This document shows positions 1 through 64,000 of a stretch of 64,000 nucleotides of DNA, one piece after another. Each line of letters starts with the position of its first letter. Within the stretch, counting starts at the first letter, position 1. Position numbers and translations under genes: made by a program. Below the pieces are notes generated by a model. The model was given only the letters and a program-made list of their open reading frames with translations. It was not told the DNA's origin and ran no database searches. Origin of the DNA: Pseudomonas coleopterorum (GTDB lineage Bacteria; Pseudomonadota; Gammaproteobacteria; Pseudomonadales; Pseudomonadaceae); assembly GCF_900105555.1 (NCBI RefSeq), contig NZ_FNTZ01000001.1, forward strand, positions 3,413,501-3,477,500. Direction: 5' to 3'.

Positions 1-114
1 TGGTGATTGTATAGGGTCTTGTGGTCCATGTCTGGACAGGGTGAATGGCGCGCGCAGGCCAGGCATGTCCCCAATGGTGACGCCAGAACAGGCAGATAGG
101 TAACGCCGCTCGCC

Positions 115-1047
115 TTACTGTCGTTTGAGTAACGTACTGGGCGAAACCCCGAACGCTTTCTTGAAGGCATGGCTGAAATGCGAGAAATCGGAAAAGCCAT
201 AGTCCAGTGCCACCTGCGACACGGAACGGGCCTGGCCGCATTCGATCGCTTCGCGGCTGCGTTGCAGCCTCACCTGCCAGAGCGCCGCCATGGGGGTTTT
301 CTGGTGGCGGGCGAAAGCACGGGTGACCGTTCGTGGTGACACATGGTGGGCTTGTGCGATGCGCTCCACGCTCAATTCTGTCTCGGCCAAATGACGCAAC
401 ATGTAGTTCATGGCACGGGCATACAAGTCGCGCTCAATACTGGCGGTGTTGCTGTCCTGCAACTCCAGACTCAGCACCAGCAGATCCAGCAGCGTTTGCG
501 AGAACCGCCCGGCCACCTCCGGCGCCTCCAGGGCCGCAGGCTGGGTAGCGGCCTGGCGCAGCATTTCGCGCAGCGGCACTACGCCAGGACGCCCTTCGTC
601 GAGGACGGTAGAGGTCAAACGCTCTACCTGCGGTAAGCGGCTGCTGAGCAGGTGCCGGGGAATGCGCATGAGATGGTTGTCGCGACCTCCCAGGCTGAAG
701 CGAAAGGTCTGCGCGGCGTCGTAGAGCACCAGGCTGCCGGGCTGCAACAACGCGTTACGCCCGCCTTGCTCCAACTTGCCATGGCCATGCTCGATAAAAC
801 CCAGCCACAGGTCGTCATCCGGACCGGTGCGCAGGTCGCCGGGCTTGCGCTCCCACTCATGCAGCGCGGCGCTCAGCGAGCAGATATCCAGCGGGCCGAG
901 GCCTTGCACGCGTAATTGGCCCTCGAACGGCATGTCCTCCAGGGCTTTACTGGAAGCCGGAATGCAGTGTCGGCAGATCACTTCCTTCCAGTAATCGAAA
1001 CGCTGCGGGGCAGCGACGGCCAGGGTGGTGTAAGCGGCTTGGCTCAT
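115..1047 (-). CDS. AraC/XylS-family transcriptional regulator of the aldoxime-nitrile cluster
   Basis: A 310-residue cytoplasmic DNA-binding regulator. Residues about 1-190 form an AraC-binding-like sensor domain. Residues about 205-310 carry the two helix-turn-helix motifs of the AraC/XylS class, with the recognisable stretches LSVERIAQAHHVSPRTVTRA and VALDYGFSDFSHFSHAFKKA. It is transcribed away from the aldoxime dehydratase operon across a 320-bp gap, the usual layout for an activator that responds to the pathway substrate. The inducer cannot be read from sequence; an aldoxime, nitrile or amide is inferred from context. Family assignment is secure and the target genes are inferred. Confidence 0.9.
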   Translation of the reverse strand: MSQAAYTTLAVAAPQRFDYWKEVICRHCIPASSKALEDMPFEGQLRVQGLGPLDICSLSAALHEWERKPGDLRTGPDDDLWLGFIEHGHGKLEQGGRNALLQPGSLVLYDAAQTFRFSLGGRDNHLMRIPRHLLSSRLPQVERLTSTVLDEGRPGVVPLREMLRQAATQPAALEAPEVAGRFSQTLLDLLVLSLELQDSNTASIERDLYARAMNYMLRHLAETELSVERIAQAHHVSPRTVTRAFARHQKTPMAALWQVRLQRSREAIECGQARSVSQVALDYGFSDFSHFSHAFKKAFGVSPSTLLKRQ

Positions 1048-1367
1048 GACATCGATCTCGCGGTAACGGACTCACGCCCCCTTCACGAAGATCAGGAGGG
1101 CCTGTTCGGCATTTCGCCCAGCAACTATCGGGCCAGTGATGTGATGCCGCGTGATACGTACCGTGGGTTGGAAGAACGGGTATGGAAGTGCGCTGAAATG
1201 GCGCCAGCGACCATGACCCTGCCAATCGATGAGGCACATCGGACCCTCGATCGCGCACTGTCCTTTTCAACCAAGCCGACGTCCGCCCGAAGCAAGCGGC
1301 ACTCGCGAAGCTTGCCTTAACGTGAGCCCCATCGAGGTCGCCACTCACGGTGACCGTTGGAGGCCCC
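1048..1367. promoter_or_regulatory. Divergent control region between the AraC-type regulator and the oxdA operon
   Basis: This 320-bp stretch holds no convincing gene. It must contain the regulator promoter and the pathway operon promoter. The clearest element is the 21-bp-spaced direct repeat at 1267-1297, annotated separately, with no consensus sigma-70 -10/-35 pair downstream of it. That fits a promoter needing an activator. A purine-rich ribosome binding site (TTGGAGG) precedes the small ORF at 1368. Confidence 0.5.
1267..1297 (+). promoter_or_regulatory. Candidate AraC-type operator, copy A (upstream of oxdA)
   Basis: Two CAAGC half-sites start at 1272 and 1293, exactly 21 bp apart, which puts them on one face of the helix. 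AraC/XylS proteins commonly bind direct repeats with this spacing. The first half-site lies in CCAAGCCGACGTCCGCC (1271-1287), which matches 15 of 17 bases at 3580-3596, upstream of the amidase and nitrile hydratase genes. Binding by the adjacent regulator is inferred. Confidence 0.5.
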
Positions 1368-1535
1368 ATGCCCAGCCTGCGTCCGTCCCCCTTTGCCGAA
1401 TGCCTGCTGGCCCTCAAAGGCCGTGATCTGGCGCCGGAAGAGTTCGTATCGGTGCTGATCGAACTGGGTTGCCTGGCCTACCAGCTTCGCCGACGTGGAC
1501 GTGCCTCGTCCAACTGCCTCGATACCTCAGCCTGA
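1368..1535 (+). CDS. Small ORF (55 aa) leading the oxdA operon, function unknown
   Basis: The ORF starts MPSLRPSPFAECLLALKG and has a good ribosome binding site (TTGGAGG) seven bases ahead of its ATG. It ends 18 bp before the oxdA start, so it would be the first cistron of the operon. The middle (about residues 20-45) could form one helix; there is no signal peptide or recognisable motif. I do not recognise the family. It could be a small regulatory or accessory protein, a coupling leader for oxdA, the remnant of a longer gene, or chance. Confidence 0.4.
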   Translation: MPSLRPSPFAECLLALKGRDLAPEEFVSVLIELGCLAYQLRRRGRASSNCLDTSA

Positions 1536-1553
1536 TCGTCTCAAGGAGTGCCC

Positions 1554-2609
1554 ATGGAATCTGCAATCGACAAGCATCTGAAATGCCCACGCACGCTGTC
1601 CCGCCGTGTGGACGACGACTATCAGCCGCCGTTTCCCATGTTCGTCGGCCGTGCCGACCCCAAGCTCGAACAGGTGGTCATGGCTTATCTGGGCGTGCAG
1701 TTCCTGCCCGTCCACCATGCCATCGCGGTCCAGGCCATGCAAAAGATCGTCGCGCAGTTCGCCGGCGATGATGCCCCGGGCAATCACGACATCACCTATC
1801 ACGAGGACAACCAAGGCTACGGTAATTTCATCGTGGTCGGTTACTGGGCCGACCCTGCCGCCTACTGTCGCTGGCTGCGCAGCCCTGCGGTCGAGTCATG
1901 GTGGGCCAGCGACGAGCGCCTGAGCGAGCACCTGGGCTACTTCCGAGAAGTAGTGGCACCGCGCGCCGAGCAATTCGAAACCTTGTACGCCTTTACCGAT
2001 GACTTGCCCGGCGTGGGCGCCGTCATGGACGGCATCAGCGGTGAAATTCAGGAGCATGGCTACTGGGGGTCGGCGCGAGACCGATTTCCCGTGTCGCAAA
2101 CCGACCGGATGCGACCCGACGCGTCCCTGCAGGTCATCTCGGGCGATCCGGCAAAAGGCGGACGAGTGCTGGTCCGCGGCCACGACAACCTGACCCTGAT
2201 CCGCTCCGGGCAGGACTGGGTCGAGGCCGGTGAGGAAGAGCGCGCGCTGTACTTTCAGGAAATGCTCCCACCGCTCCAGGACGGCATGGATTTCCTGCGC
2301 GACCAAGGCCAGGCCCTTGGCTGCTACAGCAACCGTTTCGTGCGCAACGTCGACCTTGACGGCAATCTGCTGGACATCGCCTACGACATTGGCCATTGGC
2401 GCTCGCTCGACCGGCTGGAGCGGTGGGCCGAATCGCACCCGACCCATCTGCGCATTTTCACCACGTTCTTCAGGGTGATTGGCGGGCTCTCGAAACTGCG
2501 CCTGTACCACGAAGTATCGGTCAGCGACGGTCGCAACCAGTTGTTCGAGTACATCAACTGCCATGCCCAGACCGGCATGCTACGCGACGCCCAACCCCTG
2601 CCTGCCTGA
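1554..2609 (+). CDS. oxdA: Heme-containing aldoxime dehydratase
   Basis: Dehydrates aldoximes (R-CH=N-OH) to nitriles in the cytoplasm, using heme bound directly to the substrate nitrogen. The 351-residue protein resembles P. chlororaphis B23 OxdA (352 aa) almost end to end, as I recall that sequence. With a one-residue offset, all key positions are present: Arg177 (OxdA R178), Ser218 (S219), the proximal heme ligand His298 (H299, in PTHLRIF) and the catalytic His319 (H320, in LYHEVSV). The ATG at 1554 was chosen because AAGGAG lies just upstream and MESAIDKHLK matches the known N-terminus. It provides nitrile for the nitrile hydratase downstream. Confidence 0.96.
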   Translation: MESAIDKHLKCPRTLSRRVDDDYQPPFPMFVGRADPKLEQVVMAYLGVQFLPVHHAIAVQAMQKIVAQFAGDDAPGNHDITYHEDNQGYGNFIVVGYWADPAAYCRWLRSPAVESWWASDERLSEHLGYFREVVAPRAEQFETLYAFTDDLPGVGAVMDGISGEIQEHGYWGSARDRFPVSQTDRMRPDASLQVISGDPAKGGRVLVRGHDNLTLIRSGQDWVEAGEEERALYFQEMLPPLQDGMDFLRDQGQALGCYSNRFVRNVDLDGNLLDIAYDIGHWRSLDRLERWAESHPTHLRIFTTFFRVIGGLSKLRLYHEVSVSDGRNQLFEYINCHAQTGMLRDAQPLPA

Positions 2610-2674
2610 CCGGCGGCAATCCTCTGCGCTCAAGCCCACATCCCGCCTGGCGGGGTGCTGGCCCCCGTTTGTCC

Positions 2675-3562
2675 ATGAAAAGGTGCTCGGCCATGGCCAC
2701 GATTCGTTACCCCATCACGCTCGCCTCACTGTGCTGCTCGCTTACCGCTCAGGCCGCTGAAGTGGCTCCGGGCGATTACGACCAGTTCCCCACCAACGCC
2801 ACCATTGGCTTGCTCTATTACCAACACGCCCGCACCGACAATCTGTATGCCAATGGCCACAAAGCCAGCTCGGATTTCGATGTGCGCTCGGACATCGGCA
2901 TCCTGCGACTGCTGCATGTCTATGCGCTGACCGACCGACTCACGGTCGACCCGCAGTTCCTCTTGCCTTTCGGTCGCGTCGCCGGCCATGGCGATGCCTC
3001 GCCCCTCGGGGACAGCAATGGCATCGGCGACCTGATCCTGGCCCCCGCTTTCAAGTACCGGCTCAATGACGCCGGCGACGTGCTTGCCTTCACGCCCTAC
3101 CTGTACGTACCCACTGGCGAATACGACAACGAAGAAGGCCTGAACCTGGGCGAGCATCGCTGGAAACTCGATCTGCAATCAGCCTATGTCAAACGGTTCG
3201 GAGAGAAATGGGCCGTCGACATGGTCGGCGACGTCATCTGGTACGGCGACAACAACGACTACGGCGCCGACTCGGTCCGACGCGAGCAGCAGGTGTTCTA
3301 CAGCGCCCAACTCATGGGCCGCTACATGCCCACACCACAGACCGCCTTCGCCGTAGGCGTAGGCCATAACTGGGGCGGTGAGAACAGCGTCGACGGCGTG
3401 CATCAGGACGATGAAACCCGCACCACGTATTTGCGCCTCAGCGCCACCACCTTTGTCAGCCCGCGCGATCAGTTGCAGTTGCAACTGGGCCAGGACCTGT
3501 CCGTGGAAAACGGCCCGCGTGAAGACGTGCGAGTGAACCTGCGCTACGCCCATGTGTTTTGA
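2675..3562 (+). CDS. Outer-membrane beta-barrel channel of the MetA/phenol-degradation (PF13557-like) type
   Basis: A 295-residue predicted exported protein. The first 28 or so residues look like a Sec signal peptide (MKRCSAMATIRYPITLASLC, with likely cleavage after AQA). The remainder has alternating polar/hydrophobic strands rich in Tyr and Gly and ends in Phe (RYAHVF), the usual outer-membrane barrel signature. Its pattern resembles the transporter family often found in aromatic degradation operons. Lying between oxdA and the amidase, it is inferred to admit hydrophobic aldoximes or nitriles. A second start at 2693 has the better-spaced AAAAGG sequence and would leave a shorter signal peptide. 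Confidence 0.75.
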   Translation: MKRCSAMATIRYPITLASLCCSLTAQAAEVAPGDYDQFPTNATIGLLYYQHARTDNLYANGHKASSDFDVRSDIGILRLLHVYALTDRLTVDPQFLLPFGRVAGHGDASPLGDSNGIGDLILAPAFKYRLNDAGDVLAFTPYLYVPTGEYDNEEGLNLGEHRWKLDLQSAYVKRFGEKWAVDMVGDVIWYGDNNDYGADSVRREQQVFYSAQLMGRYMPTPQTAFAVGVGHNWGGENSVDGVHQDDETRTTYLRLSATTFVSPRDQLQLQLGQDLSVENGPREDVRVNLRYAHVF

Positions 3563-3575
3563 CGGCCTGACCGTC

Positions 3576-3606
3576 TCAGCCAAGCCGCTGTCCGCCACAG
3601 CCAAGC
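3576..3606 (+). promoter_or_regulatory. Candidate AraC-type operator, copy B (upstream of amidase/nitrile hydratase)
   Basis: CAAGC half-sites start at 3581 and 3602, again 21 bp apart. CCAAGCCGCTGTCCGCC (3580-3596) matches copy A at 15 of 17 positions, including GTCCGCC at the same offset. It sits in the 128-bp gap after the outer-membrane channel gene, so the amidase and hydratase genes may have their own promoter under the same regulator. No transcription start can be assigned. Confidence 0.5.
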
Positions 3607-3690
3607 CATCGGCCGGCGGACGCGCCACTCTTGACTCCACCCGACCGTGACCCAGCGCACCCCGTGCGCCGTACCGAAACAGGACACTCC

Positions 3691-5205
3691 ATGGCCATCG
3701 AACGCCCCACTCCTGAACAACTCGACGCGCTCGCGCAGCGCCTGCACATGCATCTGACGACAGAGCAGGCGAGCGAGTATCTGGCCCTGATGCAACCGAG
3801 CTTCGACGCCTACGATCTCATCGATGCCCAGCCCGACGAAATCCCGCCGGTGCGCTACCCGCGTGACGCAGGCCTGCGCCCCAGCAAGGCCGACAACCCG
3901 CTCAACGCCTGGTACTACCGCACCGAGGTCTGCGGCGCCGCCCGAGGCAAACTGGCCGGGCGTACCGTTGCCCTGAAGGACAACATTGCCTTGGCAGGTG
4001 TACCGATGATGAACGGTGCCAGCACCCTTGAGGGCTTCGTGCCGTCCTTCGATGCCACCATTGTCAGCCGGCTGCTCGATGCGGGCGCGACCATTACCGG
4101 CAAAGCCACCTGCGAGCATTTCTGCCTGTCGGGCGGGAGTCACACCTCTGACCCGGGGCCGGTGCACAACCCACGCCGACACGGCTACATCGCCGGAGGG
4201 TCCTCCTCCGGCAGCGCCGCACTGGTAGCGTCAGGGGCGGTGGACATGGCCATTGGTGGCGATCAGGGCGGCTCGATCCGAATCCCGTCAGCGTTTTGCG
4301 GCACCTACGGCATGAAGCCCACCCATGGCCTGGTGCCGTACTCCGGGATCATGCCCATTGAGGCGACAGTCGACCACGCAGGGCCCATCACCGCCAACGT
4401 GTACGACAACGCGCTGATGCTCGAAGTGATTGCCGGTGCCGACGGTCTCGATCCGCGCCAGTATGCCCCGGTGGTAGAGCTCTACACCCAGGTGCTGGAT
4501 CGCGGCGTGCGCGGGCTCAGGATCGGCGTCCTGCTGCAGGGTTTCCAACTGCCGAACCTCGATCCGCGGGTGGCCGACAAGGTCCGCTTCGCGATCGATC
4601 ATCTGCAGCAACTCGGCGCTCAGGTCAGCGAAGTGTCGATAGCCGAACACGGCCTGGCCGGCGCGCTCTGGCAACCGATCGGCTGCGAAGGGCTGACGGC
4701 GCAGATGATGCACGGCAATGGCATGGGCTTTAACTGGAAAGGTCTGTACGACGTCGCACTGCTGGACAAGCACGCCCAGTGGCGTGAAAACGCCGACGCG
4801 CTTTCGGCGACCCTCAAGCTGTGCATGTTCGTCGGCCAGTACGGTCTGGAGCGGTACCACGGTCGCTACTACGCCAAGGCACAAAACCTGGCCCGCCGCG
4901 TCCGCGCGGCCTATGACCAGGCGCTGAGTGACTACGACGTCCTGCTCATGCCCACCGTGCCGATTCTGGCCCAACCATTGCCCTCGGCGACCGCCTCGTT
5001 GACCGACTACGTGGCGCGCGCATTCGAGATGATCGGCAACACCGCGGCATTCGATGTCACCGGCCATCCGGCGATGTCGATCCCCTGTGGCCAGGTCGAG
5101 GGACTGCCAGTCGGCATGATGCTGGTGGCGCGTCATTACGGCGAAAGCACGCTGTATCAAGCCGCCGCCGCCTTCGAGGCCAGTATCGACTGGCAACACC
5201 TGTGA
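3691..5205 (+). CDS. Amidase-signature enantioselective amidase (nitrile pathway)
   Basis: Hydrolyses the amide made by nitrile hydratase to carboxylate and ammonia in the cytoplasm. The 504-residue protein has the full amidase signature: Lys96 (ALKDNIA), cis-Ser171 (GGSSSGS) and nucleophile Ser195 ([12 protein letters not shown]). These are the same residue numbers I recall for Rhodococcus amidases linked to nitrile hydratase, and length matches that group (about 505-520). The ATG at 3691 is chosen by homology; the longer frame upstream lacks family features. It ends 10 bp before the hydratase alpha gene, so the genes are probably cotranscribed. Substrate range cannot be read from sequence. 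Confidence 0.93.
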
Positions 5206-5215
5206 GGATCCAGCA

Positions 5216-5854
5216 ATGAGCCATGACCACGATCATCATCACGACCATACCGAACCGCCCGCCACCGCGGAGCTGCGCATCAAGGCCCTTGAGTCGCTGC
5301 TGCTGGACAAAGGCCTGGTCGACCCTGCCGCCCTGGAGGCGCTGATCGACACCTACGAGCATCAGATCGGTCCGCGCAACGGCGCGCGCGTAGTGGCAAA
5401 GGCCTGGGTCGACCCGCAGTACAAACGTCGCCTGCTGGAAAACGCCACCGCGGCCATCGCCGAGCTGGGCTTTTCCGGCGTGCAGGGCGAGGAGATGGTG
5501 GTAGTGGAAAATACCCCTCAAGTGCACAACGTCACCGTGTGCACGCTCTGTTCGTGCTACCCCTGGCCCACGCTCGGCCTGCCGCCTGCCTGGTACAAAT
5601 CCGCCCCTTACCGCTCGCGCGTGGTGATCGACCCGCGTGGCGTGTTGGCTGAATTCGGACTACAGATCCCTGCCCATCAGGAGGTACGCGTCTGGGACAG
5701 CAGCGCCGACCTGCGTTACCTGGTACTGCCCGAACAGCCCTCAGGCACAGAGGGGTGGAGCGAAGAGCGCCTGAGCGAGCTGGTCACCCGCGACGCAATG
5801 ATCGGCACCGGCCTGCCCATCGCACCCGTCGCCTCAGAGGAGGTCGTCCAATGA
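5216..5854 (+). CDS. nthA: Nitrile hydratase alpha subunit, cobalt type
   Basis: Metal-bearing subunit of the enzyme that hydrates nitriles to amides. The metal claw is VCTLCSC at residues 108-114 (Cys109, Cys112, Ser113, Cys114). Thr110 is diagnostic of the non-corrin cobalt class, since iron enzymes have Ser there. The mature enzyme oxidises Cys112 and Cys114 to sulfinic and sulfenic acids. The 212-residue sequence closely resembles P. putida 5B-type alpha chains, including the His/Asp-rich N-terminus ([11 protein letters not shown]), which might hold metal. A GAGGA sequence precedes the start, and the stop overlaps the beta start by 4 nt (ATGA). Confidence 0.96.
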
Positions 5855-6504
5855 ACGGAATACATGATCTGGGTGGGTTGCATGGCTTCGGCCCGGTACT
5901 GGCTGAAGAAGATGAACCGGTCTTTCACCATGACTGGGAGCGCCGAATCTTTCCGCTGTTTGCCGCGCTGTTTGCCGGAGGGCATTTCAATGTCGACGAG
6001 TTCCGCCATTCCATCGAGCGCATGGACCCGATCCACTACCTGGAGAGCAGCTACTACGAGCACTGGCTACACGCCTTCGAGACACTGCTGCTGGAAAAGG
6101 GTGTGATCAGCGCAGCCGAATTGCAAGGACGGTCTGCACCGACTCCAGCGCCACAACCGGTTCAGGTGCTCACCGCAGATCTGGTGGAGACAGTGATTCT
6201 CGGCGGCGCCTCGGCACGCGCCAAGCACGAGGTGTCCGGACGCTTCAAGGTCGGCGACAGGGTGCGGGCGAAGAACCTCAACCCCACCACTCATATCCGT
6301 CTGCCTCGCTATGCGCGGGGCAAGGTCGGCGTCATCGAACTGGCCCATGGTGCGTTCGCAACGCCCGACAGCATGGCCCACGGCTTGGGTGAGCAACCGC
6401 AACACGTCTACACCGTACGGTTCAGCGCCGAAGAACTGTGGGGCACAGCCACCCCGGACTCGGTGTGCATCGACCTGTGGGACAACTATCTGGAGGCGGC
6501 ATGA
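5851..6504 (+). CDS. nthB: Nitrile hydratase beta subunit
   Basis: Partner of the alpha subunit in the alpha2-beta2 (or alpha-beta) hydratase; it lines the active site. The 217-residue protein begins with the family hallmark [16 protein letters not shown]. It has EFRHSIERM around residue 50 and [10 protein letters not shown] around residue 150; these supply the conserved arginines that hydrogen-bond the oxidised cysteines. The C-terminal half is the SH3-like barrel ending DLWDNYLE. Start and stop overlap neighbours by 4 nt (ATGA) on both sides, so alpha, beta and the accessory protein are translationally coupled. The N-terminal third is homologous to the next gene product. Confidence 0.95.
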
Positions 6505-6932
6505 ACACGACCCCACACAGTGATTACGCAACCCTCGGCCTCCCGCTGGACACCGAAGGACCGATTTTCGAGCATCCCTGGCAGGCTCAGGCCTTTTCCC
6601 TGGTGGTGCACCTGCACCAGGCAGGCCATTTCAGCTGGGCCCAGTGGGTGCAAGTCTTCAGCGATCAGATCAAGGCAACTCCCGCTCGGCCGGGCGAAAG
6701 CGTCAACGATGCCTACTTCCGACAGTGGTCCGATGCCATGGAAACCCTGGTGGAGACGCTTGGCCTGTGCGGGCGGGATACCATTTCCCAGTGTGCCGAG
6801 GAGTGGTGTCGAGCCTACCTCAATACGCCCCATGGAGAACCCGTGAACCTGCTGAACGCGAGTTGTCCGCCAGCCCATGCCCACCCTCATTCACGGCGCA
6901 CCGGGCCGGTCACGGTCAGCCCGGCGGGCTGA
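6501..6932 (+). CDS. Nitrile hydratase accessory/activator protein (P14K-like, beta-N-terminal homologue)
   Basis: A 143-residue protein related to the first ~100 residues of the beta subunit (FEHPWQAQAFSLVVHLHQAG, then WVQVFSDQI and YFRQWSDAMETL). Small activators of this kind bind alpha and deliver cobalt by subunit exchange (self-subunit swapping). Position directly after beta, with a 4-nt overlap, fits that role. The C-terminus is distinctive: one Cys followed by HAHPH (about residues 125-133), a possible metal-binding tail. No P47K-type iron activator and no cobalt permease is seen nearby, so this is the only visible maturation factor. Confidence 0.85.
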   Translation: MNTTPHSDYATLGLPLDTEGPIFEHPWQAQAFSLVVHLHQAGHFSWAQWVQVFSDQIKATPARPGESVNDAYFRQWSDAMETLVETLGLCGRDTISQCAEEWCRAYLNTPHGEPVNLLNASCPPAHAHPHSRRTGPVTVSPAG

Positions 6933-7000
6933 GATGAAATGAGCGGTGCAGAAACGTCTGCATCAGCCGATTGGATCGCTTTGCTGTCGAGAGGTGTCGC

Positions 7001-7348
7001 GTGTCGTTTCTCTTTGGTTCTATCCGTAGTGCGCTGACGGCCTTGGCGAACCGCTTGGAAGGCAGTGACGCGCCCCTGCCAACGGCACCCACCCCCTGTT
7101 ACAGCGACTGTTCAGGGCCAGCGAGCAACTGCTTGCCGATCAAACCCACGCCAGGGGGCGGATCGCCGAGTGCGGTCCCACGGTGCACCAGCAATCTACT
7201 GGCATTGAACGCGGCGATCGAAGCGGCTCGTGCCGGGGAGGCCGGCAAGGCCGGGCGTGGATTCGCCGTGGTCGCCGACGAGGTGCGGAAACTGGTCATG
7301 CGGACCAGCAAAGCGACCCAGGAGGCATCTGGAATGATCGCCGGCTAA
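7001..7348 (+). pseudogene. Frameshifted and internally deleted methyl-accepting chemotaxis protein remnant
   Basis: The last third encodes [15 protein letters not shown] followed by [14 protein letters not shown], the highly conserved signalling hairpin tip of chemoreceptors, then stops. The N-terminal piece ([20 protein letters not shown] from a GTG at 7001, with GAGAGGTG upstream) looks like the start of a short soluble-type receptor. Between them the reading jumps frame: a second frame around 7106-7168 gives [20 protein letters not shown], which looks like coiled-coil continuation. Most of the ~200-residue signalling domain is missing. [10 protein letters not shown] also seems to carry a three-residue duplication. 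It is very unlikely to signal. Confidence 0.75.
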
Positions 7349-7384
7349 CGTCTGGGGCGTACCTTGCCAGCGCAATAGGCGGAA

Positions 7385-7414
7385 GGCGATACACTTTTTT
7401 GGGGAGGTATCGCC
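7385..7414 (-). terminator. Hairpin just after the thymidylate kinase gene
   Basis: A perfect 8-bp stem (7385-7392 with 7407-7414) encloses a 14-nt loop and abuts the stop codon of the leftward kinase gene. There is no T-tract on the minus strand after the stem, so it is only a weak terminator candidate or an mRNA-stabilising hairpin. Confidence 0.4.
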
Positions 7415-8055
7415 TAACCGATCCCTTTTTCAGTCAGCAGATTTGCAACGACGGCCAGAACGTTACCGCTCACCACGTCGAACGGCTCTGATGCATCGAT
7501 GACCACGAATGTGTCAGGCGTCTCCTCTGCCTGCCGCAGGAATCCGTCACGGGCCCTGGAGAGGAACTCGAGCTTCTGCCTCTCCATCCGGTCCAGCCCC
7601 TGGCCGCGGGAAGCGACGCGCTTCATGCCGATCTCGGGATCCACATCCAGGATGATGTTGAGGTCCGGTGCAAAGCCCCCCAGCGCAAAGCCGTTGATGC
7701 TTCGCACCAGGTCCAACGCAATGCCCCGTCCGTAGTGCTGGAACGCCACGGTTGCAGGGGTGAAGCGATCGCACACCACGACCTTGCCTGCCGCTATCGC
7801 AGGAATGATCTTTTCCTGCAGATGCTGTGCTCTGGCGGCGGCGAACAGCAAAAGCTCAGTGGTATCGCAGAGTTCTGGCGTCTCCGGATCAAGGACCACC
7901 TCGCGAATCTTCTCGCCGATCCGTGTACCGCCAGGCTCGCGGGTAATGACCACCGGGTGGTTCCTGGCGGTCAGGAATTCTTCGATGGCGCGAATCACGG
8001 AAGACTTGCCCGCCCCGTTATTTCCGTCGCATACGATGAGGCAACCTTTTGCCAT
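7414..8055 (-). CDS. tmk: Divergent thymidylate kinase (dTMP kinase family)
   Basis: Predicted to phosphorylate dTMP to dTDP. The 213-residue protein has the P-loop GNNGAGKSS (residues 11-19), the TREPGGT motif, the DRF motif (CDRFTPATVAFQ) and a LID segment RGQGLDRMERQ. It sits after mltG, where Pseudomonas tmk normally is. Its sequence is unlike the usual Pseudomonas enzyme, which as I recall has a GPEGAGKST loop. It is separated from mltG by about 100 bp, and no holB/pilZ/tatD follows as expected. It may be a replacement or a second, acquired copy. Activity on dTMP is likely, but another nucleotide monophosphate is possible. Confidence 0.82.
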   Translation of the reverse strand: MAKGCLIVCDGNNGAGKSSVIRAIEEFLTARNHPVVITREPGGTRIGEKIREVVLDPETPELCDTTELLLFAAARAQHLQEKIIPAIAAGKVVVCDRFTPATVAFQHYGRGIALDLVRSINGFALGGFAPDLNIILDVDPEIGMKRVASRGQGLDRMERQKLEFLSRARDGFLRQAEETPDTFVVIDASEPFDVVSGNVLAVVANLLTEKGIG

Positions 8056-8154
8056 GTGCTTGTCCTGGTACCTGAAAGTGTTGTTTGGTGGGTGGCGGTT
8101 GGTTTTGCAGCAAGGTAGACGAATGCGTTCCGCGAACGGCCTACCTCTGCACCG

Positions 8155-9261
8155 TCATTGAGCAGGCGCCTCGGCGGCGTCCGGCTTCTCTTGTGGCTCG
8201 CGCGTGCCGGTCTCGCTCGGCGCCGCCGCGGGCGCGGGGCTTGAGCGATAGTCGGCGCGGCGTTTGAGCTGGTACTCGCGCACCGCCGCGTTGTGGGCGT
8301 CCAGATCGTCGGAAAAGACATGGCTGCCGTCGCCGCGCGCAACGAAATACAGGCTGCTGCCGGAAACTGGGTTGAGCGCGGCGTGAATCGCTTCTCGGCC
8401 CACCATGGCGATGGGTGTAGGCGGCATCCCGGCGATCACGTAAGTGTTGTAGGCCGTCGGCTCGCGCAGGTCGGCGCGGGTCAGCTTGCCGTTGTAGCGT
8501 TCGCCCATGCCGTAGATCACGGTCGGGTCGGTCTGCAGCAACATGCCCGCCTTGAGGCGGCGCACGAAGACGCCGGCGATCTCGCCACGCTCCTGGGGCA
8601 CACCGGTTTCCTTCTCCACCAGAGAAGCCATGATCAGCGCCTGATAGGGCTCGCTGTACGGCACGCTGGCGGCGCGTTCGGCCCATTCACTGGCCAGCAC
8701 CTCTTCCAGTCGCCCGTAGGCCTGCTGCAGCAGTTCGACATCGCTCATGCCGCGCACATACTTGTAGGTGTCCGGGAAAAACCGGCCTTCGGGAAACACC
8801 TTGGGGTGGCCGATGCGCGCCATGACTTCACTGTCACTCAGGCCACCCAAGGTCTGCTCGAGCTTTTCCTGGCGCGCCAACGCGGCGCGTACCTGACGGA
8901 AATTCCAGCCCTCGACCAGGGTCAGGCTGTACTGCACCACTTCGCCGCGCTGCCAGACATTGAACAGTTCGTTCACCGTCATGCCCGGGGTCAGGCGGTA
9001 TTCGCCGGTGTGCAGCGGCTGCCCGGTGCGATTGAAGCGCCAGTAAAGACGCAGCCAGAAGGCATCCCGCAGGGTGCCCGCCGCCTCCATGCGCAGGATC
9101 GTGCCGCCGGGGGTCGCGCGGTTGGGTACATCGAGCAATTGTTCTTGAGTGACGGCCAGCGGCTGGTTCAGGGCGCTGTCGACTTTCCAGGCCGCCACGC
9201 CCGCTGCCAGTAAGGCAACCACGATGAGCGTCTCCAGCAACAGCAGAAATTTACGCTTCAC
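8155..9261 (-). CDS. mltG: Endolytic murein transglycosylase MltG
   Basis: Inner-membrane enzyme that cuts nascent glycan strands and limits peptidoglycan chain length. The 368-residue protein has an N-terminal membrane anchor (residues about 4-26), a LysM-like region, and the YceG catalytic domain with the conserved Glu in ASLVEKETG and the LQTDPTVIYGMG motif. An extra Pro/Ala/Glu-rich tail follows the catalytic domain. It lies 3 bp after pabC, as in most gammaproteobacteria, so the two are cotranscribed from the fab cluster. Confidence 0.94.
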   Translation of the reverse strand: MKRKFLLLLETLIVVALLAAGVAAWKVDSALNQPLAVTQEQLLDVPNRATPGGTILRMEAAGTLRDAFWLRLYWRFNRTGQPLHTGEYRLTPGMTVNELFNVWQRGEVVQYSLTLVEGWNFRQVRAALARQEKLEQTLGGLSDSEVMARIGHPKVFPEGRFFPDTYKYVRGMSDVELLQQAYGRLEEVLASEWAERAASVPYSEPYQALIMASLVEKETGVPQERGEIAGVFVRRLKAGMLLQTDPTVIYGMGERYNGKLTRADLREPTAYNTYVIAGMPPTPIAMVGREAIHAALNPVSGSSLYFVARGDGSHVFSDDLDAHNAAVREYQLKRRADYRSSPAPAAAPSETGTREPQEKPDAAEAPAQ

Positions 9262-9264
9262 AAA

Positions 9265-10083
9265 TCAGGCATCCAATAGCGCGTGGGCAATGCCTTGCAG
9301 TTTACGGGTGAGCGGACCCGCCGGCCACCTCAGTGACGTGAATGCGCATACAGGCCACACGCCGTAGACGCTATTGCACACGAAGACTTCCTCGGCCCTT
9401 GCCAGGTCCGCTGGCCACAGGTCGTCCACGACAACCTCCAGACCCAGGCTTGCGGCCTGCTCCAGCAGTTCGGCACGCATCACCCCGGCCACGCCACAGC
9501 GCTGCAGGGAAGGCGTGTGCAGCACCCCATCGATGACCAGAAACAGATTGCTGTAGACCCCTTCGACCAAGCGTCCGGACATGTCCAGCATCAAACCTTC
9601 AGCGAAGCTCGGGTCGCTCCATTCGGCGCGCGCCAGGACCTGCTCCAGGCGATTGAGGTGTTTGAGTCCCGCCAGCAATGGCTGCTCGGCCAGGCGCGTA
9701 CTGCAGGGGTAGAGTTCCACGCCCTGCGCGCCGTTGATCTGAGGATAGGCGGGGCTTGGACCGCCTTGCAGAATACGTCGCGCACCAGCCTGCGGATCGG
9801 GCGCGTAACCTCGGGCACTGTCGCCACGGGTGACGATCAGCTTGAGCACGCCCTTGTCCAGCGCTGCGGCATAGCGGACAACTTCGTCGCGCAGCACATC
9901 CGAGTCGATCAGGATGGCCAGACGCTGGCAGCCCAGCGCAACGCGCGTCAGATGACGCTCGAGAAGTACCGCCTGGCCACCACGCACGGCGACGGTTTCG
10001 AAGACACCGTCACCGTAGGCCAGACCCCGACTCTTCAGGCCCAGCGCATCGCATGGCTGCCCGTCGAGCCAGGCCTGCATCAA
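9265..10083 (-). CDS. pabC: Aminodeoxychorismate lyase
   Basis: PLP-dependent fold-type IV enzyme that releases pyruvate from 4-amino-4-deoxychorismate to give p-aminobenzoate for folate. The 272-residue protein has the [14 protein letters not shown] entrance motif near residue 23, the PLP-lysine region [19 protein letters not shown] (about residues 80-98) and the later GVAGVMR motif. It overlaps the fabF stop by 4 nt, so it is likely coupled to fabF translation, and precedes mltG. Confidence 0.93.
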
Positions 10084-11324
10084 CCGGCGAAGCGCCGGAA
10101 GACCAGCGAACCGTTGGTGCCACCGAACCCGAACGAGTTGCTCAGCACCACATCGATCGGCATGCTGCGTGCGGCATGGGGCACGAAGTCCAGATCGCAG
10201 CCTTCGTCAGGCTCATCCAGGTTGATGGTGGGCGGCGCCATCTGGCTGTTGATCGCCAGCACACTGAAAATCGCCTCGACCGCACCTGCGGCGCCGAGCA
10301 GGTGCCCGGTCATCGACTTGGTGGAGCTGACTGCGAGCTTGTAGGCATGCTCACCGAACACGGTCTTGATGGCACTGACTTCGGCCAGGTCGCCCGCCGA
10401 GGTCGAGGTGCCATGGGCGTTGATGTACTGCACTTGATCAGGCGTGACGCCAGCATCGCGCAGGGCATTGGCCATGCAGCGCGCCGCGCCGGCGCCGTCT
10501 TCGGGCGGCGAGGTCATGTGGAACGCATCGCCGCTGGTGCCGAAACCGATCAGTTCGGCATAAATGGTGGCACCACGCGCCTGAGCATGTTCGAGCTCTT
10601 CGAGTACCAGGGCGCCAGCGCCGTCGGACAGCACGAAACCGTCACGGCCCTTGTCCCACGGACGACTGGCACGGGTTGGCTCGTCGTTACGCGTGGACAA
10701 CGCACGGGCCGCGCCGAAACCGCCCATGCCCAAGCCGCACGCGGCCATTTCAGCACCGCCGGCGATCATCACGTCGGCTTCGCCATACGCGATGTTGCGC
10801 GCGGCCATGCCGATGCAATGGGTACCGGTGGTGCAGGCCGTAGCGATCGCGTAATTGGGTCCCTGAGCGCCGAGGTGGATCGACAGGAAACCGGAAATCA
10901 TGTTGATGATCGAGCCAGGCACGAAGAAGGGCGATATCCGCCGCGGTCCGCTGTCATGCATGATCTTGCAGGTTTCTTCGATATTGGTCAGGCCACCAAT
11001 ACCCGAACCCATGGCCACGCCGATACGCTCGCGATTGGCGTCGGTGACTTCGAGACCGGCGTTGCGTACCGCCTGGAAACCCGCCGCCAGGCCGTATTGA
11101 ATGAACAAGTCGAGCTTGCGTGCCTCCTTGACCGAGAGGTATTGCTCGACCTCGAACCCCTTCACCGAGCCGCCGAAACGGGTCGAATAGGCCGATAGAT
11201 CCGTATGCTCGATAGGACCTATGCCACTGCGGCCGGCCAGGATGCCCTGCCAACTGCTCGGCACGTCGGTGCCCAGCGGTGACAGCATGCCCATACCTGT
11301 GACCACGACGCGTCTACGCGACAC
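10080..11324 (-). CDS. fabF: Beta-ketoacyl-ACP synthase II
   Basis: Elongating condensing enzyme of type II fatty acid synthesis; it extends acyl-ACP with malonyl-ACP and controls thermal adjustment of unsaturated chains. The 414-residue protein carries the thiolase-fold triad: Cys in [12 protein letters not shown] (about 164), His in [11 protein letters not shown] (about 304) and His in [13 protein letters not shown] (about 341). It follows acpP after a strong intrinsic terminator, so part of its transcription may come from its own promoter or from read-through. Confidence 0.96.
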
Positions 11325-11368
11325 AGCACTCTCCTTATTCTGGAAACATCAACGCGCGGCCGTCTAAA

Positions 11369-11406
11369 GAAAAAACCGCACGCCAACGAAGGCAGTGCGG
11401 TTTTTC
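11369..11406 (-). terminator. Intrinsic terminator between acpP and fabF
   Basis: Reading leftward, a stem of AACCGCAC with GTGCGGTT encloses a 13-nt loop and is followed by a T-rich run. It lies 29 bp after the acpP stop and would let acyl carrier protein be made in excess over fabF. Confidence 0.85.
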
Positions 11407-11434
11407 CATGACAAGCAACGGCGATTACAAAACG

Positions 11435-11671
11435 TTACGCCTGGTGGGCAGTGACGTAATCGATGGCAGCTTGAACGGTGGTGATTTTCTCGGCTTCTTC
11501 GTCAGGAATCTCGGTTTCGAATTCCTCTTCCAGAGCCATCACCAGCTCAACGGTGTCCAGGGAATCGGCACCCAGATCTTCAACGAAGGAAGAAGAGTTG
11601 GTGACCTCCTCCGCTTTGACGCCCAGTTGCTCGGCGACGATCTTCTTGACGCGTTCTTCGATGGTGCTCAT
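11435..11671 (-). CDS. acpP: Acyl carrier protein
   Basis: The 78-residue acidic carrier of all fatty acid intermediates. Phosphopantetheine attaches to Ser in the invariant DSLD motif ([18 protein letters not shown], about residue 37). The sequence starts [19 protein letters not shown], nearly identical to acyl carrier proteins across gammaproteobacteria. It has its own 197-bp upstream gap from fabG and is followed by a terminator, consistent with very high expression as a mostly separate transcript. Confidence 0.98.
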
Positions 11672-11868
11672 ACCTTGTTTTCACTCCTAATGGACATATG
11701 TCAGGCGGCTGGCCGGTACGTAAGTTTATAGAAGAAGCTCGGCTTTTCAAACTGAAAGCGTCACTGCGACCCTACGCGAGCCCGCCACCTAGAATTCGGA
11801 TGCAGCTTTATAACGGATTTTGGATGCCGGGTAAGACATTTTTTTGAAGCCATCCGTCACAATTTTCG

Positions 11869-12609
11869 TTACATGTACATGCCGCCGTTCACCGGAATTG
11901 TAGCGCCGGTCACGTAGGCTGCACCGTCGGAAGCCAGAAAACCGACCACTTTGGCGATTTCGTCGGCCTGCCCCAAACGACCCAGCGGAATCTGCACCTG
12001 CAGGGATTCACGCTGCGCTTCAGGCAGCTCGCGGGTCATGTCGGTGTCGATGAAGCCAGGCGCCACCGAGTTCACGGTGATCGCGCGCGAACCCACTTCA
12101 CGGGCCAGGGCACGGCTGAAGCCTTCGAGACCGGCCTTGGCTGCGGCGTAGTTTACTTGGCCGACGTTGCCCATTGCACCCACAACCGAGCCGATGCTGA
12201 TGATCCGGCCCCAACGTGCCTTGGTCATGCCACGCAGTACGGCCTTGGACAGGCGGAACAAGCTGTTGAGGTTGGTATCGACCACATCATGCCATTCGTC
12301 GTCTTTCATGCGCAGCATCAGGTTGTCGCGGGTGATACCGGCGTTGTTGACCAGAATCGCCGGCGCGCCGAACTGCTCCTGAATCTTGGCCAGGGTGGCG
12401 GCCACCGATTCGTCGCTGCACACGTTGAGTTCCAGGCCGGTACCTTCGATACCATGCTCCTTGAGCGTGGCGGCAATGCGCGCGGCGCCGCTCTCGGAGG
12501 TGGCGGTACCGATGACGGTGGCGCCCATGCGACCCAGTTCCAGGGCGATCGCCTGGCCAATGCCACGGCTTGCGCCAGTGACCAGTGCAACTTTACCTTG
12601 CAGGCTCAT
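11869..12609 (-). CDS. fabG: 3-oxoacyl-ACP reductase
   Basis: NADPH-dependent short-chain dehydrogenase that reduces 3-oxoacyl-ACP in each elongation cycle. The 246-residue protein shows the TGASRGIG nucleotide-binding motif at residues 11-18, NNAGITRDN in the middle, and the catalytic Ser plus YAAAK (YxxxK) near residue 151. It follows fabD by 15 bp in the plsX-fabD-fabG-acpP order universal in this group. Confidence 0.97.
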   Translation of the reverse strand: MSLQGKVALVTGASRGIGQAIALELGRMGATVIGTATSESGAARIAATLKEHGIEGTGLELNVCSDESVAATLAKIQEQFGAPAILVNNAGITRDNLMLRMKDDEWHDVVDTNLNSLFRLSKAVLRGMTKARWGRIISIGSVVGAMGNVGQVNYAAAKAGLEGFSRALAREVGSRAITVNSVAPGFIDTDMTRELPEAQRESLQVQIPLGRLGQADEIAKVVGFLASDGAAYVTGATIPVNGGMYM

Positions 12610-12624
12610 GCAAGTTCTCCTTGA

Positions 12625-13563
12625 TCAGGCTTGCGCCGCGCGAGCGGCGGCGAAAGCTTCGGGGGTGTTCAGGTTTTCGGTGCTCACGCCATCGGCGCAG
12701 CGCTTGTTCAGGCCGGCCAGGACCTTGCCCGGGCCGCACTCGACCAGACGTGGTGCGCCCTGGGCCGCCAGGTACTGCACGGTTTCGACCCAGCGCACCG
12801 GTTTGTACAGCTGCTCGAGCAGGTCGCGCTTGAGGGTTTCCAGATCGGCCGGTACGCCGGCACTGACGTTCTGTACGACCGGAATCTGCGGCGCCTGCCA
12901 GTCGATGGCGTTGACCGATTCGGCGAAACGCTCGGCAGCCGGCTTCATCAACGCACAGTGCGACGGCACGCTGACCGGCAATGGCATGGCGCGCTTGGCG
13001 CCCTTGGCCTTGCACAGTTCGATGGCACGGGCAACGGCCTGTGCGGCACCGGCAATCACTACCTGGCCCGGGGAATTGAAGTTGACTGCACTGACGACTT
13101 CACCCTGTGCGGCTTCGGCGCAGGCAGCCAGCACATCGGCGTCTTCCAGGCCGAGAATGGCCGCCATGGCGCCCTGCCCGGCCGGCACGGCTTCCTGCAT
13201 CAGTTGGCCACGACGCTCCACCAGCTTGACCGCATCGGCCAGCGACAGGCAGCCAGCGGCAACCAGCGCGCTGTATTCGCCCAGGCTATGGCCGGCGACA
13301 TAGGCCGGACGCTCGCCACCCTCGGCCAGCCACAGGCGCCACAGCGCGATGGAGGCAGCGAGAATCGCAGGTTGCGTCTTGTCGGTCTGGTTGAGGCTTT
13401 CGACCGGGCCTTGCTGGACCAGCGCCCAGAGGTCATAACCCAGGGCGTCGGACGCCTCCTTGAAGGTGTCCATCACCAGAGGGTACTGTGCGCCCAGTTC
13501 GGCCAGCATGCCGAGCGACTGGGAACCTTGCCCCGGGAAAACGAATGCGAGGGATGCAGACAT
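12625..13563 (-). CDS. fabD: Malonyl-CoA:ACP transacylase
   Basis: Loads malonyl groups from CoA onto acyl carrier protein. The 312-residue protein begins SLAFVFPGQGSQSLGM and has the nucleophile elbow GHSLGEYSALVAAG (Ser about 92), the partner Arg in the 115-120 region, and the later catalytic His in SVPSHCALM (about 201). It sits between plsX (upstream) and fabG. Confidence 0.97.
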   Translation of the reverse strand: MSASLAFVFPGQGSQSLGMLAELGAQYPLVMDTFKEASDALGYDLWALVQQGPVESLNQTDKTQPAILAASIALWRLWLAEGGERPAYVAGHSLGEYSALVAAGCLSLADAVKLVERRGQLMQEAVPAGQGAMAAILGLEDADVLAACAEAAQGEVVSAVNFNSPGQVVIAGAAQAVARAIELCKAKGAKRAMPLPVSVPSHCALMKPAAERFAESVNAIDWQAPQIPVVQNVSAGVPADLETLKRDLLEQLYKPVRWVETVQYLAAQGAPRLVECGPGKVLAGLNKRCADGVSTENLNTPEAFAAARAAQA

Positions 13564-13692
13564 TGAACAAGCCCTTGTGTGATCTTGTTGCCGAAAATTT
13601 CGACGCCGGAAGCGTACCCGGCGCGCTGAACTCAGAGTTGGATAACCTATGCCCGCCCGTGGTCACATTCAAGCACTGGGGGCCAGGCATGC

Positions 13693-14703
13693 CTAAAGCA
13701 GCATCTGCGCCAACCGCCCGTGCAGGCGCTGGGGCAGGTTTTCACGAATCTCGTCGCGTGCACGGTCTATCGCGCACTGCAAGCCTTCCACGCCTGCGGC
13801 GCCGTGGCTCTTCACCACGATACCCTGCAGGCCGAGGAAACTGGCGCCGTTGTAGCGCGCCGGCGCCAGATCGGCCTGCAAGCGCTTGAGCAGCGGCATG
13901 GCGAGGGCGCCCACGGCCCGCGCCATCAGGCTGCTCTGGAACAGCGCCTGAACGCGTTCGGCAAACATCCCGGCCAGACCCTCGTTGGACTTGAGCAGAA
14001 TATTGCCAACGAAACCGTCGCACACCACCACATCGGCCTCGCCTCGGAACACCCCGTCGCCTTCGATGAAGCCGGTGTAGTTCAAGCCCTGCGCCTTGCG
14101 CAGCAGACTTGCCGCCAGCTTGACCTGCTGGTTGCCCTTGATGTCCTCGGTACCGACGTTGAGCAGCGCCACCCGTGGCCGTTCGACACCCAGCGCTTGA
14201 GCGGCCACCGACCCCATCACGGCGAACTGATACAGATGCTCGGCGCTGCAATCGACATTGGCGCCCAGGTCGAGCAGCTGGCAGTAGCCTCCCCGCGTGG
14301 GAATGGCGGCCATCATCGCGGGGCGGTCGATACCGGGCAGCGTCTTGAGCAGGTGCCTGGACAGCGCCATCAAGGCCCCGGTGTTGCCCGCGCTGACCAC
14401 GGCCTGGACCTGCTCGTCGCGCAGCAACTGGAGCGCCACCCGCATCGAGGAATCGGGCTTGCCGCGCAACGCCTGTGACGGGCGCTCGTCCATGCCGACC
14501 ACTTCGCTGGCGGCAGCGACGTGCAGGCGTGAGCGATCCACCGCCGGCTGGCTGGCAATCAGTTCTTCAAGGAGTTGAGGGTGACCGACGAGGGTCAGGT
14601 GCAGCGAGGGCGTAGCGGACAGGCAGGCAAGGCTGGCCTGAACAATGCTGCGGGGACCGAAGTCCCCGCCCATTGCATCAATCGCGACGGACTGAGCGGA
14701 CAA
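13693..14703 (-). CDS. plsX: Phosphate acyltransferase PlsX
   Basis: Makes acyl-phosphate from acyl-ACP, the first step of the PlsX/PlsY phospholipid route; peripheral to the inner membrane. The 336-residue protein has the family start [10 protein letters not shown] near residue 8, [10 protein letters not shown] (about residues 104-113) and GFIEGDGVF. It follows rpmF by only 3 bp, giving the conserved yceD-rpmF-plsX-fab gene order that links ribosome and membrane synthesis. Confidence 0.96.
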
Positions 14704-14706
14704 GAT

Positions 14707-14889
14707 TTACTCGTCAGCGCCCTTGTCGATCACTTTACGGCCACGGTATACGCCTTCAGGCGATACGTGGTGACGCAGGTGCACTTCACCGGTGGTCTTT
14801 TCGACCGACAGGGTGCTTGCCTCGAGTGCGTCGTGCGAACGGCGCATGTCACGGGCAGAGCGGGATTTTTTGTTCTGCTGAACAGCCAT
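14707..14889 (-). CDS. rpmF: 50S ribosomal protein L32
   Basis: The 60-residue L32 protein: [20 protein letters not shown] followed by a basic, His-containing C-terminal half ([18 protein letters not shown]). The zinc-type Cys pairs found in some L32 forms are absent, so this is the Cys-free form. It sits 13 bp after yceD and 3 bp before plsX. Confidence 0.97.
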
Positions 14890-14902
14890 AATTGATTAAC
14901 TC

Positions 14903-15430
14903 CTAAACGTTTGGGTCACGCTTTAACTGCGCCAATACACTGAACGGGTTGGACCGCGTTACCTCGTCCTCGCTCGGATCGGGATCATCTGCTCCCGCCG
15001 GCTGCTGGCATTCTTCCGGATGATGAGCAGGCACGATAGGCAAGGCGAGCAACAGCTCCTCCTCGACCAGCGCCTGCAGATCCAATGGATCTTCGCCCAG
15101 TTCCAGCACGTCATAACCTTTCGGTAACGACTGGGTGTTCGCACCCTCCTTCACCACGGCGTAACTGCATTCGCTGTGGATCGGCAGGGTTACCAGCTCA
15201 AGACAACGCTGGCAAACCATCTTGACTTCGACGTCCAGGCAGCTGTGGATGACCACGGCCTTGCGTTCGTCTCGTTCGAAGATGAATTTGGCCTGCACCG
15301 TACCGACGTTGTCGGAAAGCGGGTCGCAGAGTCTCTCCAAATCGGCCAACTGCAGCGAACCTTCGAGGGTTACGCCACGATCTGCCAATTTGCGCGGGTC
15401 AACGTGAGGTGGAATCGGGTCATTCAACAT
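14903..15430 (-). CDS. yceD: YceD/DUF177 family 23S rRNA accumulation protein
   Basis: A 175-residue DUF177 protein whose E. coli relative is needed for normal 23S rRNA accumulation. It contains the conserved motif CQRCLELVTLPIHSECSYAV (about residues 75-95) and an acidic C-terminal half (LGEDPLDLQALVEEELLLAL). It precedes rpmF as in nearly all proteobacteria. Biochemical role is not settled. Confidence 0.93.
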   Translation of the reverse strand: MLNDPIPPHVDPRKLADRGVTLEGSLQLADLERLCDPLSDNVGTVQAKFIFERDERKAVVIHSCLDVEVKMVCQRCLELVTLPIHSECSYAVVKEGANTQSLPKGYDVLELGEDPLDLQALVEEELLLALPIVPAHHPEECQQPAGADDPDPSEDEVTRSNPFSVLAQLKRDPNV

Positions 15431-15524
15431 AGGCGCAGCATTCTAGGGACGCCCCCCTCACCTGTCAAAGGAAATTCGGGCCTCGGTGCGTGATAGAGTG
15501 GCCGTTCATCCACAGGAGCCTGCC

Positions 15525-16103
15525 ATGCCCGCCCTGCTACTTGCTTCCAGCTCGCCCTACCGTCGCGAACTGCTGTCGCGGCTGCGTCTGCCGTTCACCT
15601 GCGCCTCGCCCGATATCGATGAAAGCCACCTGCCAGACGAGCCGGCGTGCGCCCTGGTCAAACGCCTGGCCGAACAGAAGGCGCGGGCACTGTCGGCCGC
15701 CCACCCCGGGCATCTGATCATTGGTTCGGATCAGGTCGCGGTGCTGGAAGAGAGAATTCTGGGCAAGCCGCTGGATTTCGAACGTGCGCGCGAACAGTTG
15801 GTCGCCGCCAGCGGTGCATCCGTCACGTTTCTCACCGGTCTTGCGCTATTGAATGTGGACAGCGGCGAGTGCCAGGTCGATGTGGTGCCGTTCACGGTGA
15901 ACATGCGCCGGCTCTCGACCGCAGCCATCGAGCGCTATCTGCTGGCGGAAAAGCCCTATGACTGCGCCGGCAGCTTCAAGGCCGAAGGGCTGGGCGTGAG
16001 CCTGTTCCAGAGCACCGAAGGCCCGGACGCCACCAGCTTGGTCGGCCTGCCGCTGATTCGCCTGGTGGACATGCTGCTCAAAGAAGGTCTGCAAATCCCT
16101 TGA
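15525..16103 (+). CDS. maf: Maf-family nucleotide pyrophosphatase, YceF type
   Basis: Removes pyrophosphate from non-canonical nucleotides; the YceF branch prefers 7-methyl-GTP. The 192-residue protein starts LLLASSSPYRRELLSRL, has IGSDQVAVLE with the catalytic Asp around residue 69, and the GSFKAEGLG segment. The ATG at 15525 was picked because CAGGAG lies just before it and LLASSSP is the family N-terminus; an in-frame start at 15486 would add unrelated residues. It runs opposite to yceD and converges on sppA. Confidence 0.92.
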   Translation: MPALLLASSSPYRRELLSRLRLPFTCASPDIDESHLPDEPACALVKRLAEQKARALSAAHPGHLIIGSDQVAVLEERILGKPLDFERAREQLVAASGASVTFLTGLALLNVDSGECQVDVVPFTVNMRRLSTAAIERYLLAEKPYDCAGSFKAEGLGVSLFQSTEGPDATSLVGLPLIRLVDMLLKEGLQIP

Positions 16104-16138
16104 GTCCTGCAGGGCGATCACGATTGCCTTCGGGGCAG

Positions 16139-16158
16139 AGGGCCCGCGAAAGGGCCCT
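16139..16158. terminator. Hairpin between convergent maf and sppA
   Basis: A 7-bp GC stem (16139-16145 with 16152-16158) with a GCGAAA loop lies in the 73-bp gap where maf and sppA converge. The flanking bases resemble a worn REP unit (GGGCAGAGGGC). There is no strong T-tract, so termination is plausible but not certain. Confidence 0.45.
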
Positions 16159-16176
16159 TGACCGCCCCGCATGACC

Positions 16177-17175
16177 TCAGCGCAGACTCGGCCCCTGGAA
16201 CCCCATCCACATGGCGATCTGATCGGCAACGCTGGCACCCAGCTTTTTCGAGAAACGGTCCAGTGGCGACTCCTTCACGGTGAAGTCGACCATATCCTTG
16301 GCGCCGATCACGTCACGGGCAACCATGCTACTACTGCCCAAGGCATCGACCAGGCCCAGTTGCAGCGCCTGCTCGCCCGACCAGATCAGCCCGGAAAACA
16401 GCTCCGGATGCTCCTTGTCCTTGAGTCGATCGCCACGCCCGGCCTTCACGCTGTCGATGAACTGTCGATGGGTCGTGGCCAGAACGCCCTTCCAGAACTC
16501 GGTCTCATCGGCGCGCTGCGGTTGGAACGGATCCAGGAAGGCCTTGTGCTCACCCGAGGTATAGGCGCGTCGCTCCACGCCCAGCTTTTCCATGGTGCCG
16601 ACGAAGCCGTAGCCGGCCGCGGTCACACCGATGGAACCGACCAGGCTGGATTTGTCCGCATAGATCTCATCAGCCGCGCTGGCAATGTAATAGGCACCGG
16701 AGGCGCCCAGGTCGGCGATCACTGCATAGACCTTGATGTCCGGGTGCTCACCGCGCAGGCGACGGATCTCGTCGTACACATAGCCGGACTGCACCGGGCT
16801 GCCGCCAGGACTGTTGATGCGCAGGATCACGCCTTTTACTTTGGTGTCCTCAAAGGCGCTGCGCAGGCTGCCGACGATGTTGTCTGCGCTCGCCGCCTCC
16901 TTGTCGGCAATCACGCCGCGTACGTCGATCACGGCGGTGTACCCGGATGCACCACTGGTGGCAGCCTTTTCCATATCCAGCAACGGCGAAAACAGCAAGA
17001 TCGCGCCGAACAGGTAAATAAAGGTCAAGAACTTGAAGAATATGCCCCACCGGCGTGCGCGGCGCTGCTCCTGAACACTGGCCAGCAGAGTCTTTTCCAG
17101 CAATCGCCAGCTTTTCTCGTCGCCGATCGGGGCGCTGTCTTCTTCGCTGCGCGGCGCTTTCCATTGGTCAGACAT
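16177..17175 (-). CDS. sppA: Signal peptide peptidase SppA (36K type)
   Basis: Inner-membrane serine protease of family S49 that degrades cleaved signal peptides. The 332-residue protein has one membrane segment at about residues 44-64 (FFKFLTFIYLFGAILLF). The catalytic Ser lies in LGASGAYYIAS (about residue 160) and the general-base Lys in YTSGEHKAFLDPF (about residue 210). This is the short, single-domain form. It follows the HAD phosphatase by 10 bp. Confidence 0.92.
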   Translation of the reverse strand: MSDQWKAPRSEEDSAPIGDEKSWRLLEKTLLASVQEQRRARRWGIFFKFLTFIYLFGAILLFSPLLDMEKAATSGASGYTAVIDVRGVIADKEAASADNIVGSLRSAFEDTKVKGVILRINSPGGSPVQSGYVYDEIRRLRGEHPDIKVYAVIADLGASGAYYIASAADEIYADKSSLVGSIGVTAAGYGFVGTMEKLGVERRAYTSGEHKAFLDPFQPQRADETEFWKGVLATTHRQFIDSVKAGRGDRLKDKEHPELFSGLIWSGEQALQLGLVDALGSSSMVARDVIGAKDMVDFTVKESPLDRFSKKLGASVADQIAMWMGFQGPSLR

Positions 17176-17185
17176 TCTCTACTCC

Positions 17186-17866
17186 TTATGCAAGGCCACG
17201 CGCACCGGCGCGGCGACTGTCCAACCACTGCGGCAGTTGATCGAACGACTCGATACACAGCTGCGGTTCGTATTGCCGCAGCACGTCCAGCGGCAAGGCG
17301 CCATAACCCACTGCCACGCTGTGCATGCCGGCATTGCGGGCCATCAATAGATCGAACGAGGCATCGCCGACCATCAGCGAACGCTCAGGCCCCACCTCAC
17401 AATGGCTCATGATCTGCTCAAGCATCAGAGGATGGGGTTTGCCGCGGGTTTCATCGGCCGCCCGGGTGATGTCGAAAAATTCCTCCCAGCCGTGGGCCTT
17501 GAGCACACGGTCCAGCCCTCGGCGCGCCTTGCCGGTGGCCACCGCAAGGCGGTAACCCTGCTCGCGAAACCCAAGCAAGGCCTCGCGGACCCCGGGATAC
17601 AACAAGGAAGGGGTAGCGTCCAGGGCCATGTAGGCGTCGGCATAGCGATCGCGCATAGCCATCACCTGTACGTCGTCGAGCTGGGGGTACAACACGCTGA
17701 TGGCTTCGGGCAAGGCCAGGCCGATGATGCCCTTGACCGCCTCGTCACTGCAGGGCGAATACCCCGATGCCGCCGCTGCGGCGTGCATGGCCTCGACGAT
17801 CCGGCCGATGGAGTCGCACAGGGTGCCATCCCAGTCGAAAATCAGCAGTTTGTAATCAGCTTGCAC
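17186..17866 (-). CDS. HAD-IA family phosphatase (phosphoglycolate-phosphatase-like)
   Basis: A 226-residue cytoplasmic haloacid-dehalogenase-type hydrolase. Motif I is [10 protein letters not shown] (nucleophile Asp about residue 10), motif [11 protein letters not shown], motif III Lys in RGKPHPLM and motif [16 protein letters not shown]. It belongs with Gph/PpaX-type enzymes, but the substrate cannot be told from sequence. Its start overlaps the rluC stop by 11 bp and sppA follows by 10 bp, so the three form an operon. Confidence 0.88.
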
Positions 17867-18812
17867 TCAGTCGCTCCACGGTCTTGGCCCAGACCTCGTC
17901 GACTGGTGCCTCGACCTTCAGCTCGCCGCCATCGGGTAGCGGCACGGTCAGCGCGTAGGCATGCAGGAACAGCCGCTTGCCACCCAGGTCGCGAACCTCC
18001 TTGGAGAAGTTCTCGTCGCCGTACTTGGTATCGCCAGCGATCTCATGCCCGGCGTGCAGGGCATGCACACGGATCTGATGGGTGCGCCCGGTGATGGGGC
18101 GTGCTTCGACGATGGTCGCGAAGTCGCCGAAGCGACGCAGCACCTTGAACAGGGTCAGCGCTTCCTTGCCTTCTTCGTTGATCTCGACCATGCGCTCGCC
18201 GGAGCGCAGGTTACTCTTGAGCAAAGGCGCATTGACCTGTTTCTTGGCAGTTGCCCAATGGCCACGCACCAGGGCCATGTAGCGTTTGTCGACACCGTCG
18301 CCACGCAGCGCCGCGTGCAGGTGGCGCAGCATGCTGCGCTTCTTGGCGATCATCAACAGGCCGGAGGTGTCCCGGTCCAGGCGATGCACGAGCTCGAGCT
18401 CCTTGGCATCGGGACGCAACTGGCGAAAGGCTTCGATCACACCGAAGCTCAGGCCACTGCCGCCGTGCACGGCAATGCCTGCCGGCTTGTTCAGCACGAT
18501 CAGCGCCTTGTCTTCGTAGACGATGGCGTCCTCGAGGCGCTGCAGCAGCCCTTGCGCCACCGGCACCGGCGCGTCGCGCTCGGGCAGGCGCACCGGCGGC
18601 ACGCGCACGATGTCGCCAGCCTGCAGTTTGTATTCGGGCTTGATGCGCCCTTTGTTCACTCGCACTTCGCCCTTGCGCAGGATGCGATAGATCAAGGTTT
18701 TGGGCACGCCCTTGAGCGCCGTGATGAGGAAGTTGTCTATGCGTTGGCCGGCAAGTTCCGGCGCAACCTCGATCAGCTGAACGCCGGAGGTTGGGGGAGT
18801 AGTAGTCGTCAT
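17856..18812 (-). CDS. rluC: 23S rRNA pseudouridine(955/2504/2580) synthase
   Basis: Converts three uridines of 23S rRNA to pseudouridine. The protein (about 318 aa) has an N-terminal S4 RNA-binding domain ([20 protein letters not shown]) and the catalytic [16 protein letters not shown] motif with the essential Asp. The start [10 protein letters not shown] at 18812 agrees with relatives as I recall them; an in-frame ATG at 18824 is also possible. Neither has a good ribosome binding site, and a TATGAT sequence sits over the upstream ATG, so the mRNA leader is very short. Confidence 0.94.
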
Positions 18813-18841
18813 GGCCGCGATCATAACAATTTTTTATGGAT

Positions 18842-18870
18842 TTGAAGCACTTAATGATTGCTGCTATAGT
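18842..18870 (+). promoter_or_regulatory. Sigma-70 promoter of rne
   Basis: TTGAAG (18842-18847) and TATAGT (18865-18870) are separated by 17 bp, a strong consensus-like promoter. Initiation would be near 18877. It lies divergent to rluC, as in other gammaproteobacteria. Confidence 0.8.
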
Positions 18871-18876
18871 CGCGAA

Positions 18877-19546
18877 CGCCGCCATAAGCGGCTGGGCAGC
18901 GGACAAGCGGTTATGAACCAGCCCTGACCAACGCAATTCTCGAGGACGCGAGGCCGTCCTACGGGGCTTTTGCCAGTTACGGAGTATTTGAGGGCAACGC
19001 CCGCGCAGGTGCGAGAAGGCCGATGAAAGCCCAGGAACCCCGGCATACCGGACACCTTCCTGCCTTTGTTCGACGCCACTCCCGCTTCGCAGTCGCTCTC
19101 ACCCAGTTCAGGCACAAGCTTCGGAAACCCAACGCCTTAGTCATACAGGGCGAACTTTACGAATTGAAGTTCGCGATATTGCCAACCCGTTGCGGATTCA
19201 GCGCGCGGCAGCACCCGAATTATCAGGGATACGTGTAGGGTGGAGATGCACAACCGTCGGACCGTGTAGTACCGCGTCACGGCAGGAAGCAGCCTCAGGC
19301 ACTTCTGCCATGCCGGTCTTGAACAAGACGCTCAAGGGCGTCCACGCCAGACGATTGATTCCTCCTCCTGACTGAGTGCTTTTGACACCACAGCAAGCAG
19401 GACGCGTCGTCGCGGTTCCGCCCCTGTTGGGCAGATATCGCTGGACACTGCAGTGGCCTAGGCCCTGTTGACGCACCTGACACCGACCGTGAGAAGTCGT
19501 GTGTGCCGAACGCCGTTTCCGGCAGCCCGGAAACCGACGGTACTAC
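18877..19546 (+). promoter_or_regulatory. Long structured 5' leader of rne mRNA
   Basis: About 670 nt lie between the predicted transcription start and the rne ATG, with no convincing gene. In enterobacteria the rne leader (about 360 nt) folds into hairpins by which RNase E destabilises its own message. The length and divergent-rluC context suggest the same feedback here. GC-rich complementary blocks are visible (for example 18953-18985 and 19275-19320), but no specific fold is claimed. A 71-codon ORF at 19023 lacks supporting features. Confidence 0.6.
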
Positions 19547-22500
19547 ATGAAAAGAATGCTGATTAACGCAACTCAACCCGAAGAGTTGCGTGTTGCCCTG
19601 GTAGACGGCCAGCGCCTCTACGACCTGGACATCGAGTCCGGCGCCCGCGAGCAGAAGAAGGCCAACATCTATAAAGGCCGCATCACTCGCATCGAACCCA
19701 GCCTTGAGGCCGCCTTCGTCGACTTCGGCTCGGAACGCCACGGCTTCCTGCCCCTCAAGGAAATCTCCCGCGAATACTTCAAGAAAAACCCTGAAGGCCG
19801 CGTCAACATCAAGGAAGTCCTGAGCGAAGGCCAGGAAGTCATCGTCCAGGTCGAGAAGGAAGAGCGCGGCAACAAGGGCGCAGCCCTGACCACGTTCATC
19901 AGCCTGGCCGGTCGCTATCTGGTGCTGATGCCCAACAACCCACGAGCCGGCGGCATCTCCCGTCGCATCGAAGGCGAAGAGCGCAACGAGCTGCGCGAAG
20001 CACTCAATGGCCTGGTGGCTCCGGCCGACATGGGCCTGATCGTCCGCACTGCCGGCCTGGGCCGCAGCAGCGAAGAGATGCAGTGGGACCTGGACTACCT
20101 GCTGCAACTGTGGACCGCGATCAAGGAAGCCTCCCTGGACCGCTCCGCGCCATTCCTGATCTATCAGGAAAGCAACGTCATCATCCGCGCCATCCGCGAC
20201 TACCTGCGCCAGGACATCGGCGAAGTGCTGATCGACAGCGTCGAAGCCCAGGACGAAGCCCTGACCTTCATCCGCCAGGTGATGCCGCAGTACGCCAGCA
20301 AGATCAAGCTGTACGAAGACAGCGTCCCCCTGTTCAACCGCTTCCAGATCGAAAGCCAGATCGAAACCGCTTTCCAGCGCGTGGTCGAACTGCCTTCCGG
20401 TGGCTCGATCGTCATCGACCCGACCGAAGCACTGGTGTCCATCGACATCAACTCGGCGCGCGCCACCAAGGGCAGCGACATCGAAGAAACCGCCCTGCAG
20501 ACCAACCTCGAAGCCGCCGAAGAGATCGCTCGTCAGCTGCGCTTGCGCGACATCGGCGGCCTGATCGTCATCGACTTCATCGACATGACTCCGGCCAAGA
20601 ACCAGCGCGCCGTGGAAGACAAGGTCCGTGAATCGCTGGAAGCCGACCGCGCTCGTGTCCAGGTGGGTCGTATCTCCCGTTTCGGCCTGCTGGAAATGTC
20701 CCGTCAGCGCCTGCGCCCTTCGCTGGGCGAAAGCAGCGGCATCGTCTGCCCTCGTTGCAGCGGCACCGGGATCATCCGTGACGTCGAATCGCTGTCGCTG
20801 GCCATCCTGCGCCTGATCGAAGAAGAAGCCCTGAAGGACCGCACTGCCGAAGTCCGCGCCCAGGTGCCGATTCCAGTCGCTGCCTTCCTGCTCAACGAAA
20901 AACGCAACTCGATCACCAAGATTGAACTGCGTACCCGCGCCCGTATCGTGATCCTGCCGAACGATCACCTGGAAACGCCGCACTTCGAAGTGCAGCGCCT
21001 GCGCGACGACAGCCCGGAAGCGCAGAACAGCCAATCCAGCTACGAAATCGCCGCCGCCGAAGTGGAAGAAGTACAACCAGTGGCCGCCACCCGCACCCTG
21101 GTTCGCCAGGAAGCGGCGGTGAAAACCGCGCCGACCCGCACTGCCGCTCCGGTTGCCGCCGAAGAAGCAGCGCCCGTGGCCGCAGCTGCGCCCGCACCGG
21201 CTCCACAGATCGCCGAGCCAAGCCTGTTCAAGGGTCTGGTCAAGTCCCTGGTCAGCCTGTTCGCCACCAAGGAAACGCCTGCCGCTCCGGTGGTCGTCGA
21301 GAAGCCTGCCACCACCACCCCCGAGCGCCCAGCACGCGAAGAGCGTCGCAACGGTCGTCAGCAGAGCCGCAACCGCAGCAGCAATCGCCGCGACGAAGAA
21401 CGCAAGCCGCGCGAAGACCGCGCACCGCGTGAAGACCGCGCCGCCCGCGAAGATGCACCCGCCGCACGCGAAGAACGCCCTGCCCGCGCGCCGCGCGAGG
21501 AACGCCAGCCGCGCGCTCCGCGTGAAGACCGCCGCCCACGCAACGGTGGCGACGACGCACCACGGGTACGTGAACTGCGTGAGCCTCTGGACGCACCGAC
21601 CGCTCGCGAAGAACGCCCCGCCCGCGAGGAGCGTGCTCCACGTGAAGAGCGCGTGACCCGCGAAGAGCGCGCTCCTCGTGAGGAACGTGCACCGCGTGAA
21701 GAGCGCCCAGCCCGTGAAGAACGCGCACCACGCGAGGAACGTCCGGCCCGTGAAGAACGTCAGCCTCGCGTTGCCCGCGAAGAACGCGCAGCGCATCCGG
21801 AACAGGCATCCGAAACCGACGCCGACACTGCCGAAGACGTGCTGAACAACGGAGAGCTGCTGCAGGACGACAACCAGGAAGGCAACGACGGCGATCGTCC
21901 GCGTCGCCGCTCCCGTGGTCAGCGTCGCCGCAGCAACCGTCGCGAACGTCAACGCGATGCCAACGGTGACGTGATCGAAGGCTCGGAAGAGCCCAACGAG
22001 TCGACTACCCAAGGCGAGTCCAACGGTGCAGCCTTGGCCGCCAGCGTTGCCGTCACAGCCGCAGTCGCGGAAAACGCCATCAGCGCTTCTGCCGAAGCCC
22101 AGGCCCACGAACAGGCCGAACAGGCCAATCGCAGCGTGCAACCTGCCGCTGCCCAGGAAGTCGACGCTGAAGGCGAAAGCCTGGCTGCGCCGGAAATCGT
22201 CGCCACTGCGCCGACTGCCGAAGCCGCCGTCGAGACGCCGGTTGCTACCCCTGTCCAGGCGGACAGCCCTGCCGAAGTCGAACGCCCTGCAACGGTCTCG
22301 GCACCGGACACCTGGGCGGCGCCTGCCAACGAAAGCGCTGCACCTGTGGTCGAGCAACAGCCCGTCGTCGAAGCAGCCAAGCCTGCCAAGACTCACGAGC
22401 CAGTGCAGCAGGACGTCGCCGAGCCGGTGGAAGTAACGCCTCCGTTCGACACCACCCCTGCGCCGATCAGCCAGCCCGGCGCCGACGTCGAAGTGGACGC

Positions 22501-22963
22501 ACCGGTGGTCGTCGATCCAGCACAGGTCAACGAGCCTGCGTTCCAGCCGCGCGCCGTGCCAGCCGTCGAAGAAGTGCCTTCGTTGCCTGCCGAGCCTGCC
22601 GAGCCTGCCCTGCACCAGATCAGCGAACCTGCTGCTGTGGAGCCGTCGCCTGTCGAGCCAGTCGCGGTCGAACCTGCCGCCGTCGAGCCTGTGACGGTAG
22701 AACCGGTCATCGCGCCGGTTGCCGAACCTGCTCCTGCGAGCGAGCCTGTGGTGGTTGCACAACCCGAGCCGCCCAAGGAAGCCGAACCGGCACCGGGGCG
22801 GCCGAGCAACGGCCGTGCGCCCAACGATCCTCGCGAAGTGCGTCGTCGCAAGCGCGAAGCCGAGGAAGCAGCGAAGCTCGCCGCGCTCAAGCCTGAAACC
22901 GAAGTATCGAGCGCTGCTGACAGCGCGCAAGGTACTCAGGACGAGCCCAAGCCGCTGGTGTAA
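19547..22963 (+). CDS. rne: Ribonuclease E
   Basis: Essential membrane-associated endoribonuclease and scaffold of the RNA degradosome. The 1138-residue protein starts [18 protein letters not shown]. It has an S1 domain (about 35-120), an RNase H-like/DNase I-like catalytic core with the metal-binding aspartates in [12 protein letters not shown] and VIDFIDM, and the Zn-link CPRCSGTG near residue 403. The C-terminal half (from about 500) is low complexity: an Arg/Glu-rich RNA-binding stretch (about 595-750) and a long Ala/Pro/Val/Glu tail ending in a basic [17 protein letters not shown] segment. The ATG at 19547 is fixed by homology. Confidence 0.97.
21325..21795 (+). repeat. Degenerate Arg/Glu-rich tandem repeats inside rne
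   Basis: This in-frame segment encodes many copies of short units such as [14 protein letters not shown] and PAREER. At the DNA level it is a repeating CGCGAAGAACGC-like pattern with synonymous variation. It corresponds to the arginine-rich RNA-binding region of RNase E. Copy number probably varies between strains because such units are prone to slippage and recombination. Confidence 0.85.
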
Positions 22964-22979
22964 TCACTGCGTGTGAATC

Positions 22980-23012
22980 AGCCCCCGCCGCCCACGCGCC
23001 GGGGGCTTTTTC
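22980..23012 (+). terminator. Intrinsic terminator of rne
   Basis: AGCCCCCG pairs with CGGGGGCT, followed by TTTTT, 16 bp after the rne stop. Confidence 0.9.
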
Positions 23013-23065
23013 TTGCCTGCCGCTCAGATATTCGGGCTGATTTGAAGCTTAATGCATCTAATGCG

Positions 23066-23093
23066 TTGACAGCCTCACAGGTATCTGTAGAAT
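23066..23093 (+). promoter_or_regulatory. Promoter of the initiator tRNA gene
   Basis: TTGACA (23066-23071) and TAGAAT (23088-23093) have a 16-bp spacer and lie 13 bp before the tRNA 5' end. Confidence 0.8.
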
Positions 23094-23106
23094 GCGCCTC
23101 CACAGA

Positions 23107-23183
<77 letters not shown>

Positions 23184-23191
23184 AACATCGG

Positions 23192-23222
23192 AAGGGCCAC
23201 TCTATAAACGGGTGGCCTTTTT
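23192..23222 (+). terminator. Terminator after tRNA-fMet
   Basis: GGCCAC (23195-23200) pairs with GTGGCC (23212-23217), followed by TTTTT. Confidence 0.85.
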
Positions 23223-23417
23223 CGTATGCGCTCGAAAAAGCCAATAGCCACCTAACGAAGGCTGCACGCGAGCAATGTGAAAATTGCTTTACAGTTGGCC
23301 AGGCGCCGGTCACCCATGGCGCACAGGCGTTAGAATGGCGCGAATTATTTTTTCCACAGGGATTGGTACTTTGACGGGATCCCGGCATCCTGTTGCGCAC
23401 AATCCAAGAGGTGATTG

Positions 23418-26072
23418 ATGCGCTCTGACTTGCCCGACTCAACCGCTATGGAACTCCCACCTGCCGCTGCCGCCGGCCCGATCAAGCCCGAGCGCGCGCG
23501 CTGGCTGGATCTGCTGAGCCGCTACCGGCAGCCGGTGGGGCTGGCCGTTACCCTGTTGCTGTTTGCCATCGCCCTGCTCGCCTGTCGGCACCTGCTCAGC
23601 GAACTGGACATCTACGCGCTGCACGACTCGGTACTGGCCACGCCGCCTGCCGCACTGGGCGGAGCCTTGCTGGCCATGGTCTGCGGCTTCATCATTCTGC
23701 TGGGCTATGAATGGTCCGCCAGCCGCTATGCGAATGTGACCCTCCCGGCACGTACCTTGGCCCTGGGGGGCTTTACCTCGTTCGCCATCGGCAACGCCAT
23801 CGGCTTGTCGATGCTGTCCGGCGGTTCGGTTCGTTACCGGTTGTACTCGCGACTGGGCGTAGGCGCGGGCGAAGTCGCGCGCATGACCTTGTTCGCCAGC
23901 CTTTCGCTGGGCTGTGCATTGCCGCCGCTTGCCGCCGTGGCCACCCTGAGCAGCCTGCCTGCCGCCTCGCTGGCCCTGGGGCTTTCGCAAGGGCTGCTGG
24001 GAACCATCGCCGCGATCGTGCTGCTACTGACTGCCCTGCTGGTGCTGGGCGTCTATCGACGTCGTCTTGCCGAGCAGCCGCTGGCCGATAACCTGCTGGT
24101 CCGCGCCGGACATCGCACCCTGCGCTTACCGAGTGCGCGCCTGACCCTGCTGCAACTGGTCATCACCGCACTGGACGTGGTGGCAGCCGCCACCGTGCTC
24201 TATCTGTTGCTGCCCGAGGCTCCGCCGTTCGGTGCCTTCGTGCTGATCTACCTGCTGGCCCTCGCTGCCGGGGTGCTCAGCCACGTACCTGGGGGCGTCG
24301 GGGTCTTCGAGGCGATTCTGCTCGCAGCGTTCGCCGACACCCTGGGCGCCGCGCCCCTGGCAGCGGCGCTGCTGCTGTATCGCCTGATCTATGTCGTGCT
24401 GCCGATGCTGGTGGCGTGCGTGCTGCTGCTGGCCAACGAAGCGCGCCGTTTGTTCTTCGCCCAGCAGGCCATTCGCGTGGCCTCCGGGCTCGCCGCTCCG
24501 ATCCTGGCGGTGCTGGTGTTCCTGTCCGGGGTCGTGCTGCTGTTCTCCGGTGCGACCCCAGAGATCGATACGCGCCTGCAGGACCTGGGCTTTCTGATCC
24601 CCCACCGCCTGATCGATGCTTCGCACCTGGGTGCCAGTCTGGTGGGCGTGCTGTGCCTGCTGCTGGCACAGGGGTTGCGCCGTCGCCTGTCGGCCGCGTG
24701 GGTATTGACCATGGTGCTGCTGCTGGTGGGTGCCGTGCTGTCGCTGCTCAAGGGCTTCGACTGGGAAGAGGCCTCGCTGCTGTGCATGACTGCACTGCTG
24801 CTCGCCGTCTTCAAGCGCTCCTTCTACCGGCCCAGCCGCCTGCTGGAGCTGCCGCTCTCCCCGCTGTACCTGATCGCCAGCGTGTGCGTGGTGGGTGCGT
24901 CGATCTGGTTGCTGTTCTTCGCCTACCAGGACGTGCCCTACAGCACCAAGCTGTGGTGGCAGTTTGCGTTGGATGCCGATGCACCTCGCGGCCTGCGTTC
25001 GGCCCTGGGCAGCGCAGTGTTGTTGATCGTGGTTGCGCTGACCTGGCTGCTGCGCACCGCGCGCCCGGTGATCCATCTGCCCACACCCGAGGAAATGCAG
25101 CGCGCCGCGACCATTCTCAAGGCGTCGCACCAGCCCGATGGTGGCCTGGCCCTGACCGGCGACAAGGCACTGCTGTTCCACCCCAAGGATGAAGCCTTTC
25201 TGATGTATGCCCGCCGCGGGCGCAGCCTGGTGGCGCTGTACGACCCCATAGGCCCGACCCAGCCGCGCGCCGAAATGATCTGGCAGTTCCGCGACCTGTG
25301 CGACTTTCACCACGCGCGCCCGGTGTTCTATCAGGTCCGGGCCGAGAACCTGCCGTTCTACATGGACATCGGCCTGACCGCGATCAAGCTGGGCGAAGAG
25401 GCCCGGGTCGACTTGTACGCTTTCGATCTGGAAGCCAAGGGCAAGGAGATGAAGGACCTGCGCTACACCTGGAACCGCGGCACCCGCGACGGTCTGTCAC
25501 TGGAGATCTACGAACCCGGACAGGCGCCGCTGGAAGAGCTCAAGGTCATTTCCGATGCGTGGCTCACGGGCAAGAACGTACGGGAAAAGGGTTTTTCCCT
25601 GGGCCGCTTCAGTCCTGAATACCTGAACCATTTCCGCATCGCGATCGTCCATTTCGAAGGTAAGCCCGTGGCGTTCGCCAACCTGCTGGAAACCGACAGC
25701 AGGGAACTGGCCAGCCTGGACCTGATGCGTGCGCATCCCCAGGCGCCCAAGCTGACCATGGAGTTCATGATGGTAGGCTTGATCCAGCACTACAAGAAAC
25801 ACGGCTACGGGCGCTTCAGTCTGGGCATGGTGCCGCTGTCCGGTCTGCAACCGCGACGCGGTGCCCCCCTGACCCAGCGCCTGGGCTCGATGGTGTTCAA
25901 TCGTGGCGAGCAGTTGTACAACTTCCAAGGCCTGCGCCGGTTCAAGGACAAGTTCCAGCCTACCTGGGAGCCTCGCTACATGGCCGTGCCGGCGGGCCTT
26001 GATCCGCTGGTGGCACTGGCCGATACCGCCGCCCTCATTGCAGGTGGCCTGACAGGATTGGTGAAACGCTGA
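23418..26072 (+). CDS. mprF: Aminoacyl-phosphatidylglycerol synthase/flippase MprF
   Basis: Transfers alanine or lysine from aminoacyl-tRNA to phosphatidylglycerol and flips the product, lowering membrane negative charge and giving resistance to cationic peptides and acid. The 884-residue protein has about 14 membrane segments in the first ~540 residues (flippase) and a soluble DUF2156 synthase domain after about 550 (FHPKDEAFLMYARRGRSLVA). By analogy with the P. aeruginosa alanyl-PG synthase, alanine is the more likely substrate. The ATG at 23418 follows GAGGTG; its stop overlaps the next start by one base (TGATG). Confidence 0.93.
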   Translation: MRSDLPDSTAMELPPAAAAGPIKPERARWLDLLSRYRQPVGLAVTLLLFAIALLACRHLLSELDIYALHDSVLATPPAALGGALLAMVCGFIILLGYEWSASRYANVTLPARTLALGGFTSFAIGNAIGLSMLSGGSVRYRLYSRLGVGAGEVARMTLFASLSLGCALPPLAAVATLSSLPAASLALGLSQGLLGTIAAIVLLLTALLVLGVYRRRLAEQPLADNLLVRAGHRTLRLPSARLTLLQLVITALDVVAAATVLYLLLPEAPPFGAFVLIYLLALAAGVLSHVPGGVGVFEAILLAAFADTLGAAPLAAALLLYRLIYVVLPMLVACVLLLANEARRLFFAQQAIRVASGLAAPILAVLVFLSGVVLLFSGATPEIDTRLQDLGFLIPHRLIDASHLGASLVGVLCLLLAQGLRRRLSAAWVLTMVLLLVGAVLSLLKGFDWEEASLLCMTALLLAVFKRSFYRPSRLLELPLSPLYLIASVCVVGASIWLLFFAYQDVPYSTKLWWQFALDADAPRGLRSALGSAVLLIVVALTWLLRTARPVIHLPTPEEMQRAATILKASHQPDGGLALTGDKALLFHPKDEAFLMYARRGRSLVALYDPIGPTQPRAEMIWQFRDLCDFHHARPVFYQVRAENLPFYMDIGLTAIKLGEEARVDLYAFDLEAKGKEMKDLRYTWNRGTRDGLSLEIYEPGQAPLEELKVISDAWLTGKNVREKGFSLGRFSPEYLNHFRIAIVHFEGKPVAFANLLETDSRELASLDLMRAHPQAPKLTMEFMMVGLIQHYKKHGYGRFSLGMVPLSGLQPRRGAPLTQRLGSMVFNRGEQLYNFQGLRRFKDKFQPTWEPRYMAVPAGLDPLVALADTAALIAGGLTGLVKR

Positions 26073-27352
26073 TGATTCGACGTTACTGGCGCAAGTTGTT
26101 CGCCTTGATCGTGGTACTGCTGCTGGCAGCTGCCGGCTACTACTGGTGGGCCACTCGCCCTGTCCCAGCTGCCCAGCTCAGCGTACAACGCCTGAGCAAC
26201 GGCAGCGAAGCTCGCGATGTCGTCCCCGGCACGCGGACCAAGTCCCGGGTGGCCATCGCACTGCCCGCCGCCGAAGCCCTGACTGACAAGCAGTTGCTGG
26301 ACTTGAGCCGGGACGCCTCCGCGCACATCGTCCAGGTGATCCTGCCGGAAACCGACTGCAGCGCGCAGCAAGCCGCCTTGAATGCCGCCATCGAGCGACT
26401 CGACGCCAAACCGGATCTGGTGGCGGGGATCGGTCCGGGCGCCTCGCTGGCCTGGCGCTGGCTGGCCACGCAGGACAACGATAAGGCCCAGGCCGTGTCG
26501 GTGGATCTGAGCGTGGAGAAACCCGACGGCTGTCTGCCGGAGTTGCCGAAGAAGGCCGAGCATGGTCAATGGATGGTCGCCTGGAACGACAACCCCGACG
26601 ACGCCAGCGCCGCGTTCGTGCGCGACCAACCCAATGCCCAGACCGTCATCAGCGATTACGACGTGAAGCTGCCGCAGGTGTTGAAGAATCAGGTCACCGA
26701 TATTCTGGTCGGCGATGAAGGCACCCACCTGGCCATTCCGGTGGTCGAGGTGCCCGCAACGCAGAGCAACGACACCGTCAGCCTGTTCCTTTCCGGCGAT
26801 GGCGGCTGGCGCGACCTCGACAAGGCGGTGGCCGGAGACATGGCGACCATGGGTTACCCGACGGTGGGCATCGACACCCTGCGCTATTACTGGGAGCACA
26901 AGACACCCGAGCAAAGCGCCGACGACCTGGTCGAACTGATGCATTACTACCGACAGAAATGGGGTGCGAAGCGCTTCGTGCTGACCGGCTATTCGTTCGG
27001 TGCCGACGTGCTGCCAGCGATTTACAATCGCTTGCCCGCCGAAGAGCAGAACAGCGTCAGCGCGATCATCCTGCTGGCCTTCGCGCGCAGTGGCAGCTTC
27101 GAGATCGAAGTCGAGGGATGGCTGGGCAATGCGGGCAAGGAGGCACCTACCGGCCCGGAAATGGCCAAGCTGCCGGCCGCCAAGGTGGTCTGCGTTTACG
27201 GCGAGGAAGAGGCCGATGAAAGCGGCTGCACCGAAGCCACCGCAGTGGGTGAGAAAATGAAGCTGCCAGGCGGGCATCACTTCGACGAGAACTACCCTGC
27301 GCTGGCCAAGCGCCTAGTGCAGCAGATCGACAAGCGTACCGGCTCGAACTGA
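26072..27352 (+). CDS. AcvB/VirJ-family periplasmic hydrolase, partner of mprF
   Basis: A 426-residue protein with one N-terminal membrane anchor (about residues 9-27) and an alpha/beta hydrolase domain. The nucleophile elbow is GYSFGAD (Ser about 309); the acid and the C-terminal His (GGHHFDENYP) are present. Homologues next to alanyl-PG synthase genes in P. aeruginosa and Agrobacterium hydrolyse aminoacyl-phosphatidylglycerol, so this probably removes the amino acid that MprF adds. The one-base overlap with mprF implies translational coupling. A duplicated VirJ-like layout (two hydrolase-like halves) is typical of AcvB. Confidence 0.85.
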   Translation: MIRRYWRKLFALIVVLLLAAAGYYWWATRPVPAAQLSVQRLSNGSEARDVVPGTRTKSRVAIALPAAEALTDKQLLDLSRDASAHIVQVILPETDCSAQQAALNAAIERLDAKPDLVAGIGPGASLAWRWLATQDNDKAQAVSVDLSVEKPDGCLPELPKKAEHGQWMVAWNDNPDDASAAFVRDQPNAQTVISDYDVKLPQVLKNQVTDILVGDEGTHLAIPVVEVPATQSNDTVSLFLSGDGGWRDLDKAVAGDMATMGYPTVGIDTLRYYWEHKTPEQSADDLVELMHYYRQKWGAKRFVLTGYSFGADVLPAIYNRLPAEEQNSVSAIILLAFARSGSFEIEVEGWLGNAGKEAPTGPEMAKLPAAKVVCVYGEEEADESGCTEATAVGEKMKLPGGHHFDENYPALAKRLVQQIDKRTGSN

Positions 27353-27367
27353 TCCGGCTCTAAAAAC

Positions 27368-27403
27368 AAAGCCCCGGACCTGAACAGGTACCGGGGCTTT
27401 TTT
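27368..27403 (+). terminator. Intrinsic terminator of the mprF operon
   Basis: AAAGCCCCGG (27368-27377) pairs with CCGGGGCTTT (27391-27400), followed by T residues. The stem has an A-run on its left, so it could also act on leftward transcripts ending after kup. Confidence 0.9.
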
Positions 27404-27423
27404 GTGGGTGTCAGGTGGGGCTT

Positions 27424-27450
27424 CTTCGCGGGCACTGCCCGCTCCTGCAG
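27424..27450. repeat. Single REP-like unit
   Basis: TTCGCGGGCA followed by GCCCGCTCCTGCAGG resembles half of the larger REP palindromes at 48495, 54055 and 58153. It lies in the gap where the mprF operon and kup converge. Confidence 0.6.
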
Positions 27451-27492
27451 GGGAGTCGAGTCAGCAATGGGCATGCCCTGCTGCTGCCTCCC

Positions 27493-29391
27493 CTACATCT
27501 CCACCTGCGTACCCAGCTCGATCACCCGATTCACTGGCAGCTTGAAGAAGCGCAGGTTGCCGTTGGCGTTCTTCAACATGAAGGCGAACAACTGCTCGCG
27601 CCAACGCGCCATGCCGGCCAGCTTGGAGGGGATCACTGTTTCGCGACTGAGGAAATAGGTGGTACGCATCGGGCTGAAGTCCAGGTCCGGCAGATCACAC
27701 AGGGCCAGGGCGCCCGGTACGTCCGGTTCATCCATGAAGCCGTAGTGCAGAATCACCCTGAAGAACCCCTCACCATAGCTTTGCACTTCGAATCGACGGC
27801 CCACTGGCACCCGCGGCGTGTCCTCGTTGACTACCGTCAACAGCACCACTTGTTCATGCAGCACCTGGTTGTGCAGCAGGTTATGCAACAGCGCATGGGG
27901 TACGGCATCGGAGCGCGCGGTCAGGAACACCGCCGTGCCCTGGACGCGATGCGGTGGCTGCACGCTGATGCTGCCGATGAAGATAGGCAGCGGCAGTCCG
28001 CCCTCGTCGATCCGCTCGACCAGCAGTTGCTTGCCGCGCTTCCAGGTGGTCATGAGGATGAACAGCACGGTCCCCGCCAGCACCGGAAAGGCACCGCCCT
28101 GGATGATCTTCGGCACGTTGGCGGCGAAGAACAGGCCATCCACCAGCAGGCAGCCGATCAACACTGGCACGGCCAGCACTGGCGGCCATTTCCACAGCAG
28201 CAGCATCACCGCCGAGACCAGAATGGTCGTCATCAGCATGGTGCCCGTGACCGCCACACCGTAGGCCGAAGCCAGGGCGCCGGAGGATTCGAAGCCGATC
28301 ACCAACAGCACCACGCCGACCATCAACGCCCAGTTCACGGCGCCGATGTAGATCTGCCCCTGCTCGCTGCTCGACGTGTGCTGAATGTGCATGCGCGGAA
28401 TATAGCCCAGCTGAATGGCCTGCTGGGTCAGGGAAAAGGCGCCGGAAATCACTGCCTGCGAAGCGATCACGGTGGCCAGGGTGGACAATGCCACCAAGGG
28501 CACCAGGGCCCAGCCCGGCGCCAGCAGGAAGAACGGGTTGCGCGCCGCTTCGGGATTCTCCAGTAGCAGGCCACCCTGACCGAAGTAGTTCAGCACCAGA
28601 GCGGGCAATACCAGGATGAACCAGGCGCGAGCGATCGGCTTGCGGCCGAAATGGCCCATGTCGGCGTACAGCGCTTCGGCACCGGTCAATGCCAGCACCA
28701 CGGCGCCCAAAATCGCCACGCCCATGCCGGGATGAACGATGAAGAAGCGCACTGCCCACACCGGATTCAACGCCTTGAGCACCTCGGGGTGCTGGTACAC
28801 GCCGTAGGCGCCGAGCAGCCCCAGCACCAGAAACCACATCACCATCACCGGACCGAACAGCTTGCCGATGCGCTGGGTGCCGTGTTTCTGGATCAGGAAC
28901 AAGGCCACCAGCACCACCAGCGCCATGGGCACAACCCAGCGCTCCAGGCCATCGAAGGCCAACTCCATGCCCTCGATCGCCGAAAGCACCGAGACGGCCG
29001 GAGTGATCATGCTGTCGCCGTAGAACAGCGCCGCACCGGCCAATCCGCACACCACCATCAACGCGCGCAGCCTGGGCAGTGCTGAAGTGGCACGGGTCGC
29101 CAGTGCTGTCAGGGCCATGATGCCGCCCTCGCCCTGGTTGTCGGCGCGCAGCACGAACAGCATGTATTTGATCGAGACCACCCAGATCAGCGACCAGAAG
29201 ATCAACGAGAGGATGCCCAGCACGCCATCGTGGGAAATGGGTACGCCGTAGCCCCCGGAAAAGACCTCCTTGAGGGTGTACAGCGGACTGGTGCCGATGT
29301 CGCCATATACGACGCCGACCGCTGCCACCAGCATGCCGATCGGGCGGGCTGTCGAATGCCCACCATTGCCGTCACTACTTGCCTGAACCAT
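27493..29391 (-). CDS. kup: Kup-type potassium uptake protein
   Basis: Low-affinity, proton-coupled K+ importer of the KUP/HAK/KT family in the inner membrane. The 632-residue protein has the invariant opening [19 protein letters not shown] (about residues 28-46), some 12 membrane segments to about residue 440, and a soluble C-terminal domain. It is monocistronic, convergent with the mprF operon and divergent from rimO. Confidence 0.95.
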
Positions 29392-29587
29392 CGACTACTC
29401 CTGCGACCTTGATTTGTAACGCCATGTGGCGCGACGCGGCGAAGCATAGCGCAGCACTCGTCGTAATTCCTCGCATAATGCTGGTCAAGAGACCTCGCCA
29501 TCGCTAGAATTGCGCACTTTTTGATCAGAGGCGTACCCAGCGCCCGCCTGTGCGGCCCACGAGGCCCTATCGATACCGAGGTTAGCC

Positions 29588-30925
29588 ATGTCCACCACTC
29601 CTTCGTCGGCCGCTCCAAAGGTCGGCTTCGTCTCGCTGGGTTGCCCCAAGGCCCTGGTCGACTCCGAGCGCATCCTGACTCAGTTGCGCATGGAAGGTTA
29701 CCAAGTGGTACCGACCTATGAAGACGCCGACGTCGTGGTGGTCAACACCTGTGGCTTCATCGACACCGCCAAGGCCGAGTCGCTGGAAGTGATCGGCGAG
29801 GCGCTCAAGGAAAACGGCAAGGTCATCGTCACCGGCTGCATGGGCGTCGAAGAGAATGCCATTCGCAAGGTGCATCCCAGCGTGCTATCGGTCACCGGCC
29901 CTCAGCAATACGAGCAGGTGGTCAACGCCGTGCACGAAGTGGTGCCACCGCGTCAGGACCACAACCCGCTGATCGACCTGGTACCCCCGCAGGGCATCAA
30001 GCTCACGCCGCGTCACTATGCCTACCTGAAGATTTCCGAAGGCTGCAACCACAGCTGCAGCTTCTGCATCATTCCCTCGATGCGCGGCAAGCTGGTCAGC
30101 CGCCCGGTGGGCGATGTCCTGAGCGAGGCCGAGCGCCTGGTCAAGGCCGGGGTCAAGGAAGTGCTGGTCATCTCCCAAGACACCAGCGCCTACGGCGTGG
30201 ACGTCAAGTACAAGACCGATTTCTGGAACGGTCGCCCGGTCAAGACGCGCATGCTCGAACTGTGCGAAGCCCTGAGCAGCCTGGGCGTCTGGGTCCGCCT
30301 GCATTACGTGTACCCCTACCCCAACGTCGACGACATCATTCCGCTGATGGCCGCCGGCAAGATCCTGCCGTACCTGGACATCCCGTTCCAGCACGCCAGC
30401 CCGAAAGTGCTCAAGGCGATGAAGCGCCCGGCCTTCGAAGACAAGACCCTGGCGCGCATCAAGAAGTGGCGCGAGCAGTGCCCGGATCTGATCATCCGTT
30501 CGACCTTCATCGTCGGCTTCCCCGGCGAAACCGAAGAGGATTTCCAGTACCTGCTGGACTGGCTGAGCGAGGCCCAGCTGGACCGCGTCGGCTGCTTCCA
30601 GTACTCGCCGGTCGAAGGCGCGCCGGCCAACCTGCTGGACGCCGACATCGTTGCGGACGACGTGAAGCAGGACCGCTGGGATCGTTTCATGGCGCACCAG
30701 CAGGCGATCAGTGCGGCACGCCTGCAGATGCGCATCGGCAAGCGCGTGGAAGTGCTGATCGATGAGGTCGAGGAACAGGGCGCCGTGGGTCGCTGCTTCT
30801 TCGATGCGCCGGAAATCGACGGTAACGTGTTCATCGACGATGCCACTCACCTCAAGCCGGGCGACAAGGTCTGGTGCACCATCGTCGACGCCGACGAATA
30901 CGATTTGTGGGCCGAACTGGCCTGA
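29588..30925 (+). CDS. rimO: Ribosomal protein S12 methylthiotransferase
   Basis: Radical-SAM enzyme that adds a methylthio group to Asp88 of ribosomal protein S12. The 445-residue protein starts with an MTTase domain ([18 protein letters not shown], Cys cluster with NTCGF and TGCMG). The radical-SAM motif CNHSCSFC (about residues 153-160) follows, and a TRAM domain closes the C-terminus. The two [4Fe-4S] clusters account for the six conserved cysteines. Start ATG follows GAGGTT at good spacing. Confidence 0.95.
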
Positions 30926-31077
30926 TTCGCGTCCCCGTAAAGCAGCAGACGAGGCAGCGGCGAACCACCCGGTTCGCCATCGCGCCCACTCCCGTTGCCG
31001 GTCGCTGGGTAATCTGCGCGGGCTTAACCGCCGCCAGACAGTTACACTAGCGCCCTTTCCCAGCTACGGCCGCAGTC

Positions 31078-31788
31078 ATGTCTGAACCCATTCGTCTCTC
31101 CAAACGCCTCATCGAACTGGTCGGGTGTTCCCGCCGCGAGGCTGAACTCTTCATCGAAGGCGGCTGGGTGTCCGTTGACGGCGTGGTGGTCGACGAACCG
31201 CAGTTCAAGGTGGACGCGCAGAAGGTCGAGCTCGACCCGCAGGCCAAGGCCGAAGCGCCGGAACCGGTCACCCTGTTGCTGCACCAGGCGCCGGGACAGA
31301 GCGCCGAAGAGGCGCTGGCCACCCTTGACGCCCAGACCTTGTCCAGCGAGCACGCCTTCGGCAAACGCCCGCTCAAGGGCCACTTCCTGCGCCTGAGCTG
31401 CGCGGCCGAGTTGCCGGCCAACGCCAGTGGCCTGCAGATTTTCACCCAGGACTGGAAGACCCTGCGCAAGCTGACCGCCGACGCGGCCAAGATCGAACAG
31501 GAATACGTCGTGGAAGTGACGGGCGAAATGAGCCCCCACGGCCTCAATCGCCTCAACCACGGCGCACTGTACAAAGGCAAGGCACTGCCGGCGGTCAAGG
31601 CCAGCTGGCAGAACGAGACACGCCTGCGCTTCGCCCTGAAGAACCCTGCACCGGGCGTATTGCAGCAACTGTGCGCCAGTGTCGGCCTGACCATCGTCTC
31701 GATCCGTCGCATCCGTGTCGGTGGGGTGTCGATGGGCAAGCTGCCGCTGGGCCAGTGGCGCTACTTGACGAGCAAGGAAAAGTTCTGA
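31078..31788 (+). CDS. RsuA-type pseudouridine synthase homologue lacking the catalytic Asp
   Basis: A 236-residue protein with an N-terminal S4 RNA-binding domain (LSKRLIELVGCSRREAELFI) and a C-terminal RsuA/RluB-like fold (YVVEVTGEMSPHGL, GLTIVSIRRIRVGGVSMGKL). In active members the core motif is GRLDxxTSGLLLFTND. Here the equivalent stretch reads AAELPANASGLQIFTQD, and the catalytic Asp position appears to be Pro. The fold is clear, but pseudouridylation is doubtful. It may bind rRNA without catalysis. Nearest neighbours (rimO, DUF1456, trmO) are also translation-linked. Confidence 0.8.
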   Translation: MSEPIRLSKRLIELVGCSRREAELFIEGGWVSVDGVVVDEPQFKVDAQKVELDPQAKAEAPEPVTLLLHQAPGQSAEEALATLDAQTLSSEHAFGKRPLKGHFLRLSCAAELPANASGLQIFTQDWKTLRKLTADAAKIEQEYVVEVTGEMSPHGLNRLNHGALYKGKALPAVKASWQNETRLRFALKNPAPGVLQQLCASVGLTIVSIRRIRVGGVSMGKLPLGQWRYLTSKEKF

Positions 31789-31843
31789 ACCCTCTCTTTT
31801 TCCGGCGCTGCCTGGGCAGTGTCGTTCAACCAGGACCTACACC

Positions 31844-32305
31844 ATGATTCACAACGATGTACTGCGCAGCGTGCGCTACATGCTCGACATCAGCGATGGC
31901 AAGGTGGCTGACATCACTGCCCTGGGCGGACTGGAGATCAGCAAGGCCGACGTCATCGCCTACACCAAAAAAGACGAGGAAGAAGGCTTCGTGCATTGCC
32001 CGGACGCGGTCCTGGCGCACTTTCTCGACGGCCTGGTGATCTATCGCCGTGGTCGTGACGAGAGCCGCCCGGCCCAGCCGGTCGAGCTGCCAGTGACCAA
32101 CAACATCGTGTTGAAGAAACTGCGCGTGGCCTTCGAGCTCAAGGAAGACGACATGCACGCCGTGCTCAAGTCGGTGGACTTTCCGGTGTCCAAGCCCGAG
32201 CTGAGCGCCCTGTTTCGCAAGTTCGGCCATAACAACTACCGTCCCTGTGGCGACCAGTTGCTGCGCAACTTCCTCAAGGGCCTGACCCTGCGGGTCCGCG
32301 GTTAA
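31844..32305 (+). CDS. DUF1456 (YehS-like) family protein
   Basis: A 153-residue cytoplasmic protein with two related halves: NDVLRSVRYMLDISDGKVAD near the N-terminus and NNIVLKKLRVAFELKEDDMH in the middle, each followed by a short charged segment. This internal duplication is typical of DUF1456/YehS. No catalytic motif is visible and the function is unknown. It lies 5 bp ahead of trmO. Confidence 0.88.
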   Translation: MIHNDVLRSVRYMLDISDGKVADITALGGLEISKADVIAYTKKDEEEGFVHCPDAVLAHFLDGLVIYRRGRDESRPAQPVELPVTNNIVLKKLRVAFELKEDDMHAVLKSVDFPVSKPELSALFRKFGHNNYRPCGDQLLRNFLKGLTLRVRG

Positions 32306-32310
32306 GCCCT

Positions 32311-33003
32311 ATGGCCTATAGCGTCGAACCCATCGGTTTTGTCCGCTCCTGTTTCAAGGAAAAATTCGCCATCCCGCGCCAGCCCCAACTGGCGCCGGCC
32401 GCGCGCGGCGTGCTTGAGCTATTGCCACCGTTCGATCAGGGCGAGGCTGTGCAGGGTCTGGAACAGGTCAGCCATGTGTGGCTGCTGTTCATGTTCCATG
32501 AGGCCTTGGAAGACAAGCCGCGCTTGAAGGTTCGTCCACCACGGCTGGGGGGCAACCAGTCGATCGGCGTCTTCGCCACCCGCGCTACCCATCGACCCAA
32601 CGGCATTGGCCAGTCAGTGGTGCGCTTGGACAAGATCGAAGGCTCGCGCTTGCACCTGTCCGGTATCGATTTGCTGGACGGCACGCCCGTGCTGGACGTC
32701 AAACCCTACGTGCCTTATGCGGACAACGTGCCTGGCGCCGTCAACGCGATTGCCAGCGCCGCGCCCGAGCCTATTGCCGTGCAGTGGCAGGAGGCCGGTC
32801 TGGTGCAAGCCCGAACGCACGGCGCTCGCTTGCAGCAGCCCTTGGTCGAACTGATCGAGCAGTGCCTGGCCCAGGACCCGCGTCCGGCCTACCAGAAACC
32901 CGCGCCGGAGCGCGAATACGGTGCGCGATTCTGGGATGTGGACGTGCGCTGGCACTACCCGCAACCCGACCTGATTCGCGTGCTGGAAGTGGTGTTGCCC
33001 TAG
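32311..33003 (+). CDS. trmO: tRNA (t6A37) N6-methyltransferase TrmO
   Basis: SAM-dependent beta-barrel methyltransferase that converts t6A37 to m6t6A37 in tRNA-Thr. The 230-residue protein has the TsaA/YaeB signatures: PIGFVRSCFKEKFAIPRQP at the start, FATRATHRPNGIGQSVVRL (about residues 88-106) and the later LDGTPVLDVKPYVPYAD. It follows the DUF1456 gene by 5 bp and ends before a strong bidirectional terminator. Confidence 0.93.
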   Translation: MAYSVEPIGFVRSCFKEKFAIPRQPQLAPAARGVLELLPPFDQGEAVQGLEQVSHVWLLFMFHEALEDKPRLKVRPPRLGGNQSIGVFATRATHRPNGIGQSVVRLDKIEGSRLHLSGIDLLDGTPVLDVKPYVPYADNVPGAVNAIASAAPEPIAVQWQEAGLVQARTHGARLQQPLVELIEQCLAQDPRPAYQKPAPEREYGARFWDVDVRWHYPQPDLIRVLEVVLP

Positions 33004-33020
33004 ACCTTTTCACAGGCCAC

Positions 33021-33048
33021 AAAAAAACCGCCCGAGGGCGGTTTTTTT
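33021..33048. terminator. Bidirectional terminator between trmO and fpr
   Basis: A perfect 13-bp inverted repeat with a 2-nt GA loop: an A-run with ACCGCCC, then GGGCGGT with a T-run. It serves both convergent genes. Confidence 0.92.
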
Positions 33049-33067
33049 CAGGATGCTGCTCAGCCGC

Positions 33068-33847
33068 TTACTTCTCGACGAAGGCGCGCTCGATCAGGTA
33101 GTCACCCGGCTCACGCATGCGTGGCGAAACGGTCAGGCCGAAGCTGTTGAGCACTTCGCTGGTCTCGTCGAGCATGCTCGGGCTGCCGCACAGCATGGCA
33201 CGGTCGTCCTGCGGGTTGATCGGCGGCAGGCCGATGTCACTGAACAGCTTGCCGCTGCGCATCAGGTCGGTCAGGCGGCCTTCGTTCTCGAACGGCTCAC
33301 GCGTCACGGTGGGGTAGTAAATCAGCTTGTCGCGCAGGGCTTCACCGAAGAACTCGTTCTGCGGCAGGTGCTCGGTGATGAACTCGCGGTAGGCGACCTC
33401 GTTCACGTAACGCACGCCGTGGCAGAGAATGACCTTCTCGAAGCGCTCGTAGGTTTCCGGGTCCTGGATGACGCTCATGAATGGCGCCAGGCCAGTGCCC
33501 GTGCTCAGCAGATAGAGGTGCTTGCCTGGCTTCAGGTCGTCGAGGACCAGCGTGCCGGTGGGCTTCTTGCTGATGATGATCTCGTCGCCTTCCTTGAGGT
33601 GCTGCAGCTGCGAGGTCAGCGGGCCGTCAGGCACCTTGATGCTGAAGAACTCCAGATGCTCTTCCCAGTTCGGGCTGGCGATCGAGTAGGCGCGCATAAG
33701 CGGGCGGCCGTTGGGCTGCTGCAGGCCGATCATCACGAACTGCCCGTTCTCGAAGCGCAGGCCCGGATCGCGGGTGCACTTGAAGCTAAACAGGGTGTCA
33801 TTCCAGTGATGAACACTGAGTACACGTTCGTGGTTCATGTTGCTCAT
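33068..33847 (-). CDS. fpr: Ferredoxin-NADP+ reductase
   Basis: FAD enzyme exchanging electrons between NADPH and ferredoxin or flavodoxin; part of the oxidative stress response. The 259-residue protein has the FAD motif RAYSIASPN (about residues 51-59), NAD(P) motif LLSTGTGLAPFMSVI (about residues 110-124) and ends VEK, as in Pseudomonas Fpr. It is divergent from finR with a 118-bp shared promoter region, the arrangement known in P. putida where FinR activates fpr. Confidence 0.95.
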   Translation of the reverse strand: MSNMNHERVLSVHHWNDTLFSFKCTRDPGLRFENGQFVMIGLQQPNGRPLMRAYSIASPNWEEHLEFFSIKVPDGPLTSQLQHLKEGDEIIISKKPTGTLVLDDLKPGKHLYLLSTGTGLAPFMSVIQDPETYERFEKVILCHGVRYVNEVAYREFITEHLPQNEFFGEALRDKLIYYPTVTREPFENEGRLTDLMRSGKLFSDIGLPPINPQDDRAMLCGSPSMLDETSEVLNSFGLTVSPRMREPGDYLIERAFVEK

Positions 33848-33965
33848 GTACGGGGCTCCTAGAAAAAGCGTACGCCTGACAGGGGCGCGAGTGCGCAGTA
33901 GTTTACGGGGATCAACAATATCTGTTAAATGGATTATTGAGATATGGGTAATCGGTTATATAGAT

Positions 33966-34892
33966 ATGCGATTCACACTCCGCCAGTTGCAAGTCTTCGT
34001 CACCGTGGCCCAGCAAGAAAGCGTGTCGCGCGCTGCCAACCTGCTGTCGCTGTCGCAGTCGGCGACCAGCACCTCCATCACCGAGCTTGAGCGGCAATCG
34101 AGCTGTCAGCTGTTCGACCGCGCCGGCAAGCGCCTGAGTCTCAACGCCCTGGGCCATCAATTGCTGCCCCAGGCCGTGGCCCTGCTCGACCAGGCCAAGG
34201 AAATCGAAGACCTGCTCAACGGCAAGTCCGGATTCGGCTCGCTGGCGGTGGGCGCGACCTTGACCATCGGCAACTACCTGGCCACTTTGCTGATCGGCCG
34301 CTTCATGCAGGTGCACCCGGAAAGCCAGGTCAAGCTGCACGTACAGAACACCGCCAACATCGTCCAGCAGGTCGCCCATTACGAAATCGACCTGGGCTTG
34401 ATCGAAGGCGACTGCAGTCATCCCGACATCGAGGTGCAGCCGTGGGTCGAAGACGAGCTGGTGGTGTTCTGCGCACCGCGTCACCCATTGGCTCGCGTAT
34501 CCAGCGCCAGCCTGGCGCTGCTGACCCAGGAGGCGTGGATTCTGCGCGAACAAGGCTCGGGCACGCGCCTGACCTTTGACCAAGCCATGCGCCACCATCG
34601 CCTGGCACTCAACATCCGCCTCGAACTGGAACACACCGAAGCGATCAAGCGTGCCGTGGAGTCCGGGCTGGGCATCGGCTGCATCTCGCGACTGGCCTTG
34701 CGCGACGCCTTTCGGCGCGGCAGCCTGGTGCCGGTGCACACGCCCGAACTGGATCTGGCGCGACAGTTCTACTTCATCTGGCACAAACGCAAATACCAGA
34801 CGTCGGCGATGCGCGAGTTTCTCGAACTGTGCCGCGCCTTCACCGCCGGCGCCCAGCGCAGCGACGAAATCGTGCTGCCCGACATCGCCTGA
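33966..34892 (+). CDS. finR: LysR-type regulator FinR
   Basis: Activator of fpr and of sulfite/cysteine-related genes in pseudomonads. The 308-residue protein has the LysR winged helix at residues 1-60 (MRFTLRQLQVFVTVAQQESV, AANLLSLSQSATSTSITELE) and a periplasmic-binding-protein-like effector domain. The ATG at 33966 was chosen because the family starts at the helix-turn-helix; the longer frame has no support. It overlooks the divergent fpr promoter. Confidence 0.9.
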   Translation: MRFTLRQLQVFVTVAQQESVSRAANLLSLSQSATSTSITELERQSSCQLFDRAGKRLSLNALGHQLLPQAVALLDQAKEIEDLLNGKSGFGSLAVGATLTIGNYLATLLIGRFMQVHPESQVKLHVQNTANIVQQVAHYEIDLGLIEGDCSHPDIEVQPWVEDELVVFCAPRHPLARVSSASLALLTQEAWILREQGSGTRLTFDQAMRHHRLALNIRLELEHTEAIKRAVESGLGIGCISRLALRDAFRRGSLVPVHTPELDLARQFYFIWHKRKYQTSAMREFLELCRAFTAGAQRSDEIVLPDIA

Positions 34893-34905
34893 CCTCAGGC
34901 GCCGG

Positions 34906-35268
34906 TCACAGCAGAATCACTGCCCACACCAGCACGATCATGGTCAGCGCGACGAACTGGGCGGCGCTACCCATGTCCTTGGCATTCTTCGACAACGGAT
35001 GACGCTCCAGCGAGATGCGGTCGATGGCCGCCTCGATCGCCGAATTGAGCAGCTCCACGATCAACGCCAGCAAGCACACGGCAATGAGCACCGCCCGCTC
35101 CACACGGCTGACCTGCAGCAAAAAGCTTACCGGCACCAGCACGACGTTGAGCAGCACCAGTTGGCGGAACGCGGCTTCGCCGGTGAAGGCGGCGCGCAGG
35201 CCGTCAAAGGAGTAGCCGGTGGCGTTGAGAATACGTTTGAGGCCGGTCTGGCCCTTGAAAGGTGACAT
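34906..35268 (-). CDS. dgkA: Diacylglycerol kinase
   Basis: Small inner-membrane kinase that recycles diacylglycerol to phosphatidate. The 120-residue protein has an N-terminal amphipathic region (FKGQTGLKRILNATGYSFDG), three membrane segments and the active-site motif EAAFRQ plus VELLNSAIEAAIDR (about residues 68-81). It converges on finR and lies downstream of erdR. Confidence 0.95.
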   Translation of the reverse strand: MSPFKGQTGLKRILNATGYSFDGLRAAFTGEAAFRQLVLLNVVLVPVSFLLQVSRVERAVLIAVCLLALIVELLNSAIEAAIDRISLERHPLSKNAKDMGSAAQFVALTMIVLVWAVILL

Positions 35269-35338
35269 GCGCGACGATCCGGAAAGGGAAAACGGCCGAC
35301 ACTGAAACGTTCGGCATTGAAAGAGGTGACGGTACAGC

Positions 35339-35989
35339 TCAGTTCGCGGAGGTGGACTCCAGTTGTTGCAACAGCAAGGCGGCCTGGGTGCGAGTCCGCA
35401 CGCCCAGCTTGCGGAAGATCGCCGTCACATGGGCCTTGATCGTGGCTTCCGACACGCCCAGCTCGTAGGCGATCTGCTTGTTCAGCAACCCTTCGCAGAC
35501 CATGGTGAGCACCCGGAACTGTTGCGGCGTCAAGCTGGCCAGTCCTTCGCTGGCAGCCTTGGCTTCAGCCGAGACGCTGACCGCCTCGAACGCCTGCGGC
35601 GGCCACCACACCTCCCCATCCAGCACATCACGCACGGCGGTCTGGATGGTTTCCAGCGGACTCGACTTGGGGATGAAGCCACTGGCACCAAATTCACGCG
35701 AGCGCACCATGACCCAGGCATCTTCCTGGGCCGAGACCATCACCACCGGGATCTGCGGGTATTGGCCACGCAGCAAGACCAGTCCCGAGAAGCCATAGGC
35801 ACCTGGCATGTTGAGATCCAACAGCACCAGGTCCCAGTCGGCCTTTTCATCGAGACGCCCCTCGAGCTCGGCAATGCTCGCCACCTCGACCAGACGCACG
35901 TCCGCGCCCAGTCCCATGGTCAAGGCCTGGTGCAGCGCACTGCGGAACAGAGGATGGTCGTCGGCGATCAGGATTTCGTAAGTGGCCAT
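35339..35989 (-). CDS. erdR: NarL/LuxR-family response regulator ErdR
   Basis: A 216-residue two-component regulator. The receiver domain (1-125) has the acidic pair IADDHPLF and phosphoacceptor Asp in LVLLDLNMPG (about residue 57). The C-terminal LuxR helix-turn-helix is LTPQQFRVLTMVCEGLLNKQ onward. In P. aeruginosa and P. putida the dgkA-linked regulator ErdR controls ethanol oxidation and acetate activation. No histidine kinase is adjacent. Name assigned from synteny and family resemblance. Confidence 0.85.
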   Translation of the reverse strand: MATYEILIADDHPLFRSALHQALTMGLGADVRLVEVASIAELEGRLDEKADWDLVLLDLNMPGAYGFSGLVLLRGQYPQIPVVMVSAQEDAWVMVRSREFGASGFIPKSSPLETIQTAVRDVLDGEVWWPPQAFEAVSVSAEAKAASEGLASLTPQQFRVLTMVCEGLLNKQIAYELGVSEATIKAHVTAIFRKLGVRTRTQAALLLQQLESTSAN

Positions 35990-36123
35990 TGATCACAGGA
36001 TTCCAGGAAATGAAGCCGCTCGGACAGTACCGCCCGATTCGGCGCCAAGAATGCCGACCCCGCTCATGGTGGTCAAGCGACTCCACGGCCAGAGTCGACT
36101 CGGATTCGACACAGTGTCCGGAA

Positions 36124-36834
36124 TTATAGGTAGTCGGCCAGGAACCGATGCCCCGCATCCGTCTCGTCGACGGGCTCCTGAAATTTCGCCGCCAGGTAGT
36201 GTGCACTGAACACATCCAGATAGGCATCCAGCACTCGCGCTGCCGCCTCGTCCCCGGCCAGCTCCAGACACAGCGCGGCCACCTCGGCCGTGCAGAAGTG
36301 ATCATCACGCTTGGAACGGCGCAAGGTGTAGCGCGACAGTTGCTCAGGCGCCAGACTCAGCACTGGCAGCGAGGCCAGATAGGGGCTCTTGCGGAACATC
36401 TTTCGCGCTTCGGTCCAGGTGGCGTCCAGCAGGATGAACAGCGGACGCCGGCCGGGCTGGGGAGTCACGCTGTTCGTCACCCGCTGCGGCTCAACGAATT
36501 CTCCGGGAAAGACCAGGTAGGGTTGCCACTGTGGATCGGCCAGCAGCGCCAGCAACTGTGGGTCGACACCCACCCGTGACCACATGAAGGCATGGGTGTC
36601 GGCGATCACGTCCGCGATCAGCCAACCGGTATTGCTGGGTTTCATGGGTTCGACGTCATGCATCAGCAGACACATGGCCGACTGCGCAGCGACGCCGGGG
36701 CGCCAGGCGCACAGACAGTACTGGGGAATGACCCGGCAACGCGGGCAGCGTGGCGCACGCGAACCCCTTGCGGTAAATGGCTGGGTACTGCGCGCCAGAC
36801 GCTCGCTGCGCAGACGGAAAACGGCATGGCTCAT
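36124..36834 (-). CDS. DTW-domain tRNA-uridine aminocarboxypropyltransferase
   Basis: A 236-residue DTW protein of the TapT/TuaA class, which uses SAM to place an aminocarboxypropyl group on tRNA uridine (acp3U). It has a zinc-type Cys cluster near the N-terminus (CPRCRVIPQYCLC, about residues 30-42) and the eponymous DxTW motif in ILLDATWTEARKM (about residues 133-145). It precedes erdR. Target uridine (47 or 20) cannot be assigned. Confidence 0.88.
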   Translation of the reverse strand: MSHAVFRLRSERLARSTQPFTARGSRAPRCPRCRVIPQYCLCAWRPGVAAQSAMCLLMHDVEPMKPSNTGWLIADVIADTHAFMWSRVGVDPQLLALLADPQWQPYLVFPGEFVEPQRVTNSVTPQPGRRPLFILLDATWTEARKMFRKSPYLASLPVLSLAPEQLSRYTLRRSKRDDHFCTAEVAALCLELAGDEAAARVLDAYLDVFSAHYLAAKFQEPVDETDAGHRFLADYL

Positions 36835-37016
36835 TGCAGATCACGCTGGGAACTGGGGCGCGGATTCTAGCAGAGCTGACCCTGGCAGCGATGCCGATGG
36901 TGAGCAGACGTGTCGCACCGTATAATCCGCCTACCCTCAGAGGTGGGTGAACGCCTGTACCATCGACAGGTCTTACGCCCACTTGTCTTGCCCGGCTTTT
37001 TGCCCAGGAGTGTTTC

Positions 37017-37421
37017 ATGCTGCGCTTTATCGCCCCATCCTTCGCCTTGCTGCTTGCCCTGCCGCTGGCCGCCCACGCTGCCTCGTTGAAGGAGATGGAG
37101 CTGTCGAAAAACCTGCAGAAAGTCGCTCAGCAAAGCAGTGTGGGTACGCCGCGCGCAATCAACGAGGACATCCTCGATCAAGGTTTCACCGTCGAAGGCA
37201 ACCAGTTGATCAACCATCTGAGCGTTCGCGAAAGCCAGGCCGAAGAGATGCGCCGCGATCCCAAAACCGTGTACCTGCAGCTGGGTGCCAGCGTGTGTCG
37301 CAACAAGGGATTCCGCAACCTGATGGCACAGGGCGCCGTTATGCGCTACGACTTCACCGAATACAAGACCAATCGCACCATCGGCACTCAGTCCTACACC
37401 GCCAAGGATTGCGGCAAGTAA
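37017..37421 (+). CDS. Small exported protein, PA3611-like (putative quorum-sensing-regulated factor family)
   Basis: A 134-residue secreted or periplasmic protein. Residues 1-21 are a clear signal peptide (MLRFIAPSFALLLALPLAAH, cleavage after AHA). Two cysteines in the mature chain (SVCRNKG and KDCGK) could form a disulfide. Length, motif layout and position near recX resemble P. aeruginosa PA3611 as I recall it. That family is named for quorum-sensing regulation, but its function is unknown, and no quorum-sensing box was identified here. Confidence 0.7.
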   Translation: MLRFIAPSFALLLALPLAAHAASLKEMELSKNLQKVAQQSSVGTPRAINEDILDQGFTVEGNQLINHLSVRESQAEEMRRDPKTVYLQLGASVCRNKGFRNLMAQGAVMRYDFTEYKTNRTIGTQSYTAKDCGK

Positions 37422-37481
37422 TAGTCTGAGAAAAATGACTGTGCTCCTCGACGAGCACCGCTGACTCAACGGCGAAATGGA

Positions 37482-37949
37482 TCAGTCCAGATCCTTGCCG
37501 TTGAGTAGACGGGAAATCAGCTCCATCGGGTAGCCCCGATATGCCAGAAAGCGTGTCTGCTGGGCCCGCTCCTTGGCTTCAATGGGAAGCCTTGCGGCGA
37601 ACTTGCGCTCCCAGACATCACGCAGCTGTACCCCCCAATCGAATCCGCTTTGACGAAGTGCCTGTTCGACATCAGCCCGCTGCAGACCGCGCTGGGTCAG
37701 GTCTTCGCGTATCCGCGCAGGCCCGTAGCCCGAGTTGGCTCGGTAGCGAATGAAGCTTTCCAGATAACGCGCTTCGGACAACAAGCCTTCGTCAGTGAGA
37801 CGATCAAGCTCGGTGTCGATCATTTCGGGGGAGGCGCCGCGCTGACGCAATTTGCGCGTCAGCTCGACTCGACCGTGCTCGCGACGTGCGAGCAGGTCCA
37901 TGGCAGACCGTCGCACGGCGACGGGTGTATCCAGTACGACAGGTGGCAT
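37482..37949 (-). CDS. recX: Regulatory protein RecX
   Basis: Binds RecA filaments and inhibits recombinase and coprotease activity. The 155-residue helical protein has the tandem three-helix RecX repeats: [20 protein letters not shown] near residue 17 and [17 protein letters not shown] in the middle. It lies 7 bp after recA, so it is expressed by read-through from the SOS-regulated recA promoter. Confidence 0.93.
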
Positions 37950-37956
37950 GGGCTAA

Positions 37957-39027
37957 TCAGAAATCAGCTTCTGCTTCAGCGGTGTCGGCAGCGGGTGCAG
38001 TCGCCGCCGATGCCTTGTCTGCTGCCGCCTTGTCGGTACCGCCGGTCAGCAGCTTGTCGCGGATCTGCTTCTCGAGAGTGGCCTTGATTTCCGGGTTGTC
38101 TTGCAGGAACTTGGCCGAGTTGGCCTTGCCCTGACCGATCTTGCTGCCCTGGTAGCTGTACCAGGCACCCGACTTCTCCAGCAGCCCGTTGGCCACACCC
38201 AGATCGACGATTTCGCCGTTCAGGTAGATGCCCTTGCCGTACAGGATCTGGAACTCGGCCTGACGGAATGGCGGTGCCACCTTGTTCTTGACGACCTTGA
38301 CGCGGGTTTCGCTGCCCACCACTTCGTCGCCTTCCTTGACTGCGCCGGTACGGCGGATGTCCAGGCGAACCGAGGCGTAGAACTTCAGCGCGTTACCACC
38401 GGTGGTGGTTTCCGGGCTGCCGAACATTACGCCGATCTTCATGCGGATCTGGTTGATGAAGATGACCAGGCAGTTGGCGTTCTTGATGTTACCGGTGATC
38501 TTGCGCAGCGCCTGGGACATCAGGCGTGCCTGCAGACCGACGTGCATGTCGCCCATCTCGCCTTCGATCTCGGCCTTGGGCACCAGTGCGGCCACGGAGT
38601 CGACGATGATCACGTCGACCGCGTTGGAGCGCACCAGCATGTCGGTGATTTCCAGCGCCTGCTCGCCGGTGTCCGGCTGGGAGACCAGCAGGTCGTCGAC
38701 GTTGACGCCCAGCTTGCCGGCGTATTCGGGATCCAGCGCGTGCTCGGCGTCGACGAAGGCGCAGGTTGCACCGGCTTTCTGAGCCTGGGCGATGACCGAA
38801 AGCGTCAGCGTGGTCTTACCCGACGATTCCGGGCCGTAGATCTCGACGATCCGGCCTTTTGGCAGACCGCCGATACCCAGCGCGATATCCAGACCGAGCG
38901 AACCGGTAGAGATGGCCGGAATCGCTTGGCGATCGTGGTCACCCATGCGCATGACGGCGCCCTTACCGAATTGACGTTCGATCTGACCCAGGGCCGCAGC
39001 CAAGGCACGCTTCTTGTTGTCGTCCAT
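37957..39027 (-). CDS. recA: Recombinase RecA
   Basis: DNA strand-exchange ATPase and LexA coprotease. The 356-residue protein starts [17 protein letters not shown]. Walker A is [10 protein letters not shown] (about residues 67-76), Walker [11 protein letters not shown], and the [20 protein letters not shown] loop and acidic C-terminus are intact. A longer frame upstream is excluded by homology. A LexA box sits about 43 bp upstream of the start. Confidence 0.98.
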
Positions 39028-39069
39028 TGAAGTCCTCACGTAATCAATAAGGCCTGACGGCCAGAACAC

Positions 39070-39085
39070 CTGTATAAGTAGCCAG
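39070..39085. promoter_or_regulatory. LexA (SOS) box of recA
   Basis: CTGTATAAGTAGCCAG fits the CTGT-N8-ACAG palindrome with one mismatch (CCAG). It lies 43 bp upstream of recA, overlapping the expected promoter, so LexA would repress recA and recX. Confidence 0.85.
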
Positions 39086-39112
39086 TATTATTCCACATAC
39101 CACGTCCCTCGC

Positions 39113-39613
39113 CTACCCCGGAAACGGTTTTTCTCCAGCGGCAAGGTGTAACAAACCCTGAAGCGCAGCGACCACGGTTTGCCGGCGCACAGCGTCGCGG
39201 TCGCCGGCAAACTGCTCGCGCCGGCTGAACAGCCGAGTGCCGTCGGCCCAGGCCAACCACACCGTGCCCACCGGCTTGTCAGCGGAGCCACCGCCAGGGC
39301 CGGCGACGCCACTGACTGCCACGGCGAAGCGTGCTCTGCTGTGCTGCTGGGCACCGCGCACCATGGCTTCGACTACCTCGCGGCTGACGGCACCGACCTG
39401 TTCGAACAGCTCGGTCGGAACCTGTAACTGGGCGGTTTTCTGCGCATTGGAATAGGTGATGTAACCCGCTTCGAACCATGCCGAGCTGCCGGCGATTCGC
39501 GTGATGGCTTCGGCAATGCCACCGCCTGTGCAGGACTCCGCCGTAGTGACTTGGGCGCCGAGGCCAAGCAGGCGCTCGCCGAGGTCGGCAGAGAGTGAGG
39601 TCGAGGCGTCCAT
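39113..39613 (-). CDS. CinA C-terminal domain nicotinamide-nucleotide amidohydrolase (PncC-like)
   Basis: A 166-residue stand-alone CinA-C domain protein of the PncC type, which deamidates nicotinamide mononucleotide to nicotinate mononucleotide in NAD salvage. Visible motifs are TTAESCTGGGIAEAIT (about residues 22-37) and AVSGVAGPGGGSADKPVGTV (about residues 98-117). It lies just upstream of recA in the same direction, as in most gammaproteobacteria, and is divergent from mutS. Confidence 0.92.
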   Translation of the reverse strand: MDASTSLSADLGERLLGLGAQVTTAESCTGGGIAEAITRIAGSSAWFEAGYITYSNAQKTAQLQVPTELFEQVGAVSREVVEAMVRGAQQHSRARFAVAVSGVAGPGGGSADKPVGTVWLAWADGTRLFSRREQFAGDRDAVRRQTVVAALQGLLHLAAGEKPFPG

Positions 39614-39820
39614 AGCAGCTCCTTGATAAGGCGGCCAACGAGGCTACGCCCTCGCGCCATGCAGGTCAAAAGTCGCCGTGGCCTGCCTGGATACGACCGA
39701 TCCGACGGACATTCGTGCGACCGCGTCTGCGCTGCCAACGTCCTACATCGCAAAAAAAATCCCTGTACTATTGGCGACCTGCCTTACGTCCCCCAAGACA
39801 CCCGCGAGCTAAGTCCTTGA

Positions 39821-42388
39821 ATGTCCGATTTTTCTAACCACACCCCGATGATGCAACAGTACTGGAAGCTGAAGAACCAGCATCCTGAACAGCTGATGTT
39901 CTACCGCATGGGCGATTTCTACGAAATCTTCTACGAAGACGCGAAGAAAGCGGCCAAATTGCTCGACATCACCCTGACTGCCCGTGGGCAGTCGGCGGGT
40001 CAGTCGATCCCCATGTGCGGCATTCCCTACCATGCGGCCGAGGGTTACCTGGCCAAGCTGGTCAAGCTGGGCGAATCGGTGGTGATCTGCGAGCAGATCG
40101 GCGACCCGGCGACGAGCAAGGGGCCGGTCGAGCGGCAAGTGGTACGCATCATCACCCCGGGTACGGTCAGCGACGAAGCGCTGCTCGACGAGCGTCGCGA
40201 CAACCTCATCGCGGCCGTACTGGGCGACGAACGTCTGTTCGGTCTGGCGGTATTGGACATCACCAGCGGCAGCTTCATGGTCATGGAGCTGGCGGGCTGG
40301 GAAAACCTGCTGGCGGAGCTTGAGCGGATCAATCCGGTCGAGTTGCTGATTCCCGATGACTGGCCCCAGGGGCTGCCGGCCGAGAAGCGCAAAGGCTCGC
40401 GCCGTCGCGCGCCTTGGGACTTCGAGCGCGATACCGCGCACAAGAGCCTGTGTCAGCAGTTCGCCACCCAAGACCTCAAGGGCTTTGGTTGCGAGAAGTT
40501 GACCCTGGCCATCGGCGCCGCCGGTTGCCTGCTCGGCTATGCCAAGGAAACCCAGCGCACCGCCCTGCCCCATCTGCGCAGCCTGCGTCACGAACGCCTG
40601 GATGACACGGTGGTGCTGGACGGTGCCAGCCGTCGCAACCTGGAGTTGGACACCAACCTGGCCGGCGGGCGCGACAATACCCTGCAATCGGTCATCGACC
40701 GCTGCCAGACCGCGATGGGCAGCCGCCTCCTGACGCGCTGGCTCAATCGCCCACTGCGTGACCTCAAGGTGCTGCAGGCACGCCAGGGCTCGATCAGCTG
40801 CCTGCTGGAAGGCTACCGCTTCGAAAGTCTGCAGCCCCAGCTCAAGGAAATCGGCGACATCGAGCGAATCCTCGCGCGGATCGGGTTGCGCAATGCCCGG
40901 CCGCGGGACCTGGCGCGGTTGCGTGACGCCCTGGCCGCGCTGCCCGAGTTGCAGGTGGCGATGGCCGAACTCGAGGCACCGCATCTGGCGCAGCTGGCGG
41001 CCATCGCCGGGACCTATCCAGAGCTGGCCGATCTGTTGGCCAAGGCCATCGTCGACAATCCACCTGCGGTGATCCGCGACGGCGGTGTGCTGAAGACCGG
41101 TTACGACAGCGAGCTGGACGAACTGCTGTCGCTGAGCGAGAACGCCGGGCAGTTCCTGATCGATCTCGAAGCGCGCGAAAAGGCGCGTACCGGCCTGTCC
41201 CACTTGAAGGTGGGCTACAACCGTGTGCACGGGTACTTCATCGAACTGCCCAGCAAGCAAGCCGAGCAGGCACCGGCGGACTACATCCGACGGCAGACGC
41301 TCAAGGGCGCAGAGCGCTTCATCACTCCCGAGCTCAAGGCCTTCGAAGACAAGGCGCTGTCGGCCAAGAGTCGCGCCCTGGCGCGCGAGAAGTCGTTGTA
41401 CGAAGCGTTGCTGGAAAACCTCATCGGCCATTTGCCGCCTCTGCAGGACACCGCAGCAGCGCTGGCCGAGCTGGATGTGCTGAGCAACCTGGCCGAGCGA
41501 GCCCTGAACCTGGACCTTAACCGTCCGCGCTTCGTGGAAGAGCCGTGCCTGCGCATCGGCCAGGGTCGCCATCCGGTTGTCGAGCAGGTGCTGACCACGC
41601 CGTTCGTGGCCAACGACCTGAGCCTGGACGACAGCACTCGCATGTTGGTGATCACCGGTCCGAACATGGGCGGTAAGTCCACCTACATGCGGCAGACCGC
41701 CTTGATCGTGTTGCTGGCGCACATCGGCAGCTTCGTGCCGGCGGCCAGTTGCGAGCTGTCGCTGGTCGACCGCATCTTCACCCGAATCGGTTCGAGTGAC
41801 GATCTGGCCGGTGGTCGGTCGACCTTCATGGTCGAGATGAGCGAGACCGCGAACATCCTGCACAACGCCACCGAGCGCAGCCTGGTGCTGATGGACGAAG
41901 TCGGTCGCGGCACCAGCACCTTCGACGGCCTGTCGCTGGCCTGGGCTGCCGCCGAATGCCTAGCCGGACTGCGCGCCTACACGCTGTTCGCCACTCATTA
42001 CTTCGAGCTGACGGTGCTGCCGGAGAGCCAGCCACTGGTGGCGAACGTGCACCTGAGCGCTACCGAACACAACGAACGCATCGTTTTTCTGCACCATGTG
42101 CTCGCCGGTCCCGCCAGCCAGAGTTATGGTCTGGCAGTGGCACAGTTGGCCGGCGTGCCAGGCGCGGTGATCCAGCGGGCCAAGGAGCACCTGAGTCGTC
42201 TGGAAACCACCAGCCTGCCCCATGAGGCGCCGACGGCCGCGCCTGGCAAGACCGCTGCGCCGCATCAGGCCGACCTGTTCGCCAGCTTGCCACACCCGGT
42301 ACTGGAGCAGCTTGCCAAGACCGATATCGATGGACTGACCCCGCGCCAAGCGCTGGAATTGCTCTATGCACTGAAGAACCGGGTCTAA
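39821..42388 (+). CDS. mutS: DNA mismatch repair protein MutS
   Basis: Recognises base mismatches and recruits MutL. The 855-residue protein has the mismatch-reading Phe-x-Glu in [16 protein letters not shown] (about residues 29-44), connector, lever and clamp domains, and an ABC-type ATPase with Walker [10 protein letters not shown] (about residues 613-621) and Walker [17 protein letters not shown]. The C-terminal tetramerisation region ends LELLYALKN. Length is normal for the family. Confidence 0.97.
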
Positions 42389-42526
42389 CGCTTATTCCTA
42401 CAAGCTGCTAGAATCCCGCGCGGTTTGGGAATGCCAACGGCTATTAGCCTGGTCTGCGGCTGCCTGTCCCAAACCAAGCGGCCCTGTGAAGGGCTTCGCT
42501 GCCGCCGCCTGAGGAGAGAAATAGAA

Positions 42527-42850
42527 ATGACCTTCGTCGTCACCGACAACTGCATCAAGTGCAAGTACACCGACTGCGTGGAAGTCTGTCCGGTGGACTG
42601 CTTCTACGAAGGCCCGAATTTCCTGGTGATTCACCCGGATGAGTGCATCGACTGCGCACTGTGCGAGCCAGAATGCCCGGCCCAAGCCATCTTCTCGGAA
42701 GATGAGGTGCCCGAAGACATGCAGGAGTTCATCCAGCTGAACGTGGAGTTGGCCGAAGTCTGGCCCAACATTACCGAGAAGAAGGATGCACTGCCTGAAG
42801 CCGAAGAATTCGACGGCGTCAAAGGCAAGATCAAGGATCTGGAGCGCTAA
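42527..42850 (+). CDS. fdxA: Seven-iron ferredoxin (3Fe-4S/4Fe-4S)
   Basis: Electron carrier of 107 residues. The first cluster motif ([15 protein letters not shown]) has the extended C-x2-C-x4-C-x3-C spacing, and the second ([12 protein letters not shown]) is a classical 4Fe-4S site, giving one [3Fe-4S] and one [4Fe-4S] cluster. The ATG at 42527 follows GAGGAGAG. It is likely a partner of ferredoxin reductase (fpr, same window). Gene order mutS-fdxA-rsmZ-rpoS is typical of Pseudomonas. Confidence 0.95.
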
Positions 42851-42951
42851 GTCGCCCCTGCTGCCCCGCGCCAGCCCCGTTCGGCCGCGATCACTGAGGT
42901 GACGCCCGTTCGAGCGGCTGGTGGTTTGCTTCCCACCCAAAAAAAAAAGAC

Positions 42952-43084
42952 AAAAAAAAGGGGCGGTAATGAGCCGCCCACCTTTCCCTGTCCCTTTTAT
43001 CCCTGTCATCGTCCTGATGAATCGCGTCACTGCGATATCCGTTCTGGGCACTCGATCCTGAGCACCTGTGTCGTCCCTGAACAC
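42952..43084 (-). ncRNA. rsmZ: RsmZ, GacA-controlled small RNA that sequesters RsmA/RsmE
   Basis: On the minus strand a 133-nt RNA begins GTGTTCAGGGACGACACAGG and contains repeated GGA sites, several in hairpin loops (GTGT..GGGACG..ACAC; CATCAGGACGATG) and in single strands (CAGGGATAAAAGGGACAGGG). It ends in a GGGCGG/CCGCCC terminator stem with eight T residues. Such GGA-rich RNAs bind several RsmA dimers and relieve translational repression. CATCAGGACGATG and the position between fdxA and rpoS match known rsmZ genes. It is absent from protein-based annotation. Confidence 0.92.
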
Positions 43085-43090
43085 GCCTTG

Positions 43091-43118
43091 ATATTAACGT
43101 ATCCAAGAGTTAAGACAA
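43091..43118 (-). promoter_or_regulatory. Promoter of rsmZ
   Basis: On the minus strand TTGTCT (43118-43113) and TAATAT (43096-43091) are 16 bp apart. Initiation 7 bp on gives G at 43084, where the first hairpin starts. Confidence 0.7.
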
Positions 43119-43231
43119 CTGCGGTTAATTCTCGCGGGAAGCTGACTTTGTTGTCAGATTATTGAATAAGTTGCGGTGGAACAGACAGTTGCAACCTGCG
43201 GGATTTCAAATTACGGAACTTTGACTCGCTT

Positions 43232-43249
43232 TATAGCCAAAGGCTTACA
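43232..43249 (-). promoter_or_regulatory. Possible GacA upstream activating sequence for rsmZ
   Basis: The GacA site consensus is TGTAAG-N6-CTTACA. Here CTTACA (43244-43249) is a perfect half and TATAGC (43232-43237) is a poor second half (3 of 6). It lies about 150 bp upstream of the rsmZ start, a distance similar to known rsmZ genes. Confidence 0.5.
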
Positions 43250-43298
43250 TAACGTCGCCGGAAATACTGACAACCACCTGCAACATTACAGCGGCCAA

Positions 43299-43325
43299 TA
43301 AAAAACGCCCCTGCGAAAGGGGCGT
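43299..43325 (-). terminator. Intrinsic terminator of rpoS
   Basis: Reading leftward, ACGCCCC pairs with GGGGCGT around a TTTCGCA loop, followed by five T residues. It begins 24 bp after the rpoS stop. Confidence 0.9.
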
Positions 43326-43348
43326 ATTCATTGGCTATTTCGGCGAGC

Positions 43349-44353
43349 CTATTGAAACAGCGACTCGCTGGACAGCCCGTTCTTCTCGAGTATCTCGCGC
43401 AATCGTTTGAGGCCTTCCACCTGGATCTGGCGTACGCGTTCGCGAGTCAGGCCGATCTCCAGGCCGACATCCTCCAGCGTGCTGCTCTCGTGCCCGCGCA
43501 GGCCGAAACGGCGCACCACCACTTCACGCTGCTTGTCGGTCAGCTCGGACAGCCACTGGTCAATGCTCTGCGACAGATCGTCGTCCTGCAGCAGCTCGCA
43601 TGGGTCGGTGGGACGGTCGTCGGTCAGGGTGTCGAGCAGGGTCTTGTCCGAATCCGGCCCTAATGATACGTCCACCGAAGACACACGTTCGTTGAGTCCA
43701 AGCATGCGCTTGACCTCGCCCACGGGCTTTTCCAGCAGATTGGCGATTTCCTCGGGGGACGGTTCGTGGTCGAGCTTCTGCGTGAGCTCCCGCGCGGCGC
43801 GCAGGTACACGTTGAGTTCCTTGACCACGTGAATCGGCAGGCGGATGGTGCGGGTCTGATTCATGATCGCCCGTTCGATGGTCTGCCGGATCCACCAGGT
43901 GGCATAGGTCGAGAAGCGGAAGCCGCGCTCGGGGTCGAATTTCTCGACGGCGCGAATCAGTCCCAGATTGCCCTCCTCGATGAGGTCGAGCAACGACAGG
44001 CCGCGATTGACGTAGCGACGGGCTATCTTCACGACAAGGCGCAAGTTGCTTTCGATCATGCGCTTGCGACCGGCTGGGCAGCCGCTCTGGGAAAGCCGTG
44101 CGAAGTGCACCTCTTCTTCGGGTGAAAGCAGAGGCGAAAAACCGATTTCATTCAAATACAACTGGGTCGCGTCGAGCGCCCGTGTGTAATCGATGTACTT
44201 GTGCTGTTTGAGCGATGTGGAACTGCGGGCCTTGGTGCGAACCGCGGGTGCAGCAGGTTCTTCGTCCGACATCACATCCAATACGATGCCGGGTTCCATA
44301 AGGAGCACCTCATCGTCGATGTCAAACCCCGGCGCTTCTTTGCTGAGAGCCAT
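43349..44353 (-). CDS. rpoS: RNA polymerase sigma factor RpoS
   Basis: Stationary-phase and general stress sigma factor. The 334-residue protein has region 1.2 ([20 protein letters not shown]), region 2 ([40 protein letters not shown]), region 3, and region 4 with the helix-turn-helix [20 protein letters not shown]. It follows nlpD; in pseudomonads the main rpoS promoter lies inside nlpD, so translation and transcription control extend upstream of this frame. Confidence 0.97.
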
Positions 44354-44460
44354 TGTTATAGTCCTTTGCTGAGTTCGACCTCAAGCTCCAGCGGCGCCAA
44401 TCTCCATGGCAGCGCTTGAGCCCGTCCCCACTACGTGAAGGAACAGGCTGGCAGTGCAAA

Positions 44461-45318
44461 TCAACGACGTGGCAGGAACTGCAGCGGATCTACGGGCTTG
44501 CCCTGGCGGCGAATCTCAAAATGCAGCTTCACCCGGTCCGTCCCCGTTGAACCCATTTCGGCAATTGTCTGACCGACCTTGACCTGCTGACCCTCCCGAA
44601 CCAACAACCTGCGGTTATGACCGTAGGCACTGACGTAGGTATCGTTGTGTTTGATGATGACCAACTCGCCGTAGCCCCTCAATCCACTCCCGGCGTAAAC
44701 CACAGCACCATCAGACGCAGCAAAAACAGGCTGTCCCAAATCACCGGCGATATCAATTCCTTTATTCAAACTACCGTTTGAAGCGAATTTGCCGATCAGA
44801 ACACCATTGGCCGGCCATGCCCAACCACCCTGTGTGCGCTCGCCAGCGGGTACCGGCGTGGGCGAAGGCACAGGGATAGCAGCGCTGCTGGCGGTCGTGG
44901 TCGGCGCCGTGGTCAACGGTCGGCGGGTGACGGTGGTACGACTGGAAGACGACGCCGAGGCGCCACTCTGCGTGGTGACCACGGTGGTTGCTGGCGCACC
45001 CGAGCTACCGTCGAAGCGAATCACCTGACCGGGGTGAATGGTATAGGGCACGGGAATGTTGTTGCGTGCGGCCAGGGCCTTGTAATCCCAACCATAGCGG
45101 AAGGCGATGGAAAACAGTGTGTCGCCGCGCTTGACCGCGTATTGGCCGGTGGTCACGGGCTGGCGCTGTGCCGCCTTGGCTGCATTGTTGCGATCGACCA
45201 CGCTGACTTGGCTAGAGGTGCTGGAACAGCCGGACAGAAAGGCTGCGACCGCAACCCCGAGCATCAGGAGCTTGAAGCTCGAACTACCTGCACGCTGCCC
45301 AATGATTGTGAGGCTCAC
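44461..45318 (-). CDS. nlpD: NlpD-type lipoprotein, LysM plus degenerate LytM peptidase
   Basis: Activates cell-separation amidases (AmiC in E. coli). The 285-residue lipoprotein begins at GTG 45318, supported by AAGGAGCGG just upstream. The lipobox is FLSGCSS. A LysM domain lies at about residues 50-95 (YAVKRGDTLFSIAFRYGWDY), then a Ser/Thr/Pro linker and an M23 domain (about 175-285). Active M23 enzymes have HxxxD and HxH; here the first His is Asn (NKGIDIAG) and the last motif is LHFE. It is therefore probably non-hydrolytic, as in E. coli NlpD. It carries the rpoS promoter region. Confidence 0.92.
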   Translation of the reverse strand: MSLTIIGQRAGSSSFKLLMLGVAVAAFLSGCSSTSSQVSVVDRNNAAKAAQRQPVTTGQYAVKRGDTLFSIAFRYGWDYKALAARNNIPVPYTIHPGQVIRFDGSSGAPATTVVTTQSGASASSSSRTTVTRRPLTTAPTTTASSAAIPVPSPTPVPAGERTQGGWAWPANGVLIGKFASNGSLNKGIDIAGDLGQPVFAASDGAVVYAGSGLRGYGELVIIKHNDTYVSAYGHNRRLLVREGQQVKVGQTIAEMGSTGTDRVKLHFEIRRQGKPVDPLQFLPRR

Positions 45319-45468
45319 CCGCCGCTCCTTTGTTGTGGTGACAAAAAAATATCCAACTTCACTGCTCGCCTTCGACGCGCCTGGATGCAGGCTCTGGCCG
45401 TACCTGCGCCACGACCCGCTGTCAGACAGGCGGCGGGCAGCAGAATTCACTCCGCACGGCCACACCGA

Positions 45469-46143
45469 TCACGCGAGCGGACCGTTGAGCAACGGGACGA
45501 AACGTACCGCCTCCAGGACATGCCGGGAGAAGCCGTGCTCTTCGCGTACGATCAGCATCAATTGCTGGACGTCGCCCGAGCCGACCGGAATCACCAGCCG
45601 ACCACCGGGCGCGAGTTGATCGAGCAAGGCTTGCGGAACATCGGTCGCCACGGCGGTCACGATGATGCCGTTGTACGGCGCCAGCGCCGGCCAGCCTTCC
45701 CAGCCATCGCCCCAGCGGAACACCACATTGCGTTGATCGAGGGCCTGCAGGCGCTCCTTGGCGCGATCCTGCAGGACCTTGATCCGCTCCACGGAGAATA
45801 CCCGCTCTACCAGCTGGGCCAATACGGCTGTCTGATAGCCAGAACCCGTGCCGATCTCCATGACCTTGTCCAAAGGACCCGCAGCGAGCAACAGCTCACT
45901 CATGCGCGCGACCATATAGGGCTGGGAAATGGTCTGGTTGTGGCCGATGGGCAGCGCCGTGTCTTCATAGGCGCGGTGGGCAAGGGCTTCGTCGACGAAC
46001 AGGTGGCGAGGCGTGCGGCGCAGCACTTCGAGCACCTGGGTATTGGCCAGGCCTTCGTCGCACAACCGCTGGATCAGGCGCTCGCGGGTGCGTTGCGAGG
46101 TCATGCCGATGCCGTGGTGCTGATTGTCTCTATTGCGCATCAA
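45469..46143 (-). CDS. pcm: Protein-L-isoaspartate O-methyltransferase
   Basis: SAM-dependent repair of isoaspartyl damage in proteins. Motifs are [15 protein letters not shown] (about residues 65-79) and SAM-binding [18 protein letters not shown] (about residues 89-106). The frame from ATG 46143 overlaps the surE stop by 4 nt, which would couple translation; homologues commonly begin at [14 protein letters not shown] (46104), giving 211 residues. The choice between the two is open. Confidence 0.94.
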
Positions 46144-46889
46144 CCGAGCCCCTCGAGCCAGCCTTGAACCTGTTCGAAGGCCTGGTTGAAGGTACGGTCC
46201 AGTTGCAGCGGGGTGACCGACACGTAGCCCTGCATGACTGCGTGGAAATCGGTACCGGGACCGCCGTCCTCGGCATCACCGGCCACCGCAATCCAGTAGC
46301 CAGGCTTGCCGCGCGGGTCGACCATGCGGATCGGTGCGGCGGCTCGGGCCCGATGGCCCAGACGGGTCAGGACCATGCCACGAATACGCTCGATCGGCAG
46401 GTTGGGAATGTTCACGTTGAGCACGGTGCGCGGCGGCAGGTTCAACTGGTCACGGGCCTCGATGAGCTTGCGCGCATAGTACGCTGCGGTCGGCAGGTGC
46501 TCGGGCTGACGCGACAGCAACGAGAAGGCAAACGAGGTGTGCCCCAGGAATCGCCCTTCAAGGGCGGCGGCCACGGTGCCCGAATACAGCACGTCGTCGC
46601 CCAGGTTGGCGCCCAGATTGATCCCTGAAACCACCAGATCCGGCTCGAAGGGCAACAGGCCGTTGAGGCCCAGGTGCACGCAGTCGGTGGGCGTGCCGTT
46701 GACGCTGATGAAGCCGTTCGGCAAGGTCTGCGGGTGCAGCGGCCGATCCAGCGTGAGCGAACTGCTGGCGCCGCTGCGGTCCTGGTCGGGGGCGATCACC
46801 GTGCACTGGGCGTAGCCCTGCAACACGTCGTGAAGCGCGGCGAGGCCGGGGGCGGTGACCCCATCATCGTTGGAAATCAGAATACGCAT
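46140..46889 (-). CDS. surE: 5'/3'-nucleotidase SurE
   Basis: Stationary-phase survival nucleotidase. The 249-residue protein starts [16 protein letters not shown], with the metal-binding Asp-Asp pair at residues 8-9. It has the conserved [20 protein letters not shown] (about residues 90-109). Start at 46889 is fixed by the N-terminal motif; it overlaps the truD stop by 13 bp. It belongs to the ispF-truD-surE-pcm-nlpD-rpoS run. Confidence 0.96.
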
Positions 46890-47935
46890 GGACTTTCCGT
46901 CTGCCCTGTCGGCACCAGATCGACGAGTTCGCGCACCACGACAGTGGCGAAGCAACCGGCCGGCAGGACGAAGTGCAACTGCAGGATGTCAGGCTCGGGA
47001 TAATGCCACGTCAGCTCGCCAATGGGCAGCCGCAGAATGCGTCGCTCCTGTTCCAGACCGGCCCGGGCGAGCCAGGCGCAGAGAGATGGATGCTGACCGG
47101 CCACGGTGTTTTCCAGGTCGGCGCAATGGCCGCTGGCGGCCGAAGCGCCCTCGCCCCACAGCGCTGCGGTGGGGTGCAGGTCGAGGATGTCCAGTCGCGG
47201 ATCGCTGCATTCGGCTTCACCGGCCACAAAGAAACTGCGGCTGTCGGTGAAGGCCAGCAGATCACCGACCTGGGCACGGTTCCAGGTACCGTCGGCGACG
47301 CGCGCGGCGAGTATCTGGTTGAACAGAAAACTGCGCGCCGTGGAGAGCAGGCGCGAACGCACGTTGCGTTGCTCGGGCAGCGCCTGGCGCTCGGCATACT
47401 GCCGAGCGTCGTGCAGGTTGCCGCCCTGGAACCCGAAGCGCTGGGTGCCGAAATAATTCGGTACGCCGGCCTGCCGGATTTCTTCAAGGCGCGCGTCAAG
47501 CGCGGTCCGATCCGCCTTAAGCGCAGTCAGGCGCACGGTGAAGCCGTTGGCCGAGTGGGCGCCGCGCTGCAATTTGCGCGAGTGCCGGGCGTGCTTGAGG
47601 ATGACCAGGGTGTCGTTCTGCGCAGCACTCAGGTCCGGATCGGCCTTGCCAGGCAGATGCAGGCTGAACCACTGCCGGGTCAGCGCCTGGCGGTCCTTCA
47701 GGCCTGCGTAGCTGACGGTGCGCAGCGGTACGCCAGCGGCCTTGGCCAGGCGGCGGGCCGCTTCTTCGGTATTGAGGTTGCGTTTTTCGACCCACAGCCA
47801 GAGGTGCTCGCCCTGACCGGACAAGGGGATGTCCAGCACTTCATCGACCTGGAAGTCTTCAGCGCTGGCCTTGAGTACGGCGCTGCCCAGGCTGTCGCCT
47901 GAAGCTCGCGGGCCGAGCAGTTCGAGTTCGGTCAT
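46877..47935 (-). CDS. truD: tRNA pseudouridine(13) synthase TruD
   Basis: Makes pseudouridine 13 in tRNA-Glu. The 352-residue protein has the catalytic Asp in [19 protein letters not shown] (about residues 75-93) and the insertion domain with [15 protein letters not shown]. Start overlaps the ispF stop by 4 nt (ATGA). Confidence 0.95.
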
Positions 47936-48405
47936 GCGCGCAGCAACAAGGCGACCGCATGCACGGCGATACCTTCCTCGCGCCCGGCGAAGCCCAGCTT
48001 CTCGGTAGTGGTCGCCTTGACGTTGACCTGGTCCAGCTCCACGCCCAGATCGGCGGCGATCCGTTCGCGCATGGTTTCGATGTGCGGCGCCATCTTGGGT
48101 GCCTGGGCCACGATGGTTGCGTCGACGTTCCCGACTTTCCAGCCTTTCTGGGCCACTACCGACACCACATGACGCAGCAGCACACGGCTGTCCGCGCCCT
48201 TGAACTGCGGATCGGTGTCCGGAAAGTGCTTGCCGATGTCGCCCAGCGCAGCGGCGCCGAGCAAAGCATCGCTCAAGGCGTGCAGCACGACATCGCCGTC
48301 GGAATGAGCCAGCAGGCCGAACTTGTGAGGGATTCGCACGCCGCCCAGGGTAATGAAGTCACCCTCGGCGAATCGGTGCACGTCGTAGCCGTGGCCAATA
48401 CGCAT
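47932..48405 (-). CDS. ispF: 2-C-methyl-D-erythritol 2,4-cyclodiphosphate synthase
   Basis: Fifth enzyme of the MEP isoprenoid route. The 157-residue protein begins [17 protein letters not shown], with zinc ligands Asp8 and His10, then [20 protein letters not shown] and the C-terminal [20 protein letters not shown]. The start at 48405 is fixed by this N-terminus. Unlike E. coli, ispD is not adjacent but about 3 kb away. Confidence 0.96.
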
Positions 48406-48494
48406 AGAAAAAAACGCCCTGATTGAGTCAGGGCGTGATTCTACCTGCTTTGGCACAGGTTGGGCGGATCAAAACATCTGTCGATGAGGGTGAT

Positions 48495-48618
48495 GGCCCT
48501 TTCGCGGGCAGAGGGCTCGCCGCCCGCCCCGCTCCCACAAGAGATGCCCTGGTCCTCAGGGCGGCGCGACCTTTGTGGGAGCGGGGCGGGCGGCGAGCCC
48601 TCTGCCCGCGAAAGGGCC
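48495..48618. repeat. Large REP/BIME inverted repeat, perfect 46-bp arms
   Basis: Positions 48495-48540 and 48573-48618 are exact reverse complements, separated by 32 bp. The units share TTCGCGGGCAGAGGGC and GCTCCCACA with the elements at 54055 and 58153. It fills the gap between fghA and ispF and could act as a transcription attenuator or mRNA stabiliser. Confidence 0.95.
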
Positions 48619-48625
48619 CGTCCAG

Positions 48626-49468
48626 TCACCCCAAGGCCCTGGCGTGATGCCGCAAATGGTCATCGATGAAGCTGGCGATAAAGTAATAGCTGTGGTCATA
48701 GCCCGGCTGCATGCGCAGCGTCAGTGCATAGCCTGCAGCCTTGGCCGCCTGGCTCAAGGCCTGCGGCTTGAGCTGGTTCTCTAGGAAGTCGTCGCGATCG
48801 CCCTGATCCACCAGCAGCGGCAGATGTTCCGCCGCATCGGCGATCAGCACGCTGGCGTCCCATTCGCGCCAGCGCGAGCGCTCTTCCCCCAGATAATGGG
48901 AAAACGCTTTCTGCCCCCACGGACAATCCATCGGATTGCTGATCGGCGAGAACGCCGAGATCGACCGGTAGCGCCCAGGGTTGCGCAGCGCGCAGACCAG
49001 GGCACCGTGGCCGCCCATCGAGTGGCCACTGATGGAGCGTTTGTCCGAGGCCGGGAAGTGAGCTTCCACAAGGTCAGGCAACTCATGCACCACATAGTCG
49101 TGCATGCGGTAGTGCTGCGCCCACGGCTGCTCGGTGGCGTTCAGATAGAACCCGGCACCCAGACCGAAATCCCAGGCCTTCTCCGGATCATCCGGCACCT
49201 CGGCACCGCGAGGGCTGGTGTCGGGCGCCACGATGATCAGGCCCAGCTCCGCGGCCAGCTTGAGGCCACCGGCCTTCTGCATGAAGTTCTCGTCGGTGCA
49301 GGTCAGCCCCGACAGCCAGTACAGCACGGGCAACTTGCCGCCCTCCTCGGCCTGCGGCGGCAGGTACACGGCGAAGGTCATGTCGCAATTCAACGTTTTG
49401 GAACGATGCTTGTAACGCTTGTGCCAGCCGCCGAAGCTCTTCTGGCACGACAGGTTTTCCAGGCTCAT
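48626..49468 (-). CDS. fghA: S-formylglutathione hydrolase
   Basis: Second step of glutathione-dependent formaldehyde detoxification; hydrolyses S-formylglutathione to formate and glutathione. The 280-residue esterase-D-like protein has the nucleophile motif SISGHSMGGHGAL (about residue 147), with Asp and His later (GDRDDF, YDHSYYFIASF). The start MSLENLSCQKSFGGW at 49468 was picked by homology. It follows adhC by 8 bp. Confidence 0.95.
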   Translation of the reverse strand: MSLENLSCQKSFGGWHKRYKHRSKTLNCDMTFAVYLPPQAEEGGKLPVLYWLSGLTCTDENFMQKAGGLKLAAELGLIIVAPDTSPRGAEVPDDPEKAWDFGLGAGFYLNATEQPWAQHYRMHDYVVHELPDLVEAHFPASDKRSISGHSMGGHGALVCALRNPGRYRSISAFSPISNPMDCPWGQKAFSHYLGEERSRWREWDASVLIADAAEHLPLLVDQGDRDDFLENQLKPQALSQAAKAAGYALTLRMQPGYDHSYYFIASFIDDHLRHHARALG

Positions 49469-49476
49469 GGCAGACC

Positions 49477-50631
<1,155 letters not shown>

Positions 50632-50695
50632 TCATCGACCAATACGGAATAATCACCCCTTCGGCAAAACATTGATGCTGTACAGGGATAATCGG

Positions 50696-51589
50696 ATGAG
50701 TGACAACCGTTGGGAGGGGATCGACGAATTCGTCGCAGTGGCCGAGTGCGCTCATTTCAGCGCCGCGGCCCAGCGCCTGGGCGTGTCCTCGTCCCATGTC
50801 AGCCGCCAGATCGCGCGGTTGGAAGAACGCCTGCAGACGCGCCTGCTCTACCGCAGCACGCGGCGCGTAGCGCTGACCGAGGCGGGCCAGACGTTCCTGC
50901 AACATTGCCAACGCCTGCAGGATGGCCGCGACGAAGCCTGGCGTGCCATGAGCGATCTGACCGGGGAACCCAAGGGGCTGCTGCGCCTGACCTGTGCCGT
51001 GGCCTACGGCGAGCGCTTCATCGTGCCGTTGGTCACGCGCTTCATGGGGCTGTACCCGCAACTGCGCGTGGACATCGAACTGAGCAACCGCACCCTGGAC
51101 CTGCTGCACGAGGGCCTGGATCTGGCCATCCGGCTGGGACGCCTGCAAGACTCACGGCTGGTGGCGACACGACTGGCCCCACGGCGGATGTTCCTCTGCG
51201 CCTCACCCTTGTACCTGGCGCGATACGGCCGTCCGCACAGCGTGTCGGAACTGGCGCGGCACAATTGCCTGGTGGGCAGCTCGGACATCTGGCCGTTGCA
51301 GGTCGATGGCAAGGAGCAGGCGCAGCGGGTACAAGGCAATTGGCGCTGCAACAGCGGTCAGGCGGTACTCGAGGCAGCGTTGCAGGGTGTAGGGCTGTGC
51401 CAGTTGCCCGACTACTATGTGCTCGAACATCTGCGCAGCGGTGCGCTGGTGTCGCTGCTGGACGCCCACCAGCCGCCCAATACGGCGGTATGGGGGCTTT
51501 ATCCGCAACAGCGTCACCTGTCGCCGAAGGTCAGAAAGCTGGTGGACTATCTGCGGACGGGGTTGAGTGAGAGGCCGGAATATCTGTAG
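50696..51589 (+). CDS. gfnR: LysR-type regulator of glutathione-dependent formaldehyde genes
   Basis: A 297-residue LysR protein with the helix-turn-helix in the first 60 residues (FSAAAQRLGVSSSHVSRQIA) and an effector domain. Divergent arrangement with adhC-fghA over a 103-bp gap matches GfnR in P. aeruginosa, which activates that operon. An in-frame ATG at 50675 is less favoured. Function by synteny. Confidence 0.82.
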   Translation: MSDNRWEGIDEFVAVAECAHFSAAAQRLGVSSSHVSRQIARLEERLQTRLLYRSTRRVALTEAGQTFLQHCQRLQDGRDEAWRAMSDLTGEPKGLLRLTCAVAYGERFIVPLVTRFMGLYPQLRVDIELSNRTLDLLHEGLDLAIRLGRLQDSRLVATRLAPRRMFLCASPLYLARYGRPHSVSELARHNCLVGSSDIWPLQVDGKEQAQRVQGNWRCNSGQAVLEAALQGVGLCQLPDYYVLEHLRSGALVSLLDAHQPPNTAVWGLYPQQRHLSPKVRKLVDYLRTGLSERPEYL

Positions 51590-51627
51590 GAGCGATCATC
51601 GGCCGCGAACCAGGCCAGCGCGCGCCT

Positions 51628-52335
51628 TCAGCCGCGCAGGGCCCAACGCTGACGCAACCATTCGAGATCTTCCGGTCGGGTGACCTTGAGGTTGTCCGCC
51701 CGCCCCTCGACCAGTTTCGGCGCAAACCCGGCCCATTCGATGGCCGAGGCTTCGTCGGTAACGGCCACGCCGGCCACCAGGCTGTCGGCCAAGGCTCGAT
51801 GCAGCGCGCCCAGGCGGAACATCTGCGGCGTGAACGCCTGCCAGATCGTGCTGCGATCCACGGTGTGCTGAACGCGCCCGGTCGCATCGGCACGCTTGAG
51901 CGTGTCTCGCGCCGGTACGGCCAGCAACCCGCCCACGCTGTCGTCGGCGAGTTCGGCGAGCAGCTTGTCCAGATCGGCGCGGGACAGGTTGGGACGCGCC
52001 GCATCGTGCACCAGCACCCAATCGCCTTCGTCCGCGCCCTGGGCATGCAAATGCAGCAAGGCGTTGAGCACCGAATCGGCCCGCTCCCGGCCGCCGGCCA
52101 CGCGCTGGATCAGTTCGTTGCGGGCGCTGGGCAGTTCGGGCCAGAACGGATCATCTGCAGCAAGGCTGACGATCACGCCCTTGAGCTGCGGATGCCCGAG
52201 AAAACAATCGATGCTGTGTTCCAGAATGGTACGACCGCCCAGGCTCAGGTATTGCTTGGGACGATCCGCCGCCATGCGCGCACCCACGCCTGCAGCGGGA
52301 ATCACTGCCCAGAAGGCTGGCAGCGAGGTCTTCAT
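51628..52335 (-). CDS. ispD: 2-C-methyl-D-erythritol 4-phosphate cytidylyltransferase
   Basis: Third enzyme of the MEP pathway; makes CDP-methylerythritol. The 235-residue protein has the nucleotidyl-transferase opening VIPAAGVGARMAADRPKQYL (about residues 12-31) and VLVHDAARPNLSRADL (about residues 107-122). Overlaps the ftsB stop by 4 nt. Confidence 0.95.
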   Translation of the reverse strand: MKTSLPAFWAVIPAAGVGARMAADRPKQYLSLGGRTILEHSIDCFLGHPQLKGVIVSLAADDPFWPELPSARNELIQRVAGGRERADSVLNALLHLHAQGADEGDWVLVHDAARPNLSRADLDKLLAELADDSVGGLLAVPARDTLKRADATGRVQHTVDRSTIWQAFTPQMFRLGALHRALADSLVAGVAVTDEASAIEWAGFAPKLVEGRADNLKVTRPEDLEWLRQRWALRG

Positions 52336-52613
52336 TGGGCCAACTGGTAGAGGGTTTCACCCTCCTTGACCATGCCCAGTTCATGGCGAGCGCGTTCTTC
52401 CACGGTCTCCATGCCCTTTTTCAATTCGAGTACTTCAGCGTCCATCACGCGATTGCGCTCCAGCAGCCGCTCGTTCTCGGCGTGCTGTTCGGCGATCTGC
52501 TGTTTCAGCTCGGCTACCTGCTTGAGACTTCCGTTTCCGACCCACAGGCGATACTGCAAACCACCCAGGAGCAGAAGCAAGACGAGAAACAACCAATAAG
52601 GACTGCGCATCAC
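52332..52613 (-). CDS. ftsB: Cell division protein FtsB
   Basis: Bitopic divisome protein that bridges FtsL and FtsQ. The 93-residue protein has one membrane helix (PYWLFLVLLLLLGGLQYRLW, residues 5-24) and a leucine-zipper-like coiled coil (about 29-72: LKQQIAEQHAENERLLERNR). Located between eno and ispD as in most gammaproteobacteria. Confidence 0.95.
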   Translation of the reverse strand: MMRSPYWLFLVLLLLLGGLQYRLWVGNGSLKQVAELKQQIAEQHAENERLLERNRVMDAEVLELKKGMETVEERARHELGMVKEGETLYQLAQ

Positions 52614-52659
52614 ATTACCCAGTGGTAAAAAACTTCAACTCTGCGACCAGATAGCACGA

Positions 52660-52679
52660 AGCCTGGCATCCGCCAGGCT
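52660..52679. terminator. Hairpin between eno and ftsB
   Basis: AGCCTGGC and GCCAGGCT form a perfect 8-bp stem with an ATCC loop in the 95-bp gap. No T-tract follows, so it may be an attenuator or an mRNA end-protector. Confidence 0.5.
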
Positions 52680-52708
52680 CCGCATGTCGTCTTTCTACCA
52701 TCTATTGC

Positions 52709-54118
<1,410 letters not shown>

Positions 54119-54152
54119 TCACCACAACAAATCGGGCACTACTTTACCGCAA

Positions 54153-56656
<2,504 letters not shown>

Positions 56657-56804
56657 TTAAAGCGGCAGAAGCCGCCGGGGAAAGCGAAGGAAGGCCGAAG
56701 CCCCCGACGACCAAAAACGGTTTGGCAATCGGCAACGTCCGTGAATCCGGTGGGCTCACAGAAGCTGTATCAAGAAGGGAGCGTAGTCTACCGGATTCCC
56801 CCTT

Positions 56805-58109
56805 TCATCTCAAACTCTGCTCGCCGGTCGGCGGCGACCACACCAGTAGGCCATCGACGCTGGACAATGGCAGGTTGGCCACGGCCACCAGTTGGTCGTC
56901 GACGAACAGCAGAGGCAGACGATCGCGCACGAACCCCGGCAGGCGGCTTTCGTTGAGCAGGCGTTTGAGGTCTCGCTGCCCGCGAGCGGGCAAGCGCAGG
57001 CCTTCGCCGCCCTGGCGGTAGCGAATCTGCGCCTGACCGGGCGGCGGACTGCCCTGCCATCGCACCTCACCGTTACCCGGCAGTTGCAAGGCCTGCTCAA
57101 GACGCGGCCATGTTTGAACCGCAGGCTGAGCCTGCGACCATTGGCCACTGACCCACCAGATCCGTCCGTGGGCCCTGTGCAGCTCGCCGTCGGTCAGTCG
57201 CCAGACGGGCGTGGCTGCGGCATCGGCGTCGCGCAAGGATGTCCACCCGACCCAGTGCTGGGTGTCGGGCAGGCGCGTCAGGCGTGCCAGCCAGAACTGC
57301 AGGGCATTGCGCTGACGGCTGTCGGACAGCGCTTGCAGCGGCGCCAGGGCCAGGCTCGGTACGGCCAGCCAGGAATGCTCGACCGATGCGCGCGCAGGCT
57401 CCAGGTCCGCTTCGGCCAGCTCCTCCAGCAACTGCGCCGCTTCGCCCAGATGGGCCGCCGCCCTGGCAATGCTGCCGGCCGCCTGGGGCCAGCGCGCCGT
57501 GATCACGGGCAGCACGTCGCGGCGCAGGTAATTGCGCGAAAAACGGGTATCGGTGTTGGAGGGGTCGTCGATCCAGTCCAGGCCCTCGGCACGAGCGTAC
57601 GCGACCAGTTCGCTGCGAGGCTCATCGAGCAGCGGCCTGGCCAAGATCCCCTGCCCTTGCGGTCGCTGCTGTGGCATCGCCGCAAGTCCCCGCACGCCCG
57701 CGCCGCGCAGCAGACGAAACAGCAGGGTTTCGGCCTGATCATCCTGGTGCTGGGCGGCGAACAGGACATCGCCACTCCCGAGTATCCCATCGAAGGCTCG
57801 ATAGCGTGCCTGACGCGCGGCTTGTTCCAGGCTGGGGCCGTTCTCGACCTGCACCCGGATAATGCGCAACGGCACACCGAGCTGGTCGCACAGGGATTGG
57901 CAGTGTGCAGGCCAGGTATCGGCGACCGATTGCAGACCGTGATGGATATGAAGAGCAGTCAGCGGCGGACGCTTTGGCAGACCGGCCAACAGGTGCAGCA
58001 GGACGGTGGAGTCGAGGCCACCGGAGAAGGCGACGTACCAGGCAGGGGCTGAGAGGTAGGGTTGCAACCGGGCCTGTAATCGTTGCATCAAGACTGAGGA
58101 TTCACGCAT
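56805..58109 (-). CDS. tilS: tRNA(Ile)-lysidine synthetase
   Basis: Puts lysine on C34 of tRNA-Ile(CAU) so that it reads AUA. The 434-residue protein has the PP-loop VAFSGGLDSTVLLHLL (about residues 27-42) and the C-terminal TilS domains (LPARGQRDLKRLLNESRLPG). In-frame ATGs at 58109 and 58088 are both plausible starts. Its upstream side is a large REP cluster. Confidence 0.93.
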   Translation of the reverse strand: MRESSVLMQRLQARLQPYLSAPAWYVAFSGGLDSTVLLHLLAGLPKRPPLTALHIHHGLQSVADTWPAHCQSLCDQLGVPLRIIRVQVENGPSLEQAARQARYRAFDGILGSGDVLFAAQHQDDQAETLLFRLLRGAGVRGLAAMPQQRPQGQGILARPLLDEPRSELVAYARAEGLDWIDDPSNTDTRFSRNYLRRDVLPVITARWPQAAGSIARAAAHLGEAAQLLEELAEADLEPARASVEHSWLAVPSLALAPLQALSDSRQRNALQFWLARLTRLPDTQHWVGWTSLRDADAAATPVWRLTDGELHRAHGRIWWVSGQWSQAQPAVQTWPRLEQALQLPGNGEVRWQGSPPPGQAQIRYRQGGEGLRLPARGQRDLKRLLNESRLPGFVRDRLPLLFVDDQLVAVANLPLSSVDGLLVWSPPTGEQSLR

Positions 58110-58152
58110 AAGGTGCGGCCCTCACTGGGCAAGGCGAGGTATGAGCGGTGCT

Positions 58153-58321
58153 CCCTTCGCGGGCAGAGGGCTCAGCCGCCCGCCCCGCTCCCACACGGAT
58201 CGGGGCTGGGCCTTGAATCGGCTGTGCGCCCTTCGCGGGCAGAGCCCGCTCCCACAGTGGACGGAGTGAACCCATACCTGTGGGAGCGGGGCGGGCGGCT
58301 GAGCCCTCGGCCCGCGAAGGG
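58153..58321. repeat. Composite REP cluster with 43-bp inverted arms and a central unit
   Basis: Arms 58153-58195 and 58279-58321 are reverse complements with one mismatch. Between them, 58227-58258 is another copy (CCCTTCGCGGGCAGAG...GCTCCCACAG). So at least three units are packed in the accA-tilS gap. Confidence 0.93.
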
Positions 58322-58340
58322 CGCGCCGCGGTCTCGAACC

Positions 58341-59288
58341 TTACAATCCGTAGCTCATCAATCGGTCATACCGACGGCTGAGCAGCGTCTCGGTGTCGAA
58401 ACCCTTGAGCATGTCCAGCTGGCTGGTCAGCTCGGCGCGGATCAGGGCCGAGGCGGCGACCGGATCGCGATGGGCGCCACCCAGTGGCTCATCGATCACC
58501 TTGTCGACAATGCCCAAGTGGTTCAAGCGCTCGGCCGTGATGCCCATGGCTTCGGCGGCATCCGGCGCCTTTTCGGCGGTTTTCCACAGAATCGACGCGC
58601 AACCTTCCGGCGAAATCACCGCATAGGTCGAATACTGCAACATGTTCAGTTGATCGCAGACACCGATGGCCAATGCACCACCCGAACCGCCTTCACCGAT
58701 GACCGTGGCGATGATCGGCGTTTTCAGGCGTGCCATCACGCGCAGGTTCCAGGCGATCGCTTCGCTCTGGTTGCGCTCTTCGGCATCGATGCCCGGGTAC
58801 GCGCCCGGCGTGTCGATGAAGGTGAGGATCGGCATCTTGAAGCGCTCGGCCATTTCCATCAGGCGGCACGCCTTGCGGTAGCCTTCCGGACGCGGCATGC
58901 CGAAGTTGCGACGGACCTTCTCGCGCACTTCGCGGCCTTTCTGGTGGCCGATGATCATCACCGGCTGCTCGTCGAGACGAGCGACACCGCCGACGATGGC
59001 GGCGTCGTCGGAGAAGTGACGGTCGCCGTGCAGCTCATCGAATTCGGTAAAGATGTGCTGAATGTAGTCCAGGGTGTACGGGCGGCGCGGGTGACGCGCC
59101 AGCCGGGCAATCTGCCAGCTGGTCAGGTTGCCGAAGATGCTTTCGGTCAGCGTGCTGCTCTTGTCTTGCAGGCGAGAGATCTCGTCGCCGATGTTCAACG
59201 AATTGTCGTTGCCTACCAGGCGCAGCTCTTCGATCTTGGCTTGCAGGTCAGCGATCGGCTGTTCGAAATCAAGAAAATTCGGGTTCAT
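58341..59288 (-). CDS. accA: Acetyl-CoA carboxylase carboxyltransferase alpha subunit
   Basis: With AccD, transfers CO2 from biotin to acetyl-CoA to give malonyl-CoA. The 315-residue protein starts [20 protein letters not shown]. It has the crotonase-fold stretches [20 protein letters not shown] (about residues 156-175) and [15 protein letters not shown] (about residues 196-210). The start at 59288 is fixed by homology. Confidence 0.97.
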
Positions 59289-59429
59289 AGGCATCCGTCT
59301 TGGGTCGACGGCCAAGCGGCCGGCCGGTTGATCCGTTTGGCGCCATACCTTAAAGGAAACGGCGCGTTCAGGTCGAGTTTATTAATTGTGGTCGAGCCCG
59401 GCCCGCAGGGGCCAACTCAACGGTCAAGT

Positions 59430-62951
<3,522 letters not shown>

Positions 62952-63022
62952 GTTGATCCTATGGTGACGGGTAGAACGACAAGGCCCGGATTGTACCGGG
63001 CCCTGATCAAAACATCAGCCTG

Positions 63023-63682
63023 CTAGACCCAGGCGGGGGTTTGATCGATGCTTTCGCGAGCCTGCCACGCCGCGCGGACCGGTGCGAACGATCGCCGATG
63101 AATGGGCGTCGGCCCCAGCCGCGCCAAGGCTTCCAGATGCACCGGCGTGGGGTAGCCCTTGTGACCACCCATGCCGTAACCCGGGTAGATCAATTCGAAA
63201 GCGGACATTTCCCGGTCGCGACTGACCTTGGCCAGGATCGAAGCAGCGGCGATGGCGGGGACCTTCGCGTCGCCCTGGATCACCGGGGCGCTTGGTACAT
63301 CCAGCTGCGGGCAGCGATTGCCATCGATCAGCGCCAGTCTTGGCGTGATGCTCAGGCCTTGGACCGCCCGCTGCATGGCGAGCATGGTCGCGTGCAGAAT
63401 GTTCAGGCGGTCGATCTCTTCGACCTCGGCACGGGCGATACACCAGGCCAGCGCTTTCTCGCAGATTTCGTCGTAGAGCAATTCGCGACGTGCTTCGGTG
63501 AGTTTCTTCGAATCGTTGAGGCCCAAGATTGGCCGACGCGGATCGAGGATCACCGCCGCCGTCACCACCGCGCCACACAACGGGCCACGGCCGACTTCGT
63601 CGACGCCGGCGACCAGCTCTTCGACCAGATCGAAATCCAGGCCCATTTGCAGTTGCCTGCTTGTCTGTAGGGGCTTAGCCAT
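63023..63682 (-). CDS. rnhB: Ribonuclease HII
   Basis: Removes RNA primers and single ribonucleotides from DNA. The 219-residue protein has the catalytic motif [14 protein letters not shown] (Asp about 26, Glu about 27) and [13 protein letters not shown] with later Asp/Glu. The ATG at 63682 has an upstream CAGGA and overlaps the lpxB stop by 8 bp; homologues often begin at the internal MGLDF (63646), so the extra residues may be real or not. Confidence 0.95.
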
Positions 63683-64000
63683 CGTTCCTGCCTATCAGTT
63701 GCAGCACGGCGTCGGCCGCCTGGTTGGACGCGTCGCGGCGCAGCGTGCGGTGAATCGCGTCGAAACCGCTGGTCTGCTCCTCGCCACCGGCCAGCAGCGG
63801 CAGCAAGCGCTCGACCAGCGCTTGGGGCGTAGCGTCATCCTGCAGCAGCTCGGGCACCAGCATGCGCTGGGCCAGGAGGTTGGGCAACGACACGTAGGGG
63901 CTCTTGACCATGCGTTTAAGAATCCAGTACGTCAGGGGCGCCAGTCGATACGCAACCACCATCGGGCGCTTGTACAGCAGGGCTTCCAAAGTGGCCGTAC
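63675..64000 (-). CDS. lpxB: Lipid-A-disaccharide synthase, C-terminal part (cut by window edge)
   Basis: The last ~108 residues of LpxB, which joins two diacylglucosamine units into the lipid A core. The frame is open to the window edge and reads [20 protein letters not shown], then [24 protein letters not shown] sequence, a conserved LpxB C-terminal region. The true start lies beyond 64000. It heads the lpxB-rnhB-dnaE-accA-tilS run. Confidence 0.93.

What the first reader, a model, noticed from the sequence alone, without database searches (positions are those of the whole stretch)
1554..6932. Aldoxime-to-acid pathway with a cobalt-type rather than iron-type nitrile hydratase
OxdA is nearly the P. 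chlororaphis B23 type, whose cluster (as I recall) carries an iron nitrile hydratase with a P47K activator. Here the alpha claw reads CTLCSC (cobalt type), the alpha chain resembles P. putida 5B, and the maturation gene is a P14K-like beta homologue. The cluster looks like a hybrid of an oxdA module and a cobalt hydratase module.
Basis: partly seen in the sequence, partly recalled or inferred. Interest (0 to 1): 0.7.

Follow-up and report, generated by a model that had tools for sequence, protein, structure and literature searches.

The report
Aldoxime operon with cobalt nitrile hydratase
A Pseudomonas gene cluster that should turn aldoximes into acids carries a cobalt-type version of one enzyme instead of the textbook iron type; this turns out to be a common arrangement, and cobalt and iron versions appear to have been swapped in and out of otherwise similar clusters several times.

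Summary
Window 1554-6932 encodes OxdA, a channel, an amidase, nitrile hydratase alpha (CTLCSCY) and beta, and a P14K-type accessory protein. Alpha and beta are closest to the solved Co-type enzyme of P. putida. "Nearly B23" is too strong: OxdA is 71% identical to B23 OxdA. Of 62 other oxd clusters with nitrile hydratase, 20 have the CTLCSCY module (15 in the window's order), 35 an iron-type module (CSLCSCT) and 7 a third form (CTLCSCT). Activators follow the motif: P14K-like 20/20, CobW 35/35, neither 7/7. A cobalt-transporter gene follows the accessory gene in 17/20 CTLCSCY clusters and 0/42 others; the window lacks it. The hybrid idea is half right. Metal type changes repeatedly on a shared chassis (5-6 changes on OxdA trees, 2 on the alpha tree), but the window is a typical, somewhat reduced member of the cobalt branch. 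It may lie in the remnant of a tmk-targeting island. Metal content is inferred, not measured.

The parts
115..1047 (-). AraC-family regulator, divergent from oxdA
   Evidence: PF12833 and PF14525; best NCBIfam match FeaR, 122 bits, below its cut-off of 199. A divergent homologue precedes oxdA in the same-order clusters.
1554..2609 (+). OxdA, aliphatic aldoxime dehydratase, 351 aa
   Evidence: NF050090 651 bits; 71% identical to B23 OxdA; residues aligned with B23 R178, S219, H299, H320 are the same (their catalytic roles are recalled).
2675..3562 (+). Outer-membrane channel-like protein, Phenol_MetA_deg family
   Evidence: PF13557 123 bits; channel role inferred.
3691..5205 (+). Amidase, 504 aa
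   Evidence: NF005565/PRK07235 840 bits; PF01425.
5216..5854 (+). Nitrile hydratase alpha, cobalt-type claw VCTLCSCY
   Evidence: TIGR01323; nearest structure 3qxe_A, Co-type.
5851..6504 (+). Nitrile hydratase beta
   Evidence: TIGR03888; nearest structure 3qxe_B; Trp at position 72, the residue of at least 90% of the cobalt rows.
6501..6932 (+). P14K-type nitrile hydratase accessory protein (beta-N homologue), 143 aa
   Evidence: TIGR03889 90 bits, cut-off 46; PF21006; homologue beside the module in 20 of 20 other CTLCSCY clusters and in 0 of 42 others at E 1e-5.
6971..7348 (+). Degenerate remnant of a PAS-PAS-MCP gene that follows the module in many relatives
   Evidence: About 50 C-terminal residues some 80% identical to L003's protein end, and short N-terminal pieces in two frames; the PAS part is missing.
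7414..8055 (-). tmk of a foreign type; likely border of the island remnant that holds the cluster
   Evidence: 39-44% identical to tmk of same-genus relatives; this type in 2 of 398 genus genomes, own included, at E 1e-60; only PF02223 match in the genome.

Best explanation
This is an aldoxime-to-acid operon whose nitrile-hydrating step is a cobalt-type nitrile hydratase. Working order, inferred from the families: the AraC-type regulator switches the operon on; the channel lets substrate in; heme-containing OxdA dehydrates an aldoxime to a nitrile; the alpha-beta nitrile hydratase hydrates it to an amide; the amidase releases acid and ammonia. The P14K-like protein would load cobalt and help oxidise the claw cysteines, as reported for P. 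putida NRRL-18668. The arrangement is common: an AraC-oxdA-channel-amidase chassis carries either a cobalt cassette (alpha, beta, P14K-like protein, usually a CbiM or CbtB/CbtA cobalt importer) or an iron cassette (alpha, beta, CobW-type activator), and these seem to have replaced each other several times. The window is a reduced cobalt member: no importer gene and a broken PAS-MCP gene.
For: Family models and nearest structures. Claw, activator and transporter agree across clusters: CTLCSCY with accessory 20/20, CSLCSCT with CobW 35/35, importer beside 17/20 CTLCSCY and 0/42 others. Same chassis for both cassettes: 15/20 cobalt, 30/35 iron (counted). On the careful OxdA tree of 65 rows the metal label needs 6 changes (well-supported branches alone force 4 for Fe and 4 for Co), on the amidase tree 6, on the alpha tree 2, the minimum. 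Fe as one clade and Co as one clade on OxdA are rejected (AU p 1.4e-4 and 1.8e-4). L003 (P. flavescens) has OxdA 81% and amidase 82% identical to the window but an iron cassette; L078 has OxdA nearest to the iron clade but a cobalt cassette.
Against: No metal, activity or expression was measured. The window has no cobalt importer in the cluster, and the genome has no NicO or CbiM match, though it has one CbtA elsewhere. Some cobalt NHases mature without an activator (PMC7329996, passages), so the accessory's need is not certain. A quick OxdA tree of 63 rows, without the two solved OxdA that I labelled iron, needs 5 changes, and its well-supported branches force only 2 for Fe and 3 for Co; those of the amidase tree force 3 and 3. 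L078's place is weakly supported (84/59). OxdA and amidase trees also disagree with each other in places. Long branches (L017, L020, L004) may be misplaced. The direction of the swaps is not settled.
Confidence: 0.88

Rival explanations
1. The window is a recent chimera: a B23-type oxdA unit that captured a P. putida 5B-type cobalt unit in this lineage.
For: B23 and Rhodococcus N-771 clusters are iron-type with P47K (PMC8955678, passages), and most NHase-bearing clusters of the genus draw are iron-type (31 of 41, own included).
Against: The window's OxdA belongs to a clade of 21 rows of which 18 are cobalt; 15 other loci have the same order; OxdA is only 71% identical to B23.
Confidence: 0.05
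2. The claw motif misleads and the enzyme binds iron or takes either metal.
For: CTLCSC alone is not diagnostic: 7 clusters with CTLCSCT have alpha chains of the iron lineage (L022 alpha: 300 bits to iron-type 1ahj; best cobalt-type chains 254 for 4ob1, summed over two stretches, and 227 for 1v29), iron-like at 22 of 34 separating columns. The window has no importer gene.
Against: The window has CTLCSCY, the full cobalt motif used in PMC2667541 (passages), 57 of 61 cobalt residues at separating columns, a P14K-type and not a CobW activator beside it, and its alpha lies with the 21 cobalt rows on one side of a branch (SH-aLRT 100, quick tree).
Confidence: 0.06
3. The discordance between trees comes from oxdA and amidase moving between clusters while the hydratase stays put.
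For: Trees show discordance, not which partner moved; oxd homologues lie on 33 plasmid records (E 1e-30).
Against: Parts shared across metal types lie on both sides: regulator, oxdA, channel and amidase upstream and the PAS-MCP gene downstream (7/20 cobalt, 20/35 iron). Replacing the middle is simpler.
Confidence: 0.15

Closest known systems
Pseudomonas chlororaphis B23 oxdA cluster (iron NHase with P47K)
   Same: OxdA of the same family; same pathway; amidase and two NHase subunits (PMC8955678, passages).
   Different: Cobalt-type alpha and beta, P14K-like accessory, no CobW/P47K beside it; OxdA 71% identical.
Pseudomonas putida NRRL-18668 cobalt nitrile hydratase with P14K (structure 3qxe; strain assignment recalled)
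   Same: Nearest solved alpha and beta; alpha-beta-accessory order (the P. putida order is recalled).
   Different: Here linked to oxdA; whether that strain has oxdA beside it was not checked.
Pantoea vagans C9-1 plasmid pPag2 aldoxime cluster
   Same: Same order: divergent regulator, oxd, transporter, amidase, alpha (CTLCSCY), beta, accessory.
   Different: Followed by CbtB, CbtA and a histidine phosphatase, which the window lacks.
Rhodococcus sp. YH3-3 (aldoxime degrader with a Co-type NHase)
   Same: Its characterised NHase is Co-type (PMC8955678, passages).
   Different: Different phylum; gene linkage in that strain not checked.

Membership tests
Aliphatic aldoxime dehydratase (OxdA) | Curated equivalog model above cut-off | tested here: met
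   NF050090 651 bits, cut-off 600.
Aliphatic aldoxime dehydratase (OxdA) | Heme-ligand His and active-site Arg, Ser, His | tested here: met
   H298, R177, S218, H319 align with B23 H299, R178, S219, H320 (roles recalled).
Cobalt-type nitrile hydratase | CTLCSCY claw in alpha | tested here: met
   VCTLCSCY; motif used as the cobalt signature in PMC2667541 (passages).
Cobalt-type nitrile hydratase | Groups with cobalt and not with iron enzymes | tested here: met
   Alpha tree: 21 cobalt-motif rows on one side of a branch, SH-aLRT 100 (quick tree); 31/34 and 26/27 separating residues; nearest structures Co-type.
Cobalt-type nitrile hydratase | Contains cobalt | not testable with these tools
   Needs metal analysis.
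P14K-type activator | Beta-N homologue encoded after beta | tested here: met
   TIGR03889 90 bits, cut-off 46. No direct comparison with the P. putida P14K sequence was made.
P14K-type activator | Needed for maturation (subunit swapping, cobalt transfer) | not testable with these tools
   Reported for P. putida NRRL-18668 (PMC7193024 and PMC7329996, passages).
B23-type iron cluster | Iron-type CSLCSCT alpha and CobW/P47K activator | tested here: not met
   CTLCSCY; the five listed CobW-family matches lie outside the window.
Cobalt cassette with its own importer | CbiM or CbtB/CbtA gene after the accessory gene | tested here: not met
   No match in the window or the 16 kb around its left end; 17 of 20 other CTLCSCY clusters have one.

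The most novel reading that the evidence does not exclude
The nitrile-hydratase slot of aldoxime operons is an exchangeable metal cassette. Complete cobalt sets (subunits, P14K-like chaperone, cobalt importer) and iron sets (subunits, CobW chaperone) have replaced each other in place at least four times, in both directions, and a third, activator-free set with a CTLCSCT claw on an iron-lineage enzyme exists in Pseudomonas, with unknown metal.
Probability: 0.55. Interest if true: 0.55.

Novelty: new member of a known kind. Interest (0 to 1): 0.35.

Why it matters
The window itself is ordinary: a cobalt-type member of the aldoxime-nitrile pathway. The comparison matters more. The review passages that I saw describe the NHases of the known oxd clusters as iron-type, yet 21 of the 63 NHase-bearing clusters held here, the window included, are CTLCSCY (a sample found with the window's own OxdA, so biased to its kin). 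The cobalt sets usually bring their own importer, so metal supply looks like part of the exchanged unit. That gives natural pairs, such as L003 against the window, for asking why a lineage would switch metal at the same pathway step, and a third class for asking what the claw residues decide.

Tried and rejected
Considered and dropped: recent local chimera (OxdA clade and order shared with many loci); CTLCSC alone as proof of cobalt (the CTLCSCT class breaks the rule); NicO or CbiM as the genome's cobalt route (no matches); base composition as a mark of foreign origin (GC 0.617-0.650 in the bins of the cluster, 0.608-0.674 over the 16 kb). A first PAS-MCP count by a strict motif (19 of 62) was replaced by an alignment count (27 of 62; L109 counted although split). 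The match between the DNA beside holB and the far end of the G152 island is weak (score 33, best of 500 shuffles 29).

Literature: no searched paper states the oxd and cobalt-NHase linkage in what I saw: 13 papers listed, passages seen in 5; 3; 6; 2; 0; 1; 26 held two terms, 15 listed, passages seen in 3. Passages of PMC11568032, PMC12462448, PMC8230428, PMC3596284 and PMC7142416 gave no metal type for an oxd-linked NHase. The UW4 nitrile hydratase paper is not held. Most subscription papers are not held, so this does not show that the linkage is unpublished.

Rows dropped before counts: four genus loci (L074, L111, L112, L113) with the contig lengths of L013, L025, L023, L038; loci without NHase in the held DNA (15 of 41, 11 of 51), some with short flanks. 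The amidase tree has 62 rows (L007 has no amidase hit). The beta comparison used 59 of 63 rows, short or split hits left out. L004's accessory match is weak (25% identity, E 4.6e-6). A CobW match 8 kb from L024's oxd, on the other strand, was not counted. Fisher values ignore kinship. OxdA loci were sought with the window's OxdA (by six peptide patterns from it), which favours its kin.
Full report
WHAT IS THERE. The window carries an operon on the + strand: oxdA 1554-2609, an outer-membrane channel 2675-3562, an amidase 3691-5205, nitrile hydratase (NHase) alpha 5216-5854, beta 5851-6504 and an accessory gene 6501-6932, with a divergent AraC-type regulator at 115-1047. Curated models name the parts. 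The genome is probably a Pseudomonas: four same-genus genomes have contigs of the same length as named Pseudomonas loci (inference). It holds one NHase alpha.

METAL TYPE. The alpha claw is VCTLCSCY. Alpha and beta are closest to the Co-type structure 3qxe of P. putida (363 and 273 bits); the best iron-type chains score 217 (1ahj) and 136 (4fm4) (that these two are iron enzymes is recalled). At columns that separate cobalt-motif from iron-motif clusters the window has the cobalt residue in 31 of 34 (alpha) and 26 of 27 (beta); the window was itself among the cobalt rows, so this is descriptive. Metal content is inferred.

THE OXD COMPARISON. OxdA is 249/350 (71%) identical to B23 OxdA, and B23 OxdA is up to 94% identical to OxdA of iron clusters. 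'Nearly B23' is too strong, although family and aligned active-site residues agree.

HOW COMMON. One scan of public genomes gave 41 oxd loci. A draw of 398 genus genomes gave matches in 49, own included, from which 51 further loci were taken. After four duplicates are removed, 62 loci besides the window have NHase alpha in the held DNA: 20 CTLCSCY, 35 CSLCSCT, 7 CTLCSCT. Fifteen of the 20 cobalt loci have the window's full order; 30 of the 35 iron loci have the same chassis with alpha-beta-CobW in place of alpha-beta-accessory (counted). In the genus draw alone iron dominates: 31 iron, 6 cobalt (own included), 4 CTLCSCT. The sample was found with the window's own OxdA and so leans to its kin.

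INDEPENDENT SUPPORT FOR COBALT. At E 1e-5 the activator beside the module follows the claw without exception: accessory 20/20 with CTLCSCY, CobW 35/35 with CSLCSCT, neither in 7/7 CTLCSCT (L004's accessory match is weak). A predicted cobalt importer starts 38-153 bases after the accessory match in 17 of 20 cobalt loci, and in 0 of 35 iron and 0 of 7 CTLCSCT loci: a CbiM-family gene in 11 (PF01891, 58 bits, cut-off 23, for L002) and CbtB, in 5 of them with CbtA, in 6. Plasmid pPag2 of Pantoea vagans has CbtB and CbtA annotated in that place. The window has no importer there; its genome has one CbtA elsewhere and no NicO or CbiM match.

MODULE EXCHANGE. On a careful OxdA tree of 65 rows, which includes B23 and Rhodococcus OxdA labelled iron by me, the metal label needs 6 changes where 2 is the minimum; well-supported branches alone force 4 for Fe and 4 for Co. 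A quick tree of 63 rows without those two needs 5, with 2 and 3 forced. Holding Fe or Co rows as one clade is rejected (AU p 1.4e-4 and 1.8e-4). The amidase tree (62 rows, quick) needs 6 changes, 3 and 3 forced; the NHase alpha tree (63 rows, quick) needs 2. L003 (P. flavescens) lies in the window's OxdA clade, and its amidase is the window's closest by identity (82%), but it has an iron cassette. Herbaspirillum L012 and L014 are also iron inside that clade; L078 is cobalt beside the iron clade, with weak support (84/59). Related rows are not independent events, and the direction is not settled.

BEYOND THE COORDINATES. Downstream of the cassette many relatives carry a protein of about 429 residues with two PAS domains and the first half of an MCP signalling domain (profile 7-95 of 172): 7/20 cobalt, 20/35 iron, 0/7 CTLCSCT. 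The window keeps only a degenerate remnant at 6971-7348. The cluster lies between holB and tmk. In all 9 same-genus relatives where both genes passed the thresholds (10 examined) they overlap or lie within about 20 bases of each other. The window's tmk is 39-44% identical to theirs, while holB is 72-81%. It is the only PF02223 match in the genome (T4-type dNMP kinases were not sought), and its type occurs in 2 of 398 genus genomes, own included. In the other, G152, this tmk follows mltG and neighbours two large genes, one with a phage-integrase domain and one without a Pfam match; the host tmk there is interrupted in its P-loop region, its first codons beside mltG and the remainder about 104 kb away on the same contig. 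The 659-residue neighbour has no match in the window's genome at E 1e-60. A tmk-disrupting island with a substitute kinase is known in P. putida KT2440 (PMC10653934, abstract and passages), where the substitute is a T4-like dNMP kinase and the break lies further into tmk. I infer that the oxd cluster sits in a shrunken island of that sort. The junction upstream of the window's tmk resembles G152's (score 46, best of 500 shuffles 26), but the match at the other end is weak.

PRIOR KNOWLEDGE. PMC8955678 (outline, abstract, passages) describes the B23 and N-771 clusters as iron-type with P47K, reports the PCR-identified NHases of oxd strains as iron-type, and cites a Co-type NHase in Rhodococcus YH3-3. 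PMC3137637 (passages) mentions the Pantoea cluster. PMC2667541 (passages) separates CTLCSCY from CSLCSCT NHases. PMC7193024 and PMC7329996 (passages) describe activators and subunit swapping, and also NHases that mature without an activator. In what I saw, no paper states the oxd and cobalt-NHase linkage or the cassette exchange, but the library lacks most subscription papers.

VERDICT. A cobalt-type aldoxime-nitrile operon with open reading frames throughout, and an ordinary member of a common cobalt branch. The more interesting result is comparative: repeated exchange of whole metal cassettes, and a third, activator-free class.

Noticed in passing
window 7414-8055 (-), with L043:6830-7879 (holB) and L136/L138 (genome G152): The genome's only PF02223 thymidylate kinase is of a foreign type (39-44% identical to same-genus relatives; 2 of 398 genus genomes have it). 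In G152 the same type lies beside an integrase-like gene, and the host tmk is interrupted in its P-loop region, its remainder about 104 kb away: a tmk-targeting island like that of P. putida KT2440, but with a true Tmk as substitute.
   Followed up: partly
L021, L022, L023, L024, L025, L038, L110: A third NHase class in Pseudomonas oxd clusters: iron-lineage alpha with a CTLCSCT claw, Ile at beta position 72, no P14K-like or CobW activator beside it, and another gene order (channel-oxd-alpha-beta-amidase).
   Followed up: partly
window 6971-7348; L003:16422-17708; L002:16399-17685: A PAS-PAS protein with only the first half of an MCP signalling domain follows the NHase cassette in 27 of 62 loci; it may link aldoxime or nitrile metabolism to taxis. 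Only a remnant is left in the window.
   Followed up: partly
L002:15609-16286 and homologues in 10 other non-duplicate loci: A CbiM-family cobalt transporter gene follows the accessory gene; partner genes CbiN, CbiQ, CbiO were not looked for.
   Followed up: no
G071 (L079, L123, L124) and G336 (L078, L116): Some genomes carry two or three oxd genes of different kinds, one with an NHase cassette and others without NHase in the held flanks.
   Followed up: no
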